From contig BROI01000003.1 of NCBI GenBank assembly GCA_027923505.1, positions 1,240,001 through 1,304,000 of the forward strand: a stretch of DNA of 64,000 nucleotides. The letters run 5' to 3'. Position numbers and translations under genes: made by a program. Shown in pieces: positions 1-64,000 of the stretch. The notes beneath the pieces were generated by a model. The model saw only the letters and a program-made list of their open reading frames with translations, was not told where the DNA came from and did no database searches. The DNA is from Mayamaea pseudoterrestris. Taxonomy: Eukaryota; Bacillariophyta; Bacillariophyceae; Sellaphorales; Sellaphoraceae. How positions within the stretch are numbered: the first letter of the stretch is position 1; every line of letters begins with the position of its first letter.

Positions 1-376
1 TCGTCGTCAACACTTTGGTAATATCTTCATTGAGCGTGCGAAAGACACCCTTGGCGTTGCCCTGCTTTTCCTCCTCCTCGGCAATCTCGCGCACCTTCCA
101 GGGATACAAGGTCGTGATTGCAATCTCGCACGCGTGCAGCAGCGCCAAAACGACAAAGAGGCCGAGAAAGAGGGCGCCCAAGCTCAACGCGTCCTTGCGC
201 TCCAGCGCCACGACGGATGCGCGACTGCCGAAACCGCCGCCGCCACCCGCCAATGCCATCTTTGGTGACATGCATGCAGTAGATAATAGTGCAATCATGC
301 TGATTGACGCAAAGTGAAGAATGCGGCGGCGTTTGGAAGTAGATGAAACTGTATTTTGATTTGCTCTTGCTTTCAT
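1..376 (-). CDS. CNNM/CorC-like DUF21 membrane protein, N-terminal part, cut by the left edge
   Basis: Seen: a minus-strand frame opens after a stop at 449-451. Its first ATG is at 374-376 and it stays open for 125 codons to the window edge. The product starts with a basic segment (SKRRR, residues 14-18), then a hydrophobic stretch and an AxA-like site (MALA, about 40-43), then a glycine run. A transmembrane segment (GALFLGLFVVLALLHACEIA) leads into a charged TLYPWKVREIAEEEEKQGN stretch. Family knowledge: a membrane helix followed by E-A-x-T-x-L and R-x-x-E-(L/I)-A-E-E is typical of DUF21 of the CNNM/CorC Mg2+ and cobalt efflux family. Inference: the long N-terminus is a targeting peptide, possibly to the plastid. 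In-frame ATGs at 298, 271 and 259 are alternative starts. The CBS domains would lie outside the window. Confidence 0.6.
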   Translation of the reverse strand, partial: MKARANQNTVSSTSKRRRILHFASISMIALLSTACMSPKMALAGGGGGFGSRASVVALERKDALSLGALFLGLFVVLALLHACEIAITTLYPWKVREIAEEEEKQGNAKGVFRTLNEDITKVLTT

Positions 377-824
377 GGGATTCGACCATGATGATGCTGC
401 TTCTCTCTTCTCGCGGCTCCATCGCTTCCAAAATTTCCATTTTCCTGATTTAATTCTTCTCTCTATAGTTACTTTATGACTCGCTGTAAGCCTTGTCGTT
501 GCTTGTAACCTTTTATGTTTTAAGGAAAATGATTGGACGAACTCGGTCGCGCGAGCGGTTCTAGGAAGCGTCGCAAAGCCCTCGACGAGATCATTACAGC
601 AAATCAACGAGAGAAGTAGATATGAACGCATATTGCAGGCTTGCTTGGAATAGAAAATAGCTTTTCTTGACGAGTGCGAACGAGTATCGAATGTCGTGGG
701 AGTAGGATCGCGAATTTGCGATGATCCAAACGCGGGGTGGTCGGGGTGATGTCACATAGTCCGGCTTTTCATTGCCGCTGGGCAGTAACGCTCCGACGCT
801 TGACATCGTCAAAGCACACACACA
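377..824. other. intergenic; 5' flank of the CNNM-like gene with a CA microsatellite
   Basis: I see no supported gene here. The stretch ends in a short (CA)7 run at about 815-828, which coincides with the left breakpoint of the 2235-bp tandem duplication at 825. The rest is unique within the window. Confidence 0.6.
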
Positions 825-1131
825 CACATAGCTGCTTACTCCGTTTCCATAGTGGAGCACTTCAGCACCTACGATGACTTTAATGCAAAAACGATCTCGT
901 GGACGATAACTAGTGCAAGTACAAGGACTTGAGTACAAGAAGAACTACGAGTGCGGAACATTTGGCTTGAAAATATTTGTCAGCGCCAGCCCTTTCCCAT
1001 TACTTCGTGAATGCTCGTCCAGTCAAAGATTAAGCCGTTCATCAATACCCAGCGCTTATGTAGCAATAGTCATTCGACATTATTATAAAACGCATAGTGC
1101 CTATTCATTTAGCACAACTTGTTGATACAAA

Positions 1132-2538
1132 CTATGGCGCCTTGACGCGAATATGTGCCCGCGGATGTCCCACGGCGCTGCCCAGCCACTTGCACAGCGC
1201 GGGAATGTAAAAGTAGCGCTCGCGCATGATGGCAACGTACTCGCTCGTGTAGTTGATCCCCAGCACGTACCACTGTCCCTCGCAGCGAATGGACGGCGGG
1301 TCGGGAGCGTTGAATATAAGAGTGCCGTATAGCAACACGACCATGCCCACTAGTTGGATCCAGCTGTATTCATTCCATGATTCGCCGTATTTGCCATTCG
1401 TAAGGACATAGAATATGAACAAGTCTGTGGCCCAGACGGTGACAGGCCGAAAGTTGTCGAGTATAGAATGCCAAACACTGCTCATATCCAGCGTGACTGT
1501 GGAATGTGCAGAGGTCAAAGGCAATAAAAACAGTGGTAAGTTGGCAAAAGTCTCGGGACATTAGAGAGGCCTCATGTACTTACTCAAAACCGCAAACAGG
1601 TTGTAGGCGAAAATTGTTCCAACATAGAAAGCAAACATGATCTGGATCGACGGCGTATCTTTGATCAGTTCCCATGTCGTAGCTGGATTCTCAAACGAGC
1701 CGCGATCACTTCCAGGGACAAGCATTGCAATCGGAGTCAGTACGACGGTGCAAATCAGTGTTCCCCAGAATCCCTCCATACCGAACAAGAGAAGCGGCGG
1801 CACCTTGAATGTTTCCGTCGTCATGACCTTTTCTTCGAATACAAACTGCAGCGACTGAATAAACGTTGCCAGCAGCATGAACAAAATACCCACCATCGTA
1901 TGGTTAGAGTCGTCGGCGATAGCCTTGCTGTTGGCGTTCCAGACCGCCGCAAGTCCAACCAATGTGAGCGCCACAACGTTCCATAGAACTCCAATCCATT
2001 GAAAGGAATACAATCGTTGACCCAGCATGGGTCGCTTCAGCAATGCGACAAATACAATCCCAGAACCTCGCAGCAGCTGATAGACACTGACATCCAGATA
2101 CAGCAGACCAATCATGGAAAATGCAGTCGCCAGCAAATCAAACATGGCAGGGATGCCCAAGTAGATCAACATCCAATTGGGAACGTGGTTTGGATTCGTC
2201 GATGCCGCATCCGCCGCGGCCGCAGCAGTCGCCACCAATGGCGTCGACTCCTCATCCGATGATTGTTGTTTCGTTGATATGTGTTTATAACCAGGAAACG
2301 GAAGCTTCCAATACACAATGATCCAGTGCAGCGGCAGTCCCAGGATCATGCCGACGAACATTCCCCACGTCAATGCCAATGGCCTATCGAACGAGTGTAT
2401 TTTGCCACTGTTTGTCACGCCCTCCAGTTCCATAATGACTTTGCTGAAAATGGAGCAAAGGGTGCCGGCCGTCACGGCAATCAGAAACAGCATGCGCTCG
2501 TACGGGCCTTCCCTCGTGACATGACCGTGTGACGACAT
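1132..2538 (-). CDS. SLC35F6-like drug/metabolite transporter, copy 1
   Basis: Two exons, 2538-1584 and 1496-1132, are joined across an 87-bp intron (donor GTAAGT at 1583, acceptor CACAG ending at 1497) to give 439 residues. The sequence shows about ten hydrophobic segments. Conserved parts include LLRGSGIVFVALL (first-repeat core) and QSLQFVFEEKV, and the region after the splice reads DNFRPVTVWATDL. These line up with SLC35F6, which in animals is a lysosomal/mitochondrial nucleotide-sugar-transporter relative of the EamA superfamily; substrate unknown. The tail after the last helix (~60 residues) is longer than in the 371-residue human protein. ATG at 2536-2538. Copy 2 encodes an identical protein, so dosage is doubled if both are expressed. 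Confidence 0.88.
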
Positions 2539-2810
2539 AATATGGTTGCCTGCTGTTTGCTTTTTTGTAGACGAACGACAGTGGAGCTGTTCACGCTCTC
2601 GACTTGGTGATTGGACTTTGGTGGAATCTGGTTGACTGTGAGGTTGTCGGAAGATATGGCAAGGATCTCGAGTTTTCGAAAGAATGCTGAGATCCGACGA
2701 GACTTTGGCACGAATGAGAAGACATGAGCTACCGGTATCGGTATCTTACTCGCGCACTGTTACTTCCTTGCCTGGCTGACCGAACATGCCAATTTAAGAG
2801 ACTGTGACGG

Positions 2811-3059
2811 CTATAAATTCTCTAAGGCTTTTAGTTTAGTCTGTGCTACTGGACCCGAGTACCATAGTGTTCCTGGCGTTGTCGTCAGTTTCTCTACGAT
2901 GCGTCGCCGGGATGCATCATCCTTGTAGCGCTGCTCCGGCAAATACACGCCAGCTCCTTCATGCTTCAAACAGTCCATTGCAAACGTAGCACAAGACTGA
3001 CCAACACATGTTCGAAAGGACTGGTGGCCCTGCGTGATGCTGTATCCGCTGTCGTCGCG
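2811..3059 (-). pseudogene. duplicated 3' tail of the SDH-like gene (no upstream part)
   Basis: Seen: this is the same reading frame and stop (TAG, minus strand, 2811) as the authentic SDH-like tail at 5046-5296. It is fused on its upstream side to the 3' flank of the transporter gene, so it has no promoter or N-terminal coding part. Against the authentic tail it has seven substitutions within 2964-3054 and none in the 150 bp nearest the stop. The changes give three amino-acid differences (D/N, M/L, K/N) and four silent ones. It is a by-product of the tandem duplication and cannot make an SDH-like protein. Confidence 0.85.
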
Positions 3060-5294
3060 CACATAGCTGCTTACTCCGTTTCCATAGTGGAGCACTTCAG
3101 CACCTACGATGACTTTAATGCAAAAACGATCTCGTGGACGATAACTAGTGCAAGTACAAGGACTTGAGTACAAGAAGAACTACGAGTGCGGAACATTTGG
3201 CTTGAAAATATTTGTCAGCGCCAGCCCTTTCCCATTACTTCGTGAATGCTCGTCCAGTCAAAGATTAAGCCGTTCATCAATACCCAGCGCTTATGTAGCA
3301 ATAGTCATTCGACATTATTATAAAACGCATAGTGCCTATTCATTTAGCACAACTTGTTGATACAAACTATGGCGCCTTGACGCGAATATGTGCCCGCGGA
3401 TGTCCCACGGCGCTGCCCAGCCACTTGCACAGCGCGGGAATGTAAAAGTAGCGCTCGCGCATGATGGCAACGTACTCGCTCGTGTAGTTGATCCCCAGCA
3501 CGTACCACTGTCCCTCGCAGCGAATGGACGGCGGGTCGGGAGCGTTGAATATAAGAGTGCCGTATAGCAACACGACCATGCCCACTAGTTGGATCCAGCT
3601 GTATTCATTCCATGATTCGCCGTATTTGCCATTCGTAAGGACATAGAATATGAACAAGTCTGTGGCCCAGACGGTGACAGGCCGAAAGTTGTCGAGTATA
3701 GAATGCCAAACACTGCTCATATCCAGCGTGACTGTGGAATGTGCAGAGGTCAAAGGCAATAAAAACAGTGGTAAGTTGGCAAAAGTCTCGGGACATTAGA
3801 GAGGCCTCATGTACTTACTCAAAACCGCAAACAGGTTGTAGGCGAAAATTGTTCCAACATAGAAAGCAAACATGATCTGGATCGACGGCGTATCTTTGAT
3901 CAGTTCCCATGTCGTAGCTGGATTCTCAAACGAGCCGCGATCACTTCCAGGGACAAGCATTGCAATCGGAGTCAGTACGACGGTGCAAATCAGTGTTCCC
4001 CAGAATCCCTCCATACCGAACAAGAGAAGCGGCGGCACCTTGAATGTTTCCGTCGTCATGACCTTTTCTTCGAATACAAACTGCAGCGACTGAATAAACG
4101 TTGCCAGCAGCATGAACAAAATACCCACCATCGTATGGTTAGAGTCGTCGGCGATAGCCTTGCTGTTGGCGTTCCAGACCGCCGCAAGTCCAACCAATGT
4201 GAGCGCCACAACGTTCCATAGAACTCCAATCCATTGAAAGGAATACAATCGTTGACCCAGCATGGGTCGCTTCAGCAATGCGACAAATACAATCCCAGAA
4301 CCTCGCAGCAGCTGATAGACACTGACATCCAGATACAGCAGACCAATCATGGAAAATGCAGTCGCCAGCAAATCAAACATGGCAGGGATGCCCAAGTAGA
4401 TCAACATCCAATTGGGAACGTGGTTTGGATTCGTCGATGCCGCATCCGCCGCGGCCGCAGCAGTCGCCACCAATGGCGTCGACTCCTCATCCGATGATTG
4501 TTGTTTCGTTGATATGTGTTTATAACCAGGAAACGGAAGCTTCCAATACACAATGATCCAGTGCAGCGGCAGTCCCAGGATCATGCCGACGAACATTCCC
4601 CACGTCAATGCCAATGGCCTATCGAACGAGTGTATTTTGCCACTGTTTGTCACGCCCTCCAGTTCCATAATGACTTTGCTGAAAATGGAGCAAAGGGTGC
4701 CGGCCGTCACGGCAATCAGAAACAGCATGCGCTCGTACGGGCCTTCCCTCGTGACATGACCGTGTGACGACATAATATGGTTGCCTGCTGTTTGCTTTTT
4801 TGTAGACGAACGACAGTGGAGCTGTTCACGCTCTCGACTTGGTGATTGGACTTTGGTGGAATCTGGTTGACTGTGAGGTTGTCGGAAGATATGGCAAGGA
4901 TCTCGAGTTTTCGAAAGAATGCTGAGATCCGACGAGACTTTGGCACGAATGAGAAGACATGAGCTACCGGTATCGGTATCTTACTCGCGCACTGTTACTT
5001 CCTTGCCTGGCTGACCGAACATGCCAATTTAAGAGACTGTGACGGCTATAAATTCTCTAAGGCTTTTAGTTTAGTCTGTGCTACTGGACCCGAGTACCAT
5101 AGTGTTCCTGGCGTTGTCGTCAGTTTCTCTACGATGCGTCGCCGGGATGCATCATCCTTGTAGCGCTGCTCCGGCAAATACACGCCAGCTCCTTCATGGT
5201 TCAAACAGTCCAACGCAAACGTAGCACAAGACTGACCAACACAGGTTCGAAAGGACTGGTGACCCTGCGTAATGCTGTATCCGCTGTTGTCGCG
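3060..5294. repeat. tandem duplication, copy 2 (2235 bp)
   Basis: Second copy of the unit at 825-3059. It ends at 5294, two bases before the left LTR of the retrotransposon, and its right part is the authentic C-terminal coding region of the SDH-like gene. Compared with copy 1, only the terminal ~95 bp (5199-5289) differ. Confidence 0.95.
3367..4773 (-). CDS. SLC35F6-like drug/metabolite transporter, copy 2
   Basis: Identical gene structure to the copy at 1132-2538, shifted by 2235 bp: exons 4773-3819 and 3731-3367, 87-bp intron 3732-3818, 439 residues, identical translation. The EamA-type ten-helix pattern and the EEKV and FRPVTVW elements are all present. The 272-bp spacer upstream (4774-5045) separates it from the stop codon of the SDH-like gene on the same strand and should contain its promoter. 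That spacer is duplicated intact, so both copies have the same 5' region. Confidence 0.88.
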
Positions 5295-5296
5295 TC
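5046..5296 (-). pseudogene. C-terminal fragment of the split SDH-like gene
   Basis: Seen: the frame reads RRDNSGYSITQGHQSF at the LTR junction and ends at TAG (5046). It contains CATFALDCL and GVYLPEQ, which match the C-terminal element of saccharopine-dehydrogenase-like oxidoreductases (family form: TAAFAL..L, G.(W/Y).PEE). If the retrotransposon and one TSD copy are removed, this frame continues exactly in phase from the fragment at 15995-17109 (MRIDVT then RRDNSG). It is therefore the native 3' end of that gene. It is separated from its promoter by 10.7 kb and is presumed inactive on this haplotype. Confidence 0.85.
5292..5296. repeat. target site duplication GCGTC (partner at 15995-15999)
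   Basis: The five bases before the left LTR (5292-5296) equal the five bases after the right LTR (15995-15999). Five-bp TSDs are standard for Ty1/copia integrases. The target is coding sequence of the SDH-like gene. Confidence 0.95.
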
Positions 5297-5839
5297 TGCT
5301 GGGATCCCCGTTTTGGCCGACGAACAAAGCAACATTGAAAAGGACATCGACACAGTCCCAGCGGCACCAAGACACGGAACATCCCGTTCACGACCACACT
5401 CCTACGACGGCGAGAGTAGAAAGTCAGCCACTGGCCCAAACCCTACACACTTCACCGTACCCGAAGAATTCACGACTGACAACCGTAGAAAGACTACCAC
5501 AGGTACATCGAATACCGGAACCGGCGTACACAGCGAATGTTGGGACTCTACAGAGCGAAGCCGTGCAAACACTACCAGCAGTGAAGACCATACTGCCAGT
5601 TCTGTAGACGGACGAGAGCCATCTCACCTACGGGATGGCCAGTACAAAATGACACGACCGGTAGACAATATACATACGTATGAATGAGAAGCCACTCTTG
5701 GATGCGAAATCGACCGCTTCACTTTCGTCTCATTCTAGAGGATCTACTAACAATAGATTCAAAGTTTCCCCAGTCTTTTAGCGTTTAAACCGTCTTTTCT
5801 CCCTACTTCCGTACGGACCTTCATCTTGGATCTCAAGCA
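5297..5839 (+). repeat. 5' LTR (543 bp)
   Basis: Starts TGCTGGGATCC and ends ATCTCAAGCA. It differs from the 3' LTR at one position I could find: A at 5354 versus G at 15509. Like its partner it contains an open frame ending at 5687, which in the 3' LTR is the tail of Gag-Pol. It should hold the element's promoter; I did not identify a convincing TATA element. Confidence 0.95.
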
Positions 5840-6366
5840 AAGTAATTACTTGCCGATTGAACCAAGATCTTTTTACCAAGTTTCCAAAGCATTGAACAAA
5901 ACCGGACGCGGATTTCTTCAAGCCCTTTCTGTCAACCTCGAATTTCCAACGCTCTGCAGCAACAAGCGGAGTATTGAGTGAGCAAGAGCAAGCCTACAAG
6001 CAACCCTTTTGCCTTTATCTTTCAGTTTACCTCGAGTTGGATCAAGCGTTTGATCAAGGCCAACGTCGTCGAGCAGATTTCAAGTCTCCATCAGTTGAGC
6101 AGAACTACTTTACCTAGTCTGCCGAGCACTCTTCTTTCCAAGTCGCCTCTCACTCCACAAGTCACGCGCCTTCTTTACAGTTTTCTTCGTCGCTTCAACA
6201 CAAGCCGCCAAGTCTTTAATTCTTCACGACGCCTTCTACAAGTCGTCGTCCTCTTCACCAACATTACTTTACACGAGTTCAACCCTTCAAGTCTCCAATC
6301 GGTCGCTCCAGAAGGCCGCCCAGTAATCCGACTTACCGCCGCCGATCAAATTGCAAGCAATCAAGA
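5840..6366 (+). other. retrotransposon leader, free of ATG codons
   Basis: This 527-bp untranslated leader follows the 5' LTR. On the + strand it contains no ATG in any frame. The first ATG after the LTR is at 6367, the start of the accessory ORF. One frame is open from 5978 to the TGA at 6368-6370 but begins only at GTG. The stretch should include the primer-binding and packaging signals, which I could not pinpoint. Confidence 0.7.
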
Positions 6367-7437
6367 ATGAGAGCGCATTTCAACCGAGTCCAACCCGCGC
6401 GACAGCTTTCGTCGTCTTTCGAAGCAAAAGACCTATCGCATCCAGTAACTCTCTACTTCCTCAAGAAGACTCGTTTCCTGCTTCAAAAGGACGAAGAAAA
6501 CAGACGTCAAGACTTGCAAAGACTTGCTGAAGTACCAGATATAAACACAGAGACGACGTGCGCTTGTTCTGTGTGCATCGCCAATACACAAACACACGTA
6601 CCCTCGCCAAGCAGCGACTCATCGCCAGCCAACGAGCAATTAGAGACATCGCCAACAAGCACGACGCATACTTGCCGATCAATCAATTCAATTCGCCAAC
6701 AAGAAGCAAATCAAGCGTCAGTTAGACAAGCGCATCGCCAAGACACAAGACCATCGCAACAAACTCTTCGCTCACAGAACGTTTCAAGCACTTACCAAGA
6801 AGCATCTCGCATCGCAACAGTTCAAAGCGTCGCAGACCGTCGTCAAGCACTTCTTCAACAACGAAACAGACAGCGACAAGCAAGTCAAGAGCGCGCATCA
6901 ACAACGCAACAAGCTTCGAACAATCTTCAACGCAATCGAATCACTGTTAGTCAAAGACGCAACCAACGACGCAACGAAACGAACAGCAATCGTCCTTACC
7001 AGCAGCGTTTAAGACAGCAACAAGCGAATCGAATCGTCACGCCAACCCGACAGCAAAACCGAACCTCCAATCCAACACTTCGAGTCCAGCCTCGCATCAA
7101 CGACACGCGCAACACTACAACTCATCATACACGCGATATAAACAGTCTTCAAGCTCAAGTAACTCGTTTAAATCATCTTCTTAATCAACAACAACGACAG
7201 CTGCACTTACAAGCTCAACGAAATCGACAAGTGACAAATCAACAACGTGTCCATCGTCGCGATCAACACGCTCAACAGTTCCACGCTCGTTCACGTTTTC
7301 AAACTCCGTCACATCAGCAACTCAATTGGCCACGTCAGCAACGTTTAGCTACCCCAAACCGTCAATCTCCATTCACTGACAACCACGTTAGCTATCAACG
7401 TCCGACCAATAGCCAAAACTTTTACTACTCATTCTAA
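6367..7437 (+). CDS. retrotransposon accessory ORF, Q/R/N-rich basic protein (356 aa)
   Basis: Seen: this is the first ATG after the LTR. The product is dominated by Gln, Arg, Asn, Thr and Ser. It has a short Cys pair (CACSVC, near residue 61), a coiled-coil-like stretch (NSLQAQVTRLNHLLNQQQRQ) and a Q/N/R-rich tail. The stop TAA (7435-7437) is eight bases before the Gag-Pol ATG, so both ORFs could be read from one RNA by reinitiation. It has no resemblance to a known domain that I recognise. The composition suggests an RNA-binding or condensate-forming protein, perhaps a duplicated or extra Gag-like protein; that is inference. Copia elements usually have only one gag-pol ORF. Confidence 0.7.
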   Translation: MRAHFNRVQPARQLSSSFEAKDLSHPVTLYFLKKTRFLLQKDEENRRQDLQRLAEVPDINTETTCACSVCIANTQTHVPSPSSDSSPANEQLETSPTSTTHTCRSINSIRQQEANQASVRQAHRQDTRPSQQTLRSQNVSSTYQEASRIATVQSVADRRQALLQQRNRQRQASQERASTTQQASNNLQRNRITVSQRRNQRRNETNSNRPYQQRLRQQQANRIVTPTRQQNRTSNPTLRVQPRINDTRNTTTHHTRDINSLQAQVTRLNHLLNQQQRQLHLQAQRNRQVTNQQRVHRRDQHAQQFHARSRFQTPSHQQLNWPRQQRLATPNRQSPFTDNHVSYQRPTNSQNFYYSF

Positions 7438-7445
7438 TCGCAACC

Positions 7446-10400
7446 ATGACCGACCAACAAGAAGACATCACTATGAATGCGCTTTACAAAACGCCAAAGA
7501 TAACCAATACCATCGAAGCCTTTCCATCATGGTTCAACCAGTTCAAGAATCATGCAAGAATTGCAGGCTGCCGCCGTCCTATAAGAGGCAGTCGACCCGA
7601 GCACTTACCTGCTACCCAGAATGAAGTCATTACTGATCCCGCAGCTAACGCAACGGCAGACGAAATCCAAATCATTCGAAACAAACAAGCGGAACGCAAG
7701 CAGAATGAAACGCTCATGCAAATGCTTTCCATCGCATTGTCGCCATTCCCCGAGCTGAACGACCATCTTGTCGGAGCAGAATCAACAGAGTATCCAGGAG
7801 GCGAAGCTTGGAAGGTTATCAACGCATTGGAAATCAAGTTTTCTCCAGACAAGTTCATGGCACCAACACTTTACCGACGAAGCATTCAAAATCTCAAGCT
7901 CGAACGACCAACAGCAAACCCTCAAGACCTCATCGACCTCATGCAATCGCAAGCCATCAAGTTCAACCAAACACTTCTTGCAGAAGACCTGATGGCTACG
8001 CTCATGAACAAGCTGCCGCCTCAATACTGCCTCGCTCTAGCGCAAGAGCAAAAGACCAAGCAACGCGCTCTGACCAAGACCGAAATGGAGGGCGTCGTGT
8101 CGACTATCTACCAAACGATTTACGCAGCAGAAGATGAAGAAGCTTTAATACAAGGAGTCAACGAGATTGTTCTATATGCAGCACAACCAGAACCGCCGCA
8201 ACAAGAAACTTCACGCCAACAAAACACTCGTCAGCATCAAGCGCCGCCAACTCGCAATGAACGCCCGCAAACCAACTATAACAACACGCGAAATCCGCCA
8301 TCATTCAAATGCTACCTTTGCCATCAACCGTATCATCGAAGTGCCGACTGCTTTGAAAGAGTCGAAAACGCCCATCGTCGTCCTCGCGGATGGAATACTC
8401 GCCTGTCAATCGAAGCTCGTCGTCAATTGGAAGATGAAGAAGCACGAGAGCAACAAGAGCGGGGTTTAGAACGCCCAAGAGAGCGTCCTCGCAATTCAAA
8501 TCGACAGCAAGACCGTCGTCTTCCTCAAGATGATCAGCAAGAAGACCGTCGTTATCGCCAGAATCGCAACAACGAGCGCACAAGAGACCAACCAAGAGAC
8601 AACGATTATCGTCGCCGAGATCATCAAGAGCAACCACGTCAACTTGAGCATCAAAACCATCGTCAAGAGCCTCACCCGCGAACCATCATGCGTGAGCAAG
8701 TGCCTCGTCAAGCGCCATTACTACTCGAACAAGGACTTGCAGCAGTACACGAAGCTCTTCAGTTGACTCAGCGATCACATCGCTCCTCTTCGCAACGTTC
8801 CTCTTCAAGCCGCCGTTATCCTTCTACAAACTCAAGGAGCGAATTTGCCTTCATACATGCCGACTTAGTTGATGAAACTTATCCAGCACTCCCTACTCGC
8901 ACTCCTGCAGCTCCAACACCGTCGCCTTTATATCCACAAACCAATTGGCGTGGTCTACAGCCACATCAGATTAAAGACTATTCATCGGAAGACGATTCAT
9001 CAATCGAGCAGCCTCCAGCTCCACCAACAACTCGAACGAAACGCACAAGACCAACGTCAAGCACCACCAACAAGAAGCAAGCCGTCGAATTAGTGTCTTT
9101 AACAAAGTCGTCCGCAACGAGTGAGTCACCAAAGCCAAAGCCAAATCTTCCATCGTCAAATCTCAATGGACGCAGTTGGGCATCCATATGCGGCGACCCA
9201 AGCACAAGTGATGAAGAAGAAAGTGACTTTGAAGACGAATTTGTCAACAGCAAGACTCCAACCGAGCAAGAACGGAGACACTTCAGCACTTTAATTCAAA
9301 ACATTGAAACACTTGAGCAAACGAAGCAAGAAGATGGGAAGGGTCTGCTATTTCACAAACAAGACGAGCCAAGTAAATCAGAGCAACAAGTCCACACATC
9401 AATTGAAGAGCAAGCAAGCAACCTCAACGATTCCTACCATGGCTACAACGCTACGCAAAGCACCAATAACGTCACAACGAGCAGCGACACAACTGAAGCC
9501 ACTAATCTTGAGCCAACAACCACAAACGCCAACGAATGCGACACACATGAGCGCACCGACAACGTCACAACTTGCAGCGCCGACAAGGATTCAACTCCAA
9601 CAACAAGTCCTCCAATTGAATTGAAAGAAGAAGAAAGTGTAGAAGAACTCGTAGCGACAAGCTTTGCGCAATGGCGAGGAGACTGGCTACCCAAAGACTT
9701 CCTTACAGCAGACGAGCTAAAAGAAGTCGAGCACTTGTATCCAACCTTTGCTCCAAGAATTCCAAACAACATTCCGCCACAAGCCAACTCGAATGATCTA
9801 CCGCCATTCCACGTCTTGCAAAGCGTCCTGTTCATCAATCCCCCACTATACGAGCTGTCAGACGCCATAAAAGTGATGTTTGCCGATCTACAAGAGTTCT
9901 TTCTCGAGCACATAGCCATGCCACACGCCTTTACGCATCAAGAAGCAATCGACTCAACGCGAGACCGCTACTACCAATACACTGGTCTCCGAGTCTGGGA
10001 TACAGAGCGAGTCGAAATCATCATGAGCAATCCTGGCGACGAAGAAACCAACTCAGATGACGCAACTTACGATTCAGATGCGTACCCGAGCAGTCAAAGC
10101 TACAGATCAGACTCCTTCACCTATGAAGGCTATCAAGCTTTTCTTCAATCCTGGGAGCACCGCAATCAAGCGCCTGAGCATGTCGTTTCTCGAGCGCGCT
10201 ACGAAACCACCATCCAACAAATAAAGAAGGATGAGCAAGACATCGAGACAAACCCTGCAAGCGCCGCACGACTGTGCATGCTTGAACGTTTCAGCCAAAG
10301 GCGTTTCCTCAAGGATCTCATCTTCTGGTTCGAAGAAATCAATGAGGAAGACGAAGAAGCACTGTTTGACGAACGTTTAAAAGTTGTCATTGATCATGCA

Positions 10401-13400
10401 ATTGCCAAGGAAGTCAAAAGACGAGCACTCGAAGGAACATTGCGAACGCGCAGCACATTAGAAGAAGACCTCCGCAACGTCGGCTTGGAATTCAGCAAAG
10501 ACTTAACGACTTTCAACTACCTCGATCAATTTCCAGAAAGCGAGAGAGAAGCAGAACGACAGGAACTACTAGACCTCCTTGCAGAACGCGAGGCAAGAGA
10601 CGCACGCGAAGCAGCAGAGCAACACGCACGCAGATACCAGCCTCCAGCTCGCAATTCAAATCAACTGCAACACGAAAGCCCAAATCCATTCAATGCATTG
10701 AGATACAACGTAAGCGCCAATGCCTACGCGGTTCGAAGAAACAACAACAACAACAACGAATTCGCCCTCGCAACTATCCACGAATCCATTACGTGTCCAA
10801 CCAACTTGGATATCCTGAAGCATCCTGAAATCTTCATTGGCGATACCGCAGCAACCGTCGACTGTACACCTCATCCAGAAGGCCTGTTCGATGCCCGTCA
10901 GATACGAAATGAAGGCATCACAATGGGAAATCAAACAGTCGCCGACATTCAAACCATGGCGAAGCTTCGCGTCGACGCCTGCGATCGATTTGGCAATCCT
11001 CTCTACCAAGGAGTCCTCAACAACGTTGCTTATGCGCCCGAATGCGCCTTCAATCTATTCAGCATCACTCAACGTTTAGCGACAGGATGGAACCTCCGCA
11101 GCGGCAACAAGAAGATCTGGCTAGAAAAAGAAAACCAACACTCCATCGTCTTCGACTTGCTGATTCCTACCAAGCGAGGTCATCTTTACTGCATGTACTT
11201 GAGACGAGTCATTCCAATGCCATTAGTTCAAGCGCCTCGCAACGAGTTTGCCATGATTGCAGCCAACTTGCTTCCGACACGCCGTCTCGCCTACAAACAA
11301 ATGCACGAATTGTGCGGACACCAAAGCCCCCAAATGACACTCGCAATTGCCAAGCACTTTAGATGGGAAATACACGGATCGTCCAAGAACAAGTGTGTTG
11401 CCTGCGCAATAGGCAAGGCCAAGAAGCAACCGGTCCCTCAAATATCGCCGCGCATCCGAGCCACAGAGCCAGGCGAGCGACTTTACATGGACCTCTCTTC
11501 ATTTAGAGTCATGAAGAGCAAATCAGAACTTGGATTCTCCTCCATACAACCGCAATGGCAACTCATTGTCGACGAAGCGACAGGCTACAAGCACAGCGCC
11601 ATGTACCGCACCAAAGGGGAAATCGTTGAGCCGACATGCCAGATGCTCTACTATCTCATCCAACGCGGCATTACAGTCAAATACCTTCGAATGGACAACG
11701 CCGGAGAGAACCAAGCATTAGCCAAGTCAATGAAGAGCTCCGCTTGGAAATTGCCGATCGAGATCGAATGGACTGCGAGAGACACCCCGCAACAAAACAG
11801 TCTTGTCGAAATTGGATTCCCGACGCTTACCAATCGCACGCGAGCCATATTCACAGCTCAAAACATTCCACCTTCAATCCGCTTTCATTTGGCACCGTCT
11901 GCTTTCGAATATTCAACCGACATGGACAATCTTGCTATCGTCGAGCACAAGGGCACTCTAGCAACTCGATTCAAACACTTCTACGGCACCGAGTCGCCCA
12001 TCATCAAGAATCTACACCCATACGGCGAAGCAGTCACTGTTGTGATATCCGGATTAAAGTCTCATCTAGCACCAAAAGGATTCCAAGGCATCTTTGTCGG
12101 CTACAGCAAAAATCACCCGAGCAGATGCTATCGCGTCTTCAATCCCGAGACCAATCGCGTACATGACGTCAAGGACGTCACATTTCTTCACCGACCGTAC
12201 TTTCAACCTAAGCCCCCGCGTCACGAAATCGTCACTACACCACTCATTGACGTCATTTCCTGCAACAGCAACTACAGCAGTCTTTTCTCACCGCATCACC
12301 ATGGGAATCTGCCGCCGCCACCCGCAAAATTTCCAGACGACAAGAACAAGAAGAAACCAACGTTCCACACAAAGCGCCTCCTAACACGATCTACCTCGCT
12401 GATTGATCTGACCGACCATGACACCCCAGAAGCATCGGAAGCCTCACCAACAAACTCAATCCAATCAGCCCCCGACACTTTCAACCCAACTGCACTTACA
12501 ATATTCCAACCAAATGCACATGCACCAGCAAGCGCGCAAGAAGAAGTGACGGATGCACCCAATACGCCTCAATCTCCAAGAGCGCATCCTACAATTACCG
12601 ATCGACAAGCCAACGCAATACAAAGACACATTGCTCGATTCTCATCAAACCACTCACGAGGATCACAAAGCTCAAGGTCATCTACACGCTCCACCCGATC
12701 CAATCCTGGTGGCTTGCGTCGCACCACACGAGAGACAAGAACACCAACTCGATTCGATCCGACCAATCCTGCAACATTCGCCGCCATACTTGCCGCACTC
12801 GACGAACGATTTGGCAATCGCACAACACTATACAACGCATGCGACAACGGCTATGACAGTGACCGATCAGCTGAATCAGAATATGACAAGTACTGCGAGT
12901 CTGACGAGCAAGAATTCCACCACCAACCATATGACGACCAGCAAGACGAAGAATCAGTCTCATCGAACGGGTCCATACCTCCTCTGGTACCTCGAAATGA
13001 CGACTACAGCAGCGCAGGTGACAGCGAAGCTCCTGAACTATGGGGCAACGAAGACAGTTTCTGTTTGCCTACACAAGATCAACGTTACGAAGCTGCCTAC
13101 GAGCCATCACACGAGCGCGACGACGACTCCGTATCATTAAATGATTCCATACCCGACTTAGTCCCAAGAGCCGACGACCATAGCAGTGCAGGAGACAGTC
13201 AAGCAATCGAGCTGTGGGACATTAATGCAGACGACGATGAATATGAAGAAGAGCTCACCCGAGCAAATGGACGTCCCGCACCTCAACCAGCCGCACCTCA
13301 AGCGTCTATCGAAACAGTGATCACGACTCGAGTCTCCAACGTTTGCAGCCCGACTCTTCAACTCGGGAAGGGTTTTAACCCAGATGACCATGAAGATAAA

Positions 13401-15842
13401 ACATCTATACCAGTCACCGAGACACAAGACGAAAGCGACGAGTCGACAAACCAGCAAATCGATCTACCGCCAGAACAACTTGCCATCATGGCCGATCTCC
13501 TACACGTTCCCTCTTCAACGATTCTCGACGACACACATACATCCGTCCATGATTCGCCATACCAACAAGAAAACGACCATGAAGACCAACAAAGCTTCCA
13601 TAGCGCCGACTTGATCCCTGCAGAAATCCATTTAAACCTCGACGAGACAAGCGAACCACCGAACGAGCCCACGAATTCCACCTTTGAATACTTCTTCCGC
13701 GACATGCCCAGCGCGCCGTCTAGTGCAAGCATCTTTTACGACGCGTCTCCCATTCCCACACTCGGAGAGTTTGCGTGCGTTGGAGCAGGCATTGGAGGCG
13801 GATTCATCAACACAGAAGAGTTGCATACGATCAAGTTCAAGCAAGCCATGGGCAGTCCAGAGCGTCCTGAATGGATCAAGGCAATACACAAGGAGAAGGA
13901 CAACCTCATCAAGCACGGCACATTCCAAGTTGTTTCACGCAGCATGATACCACCTCGAACAAAGTGCATGACAAGCAAGTGGGTGCTCAAGAAGAAGTCA
14001 AACGGCACGTACAAGGCACGAATCACAGCAAGAGGCTACGAGCAAGAGGACGGTATCCATTATGACAGCAACAAGATCTCATCTCCAGTAGCATCGCCAA
14101 CGTCCATCAAGATTGTCACAACTCTTGCCATCATGATGGGATACGAGCCACACATCTTCGATATAAGCGGAGCATTCCTCTACGGCACGTTTGACGAAGG
14201 CCACGAATGTTACATGCACATACCTGAAGGTTTCCAAGACGACTATCCACCCAATCACGTTTGGCTACTCAAGCGCACGCTATACGGAACTAAACAAGCT
14301 GCGCGAGCGTTCTGGGACCAACTGGTTAAAGCACTTCGACAGATAGGATTTGAACGAAGTGTTGCCGACCCTTGCCTGTTTTACAAACAAGATGGCGACC
14401 GCCACATGCACATCGTCTCGCACATCGACGATCTCCTGTTAAGCGGCCCTCCGGACATGATTGAAGACACCAAGAAACAACTTCTACAGCACTTTGACGG
14501 CGAAGACGGTGGACCAATGGACGAGTACATTGGTTGCAAGATTGAACGAGGCGAAAACTACATGCGATGGACGCAACCAGTCCTCCTGCAAAGCTTACAA
14601 GACGAGTTTACAATCCCTCCGCCGAGGCGCCAAGAAGCATGCGTCCCTGCTCAACCCAAGTGCGCCCGTCGCGTCAAAGAAGGCGATCCTTCCGCTCTAA
14701 GCAACAACAAGCAGACGACCCTTCGACAAGGCCTAGGCAAACTACTTTACCTCGCCCGATGGTCTCGACCAGAGACACTCTACGCCATAAATGACTTATG
14801 CCGAGCCATGAAGACGGGAGAAGAAGCCCACGAGAAAGCCATGTACCGAGCCATCCGCTACATGTGTGCAACACCAAAGAGAGGCAGACTCTTCCTCCCA
14901 AATCGCGAGTATACTGGCCCAAACCACGTCTTTATCATCAGCGCCAGAAGCGATTCAGATTACGCCAAGGATCCCGACAAGCACAAGAGTCATTCCGGTG
15001 GCATCACCTTCCTTGAAGGCGTTCCCGTCGCTGAAGTTTGCCGCTTACAGAAACACGTCTCCCTTTCAGTAACTGAGTCCGAAATGTCCGCAGGTACCGA
15101 CGTCATACAAGACATGCTCCACACACATGCCATTCTTCAGTCAATAGGCCTCAAAGTCCAACTACCAATGGTCCTGGAAATGGACAACAGCGGCGCAATC
15201 GACATCATCAACAGCTGGAAGACAGGAGGGCGCACACGCCATGTTGACGTACGCCATAACTTCGCTCGAGAGCTCAAAGAACACGGCATCCTCCTTGTCA
15301 AGTACATTGAAACCAAGAAGAACACGGCCGACATCTTCACCAAGAACTTGGACCTTTCTACCTTCAATCGCCATGCACGGATCCTAGTTGGAGAGGATGA
15401 GTACTACAAGATGGACTCAATGCCTGAAACTATCGCTCTCCAAGGGAAGGGTGCTGGGATCCCCGTTTTGGCCGACGAACAAAGCAACATTGAAAAGGAC
15501 ATCGACACGGTCCCAGCGGCACCAAGACACGGAACATCCCGTTCACGACCACACTCCTACGACGGCGAGAGTAGAAAGTCAGCCACTGGCCCAAACCCTA
15601 CACACTTCACCGTACCCGAAGAATTCACGACTGACAACCGTAGAAAGACTACCACAGGTACATCGAATACCGGAACCGGCGTACACAGCGAATGTTGGGA
15701 CTCTACAGAGCGAAGCCGTGCAAACACTACCAGCAGTGAAGACCATACTGCCAGTTCTGTAGACGGACGAGAGCCATCTCACCTACGGGATGGCCAGTAC
15801 AAAATGACACGACCGGTAGACAATATACATACGTATGAATGA
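7446..15842 (+). CDS. copia-type Gag-Pol polyprotein (2798 aa), ends inside the 3' LTR
   Basis: A single uninterrupted frame. Gag occupies about residues 1-270, with a CCHC zinc knuckle at C289, C292, H297, C302. A long Arg/Glu- then Ser/Asp/Glu-rich spacer follows. The protease-like region carries DTAAT at 1133 (family usually DTGA/DSGA). The integrase zinc finger has H1287, H1292, C1317, C1320, and the catalytic triad is D1349, D1417, E1455. A second acidic spacer spans about 1600-2130. Reverse transcriptase (RVT_2) has D2239 in FDISGAFLYG and D2328-D2329 in HIDDLLLSG (usual motif YVDD). RNase H has D2503/D2505 and E2546. Residues 2670-2798 are encoded by the 3' LTR. No frameshift separates gag from pol. 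The length is roughly twice that of typical copia polyproteins because of the two spacers. Confidence 0.95.
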   Translation: MTDQQEDITMNALYKTPKITNTIEAFPSWFNQFKNHARIAGCRRPIRGSRPEHLPATQNEVITDPAANATADEIQIIRNKQAERKQNETLMQMLSIALSPFPELNDHLVGAESTEYPGGEAWKVINALEIKFSPDKFMAPTLYRRSIQNLKLERPTANPQDLIDLMQSQAIKFNQTLLAEDLMATLMNKLPPQYCLALAQEQKTKQRALTKTEMEGVVSTIYQTIYAAEDEEALIQGVNEIVLYAAQPEPPQQETSRQQNTRQHQAPPTRNERPQTNYNNTRNPPSFKCYLCHQPYHRSADCFERVENAHRRPRGWNTRLSIEARRQLEDEEAREQQERGLERPRERPRNSNRQQDRRLPQDDQQEDRRYRQNRNNERTRDQPRDNDYRRRDHQEQPRQLEHQNHRQEPHPRTIMREQVPRQAPLLLEQGLAAVHEALQLTQRSHRSSSQRSSSSRRYPSTNSRSEFAFIHADLVDETYPALPTRTPAAPTPSPLYPQTNWRGLQPHQIKDYSSEDDSSIEQPPAPPTTRTKRTRPTSSTTNKKQAVELVSLTKSSATSESPKPKPNLPSSNLNGRSWASICGDPSTSDEEESDFEDEFVNSKTPTEQERRHFSTLIQNIETLEQTKQEDGKGLLFHKQDEPSKSEQQVHTSIEEQASNLNDSYHGYNATQSTNNVTTSSDTTEATNLEPTTTNANECDTHERTDNVTTCSADKDSTPTTSPPIELKEEESVEELVATSFAQWRGDWLPKDFLTADELKEVEHLYPTFAPRIPNNIPPQANSNDLPPFHVLQSVLFINPPLYELSDAIKVMFADLQEFFLEHIAMPHAFTHQEAIDSTRDRYYQYTGLRVWDTERVEIIMSNPGDEETNSDDATYDSDAYPSSQSYRSDSFTYEGYQAFLQSWEHRNQAPEHVVSRARYETTIQQIKKDEQDIETNPASAARLCMLERFSQRRFLKDLIFWFEEINEEDEEALFDERLKVVIDHAIAKEVKRRALEGTLRTRSTLEEDLRNVGLEFSKDLTTFNYLDQFPESEREAERQELLDLLAEREARDAREAAEQHARRYQPPARNSNQLQHESPNPFNALRYNVSANAYAVRRNNNNNNEFALATIHESITCPTNLDILKHPEIFIGDTAATVDCTPHPEGLFDARQIRNEGITMGNQTVADIQTMAKLRVDACDRFGNPLYQGVLNNVAYAPECAFNLFSITQRLATGWNLRSGNKKIWLEKENQHSIVFDLLIPTKRGHLYCMYLRRVIPMPLVQAPRNEFAMIAANLLPTRRLAYKQMHELCGHQSPQMTLAIAKHFRWEIHGSSKNKCVACAIGKAKKQPVPQISPRIRATEPGERLYMDLSSFRVMKSKSELGFSSIQPQWQLIVDEATGYKHSAMYRTKGEIVEPTCQMLYYLIQRGITVKYLRMDNAGENQALAKSMKSSAWKLPIEIEWTARDTPQQNSLVEIGFPTLTNRTRAIFTAQNIPPSIRFHLAPSAFEYSTDMDNLAIVEHKGTLATRFKHFYGTESPIIKNLHPYGEAVTVVISGLKSHLAPKGFQGIFVGYSKNHPSRCYRVFNPETNRVHDVKDVTFLHRPYFQPKPPRHEIVTTPLIDVISCNSNYSSLFSPHHHGNLPPPPAKFPDDKNKKKPTFHTKRLLTRSTSLIDLTDHDTPEASEASPTNSIQSAPDTFNPTALTIFQPNAHAPASAQEEVTDAPNTPQSPRAHPTITDRQANAIQRHIARFSSNHSRGSQSSRSSTRSTRSNPGGLRRTTRETRTPTRFDPTNPATFAAILAALDERFGNRTTLYNACDNGYDSDRSAESEYDKYCESDEQEFHHQPYDDQQDEESVSSNGSIPPLVPRNDDYSSAGDSEAPELWGNEDSFCLPTQDQRYEAAYEPSHERDDDSVSLNDSIPDLVPRADDHSSAGDSQAIELWDINADDDEYEEELTRANGRPAPQPAAPQASIETVITTRVSNVCSPTLQLGKGFNPDDHEDKTSIPVTETQDESDESTNQQIDLPPEQLAIMADLLHVPSSTILDDTHTSVHDSPYQQENDHEDQQSFHSADLIPAEIHLNLDETSEPPNEPTNSTFEYFFRDMPSAPSSASIFYDASPIPTLGEFACVGAGIGGGFINTEELHTIKFKQAMGSPERPEWIKAIHKEKDNLIKHGTFQVVSRSMIPPRTKCMTSKWVLKKKSNGTYKARITARGYEQEDGIHYDSNKISSPVASPTSIKIVTTLAIMMGYEPHIFDISGAFLYGTFDEGHECYMHIPEGFQDDYPPNHVWLLKRTLYGTKQAARAFWDQLVKALRQIGFERSVADPCLFYKQDGDRHMHIVSHIDDLLLSGPPDMIEDTKKQLLQHFDGEDGGPMDEYIGCKIERGENYMRWTQPVLLQSLQDEFTIPPPRRQEACVPAQPKCARRVKEGDPSALSNNKQTTLRQGLGKLLYLARWSRPETLYAINDLCRAMKTGEEAHEKAMYRAIRYMCATPKRGRLFLPNREYTGPNHVFIISARSDSDYAKDPDKHKSHSGGITFLEGVPVAEVCRLQKHVSLSVTESEMSAGTDVIQDMLHTHAILQSIGLKVQLPMVLEMDNSGAIDIINSWKTGGRTRHVDVRHNFARELKEHGILLVKYIETKKNTADIFTKNLDLSTFNRHARILVGEDEYYKMDSMPETIALQGKGAGIPVLADEQSNIEKDIDTVPAAPRHGTSRSRPHSYDGESRKSATGPNPTHFTVPEEFTTDNRRKTTTGTSNTGTGVHSECWDSTERSRANTTSSEDHTASSVDGREPSHLRDGQYKMTRPVDNIHTYE
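15442..15451 (+). other. polypurine tract for plus-strand priming
   Basis: AAGGGAAGGG directly abuts the TG that starts the 3' LTR at 15452, the position and composition expected for the plus-strand primer. Here it is also translated as part of the Gag-Pol frame (LQGKG). Confidence 0.85.
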
Positions 15843-15994
15843 GAAGCCACTCTTGGATGCGAAATCGACCGCTTCACTTTCGTCTCATTCTAGAGGATCT
15901 ACTAACAATAGATTCAAAGTTTCCCCAGTCTTTTAGCGTTTAAACCGTCTTTTCTCCCTACTTCCGTACGGACCTTCATCTTGGATCTCAAGCA
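15452..15994 (+). repeat. 3' LTR (543 bp)
   Basis: Same termini and length as the 5' LTR, with one base difference (G at 15509). The Gag-Pol frame continues 391 bases into it and stops with TGA at 15840-15842. It is followed directly by the TSD GCGTC. Confidence 0.95.
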
Positions 15995-17109
15995 GCGTCG
16001 AGTCACATCAATACGCATCGCGTGCGTTTCGCCCGTCTTGTGCTCCGCGTCCTGCGCGCGCAAGTAGGCGTCCGTCAGAAACACCAGCGGCTGCGAAAAA
16101 TCCGCCATGAACTGCGAGAATGTTCGCGATCGCCACCATGCGCGAGGGACAATCGCGACGAGCATGCCAAGCATGCTGTTCCATACATCAGGCGCCGTTC
16201 CCATGGCCGCCACCGAGTTGCCCGTCGCGTTCAGCGCCTGCGGAACAGTCGCTGCCTCTGGAAATGGCCAGGCAAACACTTGTTGGGTGCCAACGAGCGA
16301 GTTGTTAAAGTTGACGCGGCCGAGCAACCGGCCACTCAGTGACTCGTAGGCACGCAGCTGACCTTCGTAATGTACAAATTGATTGTGCCACTGCCGCCAA
16401 GACCAGATGTAAAGTACTGAAAGTACACGTTATGCACGCCATCATGTTCCGATGGAACTTTCAAGTCACTCGACACTTCTTGCAGCAACGCACTCGCCGC
16501 TTCCATGGCGAGCACATTCGACATACCCGGAAACGCGCCAGCCGCAACGATGCAAGTCTTGTTTCTCATGACGGCCTTTTCATGATGCGATAGACTTGCC
16601 TGCAGATACTCTAGTGGGTCGGAAACGTCCACGTAAACCTTGCATTGCTTCGACTCCAAGACACGTCGCAGAATCGCTGGCGGTTGATCAACATAGTATG
16701 GACCAGCCGTATGAATGACGCAGTCGCAAGAATCAATCAAATCTTGCAACTGATCGTCTTGACTATTTACTGCTGGTGGCCACTTCCATATATTGACGTT
16801 TTGCTGCAGCGAAACAACGGAAACGCGAGGATCATTCATGACTTGCTGCAAAATCGAGTCTCGTTTCCGTCGCTGGGATGAATCATGACGAGCCACCAAC
16901 GTGACACGACACTCTGGCTCCTTCAACAATAAATGTTCCGCAACGGATGTTCCGATTTTGCCCAAACCTCCAATCAAGACAAAGTGGGGCGATGAGATTG
17001 ATGCTAACGGCGGTTGATGATGCAGATGTGAAGGCGTTGCCTGCAGAGCCTCGACCGCTCGCAGAGACCAAAAGAGGCAGACACAGACACAAAAGGCTTT
17101 TAATCGCAT
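15995..17109 (-). pseudogene. saccharopine-dehydrogenase-like oxidoreductase, N-terminal part, frameshifted and cut by the retrotransposon
   Basis: Seen: ATG at 17107-17109, then a signal-like hydrophobic N-terminus (FCVCVCLFWSL) and an NAD(P)-binding Rossmann start (FVLIGGLGKIGTSVAEHLL). CDCVIHTAGPYYVDQPP and CIVAAGAFPGMSN follow. Family knowledge: G-x-(G/A)-x-x-G near the N-terminus, H-x-A-G-P-(F/Y) and the A-G-x-x-P-G-x-S-x-x-x-A motif are typical of saccharopine-dehydrogenase-like proteins of plants and algae. Near 16365-16372 the frame is lost by one base: frame one ends at 16336, and the homologous sequence continues in the next frame as EGQLRAYESLSG and LVGTQQVFAWPFPEAA. No intron of plausible length explains this. 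The second frame is then cut at 15995 by the LTR. Combined with 5046-5296 it would be a protein of about 430 residues. Confidence 0.85.
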
Positions 17110-17192
17110 TCTATAGTTTCATTTGTCAGATGGCAGGCAGCATAATGGGAACGATTCAGTCGGCAACTCGCTTATTGCGAATGGATGAGTAA

Positions 17193-18480
17193 GGGGCGAA
17201 ATTAGCGGGCGTCGTTTCGTCGTTTCGTCGTTTCAAACACGCTCGAAACAACAAGTCACCCGGAAAGTCGTCGTTTGAAACGACGAAACGACGGGGGCGC
17301 CGTCGTTTCATCGTTTCGACGTTGTTTCATCAAATACACCACAATGGAGATTGATCCCGCAGCCCAAACGCTACAGAAACAACTTATAACAATATAGAAG
17401 ATATACCTGGAGTTTATTGCACATTTGGGTGCTTTATAAAGCCCTAAAAGGCAAAGGATCCGCCTTGACACTTTTGTCGCGATGCATCGCGTACTGACAA
17501 GGCCTCCAAGGCAAGCCATGTTTCTGCAGCGTGGTACCTTCCGGTGAACATTCAACTGCTTCATAAGCCTCCATAAAGTAAGTGCGAAGACATCCTCCAA
17601 TGAGGTCTGCATCAGCAATCAGCATGGTCAGTCGCATGGCGTACACCCAACGCATTCAACCATCCATTGTATTCTCCTATCAAGAAGCACGTCACACTTT
17701 CAGATGGAGACTTCTCGCTGCAATGCACTGACTTTGACCACGGCCGAGCAGTCCGACGCAGTCGCCGCTACCAAGAATTCCATCTACTGTTGCTCTGTTG
17801 CTCCGTCATGCGTTCCTTTGCTTCGACACCAAATCTCTGCATAAAAAGCATGGCTTTGTGAAATGTGTGGCATTCCCAGCTACATGTTTCTTGCGCTGCT
17901 GGATCATACATAGCGATTGGGGGATATGTGTAAAGAACCTCAAGTTTTAGCGGCAAGTGCTACTCGTGTCGACGTTGAGCTTTTTATAGTCCCTTTGAAT
18001 AGGTGTACTAATGCAACAAGCTACTTCTGTAGATATTAGTTAATGTATGTATTGTAATTACACCTGTTGATATAAACCAATGCCATGATGGCAAGTGTCG
18101 ACAACCGACGAGAAGAGCGCATCAAAATGCGTCAACTTGTATGGCGTACGCCACGGGAACAAGAAAGAATCAAGCCGTCGGTCTTTCAATATGCAATCCC
18201 GGGCACTAAAGAGAAGCCATCTGGCGAAAAAAATGATAATAGCTCTATTAAGAAGGAAGATATGCACTGGTTTGTGCGGGACCACAACAATGGCGATTCT
18301 TTGATCGTGGGTTTTCAGTCCCAGAAGTCAGAGGGTTAAGTATTGCTGACGTCTAGTGACGTTTTGGCTTGAACCAATGAAACGACGAAACGACCGCTAA
18401 ACTCACGTGCGCGCGTCGTTTCAAACGATGAAACGATGAAACACCCAAAACGACGAAACAACGCCCGCTAATTTCGCGCC
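17193..18480. mobile_element. TIR element of 1288 bp with TAA target duplication (Harbinger-like, non-autonomous)
   Basis: Seen: the left end GGGGCGAAATTAGCGGGCG (17193) matches the reverse complement of the right end (GGCGCGAAATTAGCGGGCG) with one mismatch. Both continue into runs of GTCGTTTC/ATCGTTTC units. The flanks are TAA at 17190-17192 and TAA at 18481-18483. Family knowledge: PIF/Harbinger elements make 3-bp TWA duplications and have G-rich TIR starts. Octamer-like repeats on both strands fill 17208-17335 and 18378-18475 and could fold into long hairpins. The ~1-kb interior has only short ORFs that I do not recognise as a transposase. The element sits 83 bp upstream of the SDH-like start codon. 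Confidence 0.75.
17340..18377. other. interior of the TIR element, no recognised gene
   Basis: Short open frames exist on both strands (for example 17434-17655 minus and 18085-18339 plus), but none shows transposase motifs, homology I can name, or splice-consistent continuity. It may hold captured host sequence or nothing functional. Confidence 0.5.
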
Positions 18481-18776
18481 TAAGATCGCGATGAGATCCA
18501 AAAGGTCGTAGCGGTACTAGGGGTTAACGATGCGATGCAGCTTTGCATTTTTTCACGTCGCGCGGCAGCTTAGCTATCACACTACCTAGCTTTCACAGCA
18601 AAGCTATGCATTGCCTAGCAGACGATTTAAAGAGCTTCAAAAGCCTTTCTTATAAATCAAGCTAAAAAGTGCAACTCTTGCAGCTGCGCTGGGTGGTGGC
18701 GGGTGACAGACACTGCTAAAGCATTCCTTCATTCTCCAAGCGGAGATTAGTCATTGCGAGTCAAGTGACGGCTACC

Positions 18777-21035
18777 TCACCAGTCATCCGAAGGAACAGG
18801 TGCACGAGAAACGATCCGGATGCACTCGTGCCGGACGGCAAACGCCTTGAGTCGGTGATAATCCATCTGCACTCTCCAGATGCAACTTTGAATCGATGTT
18901 TTACCGTCCAGACAACCTGCATCACATAGCTCTTGGAACATTGTTTTATCGGTTCGCTCTTCATTTCCAGCCACCGAATCTGTCTTCTTTTCGCCCGCGC
19001 CACTGGGACTTGCCACCGATGCTTGATTGTCCCTGTCGACCTTAACTAGGAACTCTAGCAAGTGGAGCACGACTCGTCGCGATCGCAACCATACAGCCAT
19101 ACTATAAAGGTTTTCCTCCAAGGCTTCCCTCCATTCAACGTCATCAGCTTCCGCGGAGTGGTGGCTATGATGTAACACTTGCTGGAGCTTTGTATGTGGT
19201 GACAGGCTCTCCATTTGATGGCGCAAATAGGCAAATTGGCTGTCGGTAGAGCTTACCATCAGGTTCATGCACTCGCCTAACGATTTACCCGAAGTCAAAA
19301 TGCTCACCAAAAGAAACGAGTTAACCTGCGGACCAAACGTTTGCACAAACTCCAGCGCATACTCATGGACGTTGTCAATGGAAGAACAGCAAAACACACT
19401 AGTCCTCGCCAACGCGGGCGACGCAAAGCACACTCCCTGACCAATCAAGTATGTAGCAAGTTCCATGGCGATCTGTAGAGGCAAGTTTGCTTCAATGGCA
19501 ATCTCCTTGAGTGACTTTTGCGGACTGATCGTAGTTAGTAATTGATGCAACCGCGGAGCAGCAGAAGTCAAACTGGCCAACAGTTTTGACGGAGACACTT
19601 TAGGAAACAAAAGGGTATGATACGGTCGAAGTCCAGACACTGACGATTCGCTATAGTTCGGTCGCCCAGCGATAGCATCAATGGCCACTTCAACATGTTG
19701 GTTGACGTAAATGATTCCATTGCCGCCTAGCAAGTCCAAGGGCGATTGGTGATCGCTTCGTCGCGCCAACGCGTGGTAGAATGCCACCAATTCTTGCGCC
19801 AAGTTTCCGCAATGGCCTCTGTCTAGCAAATGTGATAGCTCATCATCCGCCGCAGTGGTGGGAGTGCGAGCACTGCTAGCAGCCGAATCGTCGCCGTCCA
19901 AGGAATCCGCATCATCATCCGCAGGAGGAAGTTCAGGAGGTGCGTCTAACGATAACGCGAGAATCGCTTCCATTGCTTCTCGCTCCTCATCCAACGTTTC
20001 AATCACGCTGACACTTGGCTCATTCAACTGAGACCGTTCAGTATCCTGCGCTGGACGCTCGTTCACTTCTCGCTCCAAGTTCCAGGAAGCGTTGCGACGA
20101 TGCGAACGTTTTTGCGGTCCTTCGGACGTTGTCGTTTGCTGGTGGTGGGACTGCGACGTGACAACACTCTTGGACCCCATGGAGGCTGGACTAGTCGTCA
20201 CGTTGGTTTGCGCATTCATTTGCTGCTGCTGCATCTTTTTGTTTCCCGCTGCTTGCTGTCGACTCTTGGAAACATTGGATCGTATCTGCTTGAACAGTTG
20301 ACATTGCAAGGAAATGTATTGACACCGTCGTTCCTCGCGCAGCAATATGCGACTGATGCGGGCCAGCGAAACATGAACACGTCGAATACATTGAAAGGAT
20401 GGCGAAACTTCGCTCTCGTGCGACTTTGGGATGCTGAGTCTGCCTTGAACGTCGGACAGGGAGCGATGGTTGCTGCGCTGAGGTGCACCTCCTCCACCAT
20501 CCGCCCCACTCTGTTGCTCCGGCAAAGCATTCGTATTCTCCGATACCCATCCATTGATTGGAACTGTTGAGGATTGCCCACGAGGAGCAAGCGCGACAAC
20601 GACGCTAAAGAGCGAAAGGTGACTGTCGTCGTTGCCATTTTCTGGATCAGCCGTCAGGGCGTACTGAAAGTTTTTCGTCGAATCATTCTCATTCGACAGG
20701 AGCGTCGCACAGCAGCAAAATAGTGTTTCTCCCACGGATAGTGTCATGGCTTGTCCACATAGTGGCGGTTTGGGACGAAACAGCTTTGCCATTTGTCGTG
20801 GTGTGAGGCGAAAAAAGTCGTCGTTCGTTTTGTCGTCGTCCACTTGAGGCTCGATTGGATAGCGCAGCGCCATGTGAGCCCCATGGCCAATCTGGTCTAC
20901 AATCAGTGCTACTCCAAGGACTATGAATGGACAGCTCTCGTTAGTTTTATCACTGTATACGCGTTGATTCGTCATGGTGGTGCTCTTTTGAAATGTGAGA
21001 TGCGCCGCGCTCGCGCGGTCGAAGGTTTGTCGCAT
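18777..21035 (-). CDS. NPRL3: GATOR1 complex subunit NPRL3 (NPR3-like), 752 aa
   Basis: A single open frame with ATG at 21033-21035. The N-terminal part (about 35-160) matches the longin-like domain start: FIVLGVALIVDQIGHGAHMA, LRYPIEPQ, then FFRLTPRQMAKLFRPKPPLCG. A helix near residue 230 reads SRILLREERRCQYISLQCQL, which is very characteristic of NPRL3. After a disordered Ser/Thr/Asp-rich region (~270-410) the C-terminal part has LRPYHTLLF, LHQLLTTISPQKSLKEIA and AMELATYLIGQGVCF, as in NPRL3 winged-helix regions. Known role: with DEPDC5 and NPRL2 it acts as a GAP for Rag GTPases and restrains TORC1 at the vacuole/lysosome when amino acids are scarce. The length exceeds the ~570 residues of animal NPRL3 because of the disordered insert. 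Confidence 0.82.
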   Translation of the reverse strand: MRQTFDRASAAHLTFQKSTTMTNQRVYSDKTNESCPFIVLGVALIVDQIGHGAHMALRYPIEPQVDDDKTNDDFFRLTPRQMAKLFRPKPPLCGQAMTLSVGETLFCCCATLLSNENDSTKNFQYALTADPENGNDDSHLSLFSVVVALAPRGQSSTVPINGWVSENTNALPEQQSGADGGGGAPQRSNHRSLSDVQGRLSIPKSHESEVSPSFQCIRRVHVSLARISRILLREERRCQYISLQCQLFKQIRSNVSKSRQQAAGNKKMQQQQMNAQTNVTTSPASMGSKSVVTSQSHHQQTTTSEGPQKRSHRRNASWNLEREVNERPAQDTERSQLNEPSVSVIETLDEEREAMEAILALSLDAPPELPPADDDADSLDGDDSAASSARTPTTAADDELSHLLDRGHCGNLAQELVAFYHALARRSDHQSPLDLLGGNGIIYVNQHVEVAIDAIAGRPNYSESSVSGLRPYHTLLFPKVSPSKLLASLTSAAPRLHQLLTTISPQKSLKEIAIEANLPLQIAMELATYLIGQGVCFASPALARTSVFCCSSIDNVHEYALEFVQTFGPQVNSFLLVSILTSGKSLGECMNLMVSSTDSQFAYLRHQMESLSPHTKLQQVLHHSHHSAEADDVEWREALEENLYSMAVWLRSRRVVLHLLEFLVKVDRDNQASVASPSGAGEKKTDSVAGNEERTDKTMFQELCDAGCLDGKTSIQSCIWRVQMDYHRLKAFAVRHECIRIVSRAPVPSDDW

Positions 21036-21221
21036 CGTTATTTCCTAGCTAGCCGTCAATTCCAACAGCAATTTTGAAGCTGCAAGAGTGCCGAGGACAA
21101 CCTGTTATAAACTTTTTGAGTATTATTGATCAACTGACATCTATTTATTTAGAAGAGAAAATCATCTTATCTTTCACTACGACATGCATCACGAATTCAC
21201 ATTTCGACCACATTGAACAAA

Positions 21222-22082
21222 TTAAACAACCTTCTGCGGACGCTTCTTTGCATTTGGCTCAACGCCATCAACCAAGGCCTGCACATTGTTGACAAACGCC
21301 TTTTTGAACAAGCGGTGCTTCCAGTAAAAGTCAATGTACCAAACGAAAAACGGAATGCCTTCGTTCGGCATGAAGGTCTTGCGCGCAAACTCGGTTCCAC
21401 ATGCCTCAACAATGCTTCCAATCTCAAACTTGCTGGCATGCTTGACAATCTTGGCAATCTGCGGCTTGACCTCCTTGGGCGTAAAGTAGGCGCGCAAAAG
21501 TGGAAGACCAATCTCCTCCTCCTCGGCCAAGTGCGGCAACAGGTCCTTCTCGTAGTCGGTAATGGTTTTGAGCAGGGCGTCAACGTTGTCGTTGACTTTG
21601 ATGGCCATGACCAAGGTTTCGACCTGCTTGAGCTGCGAGACAATGCCATCATGGTCTTCAGTGAGCTGTGTGTAAGAGGGCGAGACAATAAATTGGAAAG
21701 ATGTTAAGTGTCAGATTATGTTTCGTCGAGTCACACTTCTACAGGCTCGTTCCAGCAATTGACGACTCACCCTATCCGGATACTTGGCGCGCTTCGTGAT
21801 GAACGGCGTCATGATGTCATCCTCACTGGAATGATGCCCATGAATGTGATCCAAGTGCGCCGCCGCCGCCGTCTGCAAGGCCTTGATTTCCCATTCCTCC
21901 TTGACTCCTCCGCGCGCCTGCAAGGCCGCCACGGCCGCCTTGAGTTTCGCCGCTTCGTTGCGAAGCGCATTGTGCGACAGGACCCAACCATCCTCCTTCA
22001 TGGGATAGGTCCATGTCGAGGTCTTGTCAGGCTGAAAGTCCTTGGAGACTTGGTACTGAGGGTCGCAAGGGTCAATGGTCAT
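21222..22082 (-). CDS. hemerythrin HHE-domain protein, two exons (251 aa)
   Basis: Exon 1 is 22082-21771 and exon 2 is 21665-21222, with a 105-bp GT-AG intron that keeps phase 0. Metal-ligand positions of the HHE four-helix bundle are visible: H in VLSHNALRNE, the His cluster HLDHIHGHHSSEDD, H in LTEDHDGIVSQL, and H plus E in LLPHLAEEEEIGLPLL. Members bind a di-iron centre and sense or carry O2 or handle iron/redox stress; the specific role here is unknown. The start MTIDP is chosen because the upstream frame is open to 22205 but that extension lacks domain character. Downstream of the domain is a ~90-residue conserved-looking tail (GIPFFVWYIDFYWKHRLFKK). Confidence 0.8.
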
Positions 22083-22488
22083 GCTGCTCGCTGGTGTTGT
22101 ATACGCGTTGACTTGAGAGAGTGAATCGAGAATGCAATCTTTTGAACTTGTGAAGGCTTGAAGCGCGTCACCATGCAGGTTCTGCCCCTGCCAGATGGCA
22201 TGCAAGTTGTTCTTCCGCCATGTTTCGAATCACAAGATGACCTTCGTTGAACACCAAGGGGCAGCGGTAATGTTGAAGATCGCAGCAGTCATCAGTCCCA
22301 CTTGCAATGCAGCTGTTTCATAGTTAACCCCATACTCTCTTATTCATCAACATCACTCATACTTAGGGTTGTCACGTTCTTCCTCGACAACCCGGAGGCG
22401 CGTCGGCGCGGGCCTCACAATTTCGTCGATCGGCGACTGGCGCATTGCTACTTTCTCGACCGACTTCCATCATCCTCATACATACACC
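22083..22488. other. divergent promoter region between hemerythrin and adenosine kinase genes
   Basis: 406 bp between two oppositely oriented start codons. No independent gene is visible. It should carry both promoters; I see no element I can name with confidence. Confidence 0.5.
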
Positions 22489-23741
22489 ATGACCAAGTTT
22501 GCAGGTAGGTGCAACAATGGGGCAATGGAGGAAATATCTATGTAATGGAACGAGATAGACGAAGAGAAGTGATATCGTCGCATTGGCTCTGGATGGGATG
22601 AGACGCCGCGATGGGCGATGCATTTCTTCTTTCTCCTTGACCATCGCACGATTCTTTGATCCGTCTCGTCGCACTCTTGCTGATTCTCAACATCTCCTTT
22701 CACAACTATTTCACAGGAATCCTCATGGGAATGGGAAACCCCTTGCTCGACATTAGCGCCAATGTCGACCAAGCCTTGCTGGACAAGTACGAGCTCAAGC
22801 TCGACACTGCCATTCTCGCCGAAGACAAGCACCAGCCACTGTACCAGGAACTAGTCACAAAGTATTCCGACACGGTCCAATACATTGCCGGCGGCGCCAC
22901 GCAAAACAGCATGCGCGTTGCTCAATGGATGCTCCAGACAAACCAAATGTCCAACATGGTGGCGTTTTTGGGATGCGTCGGCAAGGACGACTACGGCAAC
23001 AAGCTGGAGCAGTGCGCCACCAAGGATGGCGTCACGGTGCACTACATGAAGGACGAGTCCGCGCCCACGGGAACGTGCGCCGCATTGATTGTGGGAGGTG
23101 AGCGTGCGCTCGTGGCCAACTTGGCGGCGGCCAATAACTTTCAACAGAGTCACTTGGAGACACCCAAAGCAAAGGAGATTGTGCAGTCGGCGCAGTTTTA
23201 CTACTGTGCTGGATTCTTTCTGACGGTGAGTGTCGAGTCGCTGGTGCTAGTGGCGGAACATGCCGTGGCCAACAAGAAAACGTTTTGCTTGAACCTGAGC
23301 GCTCCGTTCATTGTCGACTTCTTTGGAGATCAATTGGCGACTGCCTTGGAGTATGCCGACTACTTGTTTGGCAATGAGAGCGAGGCGGCCGCCTACGGCA
23401 AGAAGAATGGTCTCGGCGAAGATTTGAAGGAGATTGCCTTGGCCATTTGCAAACTACCCAAGAAGGACGACACTCGTCCTCGCACCGTCGTGTTTACGCA
23501 GGGTAGCAAGTCCACCTTGGTTGCCTGCGACGGCAAGGTGAACGAGTATGCCGTCGAACCATTGGCGGAGGACAAGCTTGTTGATACGAATGGAGCTGGT
23601 GACGCCTTTGTTGGAGGTTTCCTGAGCCAATTGGTGCAAGGCAAGGATATTGAAGCTGCTGTCAATGCTGGCCACTGGGCGGCTCGCTACATTATTCAAA
23701 CTTCGGGAACGACCTTGAGTGACGAATGCACCTTTCAGTGA
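22489..23741 (+). CDS. ADK: adenosine kinase (PfkB family), two exons, 346 aa
   Basis: Exon 1 has only 16 coding bases (22489-22504, MTKFA plus one base). A 212-bp intron (GTAGGT to TTTCACAG) is followed by exon 2 at 22717-23741, joined in frame to GILMGMGNPLLDISANV. The enzyme phosphorylates adenosine to AMP with ATP and supports the methyl cycle. Seen: GNPLLDI near the N-terminus (substrate binding), GGATQNSMRVAQWM, CAALIVGGERALVANLAAAN, LFGNESEA, and the C-terminal PfkB signature DTNGAGDAFVGGFL with the catalytic Asp. The length equals that of other eukaryotic adenosine kinases (~345), which supports the exon join. Confidence 0.93.
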
Positions 23742-24446
23742 GGTGCTTGGAGAGCGTACATGTAATAGTTGGGTTAAGGTTACGACGTTACAGTAAACAT
23801 TAATTACTAGACATTTGGGAAGATGAGCTTTTTGTGGCTCGTCCTCGTCATTGACAATTTTGCTGTCAGACGATTATAAATTAGCCGCAAGAACCGGACT
23901 TACGGCTTAATAAACCACATAGTAGATCAATCACCATTGATTACAGTTCATTCCATGTAGCATAAAGATGAAACTATCATAGACCTTGTTCCTGGGTGAT
24001 TTCTCGAGGCAGCACAGGCAACAGACATGGACAAGGCATATGAGAATGTTAAGGCGGTCAGAGAAGCTTAAATTTTTACAAAGGGATCAATATGATAGCA
24101 GACAGTAAAGTTCTTCGTGAGCATTCCGATTTGCTGGATCGGTGGCAGATATCATTGGCTGTCCCGCCAGCGAATCGACAAAAGTTGATGTTACTTTGTG
24201 TTTCGTCTAACACCTATTCTGTATTCTGTCTCTCGGTGCAAGCTCGACCTCTGCCATGCATCTGCACGAGAAGAGGTACGTATTAGCAACAGAAATTGAA
24301 GGATTTTTGTCACTCGGAAACATCGATGCACCTCTCTTGGCGAATTAGCGAAGGAATTTGTCACACGATCGAAAGACGAATCACGACTCGGCAATTGTCC
24401 AAATCTCTCGTTCATTTGGTTGACAACTCACGACAGACTAGCAAGC
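23742..24446. other. intergenic, no gene seen
   Basis: 705 bp between adenosine kinase and the sulfotransferase-like gene. Short ORFs here (for example 24092-24286) show no domain or coding signature. It should hold the 3' end of the first gene and the promoter of the second. Confidence 0.5.
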
Positions 24447-25670
24447 ATGCAAATTGTTCCTCGCATTCCAATTGACAAGGTTGCGCTCGACGAGGCGACT
24501 GCCATGATGATGCATCCGCGAATGCGCTTGGGATACAGTGGGACGGCAGCGCTGCTACTGCTCGCCTTTTACGTGACGATTACGACGCTTCCAAATGAAG
24601 GCCGATTCTTGCGCGCAACGTTAGTTGATACCTCGTTCCAGGGTGCCATGGCTTTTTTGGAGTCTGATGACCTGCAGCGTCAAAATGGACCGATAGTCAT
24701 CGCCAAGGAAGTAGTTCTACCATTCAACAAGTCCTTTGTCAAGCAGGCGACTGAAGCGGCACACGATGCGCTCAAGATTGCCTTACTCTTATCCTTCCCC
24801 AACAGCGGAACGTCCTATACACTTTCCTTGATAAGGCACTTGACCATGACTAGCACTGCTACGAATTATGGAAACGAGCTTGCCGACGGTCGCGAGCCCG
24901 TCCCCGTCTTTGACGACCAGCCGGATGGCCCATTTTGGTACGAGCCGTTGACGCAGCCTGCTAATTACACGCACCCAACCAGCTACGTTATGACCAAGAC
25001 TCACTGTGGTTTGCGCTGCGAAGATTGTCCGCCGCAAAATTACGTCGAAACAACCTTTTCATTTCGGCGCAACTGCCTGAGCGGGGGGAGGATCTCTGCT
25101 CTTGGTAAAAAGGAGTTTGTCAACTACCCGGCAACCAAGGTTACAAAGGCAATTCATCTCATTCGCAATCCTATCGACAATGTTGTTGCACGGTTTAATA
25201 TGGAGCGTCGCAAGACAACCGCCTCGCAGCAGTTGTATCCAAAGTCGAGAGAAGGCTTCTTGGAGTTTTGCCAGCACATGAATGATAGGTACAGTGCCGA
25301 AGAAAACCGGGCTCATTTCATTCATCAGTCCATTTTGGCCACAATGCAAAATGTCCCCTGTCGTGCTGACTTTATTCGCTACGTTGAATGGCACAACTTG
25401 GCATTTGCAACTACCAGCGACATGCAACTTGAAACATACAATCTCCATTACGATTGGTACGGCAGTCGCTTCAACGAGACTGTTGACGAGCTTGTCACCT
25501 TTCTTGATGCCAATATTCGCGGGCAGCCGGAACCATTTCTGTCCGATAAGGTTTACACGGATTATTTCACCTATGAGCAGCGTGCCAGAGTCAAGCTCGC
25601 CGTGAAAACCATGGCATCGACCGAAACTTGGCGTCACATTCGCCAATACTTTGATGAAGCAGACGAGTAG
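24447..25670 (+). CDS. sulfotransferase-like type II membrane protein (407 aa)
   Basis: ATG at 24447; the open frame extends upstream only with TTG. A single hydrophobic anchor (GTAALLLLAFYVTITTL, about residues 32-48) after a short cytosolic segment gives a Golgi type II topology. LLLSFPNSGTSYTLSLIRH (~130-148) resembles the 5'-phosphosulfate-binding loop, and KAIHLIRNPIDNVVARFNM (~236-254) resembles the 3'-phosphate-binding motif (R-x-P, downstream Ser usual). Inference: it transfers sulfate from PAPS to a glycan or secreted substrate in the Golgi. AATAAA lies 20 bp after the stop. A second, unrelated-looking sulfotransferase is at 48195-49795. Confidence 0.75.
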   Translation: MQIVPRIPIDKVALDEATAMMMHPRMRLGYSGTAALLLLAFYVTITTLPNEGRFLRATLVDTSFQGAMAFLESDDLQRQNGPIVIAKEVVLPFNKSFVKQATEAAHDALKIALLLSFPNSGTSYTLSLIRHLTMTSTATNYGNELADGREPVPVFDDQPDGPFWYEPLTQPANYTHPTSYVMTKTHCGLRCEDCPPQNYVETTFSFRRNCLSGGRISALGKKEFVNYPATKVTKAIHLIRNPIDNVVARFNMERRKTTASQQLYPKSREGFLEFCQHMNDRYSAEENRAHFIHQSILATMQNVPCRADFIRYVEWHNLAFATTSDMQLETYNLHYDWYGSRFNETVDELVTFLDANIRGQPEPFLSDKVYTDYFTYEQRARVKLAVKTMASTETWRHIRQYFDEADE

Positions 25671-25737
25671 ATTGCGGAGCAGACGAATTCAATAAAGATG
25701 CGAACATTATAGTCAAAGTTGTGTTTCGCCACAACAT

Positions 25738-27633
25738 TTACTTATTCATGAGCGCCGACAGCCGACCTGTTAAATTGTGTCTCGTTGCAAACCATAGCGT
25801 TGACGTTGCTAGAACTCCAGCGCTGCACTGCATTGCTCCACTCAATCCCGTGTAGTCAGCCAACGTGCCAATCGAAGACGCTCCAACGAGAAATCCAACA
25901 TCGCCGCACGTCCTCAGCAACGCCAAGGCCTGCGCTCGCTCGGCGTTGCTCACCTTGTCCGTCACGTAGGCCACTGGCGCAGTGCTAAGCATGGACGATC
26001 CAATCGCCCACGTCCCCAGTGCAAACGACAGTCCAGTGTATGTTTCACAAAAGGAAAGACCGGCCATGGACGCACTAATCAGACTGCATCCCGCTAGAAT
26101 GGCTGGAGCCTTGCCGACGCGATCGGTAATCTTGGCAAAGACTGGATTTCCAAATATTTGCACCATGCTCATGGCCGCATACACTTGACCAATCTGCATG
26201 GCCGACATGGCCAAGCCATTGGTATCTGTCAATATTAGCGGAAGCAGCGTCATTTGTGCACCGGCAAGTGCCACCCAGTACATGCCGTTCATAATGAGTA
26301 CACTTTGAATGCCTGGCTGCTTCCACAGCGGCGCCCATTGCGCCAAGGCCTTTTTCGTCGAGCTTGCAACGCTTTCATTGCTACCCTTTTTGTGATGCAG
26401 CTCATGTTTCTGCCACGGAAACACGGTTGGTGTTGGTTTCGTCTCGGTCATAATGACTCGATTCAACGCCGCCACTCCCATGAAGCACGCACCCGTCAGG
26501 TAAAAGGTGGCATGCAATCCCACAACATCCACCAACACACCTCCGAGCGCCGTGCCGGCACTGAACGCACTCATGATAGGCGCAATCGTCGTGGCCCGGT
26601 TCAGCGGCGTGGAAACGTCCGTCATCATCATGGTGCCGCCCGTGCTCAAGGCGGCGACACCCACACCCGTGAGCAATCGACAAACATACAATTGTTCGAA
26701 ACTCGACGACAAGCCAATGCCAGCGACACCAACGGCAATCAAGCCGAGACTGTACGTCATGTACGGTTTGCGTCCATGTCGCTCCACGGCAATGGCGGAG
26801 GGAACGTTGGCCAGCATTTTGGCCAAGCCAAAGGCCGACACGACGAGTCCAAACTGACTCGACGAAAGCTCCAGTTCTTGAACAATAAAGGGCATGGCGG
26901 GACTTAAAATGCCGACGGATAGGCCCACGAGCAGCATGCTGGAAATGATGGGAGCGGTGCGTTGGTAGTCGACTTGCAGTGCGTGGTTGTGGAGAATATT
27001 GCAAAAGTCGGATTGGGAAATTGATAGAGTGCTGCTGCTGTCTACGGCGTTGAATGCGCTATTGCTCCTCTTCTCCTTGTCGTCGTCACTGTCAAGAACA
27101 GATATTCTGGTCGCTGCATTGCTACTATCTTTAAAAAGCAGTTGGAGAAGCTGCTCGGCTTCCATGGTCGCATAAATGTTCCGTCTCGCATCGAGGTTGG
27201 TCACGTGATTGTCTTGCTTCATCGTCATATGCGGCAAGCTATTCTCTTGTTCCATCTCTTTTATCCGTTGCAGTAAATATGGTTGTAGATTGTCGATAGT
27301 AAGGGACTCGTCTCCTTTGGTAATTTCCTGAAAGCGTCGCTCCAGCTCTAAGGGTCGGAAGGTTTCCAGTCGCAAGTACTTGTAGTAGCGAACGAGATGT
27401 TTGCGTTTCTCCAGCGAGTTCCGAAACGGCAATACAGTAGTTATTCGAGAAAATAAACTTTTCGGCGAGTCATTGCTGGAAGAAGAAAATGCTTTAGAGA
27501 AACGGTGTATTGATGGCGACCGATGAGGTGATGGGGGATCAATAGCGAGGAACAACGATGCTGCCGCTCGTTTCCGAATCACTCCACTGCTTCGACTTGA
27601 CAGTCGCATTGCAAAGCAGAGACTAGAAGACAT
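25738..27633 (-). CDS. major facilitator superfamily transporter with long N-terminal extension (631 aa)
   Basis: ATG at 27631-27633. The first ~60 residues are rich in Ser/Arg and poor in acids (MRLSSRSSGVIRKRAAA...), resembling a mitochondrial presequence. About 170 further soluble residues precede the membrane part. Twelve hydrophobic segments then follow from about residue 235. The MFS signature between helices 2 and 3 reads AIAVERHGRKPYM (general G-x-x-x-D-R-x-G-R-(R/K) motif), and helix 4 has CRLLTGVGVAALSTGGTMMM. It resembles the drug:H+ antiporter/TetA-like group; substrate unknown. Targeting to a mitochondrial or plastid envelope is inference from the N-terminus. Confidence 0.8.
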   Translation of the reverse strand: MSSSLCFAMRLSSRSSGVIRKRAAASLFLAIDPPSPHRSPSIHRFSKAFSSSSNDSPKSLFSRITTVLPFRNSLEKRKHLVRYYKYLRLETFRPLELERRFQEITKGDESLTIDNLQPYLLQRIKEMEQENSLPHMTMKQDNHVTNLDARRNIYATMEAEQLLQLLFKDSSNAATRISVLDSDDDKEKRSNSAFNAVDSSSTLSISQSDFCNILHNHALQVDYQRTAPIISSMLLVGLSVGILSPAMPFIVQELELSSSQFGLVVSAFGLAKMLANVPSAIAVERHGRKPYMTYSLGLIAVGVAGIGLSSSFEQLYVCRLLTGVGVAALSTGGTMMMTDVSTPLNRATTIAPIMSAFSAGTALGGVLVDVVGLHATFYLTGACFMGVAALNRVIMTETKPTPTVFPWQKHELHHKKGSNESVASSTKKALAQWAPLWKQPGIQSVLIMNGMYWVALAGAQMTLLPLILTDTNGLAMSAMQIGQVYAAMSMVQIFGNPVFAKITDRVGKAPAILAGCSLISASMAGLSFCETYTGLSFALGTWAIGSSMLSTAPVAYVTDKVSNAERAQALALLRTCGDVGFLVGASSIGTLADYTGLSGAMQCSAGVLATSTLWFATRHNLTGRLSALMNK

Positions 27634-27918
27634 GGTTCTCTATTGTATCAACAGGTATGTACACAAAATAAGACTAATTCCTGCTGACTCGATCGGCATT
27701 GTGATAGCTCATGGTGGTCGAGGCGCGGAACAAGGGCGAAGGCGATCGGAACGAAAACTGTGACGTCACGTCATAACCGCTACGACATCAAAAATGAGCG
27801 ACGGACGGAGCAGCATCGACCGCGACCATGACGCTGCCAACATCGCTGCCACTCTCGCTCGTATAAGTACTTTCCCTAATCGACTTCATACACTATCGGC
27901 TGCCCTTGATTACAGTGT

Positions 27919-28395
27919 ATGATGAATAAAAGAGGAAACATTGGATCTTCAACGCCTGCATTACTTGTTGCTTCGACGACAATTTGCCTCGCGCTGACTT
28001 TTTTGCTGTGGTGGCCTATCAACTACAAAAGTAGCAACGACAAGACGACAAGCAAGTCGTCTCCAATATTCACGTTGCTCGTGACGTTAACCTTTGACAG
28101 TATCGAGAGCAAGAACGATTTCATGACTGCCTTGCGTCCGCTCGCTGCATACGTGCAAGCCAGCGAACCAAACACGCTCGCCTACCAGTTGCTCGAGTCG
28201 GACTCCAATCCACTTCAGGTGACAATGCTAGAACGTTATGTAAACAAGCAAGCCGACTACTTGGAGAAACACAAGTCGTCGAGAGAGTTTCAGGAGTTTC
28301 GAGCCAAGCTGACGGCAATGCAAGCAAACAAGCTAGTTACAGTCACGGGGCAATCTTATCTAGACAGTAGCATTGGATATATCAAAAGCACATGA
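27919..28395 (+). CDS. small membrane-anchored ABM-domain (dimeric alpha/beta barrel) protein, 158 aa
   Basis: ATG at 27919. Residues 14-33 form one hydrophobic anchor (LLVASTTICLALTFLLWW). Residues ~47-150 read like an antibiotic-biosynthesis-monooxygenase/ferredoxin-like fold: LLVTLTFDSIESKNDFMTAL, then EPNTLAYQLLESDSNPLQVTMLERY and YLEKHKSSREFQEF. The pattern (x-E-x-x-T-L-x-Y-x-L... then E-R-Y then H-x-x-S-x-x-x-x-F) is the family core. Such proteins can be monooxygenases or simple dimeric binders; no catalytic assignment is possible. It is divergent from the MFS gene across 285 bp. Confidence 0.68.
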   Translation: MMNKRGNIGSSTPALLVASTTICLALTFLLWWPINYKSSNDKTTSKSSPIFTLLVTLTFDSIESKNDFMTALRPLAAYVQASEPNTLAYQLLESDSNPLQVTMLERYVNKQADYLEKHKSSREFQEFRAKLTAMQANKLVTVTGQSYLDSSIGYIKST

Positions 28396-28819
28396 GAGAG
28401 TTTGGTGGAAGAATGAATGCATGCTGTGTGAACAATGTCAAGCGGCGAAAGAAGCGTTCGTTGGCGCGCGCTCGCTGAATCGCTGCCAGGCAAAGAGCCA
28501 ATTTGATGCGAGTCGCTACGCATGAGACGCCGCATAGTTAGCCGGAAACTTTTGCGAAACAGTTGATTTGAAATACCGGTACTGTATTCTACTTTAAGTA
28601 GATGCAACGGAGTTTGCACGTTTTGTTATCCGTCTGGTGTTACGGGTCGCATCGGTTCACCGAGTGACTGATCGTCGCATCGGTTTACCAAGTGACTGCC
28701 ATTACCAAGACGGATGTCTCGCCGCCATGATCATTACTCATGTACCAGTAGCCATCAACTTGCATTAGACTACCCATTCTACTACTTCCCAGTCTTTCAC
28801 AGCAGTGCCGCCAATAGTC
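28396..28819. other. intergenic with a short imperfect direct repeat
   Basis: No gene seen. At 28646-28670 and 28674-28698 there are two 25-bp units beginning GTCGCATCGGTT, differing at two positions, with a 28-bp period, ~120 bp upstream of the fucosyltransferase-like ATG. This could be a duplicated regulatory site or a simple tandem duplication. Confidence 0.5.
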
Positions 28820-30811
28820 ATGCCGGCACTGTCTGCCTTGCTGTCTCCAACGGCGCCTCCGTCCCTGTCGCGTCGCAAATCTTCGCATGGACATCATCAT
28901 CACAATCATCATGCAGCGTCATCATCTACCAGTCGCCGACTGTTACAAGCTGCCATGATATTTTGCCTTGGATCAATGAGTCTCCTTCCTATATTAGTAT
29001 TGGAGACGCAATATCCTTCCTTTTGGAGCGCTTCCTGGAAGTCCATGCAAAAGAACCATCCAACCATGGTTTCCGTGGATCGTCTCTTTACCAACATGGC
29101 CAAGCATTTGCAGGAAGGACACTTGCAGCCGTTGCTGCGGACAAGAGATGAAGTAGCAGCAGTTAAAGTCAACAATCCATTGGAGCAAGCGTTGCACGAG
29201 CAGCAGGAAGCAAACGCCGCGGCTGCTCCGGAACGACTTCCTCCTGCTGCGCAAAAGGAAAGCACCATGCATCACTACGCCAAAAAGATTCCAATTTCAC
29301 TCTCGCAACTATCACCCGATCCAGCCGATTGGACGAGCCGCCAACCACTGGCGCGCGGCGTCGCCGGTCGGCCCATGGACCAAACGCCGGCTCTTTTGGG
29401 AGCCAAACGAGCGTCGGTGCAGTGCTCGGAAATAAATGTGGACTCGCTCGCCTACTGGAACCATCCGCAGGGAACGCGCGATGCAGCATTCATTAGTCCA
29501 TTCTCGGTGCAGCGAGAGAATGATGCAACTACGCAACAACAACAATACTACTTGACGTTTACACCAGACCCGGGCGGCTGGAACAATATTCGCATGAGCA
29601 TGGAAATCATTTTCGTCTTGGCCGCCGCCACTGGGCGCACGCTTGTCTTGCCGCCCCGTGAACCCCTGTACTTGTTGCATCACGACAAGGAGGAAAAGCA
29701 TCGTGGCTTTGCCGACTTTTATCCACTGGATGCGCCGGAATTTATAAAGCGCGTCAAGGTAATTAGCATGGAGCAGTTTCTGCAAATAGAAGGTGGTGCT
29801 GACGGACTCGTTCCCATACCCAACGAGCAACGGACGGCCATTATGAACGCGGCGGATCATTGCGATCATCGAAAAGCATCGGAATCATACTGCGGACCCA
29901 TTTGGGAGTTTTTGGAGAGTGGAACGTTGGCGCATGTGCATTCGCCCAATATTTCGAGCGAGGAGTCGTGCATGGTGTTTGACGAAGCAACCTATGCTGG
30001 TGAACGTCCAACGCCAGACATTCAAACGTATGTTGACACGGTTTGTGGAGAGAAGCGACAGCAAGTTTTCATGACAAAAGAGTTTCAGCAACATAGAGTA
30101 TTGCACTTTCGAGCCGGAGGCAAAACGACTCGTCTCTTGACACATTTCTACGCCATGATTCACTTTACCAACCCCAAGATTGATCACTACTACAAGCGAT
30201 TCGTGCGCGACTTTTTGCACTATCACGACGTTATATTTTGCGCGGCTGGCAAGATTGTCAAGGCGCTGCAAGCGGAAGCGGCCGAGCGAAACTTTACGCC
30301 GGATGAAAATGGCGCTGGCGGATACTCGGCCATGCACATTCGACGAGGCGATTTGCAATACAAAAAGGTCAAGATTCCAGCCAAGGAGTGGTACGAAAAT
30401 ACCAAGGAAGTGTGGTTGCCGAACGAAATATTGTACATTGCGACTGATGAAAAACAAAAGGAATTCTTTAACGACTTGGCCGCGCATCATGATTTGCGGT
30501 TCCTTGACGACTACTGGGAGCTGGCAGGTTTGGGAGATTTGGATGGAAACTACATGGGCATGATCGATACCATTGTTGCGAGTCGAGGACGAGCGTTCGC
30601 AGGCACCTTTTTCAGTACCTTTACGGGGTTTATAAATCGAATGCGGGGCTACCACGGCCTGAGCATGCACGACACTTGGTATAGCTTTTTGCCAAGGAAA
30701 AACGTGACGCATAGCTGGGACATTATGGACTCGCCGAGGTATGCCTTTGAATGGCCCGATGGTTTTGTGGGCATTGACGCGGACGAGTGGCCGAGTCGAG
30801 ATGTATTTTAA
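28820..30811 (+). CDS. GDP-fucose protein O-fucosyltransferase-like, type II membrane protein (663 aa)
   Basis: First ATG in the frame is at 28820 (upstream part opens only at GTG). The N-terminus has a His-rich stretch (GHHHHNHH) then a signal anchor (AAMIFCLGSMSLLPILVL). The catalytic region starts near residue 245: YLTFTPDPGGWNNIRMSMEI and LAAATGRTLVLPP, which correspond to the G-G-(x)-N-x-x-R start of O-fucosyltransferases. AMHIRRGDLQY (~505) matches the H-x-R-x-G/D nucleotide-sugar-binding motif, and ILYIATDEKQKEFFNDL with ASRGRAFAGTFFSTFTGFI match the C-terminal motifs. Inferred role: fucosylation in the ER/Golgi; acceptor unknown. Confidence 0.82.
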   Translation: MPALSALLSPTAPPSLSRRKSSHGHHHHNHHAASSSTSRRLLQAAMIFCLGSMSLLPILVLETQYPSFWSASWKSMQKNHPTMVSVDRLFTNMAKHLQEGHLQPLLRTRDEVAAVKVNNPLEQALHEQQEANAAAAPERLPPAAQKESTMHHYAKKIPISLSQLSPDPADWTSRQPLARGVAGRPMDQTPALLGAKRASVQCSEINVDSLAYWNHPQGTRDAAFISPFSVQRENDATTQQQQYYLTFTPDPGGWNNIRMSMEIIFVLAAATGRTLVLPPREPLYLLHHDKEEKHRGFADFYPLDAPEFIKRVKVISMEQFLQIEGGADGLVPIPNEQRTAIMNAADHCDHRKASESYCGPIWEFLESGTLAHVHSPNISSEESCMVFDEATYAGERPTPDIQTYVDTVCGEKRQQVFMTKEFQQHRVLHFRAGGKTTRLLTHFYAMIHFTNPKIDHYYKRFVRDFLHYHDVIFCAAGKIVKALQAEAAERNFTPDENGAGGYSAMHIRRGDLQYKKVKIPAKEWYENTKEVWLPNEILYIATDEKQKEFFNDLAAHHDLRFLDDYWELAGLGDLDGNYMGMIDTIVASRGRAFAGTFFSTFTGFINRMRGYHGLSMHDTWYSFLPRKNVTHSWDIMDSPRYAFEWPDGFVGIDADEWPSRDVF

Positions 30812-30933
30812 GTTAGATATGGACTTGGATAGACAAAAAAGGTTAAAAGTTAATGCAGACTAGATCTTGCAAACGACGTCGTACACTCCATCTCTTGTAT
30901 AGACGGTATGTACTAACAGTATAGTTTGACTTT

Positions 30934-31689
30934 CTACGCCTTCTTTTGAGCATTAGCTTTAGCTTCTCGCTCCAACCTAGCCAGTTCTTCCCGCTCAGCT
31001 CGGGCGCTTGCCCCGTCTCGTTCAGCCTCCTGCTGCATCATGAAAAGCTTCTTCTTTTGGTTGATACTGGGAGCCTGATAGATTCTCAGTTTCCAATCAA
31101 TTTCGCGCAAAACGACTCGCATGTGCGAGTGCTTGTGATGCATGATACCGTGTCGACCGCGTCCCATGATTTTGATGCGTCTGATGTGACTTCCTTTGGT
31201 GGCAAAACACTCTGCGACTTCCAACTGCGAAGGCTGCAAGCCATGTCGAATGTCAGCTAGGTTTGCAGTCCGCGTCAAAACCTTTTGAACGAGTGGAGCC
31301 TTTTCCTTTTTGCAAAATTCAAGCTGCGTCAGTGCCTCCTGTAATGGCAAGCCCGCTGCGAATTGGCAAACCAAGTTCAATCGCCATGGACTATGGCGAA
31401 TATTCTTTTCACTTCCTTCATACGTCTTCATCTTCTTCAGTCGGCGACTGACTATGGATGGCTTGAGCTTTGGGTTCTTTTGAAAAGCGGCAAATTGCCT
31501 GCCATCGTCCGACGCAATAACTTGCGGTGACTTGTAGCTTGGACGAGTTGAGAAGCTGCAGGCGGACAGACAGGATGGTCGCAACCATGATCCTAGCGAT
31601 GAGGTTATTCGATTCATTGGCAAAGTAAGCAGCATGGTTATAATATATTGCACCGAGATAAGATGTTGGCGCTGGCGCAAACTTGTCAT
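30934..31689 (-). CDS. MRPL22: mitochondrial ribosomal protein uL22m
   Basis: The frame has ATGs at 31689, 31635 and 31617. The later ones start a typical presequence (MNRITSSLGSWLRP...CSFSTRPS), so the real start may be 31635 or 31617. The uL22 core is clear: RHSPWRLNLVCQFAAGLPLQEALTQLEF, then ECFATKGSHIRRIKIMGRGRHG and HKHSHMRVVLRE (the conserved G-R-G-(R/x)-x-G...H-x-x-(I/V)-x-(L/V) end). A coiled, charged tail follows (EAERDGASARAEREELARLE). It is a large-subunit protein lining the exit tunnel. The longest form overlaps the start of the divergent gene at 31663. Confidence 0.88.
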   Translation of the reverse strand: MTSLRQRQHLISVQYIITMLLTLPMNRITSSLGSWLRPSCLSACSFSTRPSYKSPQVIASDDGRQFAAFQKNPKLKPSIVSRRLKKMKTYEGSEKNIRHSPWRLNLVCQFAAGLPLQEALTQLEFCKKEKAPLVQKVLTRTANLADIRHGLQPSQLEVAECFATKGSHIRRIKIMGRGRHGIMHHKHSHMRVVLREIDWKLRIYQAPSINQKKKLFMMQQEAERDGASARAEREELARLEREAKANAQKKA

Positions 31690-32046
31690 GGTGGATCGAA
31701 CGGTGCGGACGACATCATCAAGTCACGGTACGACTTAGTGATGCCGCATGCTGGAAGTTCAGACGAAGTCGTTACAACCTCATACTCCAGTGCGCAGAAG
31801 CGGAAGAAGAAGGAAGAAGATGCTGATTTCATTGCTGTCATGTTGGCAACCAAGCTTGACGGCTTGACAAAGGCAAACCTGCGCGACGCAATCAATGGCA
31901 CCGTGGCAATGATTGCCCAGCGTTCTCTTGAAAAGATTCGCGCCAAGGATGACAGCGAGAAGGCGCAAATTGAACTATTGATTCAACCTTTGCGCGACGA
32001 GCTGGCGGAAACGAAGCGAATGTATGATGAGTCATTCGATTCGTAG
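31663..32046 (+). CDS. small hypothetical charged protein (127 aa)
   Basis: First ATG in the frame is at 31663 (alternative 31741, MPHAG). The C-terminal half is a charged predicted coiled coil (AQRSLEKIRAKDDSEKAQIE, then LRDELAETKRMYDE). The middle has a basic patch (QKRKKKEED) and LTKANLRDAINGTVAMI. I do not recognise a domain. The head-to-head arrangement with uL22m suggests a shared bidirectional promoter, and with both longest starts the two coding regions overlap by 27 bp. Confidence 0.5.
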   Translation: MLALAQTCHGGSNGADDIIKSRYDLVMPHAGSSDEVVTTSYSSAQKRKKKEEDADFIAVMLATKLDGLTKANLRDAINGTVAMIAQRSLEKIRAKDDSEKAQIELLIQPLRDELAETKRMYDESFDS

Positions 32047-32270
32047 CTGCAAGGCAAAGGCGGTGGCCTTTCTTTTGTTGACGCACAGTAATTTGTAGCT
32101 ATTTGTCGCATCCAATCTAAAACATACTATTTATAATGTATATATGACTAGTTAGCTATCTCTGAAAAAACGCCAACTGGGAGCTGGTGGGTGGCGCAAC
32201 TGTTTTTCTGCAATGATCGCGTGTAGTGAATATTTATTTGAAAAAGCAACCGAGTAACTGAAGAACCGAT

Positions 32271-34339
32271 CTACTCCTCTCGCGGTATTGTTATTTCAGA
32301 TGGCAGCTCGGCTGTCCGTCGTTGCTGCTGCACTTCCAATGAATCTTCGCCGGTCAAGAGTCCTCGGTATCCCCTGATGGACAGAGCAACAGTCAAAAAT
32401 GCACTTGCCAATACAGAGCAACCCATCCAAAGAATGGCATTATGGTAATCGAACTTCAGGAATAGGATTGAGTAGAAAACTGCAAAAGTGCTCCCACCGG
32501 CGGCAACGAAACCGGAAATCGAACCAGTTACAGAGAAGTCAACATACGGCACGATGGCAAAGGTGGAGCCTGCCGAGGCTGACACAAAAATGGACAGCAA
32601 AATTAAAACAAAAATGGCCCCCACCAACGTTCGTGCATGTGAGAATGCTATCACACATATACCTTCAATCAGTATGAGAACGACTTGCACCCACATCCGC
32701 CCTCGCATGCCAAACTTGACGTTGGCTACATCATTAACAAACCCTCCGGCGGCGCGAGCAAAAAGATTTACCCACCCCACAGCACTGGCAATGGCGGCTG
32801 CACTCTCGGTTGTCTGGCCAAATTCGTCCTGAAAGTAGAGACTGGCAACTTGTGTGATTGCGACTTCAACACCAAAGCAGCAACCATATTGAATTGCCAA
32901 AAGCCATGTATTTCTGGTCGAAGCTGCGCGTCGTAGCGAGTCCATCGCAGAAACGGGCACCAGTGAGCCTTCTTTGCGAAGCTTTGCCACGTTTCCCTGA
33001 GGTGTATCGTCGGAATAGCGGATCACCACATACGCCATAATCAAGCATAGCAGTGCCGGAAACACCAGAATTGTCCTCCACGCGAGCTCTGCTGCACGAT
33101 CATTCGATGTAAAATCGTCGTGTGCCGTCGTTTTGTTCAACGAAGCTTTATTGTAGCCGTCGCCGCCATAAATGATCTTGAAAAGGGGGAACAGAAGCGA
33201 CCCCATGACAACCTGCGACAAGCCACCGCCTATATTTGCCCAACCAGCAGCAAGCGCCTGCGCAGTTCCAGCAATCTCGACTGTGAACATTGCGCTGATC
33301 CACGACTGGCAACTAACAAAAGCAGAACCCGCAATGCCTATCATGAATCGGGTCCAGTATAAACTTGATGCGCTTTGAATGAGTAAGCCGCTCAAGCCCA
33401 ACGGAATAGCCTTCATAACAAGCGTCGCTGACATGATCCATCGAGATCCGTACTTGTCAATCAATGGCCCTACAGCGACTCGAGTTATAGCTGATGCAAC
33501 AATGGCCAAGATGGATGACGTCCATATTTCTTTGCGCGACAAGCTGAGCGAGTATTGGATTTCGCTGAGCAATGGAACTGGCATTATGGGAGTTGCAGGT
33601 ACATGAGAGGCGTATTTATCTATCAAGAGCTATCATCTGGCACATTCACTCGGCCTTACCGATAGAAAACCAAGCAAAGAATGCGACACCAAATGAGACC
33701 CAAGCCAACTGTTACCAACGTATTAATGAAGATCATAGTGAGACCTTGCTTGTGACAAAATATCTACCGGAAGACCCTTTTTGTAATACTTACATGAAAC
33801 GCCCTCATATGTGGTCTGGCAGTCGAGAAGAGAGGTATTTCCGAGGCGCGATCGTTCTGATCATGATCAATTTGGACGGCAAACAGCTTGTCGCCTGGAT
33901 TGTCATGGCAAGATTTACCATCCGCCGAGCCAAGCTCCAACCGAGAGCTCGTCTCCTCGTCCACCGCAGCATCTGCGAGACTTTCAGCTTGCGTAGCAGT
34001 CTTGGCCGAAACGATTTGGCTTGCGTGTTGAGGCGGATCATCAACGTCGGCGAAATGCAGGGGTGAAAGGTCATCGACCGATGTATCGTGCAATGCTTCG
34101 TGAGCATTATTCAAACGACTACCTCCACCGCGATAGTGAAGGTCCCCAGCTTGCCCTCTTACGTCAACTGGGGTTTGGCTACCAATAAAGTCGTCATCCG
34201 GAGTAACTTCCATTGAATGAAGGGCAAGGTTCCGTAACCGTGATCGTTCCTGAAAGTTTTGCCTTCGACCACCCCTTCGCGCTTGCAGCCGACTCGCATG
34301 ATCATCATTCTTATCAAGTCTTACAGTAAACGATCGCAT
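32271..34339 (-). CDS. NRT2: NRT2-type (NNP) nitrate/nitrite transporter, three exons, 633 aa
   Basis: Exons 34339-33794, 33708-33660 and 33577-32271 are joined by introns of 85 and 82 bp (GTAAGT...ACAG; GTAAGG...CCAG). The total of 1902 coding bases is in phase. The short middle exon gives LAWVSFGVAFFAWFSI, the first NNP helix, joined to VPLLSEIQYSLSLS. Further family signs: GTAQALAAGWANIGGGLSQ (NNP signature, usual form AGWGNxGGG), a helix-2/3 loop GPLIDKYGSRWIM, and VKFGMRGRMW. Twelve helices can be placed. Residues 1-176 are a hydrophilic N-terminal extension rich in Asp/Ser/Arg. Role: plasma- or vacuolar-membrane nitrate/H+ symport, in diatoms usually nitrogen-regulated; the exact substrate is inferred. 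Confidence 0.85.
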
Positions 34340-34880
34340 TACTTTATGTCAAGCCAACTATCACTTCAACAATACAGTACTGTAGCAGATGGCTGATGAT
34401 CGATTGGAGCTTTGATGAAACTCACCAATCCACGAATGGATGGAGAATCGACTACTAGAAGTCAAAATAGCCTATTTTGTTCAACTGCGTTGTTCACTTG
34501 TACTCAGAGTTGCTCCACTACCACCTCTCGTACATTACGATGCTGTATAGCAGGCTGTAGCAGGATGATTGTCAAGTCGCCGCTGCTTGAAGAATGATGT
34601 TGTCATGCGAACGGATCGGTGGCGTCGAAACTAACGTCGGACCGGTACTGACTTCTCTCGTGGAGCACAGCCAACACATCATGTTTGGTTCAAATCAAAT
34701 CTATTCGCCAAAATTGTGTTGCATCCATACCCAACTTGCTTCCAAGGAAAATGCGCCTCTTCTGCCATCGTCGCTCAAATCTCCAACTTGAGAGGGAAGC
34801 AAGAAATTCATTGATCGCTGAAGGCAAACTGATTGCCTCCTTTCTTACTCGTGATCGCAACATCTTATTACACACCAACA
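34340..34880. other. divergent promoter region of the NRT2-type and plastid coiled-coil genes
   Basis: 541 bp between two divergent start codons. Short ORFs (34412-34597, 34594-34791) have no features of coding genes. I see no recognisable regulatory motif that I can name. Confidence 0.5.
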
Positions 34881-35897
34881 ATGAGCCGCCTTTCTGCCGT
34901 CCTTTCTTTCGCGACATGTGCAGCCGCCACTGCCTTTGTCACTCCATCCAACCTTCAGTCCAACAGAATATCATCTGCATGGACCACTCCGCAGACATCA
35001 AGTACTCTGCAGTATAGGACGCTCGGCAACACGGCGCTAGTGAATGAGTATCTCTACATTCACCAGACGGATGACAATATGATTGCCATTCAGTCGGATC
35101 CATCCACAACCAGCTTGTCAGCACCACGTAACGACATGCTCGATCATTTCTCATCTTCCCAAGAATATGCCTACGAAGGTTATTCATACAATAACAACGA
35201 GCGCATTCAGCAGCTGCAGAAAGTCATTGAATCAATGCAAGCGCGAATGGAGAAGCAACATGACAAGCTTGCCGAGCAACAGGCCAAGACAAAGCAGATC
35301 TTGCTCGAGAAGGCAGAGTTGCAAGTATCACTCAAAGCCAAGGAAGCGGAATATGCCGAGTCAATGGCAACGTTGCTCGGCAGATTTGAATCACTCGAGC
35401 TTCAGTTTGAAACCGAAAAGCAAAAGGTAATATTTCCACATGCTCCGGTATACCACCAACACGAAGCTGTCGCATCAACTCCACCGAAACCATCTACCGT
35501 TGCAACCGCTTCCGTGGCAACCGTGGGTCAAATCAAAAAGTGGGCTGCCCAGGGCGATCAAGGTCGCGCTCTCGCCTTGCAAGCCCTCGAGGAAGGTCGG
35601 GTGCAGTCGCATCGCATCACCATGTCCTTCAACCAGCGACTGCACTTGAAGGATCAGGAGATTGCTTTTTTGAAGGAGCAGTTGACACAGGAGCGCATGC
35701 GTAGCGAAATGAGTGTTGTGGAGCCGAGTCGTCCATCGCGATCAGCGTCATCGCAGACTGACGACATGATCGCCTGGATCAACCAAATGGCTCACATCAT
35801 GTCCAACTACGCCAAGCTGTACCACGTTCCATCAAAGCGATTGGCATCAAAAAAGAGAAAGCCAGGTCTCTTTAGCCGCACGCCGAGCTACAACTAG
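34881..35897 (+). CDS. predicted plastid-targeted coiled-coil protein (338 aa)
   Basis: ATG at 34881 (the frame upstream opens only at TTG). The N-terminus MSRLSAVLSFATCAAATAFVTPS fits the diatom bipartite plastid presequence: a signal peptide, then an ASAFAP-like cleavage site (ATAF with Phe at +1), then a Ser/Asn/Arg transit-like stretch. Residues ~105-175 form a long coiled coil (NNERIQQLQKVIESMQARME, then KLAEQQAKTKQILLEKAELQ). A second coiled region is near 250-275. The tail is basic (RLASKKRKPGLFSR). No enzyme domain is visible. It may be structural in the stroma or thylakoid periphery; that is inference. Confidence 0.65.
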   Translation: MSRLSAVLSFATCAAATAFVTPSNLQSNRISSAWTTPQTSSTLQYRTLGNTALVNEYLYIHQTDDNMIAIQSDPSTTSLSAPRNDMLDHFSSSQEYAYEGYSYNNNERIQQLQKVIESMQARMEKQHDKLAEQQAKTKQILLEKAELQVSLKAKEAEYAESMATLLGRFESLELQFETEKQKVIFPHAPVYHQHEAVASTPPKPSTVATASVATVGQIKKWAAQGDQGRALALQALEEGRVQSHRITMSFNQRLHLKDQEIAFLKEQLTQERMRSEMSVVEPSRPSRSASSQTDDMIAWINQMAHIMSNYAKLYHVPSKRLASKKRKPGLFSRTPSYN

Positions 35898-36246
35898 ACT
35901 GTTTGGCATCGTTTGTGACTGACGAAAATCTGTAGTGGAACACTTGAGGGTAGTAAGCGCTGTGACAACAAATTAGCCTAGCGAATGACTACCTTACATA
36001 GCTGTATCTTGCATTAACATTATGCCTATTATGTATATCGTTGCTTTGTAGGTTTGAATCGTTGGAAACGAAGCTAAAACGAGAGATGTTGCAGGTCGTA
36101 GCAATCATTACCGGAACGACAGCACAGATCCCTCGGCTTGAAGCGGCTCTTTCGAACACAATCGATGCGACGCTCGTCACACCTCCACAGCCCCTTGTCG
36201 TAACCAACCGCTAATTTCTCACATTCCGTCACTACAATCTTTCAGA
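35898..36246. other. intergenic, no gene seen
   Basis: 349 bp between two + strand genes. It should hold the 3' end of the coiled-coil gene and the promoter of the MAPEG gene; nothing else is supported. Confidence 0.5.
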
Positions 36247-36819
36247 ATGGCGTCCTTTCTCATCAAGACATCTGGCGCAACGCTGCTGGGCATGTATGCC
36301 GAGTCAAGAGCAGGACTCTCGGAAAAGACGAGTCTTTCTCTCTTTGGCATTACACCCCTCATTCTGTCCGGCGTCAGCTTTTACTCCCTCATGTATGGCT
36401 TCTTTGCCGTCGGCGGCGCCCGCCAAAAGTACAGAGAGCAAGCCATCAAAGATGGAGAACCAGACGCGGAGGACCGCTACTCGCTGCCAAACCTCTACGT
36501 GGACGGAAACAGCAAGAATGCTCGCGCCTTTAACGCGGTCCAGCGTTCGCACCAACACATTTTCGAAACGCTGCCTGGCGTCATGCTCACGTCCATCATC
36601 AACGCCTTTCAGTATCCGTGCTTGACGGCCGTTTACACGGCCACGTATGCGTTGGGCCGAGTGTTACTGACGTCGAGCTACGGCAAGAGTGAAGGTGAGG
36701 TGGCCAAGCGGTACGAGAATCCGCTCGCGCGAAGCATGTGGTACGGTATTCTGGGCAACTTTTTGTTGGCGTTTGTTTCCTGCGCCAATATGATTACGGG
36801 AAAGAAGGTCTTGTGGTAG
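36247..36819 (+). CDS. MAPEG-family membrane protein (microsomal GST3-like), 190 aa
   Basis: ATG at 36247. Four hydrophobic segments are visible (about 28-55, 107-127, 128-146, 165-185). The MAPEG hallmark is present: ARAFNAVQRSHQHIFETLPG (family: F-x-x-x-x-R-x-(H/A)-x-N-x-x-E), followed by YTATYALGRVLLTSSYG (helix 3 with the conserved Arg). Family members conjugate glutathione or reduce lipid peroxides in ER membranes. The canonical Asn of R-x-x-x-N is His here (RSHQH), so catalytic class cannot be fixed. Length is slightly above the usual 150-155 residues. Confidence 0.8.
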   Translation: MASFLIKTSGATLLGMYAESRAGLSEKTSLSLFGITPLILSGVSFYSLMYGFFAVGGARQKYREQAIKDGEPDAEDRYSLPNLYVDGNSKNARAFNAVQRSHQHIFETLPGVMLTSIINAFQYPCLTAVYTATYALGRVLLTSSYGKSEGEVAKRYENPLARSMWYGILGNFLLAFVSCANMITGKKVLW

Positions 36820-36980
36820 ATGTACAATTGAACTGTTGGTACGGGTCTTTGGGTGTAGTAGACGGAGTATCGGACGATTCTACTCACTAAAGCAGACTAA
36901 TTTGATGGCACGAAGTTTAATATACCTTGTTGATAGCTAGACATAATCGAGTGTAAAATACTGCAAGTAAAAGCTTGTAT

Positions 36981-38500
36981 TTACGTTGCAGGTTTCCAAA
37001 AGTAGAGCCAGCTATATGACGAAGCACCAGCGTTTCTCTCTACCTGCGGCCGCGACGAGAGTCGTCGGGTCGGTCGCCGCTTATTGGCACATTTGCGATA
37101 CTTGTTATAGTTCTCCATCTTTGCCCCCTCCACCAATCGATCGTAGCGATCGAGCGTCGGAGGATGCGTGTCATAGACTTGGGAAACCCGCCAGGAGCTT
37201 GACACGTTTGGTTGCGCCGCGACACGAGACTCGTGCATTTTGCGAATCACCTCGACTCCTCGCGTCGTGTCAAAGCAGGCACGCGCGGCAATCTCCAAGC
37301 CAACCTTGTCGGCTTCGTACTCATTGTCGCGGGAGTATGCCGTCGACATGGCGTGACGAAACGAGGCAAGCATGGCCATGACGGCAACGGAAAAGGCGCC
37401 AGCCGTTGGATCAAGGGTGAGCAGCAGCACTTCCACTGTTCGTAATATCATTTCCACCGAGTTGGTCGAAGATACATGGCCGAGCAATAGATGCGATACT
37501 TTAGTGAAGAATTTCGCAACATCATGTGAGCGTGAGCAAGTACAGCCAGCAGCAACATAAGCACAACGCAATCACACCAACATGTATGCCAATGCGTACC
37601 TTCATGTCCAAGTACAACTGCCAACTCGTCGGACGTTTCCGCAATCTGCAGCATGCTGGACGTAATGAAGAATCGCTGCGGCAAGATTTCCGTCACGAAC
37701 GCGTTTGGATTCGGAGTGTGAATGAAAATGTATTGCCACTGCTTGTCGCCGTATTCACCTTCCAGTCGCAAGCGCGCCGTTTGCCACTCCTGGACGAGCT
37801 CGTCGCGCTGCAAGGCAATCATCAAGTCTTGTTGCGAAATGTCTGGTGGAAGCTTGGTTTTGCAATCGTCCATGGCAGTTTGTAGTTGCTCCTTGGCGTA
37901 GTCGCGAGCGGCTTGGATAATGGCGTCTGTTTGTAAATGAAAGGAGAAGCGTTGGAGCATATTCTCATTGACATTACTCTATTTCTGTTTCATTCATATA
38001 TACTCACGACCGACGGCCGCCACTTGATGATGCTTCTTGTTGGATCCGTAGGCAATCTTGCCATCCTGCACCACGGTAATGTCTTTTTCGGTGACACCGA
38101 GCGAAACCAACATGCTCTGCAGCAAGTTTTTTTGCAGCGCCTCGGGGTTGCGCGTGCACTCCAAAATGCCCTGCTGGTATCCGAGTCCGTAGACGGATGC
38201 CACCAGAAAGGGAATGCGCGTGTATTTCAGTACAGTGGCCAGGCGCCGCCAAAATTTGCTGGTGAAGCGAGCGCGAACGCGATCCAAAAGTGACAAGTGT
38301 TGCGTTTGCGGCGCGGATGCTAGCTGCGTGGCACATCGTCTCGTCACTAGATGGAGCGAACGCAGGCGCGTACAAGGTTTGAAAGTCACATCAAGGATGC
38401 GGATGCGAGAATGGATGCGGTGGCGGTGACTCCGAGCTAGCAGCCGCGCCGACGTGACGGATGAATGAGCAGCTGCTGCGGTGACGCATACAGCGAGCAT
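36981..38500 (-). CDS. OMA1: OMA1-like mitochondrial M48 metallopeptidase, three exons (445 aa)
   Basis: Exons 38500-38008, 37926-37600 and 37498-36981 are joined in phase by introns of 81 and 101 bp. The second join reconstitutes the zinc motif: exon 2 ends LGHE plus one base and exon 3 begins giving VSHLLLGH, so H-E-V-S-H is split by the intron. The third ligand lies in DNEYEADKVGLEIAARA. The N-terminus is Arg/Ser/Ala-rich without acids (RLLARSHRHRIHSRIR), a likely mitochondrial presequence, followed by a hydrophobic segment (IPFLVASVYGLGYQQG). NPNAFVTEILPQRFFITSSML is the usual M48C segment. Known role: inner-membrane stress protease that cleaves OPA1-like proteins in animals. Confidence 0.85.
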
Positions 38501-38823
38501 TGTAGGTGAGAATTTAGAATCAGGCAACGCCGTTAATATTGCCGCCTAACGAGTCTCCTCGATTGTTTCCTGCTGCTACAAGGAGAGTCTTTTCAAAAAC
38601 AAGTACCGGTAGTTGCAGAAGGCTGTCAAAGTCTCCGGCCATCGTCCGATTTTGTCTCGACGATGGGCTTTTGCATCGGAAGATTGAAAACCGGTCGGAC
38701 GTGATCCGGAGTCGCAACGTTTCTCCGTTTCCCTGCGCTGCGATGATCCTTCCTCCTTCCACTCCACTATGACTTTCAATGCCACTAAAACTGTAAACAG
38801 CCAAACAAACAGCAATATTAAAC
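38501..38823. other. divergent promoter region of the OMA1-like and TBC genes
   Basis: 323 bp between divergent start codons with no supported gene. Confidence 0.5.
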
Positions 38824-40265
38824 ATGGAATCATCATCTCCTTCTCGTCGTACTAGCCGAGCCATCGTTTGGCGCTCGCAGATTGGGCTTGACACCTCCGC
38901 AAAGGAAGTCGCCACACGACGAGAAGCCTTTGAGGAATTCACGCAATTATATCCGTATCCGGAGGATCCAGCGTTGACTTTGAATGACAACAATGCCATG
39001 GATGAAGGAATGATTCAAAATGACAACTCTGCATCTCCAGCAGCAGCTGCATTGTCCGGTAGCAGCGACTTGGATCCCCTTACAGCCATGCTACTCCAAG
39101 ACCAGGCACTGGCGCAGCAACAACAAAACATGGACTTGGAGTACCGCAAGGAAATGGCGCGTCGCAGGCGCAGCAAGGATTTTCTGCAAGACAAAATAGT
39201 CGAGGAGGAATCCTACGACCGCAACCTTGTTGCCTTGCAGATTATTGACAAGGATTTGCATCGACTGGCGCATCCCCGTGGTGACGAATCATCCAACGCC
39301 AACACTGCGCGAAAGGAGATTTTGCGACGCGTCTTGTACGTGTACAACTGTCGACATGAGCACATTGGCTACCGACAAGGCATGCACGAGATTGCTAGCT
39401 GGTTACTGTGGGCGCTCGAACAGTCGGATGATGATGACACTATCGAACAAATGGATGCATCAACCATGGCATCGGAATGCTACTTTTTGACGGAACGCAT
39501 ACTCACCGACATTCAACCCGCCTACGACGTGGGCGGGCACAAGCCCATGGAGGGAATTTCGAAGCGCGTCATGGATCTCGTGGCCAAGGCTGACCAACGG
39601 GTGCGACTGCGGCTCGACCATCTGGGCATTCCGCCCACCATTTACTTGACCAAGTGGCTGCGCCTACTGTTTAGTCGCGAAGTTGTAAACGTGATGACGC
39701 TCTGGGATGTCTTGTTCAACGTCAAGGAGGATGGCTTTGGCTGGATGATGATTTTGGAGGCAACGGCAGCAGCGCGATTGCTGCAACATCGAAGCGACAT
39801 TATACGTTCGAGTGATGATGGTTTGCTGCATTTGCTCATGAACATGGCACCCGAACAAGATCTACAGTCAATGCTGCAGTATCTACAACCTTTGTTGAGG
39901 GGCGAGCCATTGGATCTTCCAGTCATTGAGGTGCCGCCGATTACTGCTGTAACGCAGGATGGTCCTTCTCCAACGAATGGCGGCAAGCGCAACGGCACTG
40001 GTAGTCAGACATCGCCACTATTTTCGACGCAAACGGTCGGCTCTCTCGCGGCTCACTTGACGGGTGTCAAGGAAACGATTGCAGCGCAGACGCAATCCAT
40101 TTCCAAGCGCTTGATGCAGGAATGGGAGGCCATTCAGGCGGAGAACCAACAGGCGCAACGATCTTATGACGATGGGATTTGGAACCATTCATTGGCCAAT
40201 GTCAATACAAACTCGTTTGATAGTCCGATTGGCAGTGCAATTTCCACTCCGCATCATGATCGCTT

Positions 40266-40310
<45 letters not shown>

Positions 40311-40530
40311 CAATACACCAAGTACGATGCATTCTCCAACGCGACGAAGCAACACATTTCCTCCTCATACGTGGGCATTCGAAATGGAGCATCGACTGGG
40401 CGTACTACAAAACTTTGTCATGCTGACGGAGCAACGCAACCGCGGATCCGTGGCACCGGCAGTGTGGGAAGCACTAGCTGACTTGGAAGAAATGCGACAG
40501 TCGATTGTGCAAACGCAGAATACGTTGTGA
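38824..40530 (+). CDS. TBC-domain Rab GTPase-activating protein, TBC1D5-like (568 aa)
   Basis: ATG at 38824. The TBC domain spans about 120-370. The arginine finger is in IIDKDLHRLAHPR (I-x-x-D-x-x-R) and the glutamine finger in IGYRQGMHEIASWLLWAL (Y-x-Q-G-M). LRLLFSREVVNVMTLWDVLF is the C-terminal TBC element (W-x-R-x-L-F...W-D). The G-Y-R-Q-G-M-(H/N)-E form is typical of the TBC1D5/TBC1D13 group, which act on Rab7-type GTPases in endosome/autophagy trafficking. A Gln tract of about 14-15 residues encoded by CAG repeats lies at 40268-40310. The rest of the C-terminus is Ser/Thr/Gln-rich and probably disordered. It continues in one exon. Confidence 0.86.
40268..40310 (+). repeat. CAG trinucleotide tract in the TBC gene
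   Basis: An almost pure run of CAG codons ending in CAA, encoding polyglutamine in the disordered tail of the TBC protein. Length is likely polymorphic. Confidence 0.9.
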
Positions 40531-41015
40531 CCAAGTCTTTGATATACATATTGGTAAACTAGGTTAGCTGACTCGCTAGCTACTTTGATACTGCTTCTTC
40601 GGTAGTAGTCGTCTATTTCTCAAGCCCAACTACTGGAGTTATGCACGAATGTCTTGTGACAGCTCGACTCGTTCCTTTTTAGTGGATCATGAACACATCA
40701 TGAAAAGTGTTCGCGACAAGAGGGGCAATACTAAATGTCTTTCGATGACTTATGGGGCAATAGTCAGAAAATCTCCAAATTTTCAGTCGGACGTCACACC
40801 ATGGTGGCGCGCGCTCACACCATCATCGATTCGTCAACTTCTCGCATGCAACAAGGCAACTGCAGAGACGCAATAACAACACTCAACGAGAGCTTCTTGT
40901 GTGCAATCTTTGACGCTGCTTCCACAGATATCAATATTTATAACCTCGGCGTGCTATTTGATTTAAAAGCGGCAGGCTTTACAGAGATTCTAGTCTGACG
41001 AAGAATTTCGATGCA
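40531..41015. other. intergenic; one weak 87-codon ORF
   Basis: An ATG-started frame at 40735-40998 exists, but its product has no domain, signal or repeat that supports it. It ends 18 bp before the next gene's start, which leaves no promoter room, so I do not call it. Confidence 0.45.
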
Positions 41016-42398
41016 ATGAAATTCTCCGTTTTTCAAATATCGACTCTCGCCTCTACAATTTTCTTCCAAAAAGCTACTGCCCAGACTCCTTCGGCTCTGC
41101 CATCCATGGCTCCAGCCACTGCCAGTAGCCCAGCAGCAGAAATTACTCCATCCAGTGAAGTTTCCGCAGCACCCTCACAAGCACCCTCACAATCAACGTC
41201 ATCGGAAGCACCGTCGCCCTCACCACTTTCAACTCCAACAACTGGAATGTCAGCAAATCCATCCGCTGCTCCCGTATCTCTTGCTAGTCCGTCGCTGGTG
41301 CCTAGTGTCTCGCCAGCGAGCAATGCACCATCGGCGTCTCCAGTGACCAAGGTTTCGGCTGCACCTTCCTCAACGCAAGTGTCAAAGCAATCAAACTCTC
41401 CCTCCGCTGTACCAAGTAATGCTCCAGTTGTGAGCAAGGGAACGCCATCTGCTGTTCCAAGTAATGCCCCAGTTGTGAGCAAGGGAACGAGCAATGCGCC
41501 GTCCACCGCGCCAGGAAACAAAACAACCAACACTCCCTCTTCAGTACCAAGTAAAGGAGCAACGAGTCAATTGCCTTCCAATGCACCCAGCAAACTATCG
41601 AGTCCAACTGTCGCTCCAGTGAGTAAGGGGACAAGTCGAGCGCCATCCATTGCTCCAGCGAGTCAAGAAACCAGTCGTGCGCCGTCGGATGCCCCGGTGA
41701 GCAAAGTAACTAGCAGAGCACCATCGGATGCACCAAATGCAGGAACGAGTCAATCGCCTTCGGCCTCCCCAGTTGGTAAAGCAACTAGCCGAGCGCCATC
41801 GGACACACCAAATGAAGGGACGAGCCAACTGCCATCGGTCTCCCCGGTCAGTAAAGAAACCAGTCGAGCGCCATCAAATGCACCAGATGAAGGATCCATC
41901 CTCGCACCATCCTCTGCGCCAGCTGCATTGATACCATCAATCAACCCATCCTTGCGGCCAGGCACATCGAATCCGCCATCCCTTGCACCAGTGCCTAGCG
42001 CGCTTACGTCCAAAGCTCCTTCGACTGCACCAGCAACCGAAACGCCAACCACGAATATTCCGACGACCCTCGTCCCCACCAAGGCACCAAGGACGAAACG
42101 ACCAACACGCCCTCCAACCACCCGCAGACCCCGAACGCGCAAACCAACGCCAAAGCCCGTGCGCGTACGTGTACCGCTCCGGAGACCGACGCGACGCAAG
42201 GCTGCCATCACTGTGCGAACATGCTTCCAAAAAGTGCAGACAACGTGCAACTGCTCACTCTTTTTCAAGGGCAGCCTCTGCTGGAAAGATGTCGCTGTGA
42301 ACAAGTGTCAGTCGCCGAGTCAAGCATACAATGACAATGTTTATAATCAGTATGAAAGGTTTTGTAGAAAACGAGGTACCTGGAATGGGTTCTTTTAA
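41016..42398 (+). CDS. secreted Ser/Pro/Ala-rich mucin-like protein with basic linker and six-Cys tail (460 aa)
   Basis: ATG at 41016. Residues 1-23 look like a signal peptide (FSVFQISTLASTIFFQKATAQ). Residues ~24-345 are Ser/Pro/Ala/Thr repeats of the form S-x-A-P-S-x-A-P-(V/x)-S-K-x-T-S-R, ideal for dense O-glycosylation or phosphorylation. Residues ~355-397 form a strongly basic Arg/Pro/Lys/Thr linker (TKRPTRPPTTRRPRTRKP). The last ~60 residues contain six Cys (TCFQK, TTCNC, SLCW, NKCQ, RFCRK), probably a small disulfide module. I recognise no named domain. The layout suggests an extracellular-matrix or frustule-associated protein. It converges with the R-x-L precursor gene. Confidence 0.75.
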   Translation: MKFSVFQISTLASTIFFQKATAQTPSALPSMAPATASSPAAEITPSSEVSAAPSQAPSQSTSSEAPSPSPLSTPTTGMSANPSAAPVSLASPSLVPSVSPASNAPSASPVTKVSAAPSSTQVSKQSNSPSAVPSNAPVVSKGTPSAVPSNAPVVSKGTSNAPSTAPGNKTTNTPSSVPSKGATSQLPSNAPSKLSSPTVAPVSKGTSRAPSIAPASQETSRAPSDAPVSKVTSRAPSDAPNAGTSQSPSASPVGKATSRAPSDTPNEGTSQLPSVSPVSKETSRAPSNAPDEGSILAPSSAPAALIPSINPSLRPGTSNPPSLAPVPSALTSKAPSTAPATETPTTNIPTTLVPTKAPRTKRPTRPPTTRRPRTRKPTPKPVRVRVPLRRPTRRKAAITVRTCFQKVQTTCNCSLFFKGSLCWKDVAVNKCQSPSQAYNDNVYNQYERFCRKRGTWNGFF

Positions 42399-42765
42399 AC
42401 AAATGACTGGCGAGTTGGTGTGAGAACGGGATAATGAAAATGCGCAATAACAGTAAACGACGGTTCGAGCAAAGCATATAAGATGTATCATTAAAAGTAT
42501 TACTATAGATGTATCTGCGTGTCACAAAATAGATTACAGTATGGCTTACTGGATATATGCTTTCGTTACTCGCCATTGCAACAGTTCAGACAAAGTGCAT
42601 GCAGACTATCCTGCACAAGAATAATAATGGATGCTATTCAATGCAAACAATTAGTCAGGCCCAGGTCAGGTTGCATTCAAACAAAGAAGGGCTGCAACAC
42701 TCACTTCCTCACACTTACCAGTCGTTTGCTGATAAACGTTTCGGAAATACAAACGATCAAGAAAT
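42399..42765. other. convergent intergenic region, no gene seen
   Basis: 367 bp between the 3' ends of the two secreted-protein genes. The open + frame that begins here (42557) continues through the antisense of the neighbouring repeat gene and is treated as a shadow. Confidence 0.5.
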
Positions 42766-44469
42766 TCAGACTTTTAGACGATGGCCGATACTGGTTCCAT
42801 CTTCACTTGCTCCGCCATTTGAGTCACCATTGGTAGCGCCATTTTCATTGCCGCCCCCGCTGGTTCCTTCACTACCGGCACGTTTGCCAGTTCCGCCATC
42901 GCTCTTTCCACCACCTCCGGCGCGACTACCAGTTTTACCTGAACCACCGACACCTCCTTCACCATTGTCCTGTCCTTCGCTTCCTCCATCACCAGCACGT
43001 TCGCCAGTTCCGCCGCCGCCGCCGCTTGCTCCAGAGTCTCCTTCAACGCCTCCCGCGCGACTGCCGGTTTCTCCATCCCCACCGGTACCTCCTTCACCAG
43101 TGTCGCTGCCTTCTTCTACACCGCTACTGCCCGTTTCGCCAGCTTCCCCATTTCCTCCTTCACCATTGTCTGTTTCTGTATCTTCTTCACCACCACCGGC
43201 GCGACTGCCAGCTTTGCCACCCGACGCCCCTCCGCCAACGGATTCGATGGGGTCATGCTGGCCCACCTTTAACGATCGACCGAATGTTTGAGCGCGACGA
43301 CGACCGACTCCCTTAATGGTCTTCGGACCTTCGCGCGTTTCGGGTTCCTTTGGCTCCTTCTCCTCGGGAAACTCCGGTTCCTTCGGCAGCTTGGGTTCCG
43401 GCATGTCTCCAGGCGATTCCTTCGTCACCTCGTCGTCATTGCGGATAGAGGCGAGGCGACGACGCTCTCCCTTGCTGGCCCTCGGTCCTTCGCGCGTTTC
43501 AGGCTCCTTTGGCGCTTCCTTGTCCATTGGCGGCTCCTTTGGCTCTTTGGGATTTTTCGATTCCTTCTCGACAGGCTGGAGTTGGCGACGACGCTCTCCC
43601 TTGATAGCCCTTGGTCCTTCGCGCGTTTCAGGTTCCTTGGGCACTTCCTTGTCCATCGGCGGCTCGGGAGCTAGCGGTTCCTTTGGCTCCGGTTCCTTAA
43701 ACTTGGGTTCCTTGTCGACGGGCGGTTCTTCGAAGTGAAGCTGGCGAAAACGACGCTCTCCCTTGATTGCTCGAGGGCCTTCAGGTGGCTCTGGTTCCTT
43801 TGGCGCTTCCTTGTCCATCGGCGGCTCGGGAGCTAGCGGTTCCTTTGGCTCCTTGAAAGCTTCCTTGGGCTCCTTCTCGACGGATCCTTCGGGATGAAGC
43901 TGGCGAAAGCGACGTTCACCCTTGATTGCTCGAGGACCTTCAGGCGACTCTGGTTCCTTTGGCCCCTCCTTGTCGGCTGGTCCTTCCGGCGCTTCCTTGC
44001 CAATGGGTCCCTCGGGTTGCAGCTGGCGACGACGCTCGCCCTTGACGGTCCGTGATGGACCTTCCGGGGATTCCTTCTCCGCTTCTTCCTTGGGCGACTC
44101 CTTGTCGACGGGCGCTTGCGCATGAAGCTGACGCCGCTCGCCCTTGACAGTCCGTGATGGATCTTCCGGCGATTCCTTCTCCGTTGGTGGTTCCTTGGGC
44201 GGCGACTCCTTGTCGACGGGCGCTTGCGCATGAAGCTGACGACGGCGCTCACCTTTCGGCGCCTTTGGCTGACTCACCATCAAGTGACGACGACGACCCT
44301 TGGTTGTCTTGGAGCTTTGCGGTGGCTCGGGCTGCTGCACCATCAAAAAGCGGTGCGCGGAGGATCGACGCAAGGTGGTGAAGAGTGACTTGCTTGGAGC
44401 TGCACCATCCTGCGACGCGGCTTGCGATGAAGCAAGCAGCAAGCAAAGAAAAGGAGCGAAAGGTTTCAT
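42766..44469 (-). CDS. secreted Lys/Glu/Pro repeat precursor with about ten R-x-L sites (567 aa)
   Basis: The first ATG (44467-44469) gives a clean signal peptide MKPFAPFLCLLLASSQA. Residues ~30-370 are imperfect repeats of 25-50 residues. Each ends in a basic box KGERR(R/F)(R)QL and continues with acidic/lysine/proline text (HAQAPVDKESP, KEPKEPLAPEPPMDKE, GPRAIKGERR). Tripeptides R-x-L: RFL, RHL, six RQL, RRL, RSL. The last ~170 residues are Gly/Ser/Glu/Asp-rich (ETGSRAGG units). Family knowledge: silaffin, silacidin and cingulin precursors of diatoms are secretory proteins cut at R-x-L. Inference: this is a polyprotein processed into repeated peptides, possibly biosilica-associated. No homologue is recognised. 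Confidence 0.75.
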   Translation of the reverse strand: MKPFAPFLCLLLASSQAASQDGAAPSKSLFTTLRRSSAHRFLMVQQPEPPQSSKTTKGRRRHLMVSQPKAPKGERRRQLHAQAPVDKESPPKEPPTEKESPEDPSRTVKGERRQLHAQAPVDKESPKEEAEKESPEGPSRTVKGERRRQLQPEGPIGKEAPEGPADKEGPKEPESPEGPRAIKGERRFRQLHPEGSVEKEPKEAFKEPKEPLAPEPPMDKEAPKEPEPPEGPRAIKGERRFRQLHFEEPPVDKEPKFKEPEPKEPLAPEPPMDKEVPKEPETREGPRAIKGERRRQLQPVEKESKNPKEPKEPPMDKEAPKEPETREGPRASKGERRRLASIRNDDEVTKESPGDMPEPKLPKEPEFPEEKEPKEPETREGPKTIKGVGRRRAQTFGRSLKVGQHDPIESVGGGASGGKAGSRAGGGEEDTETDNGEGGNGEAGETGSSGVEEGSDTGEGGTGGDGETGSRAGGVEGDSGASGGGGGTGERAGDGGSEGQDNGEGGVGGSGKTGSRAGGGGKSDGGTGKRAGSEGTSGGGNENGATNGDSNGGASEDGTSIGHRLKV

Positions 44470-45196
44470 GTTGGTTGCAGTGTTCTGGCTGGTTGATGAT
44501 TGCGTTTCTTGGACCACGGATCGGTCGAATAATGAGGAGGAGGCGTCTCGTCAAGGCTGCACGACTTACAAAATTTGGTAAAGCTTTCAAGTAAAGATCC
44601 TTGGAGTATCGTATAATTGGGAGCGCTTGCATCATGGTCGCATACATGTGAGCAGTGCGTGGGGGTAGCCGTTGCTTGAAAGTAACGTCCTCATTTTTTG
44701 AGTCGAAGCTTTGCAGTAAACGCAAACGTAATTCACAACGTAGCTAGCGAGACGGAATCGTTCGTGAGCTACAGCTAAAATTTGGCCAATCTTTCAAAGT
44801 CTTTGCATGAAAATCTACATCAAAAGAGGCATGGCAAGACATGATGAAACTGTGAGGTTCATCTCGTCTCGTCACATCGCTCCATCGCCGATAAAAAGTC
44901 GCACAGGTTTTATCCATAACCGGTCAGACATTTGTCACATCCGTTTTTCCGCGTCGACGCGCCATTCGCTTCCACCATGATGCTCCCTCGTTCGACGCCC
45001 ACGGTCACGCTGGCGAAGCATTTATGCACGCAGCGAACAGTTGAGGTACCTCCGCGGTCCATCCTTGTCGATTTGAGTCGTACTACCAAGAAATGGACAT
45101 GTTCACTCGTTCGACCACAAATGTGGCGAGTTGCAAGCTGCTAGTTGAGCGATTGCATGCTGCTGGCAGCCAAAAGCTTGTCATCGCCATTGAAGC
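44470..45196. other. divergent promoter region with small ORFs of no support
   Basis: 727 bp between the R-x-L precursor start and the three-exon unknown gene. ATG ORFs at 44932-45144 and in overlapping frames have no recognisable features. They could be 5' UTR of the next gene. Confidence 0.45.
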
Positions 45197-46518
45197 ATGC
45201 CTCCCGTCCAAGGAACCAAGCGACTCTCCGATAAGGATGTGAGAGAAATCTTTTCGTGCTTGTTTGAGTATGGCAAGCGTCCTCCGAGTCATTTATGCTT
45301 TCAAATTGTGCCAGTGGTGAGTTTCATTCTTGGATGCAAGAGAGAGTCGCAAGTCAGACGAGCAATGTTATTGAAGACTCTGACTTCTTCCTTCTCTCAT
45401 ATAATAGGGTCCAAATGGATTGAAACTCTCACCTCCATCGCACGAATTTGAAGGTAAGTATTCATACGTATTTCTTTGTTGTCGCCATCAGGCTAGTCGC
45501 CATCGCTCACCTTTACCATTCTTCTTTATGCTTGTATGCAGATGGTCTCTACGTCTTGCTACGTCCCCAATCAAAAAAGAAGTCTGCTCCCATTCCCCAG
45601 CCACCGGTGCATTTGCATGATCTTGTTGTCCGCAATGCCCTTGCGGAGAATTGCGCTTGGAGCTTGTCGGGGCCGCAGTTTCCAGTCACCAACAAGCCAG
45701 GAGCCTTGCAGCAGCGTTACTGCTACCCAAAGGGCCGTCCCGAATATAGCAGTTACAAGGGTGGCGCGCTCTGGACGATGCGCGGCGTCGATGGAAAGGA
45801 GGACTGCGAGTTTCGCTTGCTGCACGTTTATCAGAGTCAAAAGCGCGCGGCCAACAAGGGAGTGACGTTGACACCAAGCACGACGCCATTGAGTTGCGAG
45901 TATACGCAGTATCAGCCCGTTGCGAAAAAGCCGCGCTACATTTCGCCAGCACGTGAGCGAGTTGTTCCAGCCGTCAGGTGCAGCAAAATCATGTTTCCAG
46001 ACAGCAACATTCACCGCATCAATAGCTGCGCCACTTTGGAGACAACGCTTAGCTTTCCGACGTTGGAGCATGGCTTTTCGCATTCCTTTGAAAGCATTCA
46101 AGCTAATGCACCGGCTTCTTCCCCTCGATTATGTCCGGATACGCTGAGCAGTCAAGACCCATCTTTCGTCGCTGGTCATTACTGTCCAAACAATCATCAT
46201 CCGCCGCACCCGACTTGCAGTCACGAACAACTTGATTTCAACTTTCAGGACTTGCACAATGATCCAATGCTGCAGGAGATGGAGCAGCAGCGCAATGTGA
46301 CACACGAAACAAAGTTTTTGCAGCGCTTGGGTGTCGTGCATGAAAAGATTTGCAAGTATATTTTTGACCAGCCCGAACACTTGCAGCCCACCTTGGTGAG
46401 TACACTGGCTGGCTGGGCGAGAGCCATGGCCATGGATCCGCTGTCGACTCGATCGTTGCAGAATGATGACTATCGCGAAACGTATGGACGTGCGCAGGAT
46501 CATCACGCATGTTGTTGA
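45197..46518 (+). CDS. unknown protein, three exons (380 aa)
   Basis: Exons 45197-45316, 45408-45453 and 45542-46518 are joined in phase by introns of 91 and 88 bp (GTGAGT...ATAATAG; GTAAGT...ATGCAG). The ATG at 45197 is preceded in frame by TGA (45191). The conceptual protein starts MPPVQGTKRLSDKDVREIFS and contains QQRYCYPKGRPEYSSYKGGA and KEDCEFRLLHVYQSQKRAAN. A His/Cys/Pro-rich region (GHYCPNNHHPPHPTCSHEQ) lies at about 255-275, and a helical C-terminus ends HHACC. I recognise no family. Two Cys/His clusters could bind metal. A longer 5' exon cannot be excluded. Confidence 0.65.
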
Positions 46519-46670
46519 AGAGAAAAAGTGACTGCTATTGGTCGTTTTAGACGGAGAGATTTGGTGATAGATGAAGATTTTATGAATCCTCGATGGGTTT
46601 GTTATTATTATACACTAAGTATAAATCAGTGCACATGGTTCTATAAAAGACTTGTTATAGCGTGCTCTTA

Positions 46671-47735
46671 CTACTCAAAGATGCTGTCCGATCGAAAGTT
46701 TTGATCCTCAACGCCTTCCATTCCCTTGCGCGAGTACAAAAAGTAGCAGACTGGCCGCGTCACGTCGCTTGCATTCGGCGTCCCCCGATGAATGGTTCTG
46801 TAGTCATACAGCAGACAATCTCCCTTTGTCAATATCCCATCCGTTCCTCCTGGCAGTGCTTGCTCGCCTTTCTTGTCAAGCAGCTTGCTGTACTTGTGCG
46901 AGCCGGCCCAAAACTCCGTGTAGCCAACGCTGCGATTCAAGTCAATCAAGGGTACAAAGACGCACAAGGCGTGCGTCGGCGCAGCTTCCTCTAAATCAAA
47001 ACTTGCCGATGCACCAACATGTACTCCGTCCGAGTGATAGTACTGCATGCCAGCGCCTGGCAAGGACAAGACGCATCCACACTTGACCAATGAACAGTTT
47101 TCGCCCAATAGTTCCTTCACCAATGGCTTCCATTTGCCAGCAGCTTCGAATTTCTTCCACTGATCATCACCACTTGCCAAATCCATGCGAAAGTCGAATC
47201 GATTATTGTCTCGTCGCATAATCTCCTTGTAATGCTGCTTGGGTTTCGTTTGTAGCAAGGCGTAGAGTTTCTCAAAGGTCGACACTGCCAACTCGTACAA
47301 TTCATCAACGTGACTGATGTTGATTGCGTCTTTTATGCCAACGAGTCCATATTGACGAAACGTTTCAGCGTTGGCATTCATGGGAAGCTCCGTTGGCAGT
47401 AATGGAATGGGAGTGTCCTGCAGGACCAGCAACAGCTCCGCCTTGCCAATCACCGCTGCTTGCGTCTCCAGTAATTGGACAATGCGGTCACAAACCTGCT
47501 CGATGGTTTGGACATTTTCCTTGTCAATGATGTCAAGCTTGCCAGAAATTTCCAAAAAGCCAAGTGGATCAGAAAGTGCGGGATGCACCAGGGAAGCGTT
47601 GCGATGATGCGTCCATTTCAGAACAAAGTCGCCGTGGTCCTTGGCAACACACTGGCAAGCGTCTCGTAGTTGATTCGTCGAGATGGTTGGCTGAACGGGT
47701 AAGACTGCGAAAAAGACTCCGTATGTGGCTGCCAT
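46671..47735 (-). CDS. phytanoyl-CoA dioxygenase (PhyH)-like Fe(II)/2-oxoglutarate enzyme (354 aa)
   Basis: First ATG in the frame is 47733-47735 (MAATYGV). The C-terminal half carries the jelly-roll facial triad: MQYYHSDGVHVG (H-x-D) and DYRTIHRGTPNAS (distal His), with R-x-V-C-Y-F downstream for 2-oxoglutarate binding. Between them TEFWAGSHKYSKL is the usual PhyH T-x-F-x-P-G-S-H segment. The first ~140 residues (including GKAELLLVLQD) are not part of the canonical fold. Substrate unknown: PhyH homologues hydroxylate fatty acyl-CoA or diverse small molecules. Confidence 0.83.
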   Translation of the reverse strand: MAATYGVFFAVLPVQPTISTNQLRDACQCVAKDHGDFVLKWTHHRNASLVHPALSDPLGFLEISGKLDIIDKENVQTIEQVCDRIVQLLETQAAVIGKAELLLVLQDTPIPLLPTELPMNANAETFRQYGLVGIKDAINISHVDELYELAVSTFEKLYALLQTKPKQHYKEIMRRDNNRFDFRMDLASGDDQWKKFEAAGKWKPLVKELLGENCSLVKCGCVLSLPGAGMQYYHSDGVHVGASASFDLEEAAPTHALCVFVPLIDLNRSVGYTEFWAGSHKYSKLLDKKGEQALPGGTDGILTKGDCLLYDYRTIHRGTPNASDVTRPVCYFLYSRKGMEGVEDQNFRSDSIFE

Positions 47736-48194
47736 GTTGCGTGGGAAGTGGTGCAGCAAGTGGAACGATGATGGAACGGATTCATGGTCGTCGCGAGGCT
47801 GTCACGCTTTCGCAATCGTGTGTCACACGATTGCCGCCAGCACAAGCCAGCTATCGTAGTTGTACAAATGATTTTTTGCCAATACCTGTTGTACAAGTAA
47901 GCTTTTGCTAATACGCAAAGACAGTACGTATTCATGGGCTCTTTGTTACTTTTAGGTGTGACACTGTCGCTAAATTATCACGATTTGAAAAGCCAGAAAA
48001 TTAACAAAAATGAGATTCCATATCGCATGCGGAACGATGTGGCCGATTTGGTACTACACAAACTTGCATCTTTTGCATGTCGAAAGGTGTGGATACACTT
48101 GCTGAAATGCCAAGTACCCACTGGCCCCTTACAGTAAATACTCGGATACGATTTCGGCAAGCTTATAGACCGCCAACCAAATGACTCGCACCTC
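47736..48194. other. intergenic, no gene seen
   Basis: 459 bp between the PhyH-like start and the 3' end of the downstream sulfotransferase. Small ORFs are without support. Confidence 0.5.
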
Positions 48195-49795
48195 TCACGA
48201 CATTGGCGGATACGAGTACTGAAAGATCCTCATCAAGTTTTCGTCCAAGTGTTCCTTGGCGTAGATCAAATCCTCGGTTGACATTCTCGCCACGCGCAAC
48301 GCAGCATCACCCGTCTTTTCCACCACTTTTAAAAAAGTCGTGCCACTTCCATGGCTCTTGCTTGATCCAGATTGGAACGTGAATGCATCTGGAACGGTCG
48401 TGCCGGCACAGTCGGCAATAATCTTCATAATCGTCGGTGCGTGTAATATCATGTCCTCGAACCGAAAGATGAGTCGAGGATATGTGGCTTTCAAGTAGTA
48501 ATTGTACCAATCGCTCCACAAGTGTGCCAAGGAGTCCCAGTGAAATTTTTGATGTTCGTCAAAAATAACCTTGACGGGAAAGGTGTCATTTATTTCATTT
48601 CCAAACCGCTTCCGATCATCCTCGTCGGGTACCAGGTTGGGACAGTGCGCGGGTCGCGACTTCCAGTGAGCCGCGTAGGATGATTTGCACATGGAGTGCA
48701 TCCAGGAGTATGGATCGCGAATTAACACAATGGGTAGAGCCTCGAGCTGATTGTACTTTTCGAGACCGGATGCCGTATGATTGAGTCGAACGAACTGTGT
48801 CAATGAATGCATCGTAGTAGTGGATCAAAAGACTGAGTTAGCTTTCATTCGAAAAAGTCAGCCTGCCTCTTCATATCGACTACTGGTAGCTTACCTCCAT
48901 GCGATGCTTTCCCCAAGGTACTGCAACAAGGAAAGATACGAAATCACACATTTCGTAAGAGAGAGTGATCGACAAAAAGCAGGAAGAGTGGTTTGCGGGC
49001 GAATCACTAACAGGTCACACTGCACACAACTCGGCGACGACGTTAAACCCAGTAAAATCTCGCCCACTCACCTTGCCAGGCACTATTCAAAACAATATTC
49101 TTGCGCAAATGATGTTCCATCGCATTCGTTCCCGTGTTGAATAGACCCGCCACGGCGGCGTATCGCTTGGGCGGCGGCACCATGTTGCGATAGGAAGCGC
49201 ACGTTTCCAAACCAACAATGAGCGGCTCGTCCAAGTTTCCATACAAACGTTGCAGCGCCTTCCAATCCGGCAAATGTTTCTTGTCTTTTTCGGTCAAGTC
49301 GTTGATGCCAGCGTTGCGTAGTAGCTGTATAATGGGATGCTCGTCGTTGGCAATGTCGGCTTTTGGAAAGGCGTCGGCTGTCAAGTTCATGTCCTTGATA
49401 TCCTTCCTGACGACATCTTGTATAGTTGATTTGGATTCAGAGATAGCATCGATCGATTGTATTCTTTGTTTCGTTACTAATTCTACACCCATAATGTTGC
49501 GATTCAAGGTTGAATTGTCCAATGTCCATGCAGAGTTATCGAAAAATTGCAATCGTTGCTGCTCGTTCAACAAGTCTGGCTGCCGAAACAAGAACATTTG
49601 CAGAAAGCATGCCGCAAACGCAAGCACTAACAAAAGTGTTCCAAGAGTATGGGTGCTGCTACTACTTCGACTTGATGAGCGTCCCTGCAATGCTTTGCGA
49701 TCGGTACGTGACGAAGGGGGCGGCGACAATTGCGTATCTGGCGCGCCATTTTTGGATTGCGGGGAAGCCTTGAGCTTTCCGCCCTTCTCTGACAT
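48195..49795 (-). CDS. sulfotransferase-like Golgi protein, three exons with a 26-base exon (449 aa)
   Basis: Exons 49795-49072, 48920-48895 and 48794-48195 total 1350 bases in phase. Introns are 151 bp (GTGAGT...TTGCAG) and 100 bp (GTAAGC...ACACAG). A short cytosolic Ser/Arg/Lys segment precedes a signal anchor (LGTLLLVLAFAACFLQMFLF, ~52-71). AVAGLFNTGTNAMEHHLRKN (~213-232) is the PAPS 5'-phosphosulfate loop. The micro-exon gives VPWGKHRME, a conserved diatom element. LPIVLIRDPYSWMHSMCKSS is the 3'-phosphate site (R-D-P-x-x-W...S). This matches a large diatom sulfotransferase group. The third-exon acceptor was chosen because upstream AGs would include an in-frame TGA. Confidence 0.82.
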
Positions 49796-51783
49796 GTACT
49801 GATTATCTTTCGGGTCTCAATAAAGATATAAAACTGTTAGCGCCTGTGCTATTGCTTGTAGTCAGCTTGAGCGATGAATCTATCCAAGTCATGCGGTCAT
49901 CGCGCGCCGCGCCGTCGCGGCGGAAGTGCAGTGCTGCTACGACACGTACCCGACATCACGATTTGCTATCACACCGAAGCTGGCATGTTTGTACAACAAC
50001 AGTCGCTAGAGTATGATATATTAGAAGCTTCGAAGCTATCATACGTACGAAAGAAGCTTGCCAGGTTCAAAAATGCTAGGGTATCATGGAGGAACTATGA
50101 GATATCTAATCAATCTGCATGCTTCCCTCCCATAAGACCGGCTTTGAAAAGGCGTTCGCGTGAGCAACAGCTCTTCAGCATAAGGATAACGAGAAGGTAT
50201 ACTAGTATAGTATCAGACTAGATAAAGAGTATGTGCAAGATGTCTCTAAGTGTTTGTTAGCAAGTAGCAAGTGTACTAGTATTTACAGGGGAAGCTTGAT
50301 GGCAAGCCAATGCATGACATCTTCACTCCTCACGCAGAGTGCGCCACGCAGCACCGCATCAGCAGAGTGTATTGTGACGACGAAAGGGGTAGAGTATTAA
50401 AGACTTGTGCGTCTTGCTTGGCGTCCACTTGCTGTTGTCCTGGAATGGATAGCTTGTTGAGGCGGGTGCTGGCCGTGACGCCTCGGTGTGGCATTTGTCG
50501 GATCATGCGGATGGAACCGTCCACTAGTAGTCCATGATTGTTGGGGGATTGTGGTTGAGGAGCAGAAGGTACTGGCGCATCGTCGACGGAGCGGACGGGG
50601 TATCGTGGTGGAGAGTCTCGTCGTCGGAGCGGATGCTGGGGCAATTTGTCCTGCGCAGAGGATGGCTGGCTGTGAATGGCGTTCATGACGAGCATGGGAG
50701 ACATGGTTCAGGCTGTTGTGGTTGATTAAAAAGGCGATAATAGAATGAATCGGCGGGTTGCGAGGGATTGTGAGACGAGGCACGAAGGCTCTGCTTTGCC
50801 CCGCTGAGTTGGTCGAAGAGTTGGCCATCGAAACGGATCGAAGTGACACTGTCGTACGTATCACAGGCGAATCCTTGCGCACTTTCCTAGCCAGGGCTGT
50901 GCTTTTGACTGACCTGGACCTTCCGTCCCTGACGAGTTGCGGAGAAACTGATACGCGGGCGCAAATTAGACGAGGCTGACTCACTTTGCCCCAAACGTTT
51001 GTCGGGCTGGCATGAGTCATGACTGACGCATGGAGAGTCATTTCGATCGTGTTTGCGCATTGACAACGCCAGAATGACCAATAAATAAATTGGCCGACAA
51101 TGTCTACTGCAGGTCCACGATCACATTAGTGCTAGTCCTCTACCGGTACAGTACCTATGCATCCATTAGGCTCGTCGAGTTTGCTAAATCTGATGTGGAT
51201 GGAAGGTGCCTTTAATCGAACCTTGGTGTGAGGTGTGAGGTGTAGCACCTTTCGCTTGAAGCAATTGCTCACCCTCGACTACTCCTTCTACTGATGCTAG
51301 CTTAACTTTAAAGTTAGGAGTAGCGATGCTTGGCGGCTTATATAGTGTCTTACCTCCATTTATCATGCCTCTATTGAGCGAGCATTCGTAACGTTCCTCC
51401 TTTCTTGTGAACCGACTGCATAACGTTTGAATGAGGCTGTACCGAGGCCCTTTCTGTTCCCCCATGGTTGCTTCTTATTGGCATGACCGTGCCGAATTAT
51501 GCTTCCTTCGTCGAAGGCGGCAGTTTCCACCGTTGCTTTGCTCTAGCGTTCGCTCAGATGTACTGTCGTTTAGCAAAAGTCGCTTTGACGATCTCTGAAG
51601 AGCAGACTGAGACTCGCTTGCGCTTCGAAACCGGACAAAGGAATAGTCGCGCGCATCTTCACAACCTCTGGATGAATCTCCATCCATTCAAACCCTTCCA
51701 TTGATCCTTTTTGGTCGTTGTTGCTTTCATTGCATCAGTTCTCTATATATTGCCGCCTACACTGACATTCACCATTTACCATC
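49796..51783. other. gene-poor 2-kb stretch
   Basis: Nearly 2 kb with only short unsupported ORFs. The longest are 50397-51041 minus and 50330-50704 minus (ATG-started, 124 codons, Ser/Pro/Arg/Gln-rich) in overlapping frames. Local tandem hexamer-like text GAGGTGTGAGGTGTAG occurs at about 51228-51243. A TATA-like CTCTATATATT lies at 51741-51751, about 35-40 bp before the ATPase ATG. I see no RNA gene or mobile-element end. Confidence 0.5.
50330..50704 (-). CDS. weak hypothetical ORF (124 aa)
   Basis: ATG at 50702-50704. The product begins MSPMLVMNAIHSQPSSAQ and is Pro/Ser/Gln/Arg-rich with a RYPVRSVDDAPVPSAPQPQS stretch. No domain is recognised and no splice partner was found. It is listed only because it is the longest ATG-started frame in a 2-kb empty region; it may be spurious. 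Confidence 0.2.
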   Translation of the reverse strand: MSPMLVMNAIHSQPSSAQDKLPQHPLRRRDSPPRYPVRSVDDAPVPSAPQPQSPNNHGLLVDGSIRMIRQMPHRGVTASTRLNKLSIPGQQQVDAKQDAQVFNTLPLSSSQYTLLMRCCVAHSA

Positions 51784-54700
51784 ATGCCATCGTCAAAGAA
51801 CAAGTCGACCAACGCTGACGACGAGGCCGCTGCCGCCAAGAAAACAACCATTCCATGGCACGCCCTTTCCGTGGATGCCTGCATTACGGAACTGCAACTA
51901 CCTCCCGACATACTAAAGTCTGGTTTGACGACCGAGCAAGCTGCTGCGCGCCTCGCGCAGTACGGCCCCAACAAGTTGAGCGAAAAGGAGCACGTCACGT
52001 TGCTGCAGCGCATTTGGAAGCAAGTGGCCAACGTATTGGTGCTCATTTTGGTGGTGGTGGCGGTGGTGTCGGTCGTGCGGGCCGTCACGTCCACGACGGT
52101 GCAAAACATTGTCAGCAACTGGTTGCAGGTGGCGCTCATTGTCTTTGTCATTACGTAAGTCTGATGCATGCAGCCAGGGCGACGAGTCTCATAACTGCGC
52201 ACGATCCTCACTCACCTACTAATCTTCTTTGATGTTACTTCGTCTTTCATGTTATTTCGCAAACTCCAGAATCAATACCATTATTGGCATCGTGCAGGAA
52301 GGCTCCGCCGAAAAGGCGGCCGACGCATTAAAAGCCATGCTGTCCAGTGAAGCCATTGTACTCCGCGACGGCAAGGAAGTCAAGGTGCCGGGCGAGTCGC
52401 TCGTTCCGGGAGACGTGGTCAAGCTTGGTTTGGGAGACCGCGTTCCGGCGGACGTTCGCATGTGCGTGGTGGGAAACTTGGCGTGTGGAGAGGCGGCGCT
52501 CACGGGCGAGTCGGTGCCGATTGACAAGACGGTGGACGCCATTGATGTTAGCGGCGGAAGTGATCCAATGAGTATTCCACTGGGTGATCGACACAACATG
52601 TGCTTTAGTGCGACTCTTGTGGCGCAGGGAGCTGGCACGGGCATTGTCACGTCGACGGGTGACTACACGGAGATTGGAACGATCAACGCGCTTGTCAACA
52701 AGGTGGAAAAGAAGAAGACGAACGTTTTGGAGCAGATTGATACCATTTCCACCTACTTGGCTATATTTATTGTGATTACGGCGGCTGCTACTTGGTGTGT
52801 TGCCTACTTTATTACGGGTGAGGATTGGCTTGATGCACTTTCAACGTCCTTGGTTTGCGCTGTGGCCATGATCCCGGAGGGGTTGGAAGCTATTGTCACA
52901 ATGGTTTACGCCTGGGCCGTGAGTAACATGGCGAAACAGAATGCCATTATTCGTGCTCTTCCTGCTGTGGAGTGCCTTGGGAGTGTTACTGTGATTTGCT
53001 CCGACAAGACTGGTACGTGCGACGAAACTTTACAAAGGTGGTAACGAGTCGCAGACTCATCTGTCTCACGGATTGATCTTTCTTATTAATCAATATCCAG
53101 GTACACTGACCAAAAACGAAATGACCTTGACAGCGTTTGTTACGACAGGCAAGCGCTACAAGTTCAATACTGACGCATCAAGCCGCACGCCCACTAACTT
53201 TGAGGTTGACAACAGCTATCTTTGCACTCGCGCCGACAATTCCAAGTACTTGAAGGCAAGTGAGATTATTAAGAAAGGACCCAGTGCGTCACGCAAATCA
53301 AAGCGCGGAGGCGGGATCTTGGGATTTGGCAAGACGGCGCATGGCGGAGTGGAGTCTGAGGAACCGACGGCAGTGATTCCCACGGAAGGTACGGTGTACG
53401 ATGAGGAAGCGACGGCCGGCAAGGGTAGCGGCGAGCACCCTGACTCGAAATACCTTCGCCAAGCTTTGTCGGGCGGAATCTTGTGCTCCAAGTGCAACCT
53501 CGGTACCGACGGTGGTCGTGAGGGTGAAATTGGCAATCCAACGGAGCTCGCCATTCTCCGCGCTGCCTACTTTGGTGATGTCAACGTTTCTGAAGTCAAG
53601 GATAGTGCCCCATTCATTGCCGAAGTACCATTCAGTAGCGAGTACAAGTTCATGGCGACTGTCCATGAGCCAGTATCGGAAAATGACACGGACGACTATG
53701 GCGACAGCTTGGTTGTACATGTCAAGGGAGCTCCAGACCGCATGGTCCCATTGGTACGTTACACGCTGTGAGGTTGCTTTGTCAAATTTGTTTTCCTTTG
53801 TTTCTAACTTCGACTTGTTTCTTGTCGTTAGTGCAAGTACCAAGCCAAGGACGGGAAGTTTGGCAAGGATGACGTTGAACCTATTGATGCCAAGTGGTGG
53901 ATCGAGCAGATTGCAATTCTTTCTTCTCATGGTCTTCGGGTGTTGGCATTGACTCGCGGTGTTCTCCCCAAGGGATCGGTTCAGCAAGGAGAGCAGCTGG
54001 GCGCTGATTTTGTGCAGGAACGTGGCGAACCATGGTTGACCCTTGTCGGACTTTGCGCAATCATGGATCCACCGCGCCCGGAATGTGTTGCTGCCATCAG
54101 TGAAGCCCACGGCGCAGGTGTGCGAGTTGCAATGATCACGGTAAGCATATCTGTTGTTATTTCGTGGTGTACTTTTTGGTTACTTACCTTGTGATGCGTA
54201 CCACTTCTTACTTCAGGGTGACCATAAGGACACTGCCTTGGCCATTGGTGGAATGTTGGGACTTGTAGACAAACAACATTCAGAAGCAATTACCGGTCCC
54301 GAAATGGATGCCATGACGGACGAAGAGTTAACGATAGCCGTCCAAAAGTACAATGTCTTTGCCCGCGCGTCGCCGCAGAACAAGATTCGCATTGTCAAGG
54401 CGCTTCAAAGCGAAGGCGAGATCTGCGGCATGACCGGAGATGGTGTCAATGATGCTCCTGCTCTCAAGGCTGCCGACATGGGTGTAGCCATGGGTAAGGA
54501 AGGGACGGATGTTGCTCGGGAAGCGGCCGAAATGATTTTGGCCGACGACAATTTTGCCACCATCATTTCTGCCGTCCGCGAAGGCCGAGCTGTCTGGTCT
54601 AATCTAAGAGCGATTTTGCTTGTCAATACACCAATCAATAACGCGCAGGCAAGTTATTGTTGAATGTGTGATATTGCATGAGCGAGTTTTTTGTTCTTCT

Positions 54701-55513
54701 GACGCTTACGCAAACGCTGTCTTTCTTTGCGCAGGGCATGTCCGTCCTCTTTGGCCTACTTTTTGGCTTGGATCAAAGTCCATTGTCGTCTATTCAAGTT
54801 TTGTATTGCAACTTGATTTGTGCTTGTACGCTTGGTTTTGTTTGCGCAGTGGAGCCGGCCGAGGATGGGATGTACGTAACTTTTTGTTGATTGCCTTGCC
54901 TTTCCCCGACATGCCTGACGTAATCCGCTTTCACTCTTTTATCTTTAGCATGTTGCAACCTCCTCGACGTGTCGGCAAGCGTTTGATTGGTAGATACCTT
55001 TTTCTTCGCATCTTACTTGGAACGGTGGCGTTGATTACGGCAACTGTTGGCACAACGTTTTGGGTGAGGGGTTTGGGCTATGAGGAACCCCAGCAACGCT
55101 CCCAGGCACTGAACACTCTTTCCTTCAGTGCCATTTCAGTGACTGCAAGTGCTCGTTTCTCTAGAAAGTCGGCCATTCACAGTCGCTCCCTGCATGGAAA
55201 TCCCTTGGCCTTTTGGTCGTACTTTATCATGGCTACCCTGCAAGTTTTCATCACCTACGTTCCGGGGTTGAACAGCGTCATTTTCTCAATGGGTCCAATG
55301 GATGGCTTTCAATGGGGTCTTGTTATATTGATGATGGTGGCCGTGTTTGTCGTCATGGAGCTTGAAAAGTGCTTTCGCAACTATCTTTCCTCACTCAAGT
55401 ATGATGTCGACGATCTTGAGCATGACGAGTTTTGGGATGCCGATGAAGAAGGCGACAAGACTCCTTTACCGGAGGAGGTGTCGCGGTTTGGTCGCGATGA
55501 AATGACAAAGTAG
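51784..55513 (+). CDS. type II P-type cation-transporting ATPase, seven exons (1069 aa)
   Basis: Exons 51784-52154, 52270-53012, 53101-53753, 53832-54140, 54217-54648, 54735-54871 and 54949-55513 (3210 coding bases, all joins in phase). Five introns are GT-AG; the fifth starts GC (CAG/GCAAGT at 54649). Motifs in order: cation_ATPase_N with [20 protein letters not shown]; actuator LTGES; helix M4 [13 protein letters not shown]; phosphorylation CSDKTGTLT, itself split by intron 2; KGAPDRM nucleotide-binding site; MDPPRPE; MITGDHKDTA; and hinge [14 protein letters not shown]4 has PEGLEA rather than the PEGLPA/PEGLPV of Ca2+ pumps, so ion specificity (Ca2+, Na+, K+) is uncertain. The C-terminus is acidic. 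Confidence 0.9.
54649..54734 (+). other. GC-AG intron of the P-type ATPase
   Basis: The exon end CAG is followed by GCAAGT and the intron ends TTGCGCAG. A GT donor in the vicinity would not keep [20 protein letters not shown] in frame. CAG/GCAAGT is the standard context of rare GC-AG introns spliced by the major spliceosome. Confidence 0.8.
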
Positions 55514-55886
55514 AATGGGGGGCATTTCTGCACATGGGTCAATAATAATATTAGGCGAACTTTTGAATTGGACTTAACGACGAATATATGATTAGCTAGA
55601 ACATTGGTAGTACTGCCAACATTGCCTATGGTCTCGAGTTTGACCGTAGCCTCTCCATCCGGTCAATTCGCATCTATCCCAGTCATCCGCAAGTCGTGCC
55701 ATTTATCTCATTAGAGGATTCAATGAGCTTGGCCGACACTACCGGTATGCAACCTTTGCTCCTCGTGTCATTGCGAAAGCATATCGCAAAACTCGATTCG
55801 CCGATCGGTCGGTCTTGTCAAACCTATCTTTTCAGTAACGCTCTCGATCACGACGTCAAAAGACGCTAAGTTAGCCCCATTTGAGA
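55514..55886. other. intergenic, no gene seen
   Basis: 373 bp between the ATPase stop and the next start. No ORF or RNA is supported. Confidence 0.5.
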
Positions 55887-57119
55887 ATGACTCGCGCGCA
55901 ATCCAGTTTCTTGCAAGACGCTCTCCATGCAGTTTTGCCGAACCTCTTCAACGCAAGGCGTCCACAGAAGCAAGAGTCCTCCTCTCTTGTCATCCTGAAA
56001 GATTATATTTTGATATTAAGTGAACTCGAGTCTGCAAGCAGCATGACGGACGTAACTCCCAGCGCGAGCATTTCTAAATCCGACGGAGAGGATCGCCTTC
56101 CAAATCATCCGCGAGTCAGCAGCGCCACCAACCTCAATCTCAGCAGCACCAATCTCTTGAACGATGATGAATCAGTCGAAGGCAAGGATGCGCATACCGA
56201 CTTGCTGGAGTTTCCTTCCTCTATTCGCGGCGTCATGCGCTCGCAGTCGCTCCAAGCGATGCGACGACCGACCGACAGCAACAACACCACCAGTACTACT
56301 GGTGCGTCACTCCTGTCGCCACTCCACCGGGCGGCAACCAACGCGGGCAACAACGTTCGCATGGCTCCTCCGGCCCGCACGCGCAGCAGCGGCGGTCGCT
56401 TGCGCCGCGCGCCCGGCCGCAGTCTGTCGAGCGACGACGGCCCCATGTTTCGTCGCGTGGGTCGCACCAAGAGCAGCAACGACGCCTTTGGATTGGTGGG
56501 CTTTCGACGCGCCAGCAGTACCTTAATGGAACCACACTTGTCGGTCGGATCGGGTATATTGCTGGAGAAGGACCGCAGTCGCGGCTTGAATCGTCAAGCG
56601 TCGTTTGAATCAACATGGTCATGCGATTCGGAAATGGATAGTCAGTTGACCACTGCTGATTCCATCAATTTGCGCAAGAACCAGTTGATTGCGGATCCAC
56701 TGGACGGCGGCTACAGTGAAGGCTGCTCCGTCGCGGACCATGAAAGCATGTACGATAACATGTCTCAGTGGTCACGCGAGTACTACGACGAGATTTTGGA
56801 ATTCTTGCCCGAGGATCAGCCAATCTTTGACAAGGACTACATGGTCATGGTTGGCGGAGGCAATCCTATGGAGGAAGGCGCCGTCGCCTACTTGACGCTG
56901 GATGCGCTCAAGCTTCGTCGACCAACCTTGCAGGTTGTGACGGATCAGCAGTGCGAAGTGGCGGCCTTGACGGCGCGGGGTGGTGTTAGTCGCGACTTTT
57001 CGGCATCGTCCTCGTCGCTGGCGTCGGCTTCGGAAACAACGGAACATTTGGATGATTTGGACGATACTAATGAATATGACGAGACGAATGGAGAGGATAA
57101 CACTGACACGACGGACTAG
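55887..57119 (+). CDS. unknown Ser-rich, mostly disordered protein (410 aa)
   Basis: ATG at 55887 (upstream part of the frame opens only with TTG). The product is Ser/Thr/Asn/Arg-rich. Several R-x-x-S-like motifs could be kinase sites (MRSQSLQAM, RRAPGRSLSSDD, RRVGRTKSSND, LNRQASFEST, FRRASSTL). A short ordered-looking segment near 280-350 reads WSREYYDEILEFLPEDQPIF then GGGNPMEEGAVAYLTLDALK. The end is acidic (DDLDDTNEYDETNGEDNTDT). No domain recognised. Repeated basic-x-x-Ser sites suggest a phosphorylated regulatory or scaffold protein; inference only. Confidence 0.6.
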   Translation: MTRAQSSFLQDALHAVLPNLFNARRPQKQESSSLVILKDYILILSELESASSMTDVTPSASISKSDGEDRLPNHPRVSSATNLNLSSTNLLNDDESVEGKDAHTDLLEFPSSIRGVMRSQSLQAMRRPTDSNNTTSTTGASLLSPLHRAATNAGNNVRMAPPARTRSSGGRLRRAPGRSLSSDDGPMFRRVGRTKSSNDAFGLVGFRRASSTLMEPHLSVGSGILLEKDRSRGLNRQASFESTWSCDSEMDSQLTTADSINLRKNQLIADPLDGGYSEGCSVADHESMYDNMSQWSREYYDEILEFLPEDQPIFDKDYMVMVGGGNPMEEGAVAYLTLDALKLRRPTLQVVTDQQCEVAALTARGGVSRDFSASSSSLASASETTEHLDDLDDTNEYDETNGEDNTDTTD

Positions 57120-57526
57120 CTGCGAATGTTGTGATTGATTAGAAAATTGTCTCGTTTTGAACGTGCGATGCTACTGCATCCGCACTGCATGTTGTCGTCT
57201 TTCTTACCAAGGTATACAGTAACTGATTTAATCTTGCAAATATTTTACTCAAAAAATGAACGTCCTCATATATGGACGATAGAGATTTCATTATTGCCAT
57301 CATCGTGTTGCGATACGTAGCCCTCATTCACGTTCTGCCTACGCAACGCATATGAATCAAATTGTTAACGTACGTAAAGAAGGTCTTTATCTATATAATA
57401 CCGTACTGTGCATATAAAGATCACTTCGAGATGGGCGGAGCATAGTGCTGCTGTCAATGCGCTTTGCATCACGATACACCAAAGCGTTGCCACAACACCT
57501 AATTGTGCAAGTTACTAAAGAGTGCA
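57120..57526. other. convergent intergenic region, no gene seen
   Basis: 407 bp between the 3' ends of the Ser-rich gene and the first HMG-box gene. Confidence 0.5.
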
Positions 57527-58905
57527 TTAGGGAACATCTGGTGCATCGGCGCCTGTTTCAGTTACCCGGGCTTTCTTGGCAGCAGGCTCATCAGACTCCG
57601 CAGCTCTATCGTCTGCAACTGCAGCCGAAGCTTCAGAGACGGGCTCCGCCGACGGGGCAGAAGCATTGGCGTTATTCACGAAGAAGGCTTCTTCTGCTTC
57701 CTCGACTTGCCCTACAACGCGCCGACCCAGATAGACTTCCACTGTGTGTAGAGATAATGTCAGTTCATGATGAAAGATGAGATGAATTTGCTTCACAAAC
57801 ATCGATTGCCAAACTTACTCTCTGCCTTGTATCGAACCATATCTTCATCCGCCTTGGCCTTGTAGTACTTGACTTGGTCAGGTGCCAGCTCCTGCCAGCG
57901 CCTTCCGATCACCTTGGCAAGGCTTTCAAATCCAATCTTGCCATGCGGGCGCTTCTTGCGAGCCGCTCGATCCATTTCTCCAATGTCGTCCTCCTTTTCC
58001 AAAGCGCTCTCCTTTGCATCTGCAACACTATCAATGTCCGCATCGGCTTTGGCAACGTTGGTGCTGATGTTGGCCTTGGAATCACCCGAAATGTCCTTTG
58101 CTTCTACTTTTTCGTCCTGTCGCACCGTACCAGTAGCCTCGTCGTCCTTTGTAATGGCGTTAATATCACTGCCACTATCGGCTTGATCCTTGTTTGGAGT
58201 CTCTAATAGAATTCGCTGTCGTTCCTCTCGAAAGAAAATGTTGTATGCCGATAAAGGCCGTTTGGGACGATCCTTTGGCCGCTTGCGAACGCGTTTGTTG
58301 TTCTTGGTCGTAACGACATCGTAGGGAGCAACGCTGCTGGCACCCATGCGCCCCAGCAAGCCCGCCGAGTTGGCCGACCATGGTCCCAGATAGCCTTGAT
58401 CGGCGTATGGATCTGTCACTCCTGCCGATGCAGCCATGGTGCTATTGCTCGCGTCTCCTCCAACGGTAGCCGCGGCCTGTTGTCCCCAGTTCATAAAGAC
58501 AGGCATTCCAGCCATTCCTGCATGCTGATGCTGCTGCTGCATGAGAAATCCACCAGCGGCGATCATTTGCTGCTGCGCCTGCTGCATCAAGTACTGCTGC
58601 ATGAGTAACGGAAAGCCTTGCATAGTTGCGGCTAAATTGTTCGGATCATGACTTGCGGGAAGGGCTAGTGGAGGTTCGTTAGCTGTGCCACCATGGTTCG
58701 AGCTTCTGACGGCGTTGGAGGACGTGAGAGGCGATGTCATGTGAAGCTGGCCCTGTCCCATGGCTCCTGCATGCATTTGCGGATACAAGTTGGATGGCTG
58801 CTGCTCCGGCGTTTCTTGCGAAGCGTCGTGTCCTAGAGGCTGTTGCTGCTGCTGGTGCTCCGGCATGCTGTGATACATGCTTGGTGGAAGATTCGAGCCG
58901 TCCAT
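57527..58905 (-). CDS. HMG-box protein with insertion inside the box, two exons (433 aa)
   Basis: Exons 58905-57819 and 57741-57527 are joined across a 77-bp intron (GTAAGT...ACACAG), in phase. The N-terminal ~200 residues are Gln/Met/Ala/Ser-rich with polyQ patches (activation-domain-like). The HMG box begins DRPKRPLSAYNIFFREERQR (~210-230). About 80 acidic/Ser residues interrupt it, and it resumes as KIGFESLAKVIGRRWQELAP then KYYKAKADEDMVRYKAE, after which the intron falls. A basic run (VRKRPKDRPKR) precedes the box. The tail has AAKKARV, a possible nuclear signal. Likely DNA-binding transcription or architectural factor. It is divergent to a paralogue at 60127. First ATG chosen; the frame opens upstream only with TTG. 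Confidence 0.83.
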
Positions 58906-60126
58906 GGTCCAATTCGAGACGAAATTAGAGCACGACGCGTCGGATATCAATTCTGAAGTTGCCCGTCAGTGAAAGGTCCAGCTCTTAAGTGAGCAATGGC
59001 TGTGTTGTTCGCTCCCCTAAGTGGCTGACTTATGGCATCCGTTCCGCAACGCATGGAGATTGTGATGATAGCACGACCATCCAAAGGAGCGCCGGCCAGG
59101 ACACAAAATGACTGTGTGTGTCTTTTCATACGCGCGACATTTGTCATGACTTCGTGGTCGAGGGACGTGGGAGCTGCGACAAAAGGACGGGAGCAACCGC
59201 TATCATCGTCGTACAAGCATCCATATGGCATAGTTGTACAGCATCACTAATATGATACCGATAGCAATCAACCATCAAGTTATTTAAAACATGCAGTTGC
59301 GAAAATGATACCGTGTTGAAGTAGGCACGGTAGTCACAACAACGAAAAGGGTCTGAACACGAATGAATTGAAAGCTTCGCATACTACGGTACGCAAAACG
59401 AGCCGCACAGCCACGCCCGCGAACCACGATAATCCTTCGCACCGGGCTGACGGCCACTCATTTATTTATTTGCGACTACTCCTACTCCGTGGTTTTAACG
59501 ACTAAAGTCGTGTCAGCAGTTCAAATTTGAAGTGTGATTGGTTTCAAGCTCACTGGTAACTTCTCGACCAATCGCAATGCACTTGTCACTACTTGAAGTT
59601 CGAGGGGTATGATAAACCTCGCACAATGAGTCATATACGGAAGAACTACACAAAGGCTATAATAAGGACTACGCGACAATACCCCGAGTCGCGTCTAATC
59701 GTGTCGCTGGAAGGTCACTTCTGGCTGGAGGTGCAAGTGGCGCACTATTCCTCATTGTCAAGGCTGCATTCAGGGAATGAGGAGGCTCCGGAAGCGAGGA
59801 CGAAGAGCTGCAAATGTTGTGAGGAGTCCTGTTCAGTCCCTCTTATCTTGTTGCTCTGAAAACAACAATTCATCAGCAACCTGAAGTCTAGCTGAACTAA
59901 TCGTGCGTGCTATATCGAAGTTGACCTTGTCACTGAACGACAAGGCTTTCGAATAGATAGCAACGAGCATTGATCGACCAGCGAGCAGCTCCTCTCGTTT
60001 TTGAATCGCAGCGAGCAGCGGAAAACCCCATATTCTTGTGTGCCATTCTGTAATAGGTAAGTAGCTTTCCGCTCCCTCGCTTCGTAACAATAATGATGAC
60101 TAACTCACTCATTCGTTCCAGTCTGA
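58906..60126. other. shared 1.2-kb upstream region of two HMG-box genes; probable 5'-UTR intron
   Basis: No supported gene. Just before the ATG at 60127 there is a donor-like AG/GTAAGTAG at about 60056 and an acceptor CGTTCCAG ending at 60120. This is consistent with a ~65-bp intron in the 5' UTR of the + strand gene. The rest should contain both promoters. Confidence 0.5.
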
Positions 60127-61326
60127 ATGCAAAGCATCGTCTTACCGGAACAAAGGATTTTAACTGCAGCCATCCACAAAATTCCTCCAAACTTCCATTT
60201 ACAAGGCGGCAGCTCGCACTCGCTTCAATCGCGCAAACGAGGCATGGATCCTGGCAAGTCTGAGAAAGATATTGACACTGACAGCAGCCAATCGACTGAT
60301 TCGGATACAGAAAGCACCGCCAAGCCTGCCATGATGGCAAATTCCGCTGCGTTTCAAGGACTTCCATTACCTATGCAGATTCAACAGCCCAATCCGAACT
60401 TGACGAACGGCGCTGGAATGCCCTTCTATGCATCTATGCCAACCGCCCCGCAAGGTTTGACATCCTATCTTCCAACTCAGATGCAAGCGCCAATGTATCT
60501 TCCGTTTCAGCAGCAACAGCAGCTCGCCAACAACTTGCGGTTCAACCTGATGCAATCAAGCAGCATGCCAGCGTTCAACATGTTGCCAGGAGGCATGCTT
60601 TCGTACGGTAACGTCCATGACTTTAGTCAGCAGCAGTCCTATCTTCAGGGACTCTCGTTGAACTCTCAAGCGGCATTGCTACATCAGCAACTGCTCCAAC
60701 AGAGCCAAGGCCAACTACTTCATCGAAGCGTCTCCGATCCAACCACTCACCATGTAGCGCAAACGAGCAGTGATGCTCCGACCAAGGTTTCGGAGGAAAC
60801 GGAGACAAGCGGGAGCAGCCAAAAGGCGTCAGTCGCGCCGACGAACAACGTTGGTTCTTCAGTCATTGAAGTCCGACCCAAGGTCGAGGATAAACCCAAG
60901 CGACCCCTTTCTGCTTACAACCTCTTCTTCAAAGAGGAACGGGCCAAGATGATTGTCGAATTGTCGGGCGGAGCAGCAGATGCATTGTCAGACTCCTCCT
61001 CGGGTGGCGGGGAGCGATCGAGGCGAAAGAAGCAAAAGCCCCACCGCAAAGTCGGCTTTGAGGAATTGGCAAAATCCATTGGACCAAAGTGGCAGTCGTT
61101 GGATCCCCTCATCAAGGCTCAGTATCAAGCGTTGGCTGACGAAGAGAAGAAAAGGTACCAGGCAGACATGGCGATTTTCGTCAGCAAGCAGCGAGAGGAT
61201 ATGGAAAAGTGCCGCGAACAGCTTGAAGCTACCGTCAGCGAGGAGACCATGCAACAGTACCTCGCCTCTAGTGGAGCTAGAACGGCGAGTCGCAAGCGAA
61301 AAGACGTGGGAGGAGGTAGTTTGTAG
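60127..61326 (+). CDS. HMG-box protein, paralogue of the neighbouring gene (399 aa)
   Basis: ATG at 60127 (alternatives at MDPGKSEK, 60244). A Met/Gln/Pro/Asn-rich N-terminus (~80-220) is followed by the HMG box starting EDKPKRPLSAYNLFFKEERA (~254-273). A Gly/Ser-Lys/Arg insertion of ~30 residues (SDSSSGGGERSRRKKQKPHR) interrupts it, and it resumes as KVGFEELAKSIGPKWQSLDP and QYQALADEEKKRYQADM. A helical charged C-terminus follows (EDMEKCREQLEATVSEE) with a basic end (SRKRKD). Both this gene and its divergent neighbour have the same box split at the same place, so they are duplicates of one ancestor. Probable nuclear DNA-binding protein. Confidence 0.83.
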   Translation: MQSIVLPEQRILTAAIHKIPPNFHLQGGSSHSLQSRKRGMDPGKSEKDIDTDSSQSTDSDTESTAKPAMMANSAAFQGLPLPMQIQQPNPNLTNGAGMPFYASMPTAPQGLTSYLPTQMQAPMYLPFQQQQQLANNLRFNLMQSSSMPAFNMLPGGMLSYGNVHDFSQQQSYLQGLSLNSQAALLHQQLLQQSQGQLLHRSVSDPTTHHVAQTSSDAPTKVSEETETSGSSQKASVAPTNNVGSSVIEVRPKVEDKPKRPLSAYNLFFKEERAKMIVELSGGAADALSDSSSGGGERSRRKKQKPHRKVGFEELAKSIGPKWQSLDPLIKAQYQALADEEKKRYQADMAIFVSKQREDMEKCREQLEATVSEETMQQYLASSGARTASRKRKDVGGGSL

Positions 61327-61329
61327 TAG

Positions 61330-62084
61330 GCCAAAGGTCCGAGCCCGTGAAGGTTGAATTGCCTAATTTTGACTCCTGATGCATGTTATAACCTTATCCA
61401 ATTTTCTCATCAAAGCAAAGTACGAGACGTTCAATACAATCCTGGTTTCATATCGCGGATATTGCTTGTAGGCTCCGTATGTGTACGAGTCGTGTAGGTG
61501 TAGGTAGTTGCTGATCATGCATCGTTGAAGCCAACCCTGAGAGCCACTCCTCAAGCTCAAGCACTTTCACAAACGATTCGCTCAAGTCTCTGGCTCCACC
61601 ACCATCTTCGTGCAAATGAAGGATGCCAGTGCTTCGTTTGGATGCTCGTCGAGGCGTGATCATGAAGCATGACATCTCTTCAGGTTTACTAGAGAACGTG
61701 TGCTTTCCAAGCCGAGCTATCAGGGTTGATGGTTTTCAGTGTGGTTCAAAGAGTATCGCAGCACACACAAAATTTTGGAAACTATGCAATGCATAGAGCC
61801 CTGCCCATGTCCTGACAGTACCACGAAGATATTGCCGCAATTGACTGCTTGTTAGGCCTAGAATGTATACGAGTAACTTTCGGATTACACAAAGGCACAG
61901 AATTTCTACACCTCTGACCCGATAGCAGCTTAATTCCATACGCATGCAGCGAATATAAATAGAAATTAACAGCAGCTGCCTAGAAATTGTCCATCAGCTT
62001 CAAAGGTTAAACAAGAAAGCTAAAAAGCTGTTTAATTGACTTGTTGTGTGTGAGCGGCGCAAAATTTGCCACAGTAGAGCATCG
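61330..62084. other. convergent intergenic region, no gene seen
   Basis: 755 bp. An ATG-started minus ORF at 61448-61675 (75 codons, RRASKRSTGILHLHEDGGGA) has no domain or splice partner and is not called. Confidence 0.45.
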
Positions 62085-63391
62085 TCATCGATTCCGATCC
62101 TTGGTGCTCCACTTGAAACCCAGGAGCTCCAACCGTTGCACTCGTTCCCACGTCATGCCCTTGGCCTTGGTGGGGCCATGATCCTGCAGCAGCTTTTTAC
62201 GGGCTCGCTGATTCTGCATCCATTTGTTCAACGCCTTGTCGTTGCAACAATTAGGAATGCAGCCATGATCGGTGCGATACTGCATAAGCTTGTCATAGTT
62301 GGCTTGCCACTGGTCATGTTTCACGTGCGGACGCTTGCCGACACCAACGATCCATTCAAAGCCAATGCTGTTGAGTGCATTGACTTGGTCGTCGCTCAAA
62401 CCCTTTTCGCCATGCGTTCTATCGCGAAGTTGCTTATTGGTACGTTGCTTGCGAACCCAGGCGTGCAGCGGGCCGTCGTCGGCCTTGCTCGGACTAGCGT
62501 GCCCGTGCTGCAGCTTGTAACGAATCAATTGCTGGAATCGAGCCTAATGCAGAGATACGTCAAAGTGTTACCAATCGAGTGTTACTTCATGCAATTCACA
62601 AGCCTTGTTAAACGTATACCTCTTACCTTCCATCGTTCCTGCAAATTCTTGACATCGTTTGGATTGACGGGTTTCTCCGACGACGACGCAAATGCCAAGA
62701 CGGCATCACCCACCAAGGTTGCCGTACTATTCGTCACCGCGAAGGGCTGTTGCCCCGCATGTGTCGCCGTCGTCTTGACGAGTTGCTGCCGGAGCGACTG
62801 AATCTCTCGTTCACGCTGCGCGAGTTGTTTCTTCAGCAAATGATTCTCCTCCGCCGGTGTCATTGGTGTTGAAACAGCCTTTTTTCGTGGTTGCTTTGGT
62901 GTGTTGCTCCGCTTCGTCTTGGTTGCAGCAGCGTTAAAGTTGTTGGAGTTTGGTTCCAGCGAGCTGGCGGCCACCAATGTGGCAAGCGGATTATTGACTA
63001 CACCGAAATTCTCATTTACAAACTCTTGACTAGTTCTCACCGCGGCGGCGAGTGGGTCGGGTGGAGGCAAGGAAGGGGAAGGAGATGTATTTTGCTGCTG
63101 CTGCTGCTGCTGCTGCGGCGTTATGAACGAAGCAGTCAATGAATCTGCATCTAGATTTGGCCGATCTTCCGCCTCTAAATTTTGTTTTTCATGATAAATT
63201 TGTTGAACAGCAAGAGGCGTCGCAAATGTATGTTCAAAATCCTGCAACTGAAGTGCGGCTGCTTCGATGGAAAAGTGATGTTGCTGCTGCTGTTCGCCGC
63301 CTCTTCCTGGGAACGGCGGCGGCATGAAGAAGAGCGAGTCATCTTTACTGGAATCTTGGTGGTGTTGCTGATCATTTGCGTATTCACTCAT
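62085..63391 (-). CDS. helicase-associated (HA) domain protein without a helicase, two exons (407 aa)
   Basis: Exons 63391-62627 and 62543-62085 are joined across an 83-bp intron (GTAAGA...GCATTAG), keeping phase 0. The N-terminal half is Gln/Pro/Ser-rich with a polyQ run (eight Q) and a basic patch (KTKRSNTPKQPRKKA), followed by a leucine-zipper-like coil (ENHLLKKQLAQREREIQSLR). The C-terminal half has two HA repeats: WKARFQQLIRYKLQHGHASP ... LHAWVRKQRTNKQLR ... LNSIGFEW, and WQANYDKLMQYRTDHGCIPN ... LNKWMQNQRARKKL ... LELLGFKW. HA repeats are expanded in diatoms as stand-alone, probably nucleic-acid-binding proteins. First ATG chosen (MSEYANDQ); the frame upstream opens only at TTG. Confidence 0.8.
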
Positions 63392-63662
63392 TGACGACGA
63401 AAGAATTAGTGGCGAAAGGTAGCAGCAGCAAGTATGTGGAACAGTGTCATGGTGAAGCTCTTTCGCAAGGAATTTGCAGACAGTGATGCATGATGTCACA
63501 CCACTTCTGAGTACGTCATCATCGGATGTTTGAAACGCAACGTTGTTAACCAACGCGCCAGCCGGTACTGCCCTCTATGTATTCAAATCTCACGCCAGCC
63601 AGCTTCGACATGCCGATGAACGAAGCAAACATGCACAAATCAAAATCAAAACGACAGCAGCC

Positions 63663-64000
63663 ATGACGATTATGAGACGGTTTTGTCTCATCGTCGCGCT
63701 GCTATCAGCAGCCGCATCTGCAGAGAAGAACTCGTTTTGGATTGGAGACAAGGTGAAGGACCATGAGGTGAGCAAGCAGAATGAGTGCAAGTGCAAAGCC
63801 GTTGTAGAAGAAGGACTAAATGTTTGAGTGAATTGTCATGATTTCGATTTGATTTTCCATCTTTGACGGGAGATGTAACTCATATCATTCAAGGTGAAGG
63901 ACTACCTTCGGCTCCTTTTGTTTTCTCATACATACTTTTTCTGTCGCATGCAGAACAATGTCGCTCATCGCCTCCTCGAGCGCCTCCAAGCTGATCCTCG
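63663..64000 (+). CDS. start of a secreted protein, cut by the right edge
   Basis: ATG at 63663. Signal peptide RRFCLIVALLSAAASA, then EKNSFWIGDKVKDHE. I read a 186-bp intron 63768-63953 (GTGAGC...GCATGCAG) and a second exon from 63954 reading NNVAHRLLERLQADP to the edge, phase 0. An alternative acceptor at 63894 (TTCAAG) also stays open, so the exon boundary is not certain. The text AAGGTGAAGGAC occurs at both the first exon end (63750) and near 63893, which adds ambiguity. Function unknown from this fragment. Confidence 0.55.

Follow-up and report, generated by a model that had tools for sequence, protein, structure and literature searches.

Within a 64,000-nucleotide stretch of contig BROI01000003.1 from the diatom Mayamaea pseudoterrestris (the window), we identified on the minus strand an open reading frame (ORF) of 567 residues that we read as a real, lineage-specific gene. 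As judged from its sequence, it would encode a secretory multi-peptide precursor that follows the plan of Sil1p and the silacidin precursor, is cut at R-x-L and probably serves the cell wall; we give this reading a probability of about one half. The parts of the ORF, and the ORF that converges on it, are as follows (positions in the window).

42766..44469, minus strand: complete ORF, candidate secreted repeat precursor; 567 aa, third-position excess between repeats, A at -3 of the ATG
44419..44469, minus strand: signal-peptide-like N-terminus, aa 1-17 (MKPFAPFLCLLLASSQA), likely cut A17/A18, read from the sequence
44344..44418, minus strand: propeptide-like segment, aa 18-42, 25 residues with RFL at the end, from the sequence
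44233..44343, minus strand: two short basic units, aa 43-63 (ending RRHL) and aa 64-79 (ending RRQL)
44125..44232, minus strand: repeat unit, aa 80-115, ending KGERRQL
44020..44124, minus strand: repeat unit, aa 116-150, ending KGERRRQL
43897..44019, minus strand: repeat unit, aa 151-191, ending KGERRFRQL
43738..43896, minus strand: repeat unit, aa 192-244, ending KGERRFRQL
43579..43737, minus strand: repeat unit, aa 245-297, ending KGERRRQL
43453..43578, minus strand: repeat unit, aa 298-339, ending KGERRRL
43270..43452, minus strand: last repeat unit, aa 340-400, with the degenerate box KGVGRRRAQ, then GRSL
42769..43269, minus strand: acidic Gly/Ser-rich tail, aa 401-567, net charge -17, pI 4.3
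41016..42398, plus strand: convergent neighbour ORF, 460 aa, with APS/APT-type repeats and a basic, Cys-bearing C-terminus

The frame runs from its first ATG to the stop codon with no internal stop. An earlier note on this DNA had claimed a signal peptide, and the N-terminus does look secretory: by eye it has one Lys, the hydrophobic core FLCLLLASS and a likely cleavage site after SQA, and a crude script also called a signal peptide with a cut point of 13, although this script is permissive (40 of 142 ORFs called). Two other targeting signals were considered and rejected. Under the ASAFAP rule, plastid targeting is expected to place a Phe after the cut, and here the likely cut is followed by Ala. 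When the R-x-L of the ORF was compared with the RxLR motif of oomycete effectors and with PEXEL, neither applied, as no Arg follows it here and the organism is an alga.

Behind the two short basic units lie seven units rich in Lys, Glu and Pro (K/E/P units) of 35-61 residues each, with Lys making up 10-17% and Ser 0-9% of each unit, and then the tail of 167 residues. Nine KG..RR boxes are present and eight of them contain R-x-L; the ninth, KGVGRRRAQ, has none within it, and RSL starts six residues past its last Arg. The boxes vary in length (ERRQL, ERRRQL, ERRFRQL, ERRRL), with R-x-L kept through these changes. Thus, the box KGERR(R/F)QL that the earlier note had placed at the end of each repeat holds for its R-x-L in eight boxes, but not for the ninth and not as a sequence of fixed length, whereas the Gly/Ser/acid tail it described is there at the length, charge and pI given above. 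Near 44028-44244 the repeat DNA includes two 54-nt copies that are 93% identical and two 44-nt copies that are 98% identical, and tandem expansion of the repeats looks partly recent.

About ten R-x-L sites had been claimed, and we counted exactly ten: RFL40, RHL61, RQL77, RQL113, RQL148, RQL189, RQL242, RQL295, RRL337 and RSL398, that is, six RQL and four of other kinds. Composition shuffles of the mature part gave a mean of 1.34 and a maximum of 7, with none of 20,000 reaching 10, and a mean of 2.48 boxes had R-x-L, against the eight of nine observed, when the eight residues that follow KG were shuffled in every one of the nine boxes (fraction reaching eight, 0.0001); these fractions overstate the case, because the repeat copies are related by descent and do not represent ten independent events. 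For R-x-L excess, the ORF came top (z of 7.5; runner-up 4.3) among the 142 non-overlapping ORFs of at least 150 aa in a 264-kb part of its contig. Across aa 18-400, 10 of the 15 Leu residues sit within R-x-L. The ORF ranked second, which has 258 aa and is serine carboxypeptidase-like by eye, carries eight R-x-L; the share of its Leu residues found in R-x-L is 29%, versus 62% in the target ORF.

This retention of R-x-L spacing beyond what composition gives bears on a different and, in our view, rather doubtful reading, in which the protein is secreted but stays uncut, acting as a polyampholyte in the extracellular mucilage of a diatom that lives on surfaces, as an adhesive or as a stress protein, with boxes that bind acidic polysaccharide or a silica surface. 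The periodic basic boxes could serve as such binding sites, the charge-hydropathy rule places both the repeat part and the tail on its disordered side, the neighbour is a repeat protein too, and APS-repeat frames are numerous in the genome. Yet besides the kept spacing, the first R-x-L ends a propeptide-like segment at a place known from wall proteins, which argues for cutting.

If the precursor is cut, the protease might instead read the Arg run. A kexin- or subtilase-like enzyme would then cleave after the dibasic or tribasic run and release peptides that begin with QL(H/Q), leaving R-x-L as incidental. RR is present in all nine KG boxes, as against eight for R-x-L; basic pairs outside the boxes occur only at 34 and 529; and 21 rows of subtilase (S8) matches were found in the organism's own genome. 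The Leu two residues after Arg, however, is kept in eight of nine boxes despite insertions and deletions, and RFL40, the first site, has its nearest basic pair five residues upstream. The P_proprotein domain is the mark of kexin and furin enzymes, and the own genome yielded none at E 0.001, a search in which an intron could hide the domain and the only named matching control was archaeal; together with the 21 subtilase rows, this speaks mildly against a kexin. Cutting at the Arg run seems to us unlikely, although RR and R-x-L share the same boxes, so that sequence alone does not fix the type of protease.

Two protease-like loci lie on the contig that carries the ORF, which is C3 in our numbering. 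One is a serine-carboxypeptidase-like ORF, by eye, at C3:1208741-1209517 and the other, at C3:1198486-1201257, has subtilase matches. Serine carboxypeptidases and subtilases trim or cut precursors elsewhere, but the target ORF lies some 73 to 84 kb away from these loci, a distance that suggests no link.

That the frame is translated looks likely from the way in which its repeat copies differ. In a protein-guided alignment of eight repeat units, differences at codon positions 1/2/3 numbered 216/200/479, and pN/pS was 0.36 overall, falling to 0.24 in the final 16 columns, where the box sits, and reaching 0.42 in the spacers. Because this alignment was protein-guided, we added an ungapped DNA test. 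In the repeat part, the full set of 11 reference-copy pairs gave 46/47/100 by codon position, with a single pair (6/3/6) lacking the third-position excess. The tail gave 10/14/21 over two ungapped pairs, a count that cannot decide the frame by itself because the third position is common to this frame and to the plus-strand ORF 42557-43291; the continuous frame does decide it. The five other frames across 42766-44469 have 9-24 stops each. Codon usage agrees with the minus frame, as weak evidence. The target scored 0.050, close to the 60 training ORFs used as reference (true frames 0.047, sd 0.026; other frames 0.002, sd 0.026, maximum 0.108; target ORF, 6367-7437 and 7446-15842 left out of the count), but one antisense frame scored higher, at 0.072. 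A non-functional frame, arising by chance from the repeats or as the antisense of the plus-strand ORF, would fit this poor separation of frames by codon usage and the failure of two candidate-limited searches to return the ORF from a database set with Mayamaea proteins, but it is very improbable given the third-position excess and pN/pS of 0.36 in repeats that lie outside the plus-strand ORF, the stops in every other frame, and a signal-peptide-like start preceded by A at -3.

Several other loci in and beyond the window deserve mention in their own right. A TBC gene (38824-40530) and a PhyH gene (46671-47735) lie on either side of the target ORF. The start of the 460-aa neighbour (41016-42398, plus strand) is secretory-looking by eye and was not called by the crude script. 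A search of the own genome with this neighbour returned 78 matches at E<=0.01 including itself, mostly weak repeat matches, and its Ser/Pro/Ala repeat was matched by giant open frames at about 450-496 kb of contig C11 (up to 5,440 aa) and at about 308-320 kb of contig C5 (4,196 aa). Positions 1400-2800 and 3635-5035 of the window are 1,401-base stretches identical at every base and contain the same 325-aa ORF; with a spacing of 2,235 bases, they represent either a very recent tandem duplication or an assembly artefact. On the plus strand, 7446-15842 is an uninterrupted ORF of 2,798 aa, a Copia-type polyprotein by eye, with a 356-aa ORF just upstream.

Searches for relatives returned only the protein itself. 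With the whole protein, the own genome gave a match to self alone at E<=1 (7 candidates scored), and the protein database gave none at E<=1 among the 7982 candidates sharing the most words; residues 18-116 gave none at E<=10 among 66 candidates. Both of these protein searches were restricted to proteins of 0.55-1.75 times the query length, and within them no diatom homolog appeared. There were likewise no matches in Pfam at E 0.001, in NCBIfam at E 1 or in PDB at E 1, in keeping with the earlier claim that the protein matches no named silica protein, and no such protein is named in the titles and abstract openings searched, all from open-licence papers. The protein set contains other Mayamaea proteins, and the two candidate-limited searches did not return the ORF from it; hence, the deposited gene set may lack this gene or may model it at another length. 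At the DNA level, a degenerate pattern for KGERRR was found at eight places in the own genome, four of them in the target gene and the other four single and scattered on contigs C2, C11, C16 and C21 (reversed control, 3+5), while a pattern for RRRQL matched too often to be informative (445+442 matches versus 655+612 for the control). On these candidate-limited searches, the best reading is that the gene is lineage-specific, a probable orphan.

The assembly comprises 30.6 Mb in 41 contigs, and nine of ten silicon-transporter (SIT) rows found in it were above the family cut-off, so the diatom setting assumed in the earlier note stands. One of these SITs, of 450 aa, is 100% identical along its full length to a protein recorded for Mayamaea pseudoterrestris. 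Three SIT units lie head to tail at C1:2970661-2974680 in a single open frame of 1,445 aa, like a triple SIT; multi-unit SITs occur in other pennate diatoms. At C18:392465-395070, short SIT pieces, two of them with internal stops, lie near a full-length SIT; perhaps they reflect introns or a decayed copy. In the excerpted text of PMC12159174, which covers 49 reannotated diatom genomes, 11,017 genes are listed for this assembly (GCA_027923505.1), and the organism, according to a paper cited there, is a freshwater pennate diatom.

Known wall precursors of diatoms offer a close parallel in layout. As excerpted accounts describe them, Sil1p of Cylindrotheca fusiformis has a signal peptide followed by R-x-L, seven tandem units (R1-R7) whose terminal RRIL or RRNL is absent from the mature peptides, and an acidic region; R-x-L also closes repeats in frustulins, cingulins and silacidins and has been proposed as the cut site of a specific endopeptidase (PMC4557024). 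Silicanin-1 (Sin1) has an RXL domain of 30 residues that ends in RRL after the signal peptide, the protease being described there as unidentified (PMC5525289), and in the part available of a further source R-x-L processing is said to await proof (PMC5647440). Our ORF carries R-x-L where these precursors do, with RFL at 40-42, at the end of a 25-residue segment placed similarly to the RXL domain of Sin1, and again in eight of nine KG boxes. It further shares with Sil1p the seven tandem units and an acidic region, although this region is C-terminal in the ORF and N-terminal in Sil1p (PMC4557024), and its start looks like a signal peptide. The resemblance to R-x-L-cleaved diatom precursors that the earlier note had suggested is supported as far as layout goes.

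The content of the units is another matter. Compared by description, they differ from those of Sil1p in being K/E/P-rich, with little Ser and no S/G-spaced lysine pairs; this bears out the contrast with the Ser-rich known peptides that had been drawn earlier. The silaffin spacing KXXK with X = S or G occurs 0 times in the ORF (11 K..K have other spacers), and the silaffin pentalysine cluster, five Lys in 12-14 residues, is absent, the maximum being four in 14. Lacking K[SG][SG]K and any run of 14 residues with five lysines, the ORF also departs from the silaffin-like proteins of a KXXK screen, with which, on the excerpt of PMC5501833, it has in common R-x-L sites and, by its appearance, the secretory start. 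The cingulins CinY and CinW resemble it in being repetitive, Lys-bearing and, as its N-terminus suggests for the ORF, secretory (PMC9650480 and PMC4557024, in excerpt), but the mature protein of the ORF, with 0 Tyr and 0 Trp, has none of the cingulin Tyr- or Trp-rich regions. The silacidin precursor of Thalassiosira pseudonana is likewise repetitive, with R-x-L repeat ends and acidic peptides, but as described in the same partial text the acidity of silacidins comes from Asp/Glu and phosphoserine (PMC4557024), whereas the units of the ORF are Ser-poor and Lys-bearing and become clearly acidic only after trimming of the box. The acidic Cys-rich domains of frustulins are missing (0 Cys in the mature protein), and so is the transmembrane helix of silicanin/SAP proteins, the maximum 19-residue hydropathy lying just below zero in windows that start after residue 20. 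With these testable content marks absent, membership in the silaffins, cingulins, silacidins, frustulins and silicanin/SAP proteins was rejected. The ORF is best read as a putative R-x-L precursor by plan that stands outside each named family.

For this R-x-L precursor we propose the following course. The signal peptide would direct entry into the ER, a propeptide of about 25 residues would be removed at the first R-x-L, and an endopeptidase would then cut every repeat at its terminal R-x-L box. This would release the acidic Gly/Ser tail, a pair of short basic peptides and a set of about seven disordered K/E/P peptides that are related to one another and measure roughly 30-58 residues. Before any cutting, the seven K/E/P units carry little net charge (-2 to +2). 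When they are trimmed of the Arg run and x-L as in Sil1p (for the last unit, of RSL only), their charges fall to -1 to -5 and their pI to 4.6-5.5, and the three N-terminal pieces stay basic, at +1 to +2. The peptides had earlier been envisaged as zwitterionic, a description that fits their Lys/Glu/Pro content and the near-neutral uncut units but fails once trimming makes the units net acidic. On these charges, most of the peptides would instead be acidic polyampholytes whose role is nearer to that of silacidins and whose negative charge would come mainly from Glu and not from phosphoserine. Most likely, and this is the least certain step, the peptides would be polyanionic partners of long-chain polyamines, or part of the matrix, in the silica vesicle or the outer wall. 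A role in silica is suggested by the kinds of protein in which R-x-L occurs among other diatoms, and action in the outer wall or mucilage is a live alternative.

A bolder proposal, which we offer tentatively and regard as improbable, is that the ORF represents a new class of Ser-poor K/E/P silica-matrix polyampholytes, charged through Glu and made from the same precursor as an acidic Gly-rich polyanion. If this is true, a single gene would supply several charged partners for polyamine phase separation with no dependence on phosphorylation, where the silica peptides described in the excerpted literature come from few species and rely on phosphorylation and modified lysines. The Sil1p plan, filled with such unlike, Ser-poor content, would suggest that it is the cutting plan that is kept, and not the peptide sequence. 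Finally, the near-identical boxes of varying length would make a clean substrate for defining what an R-x-L protease needs.
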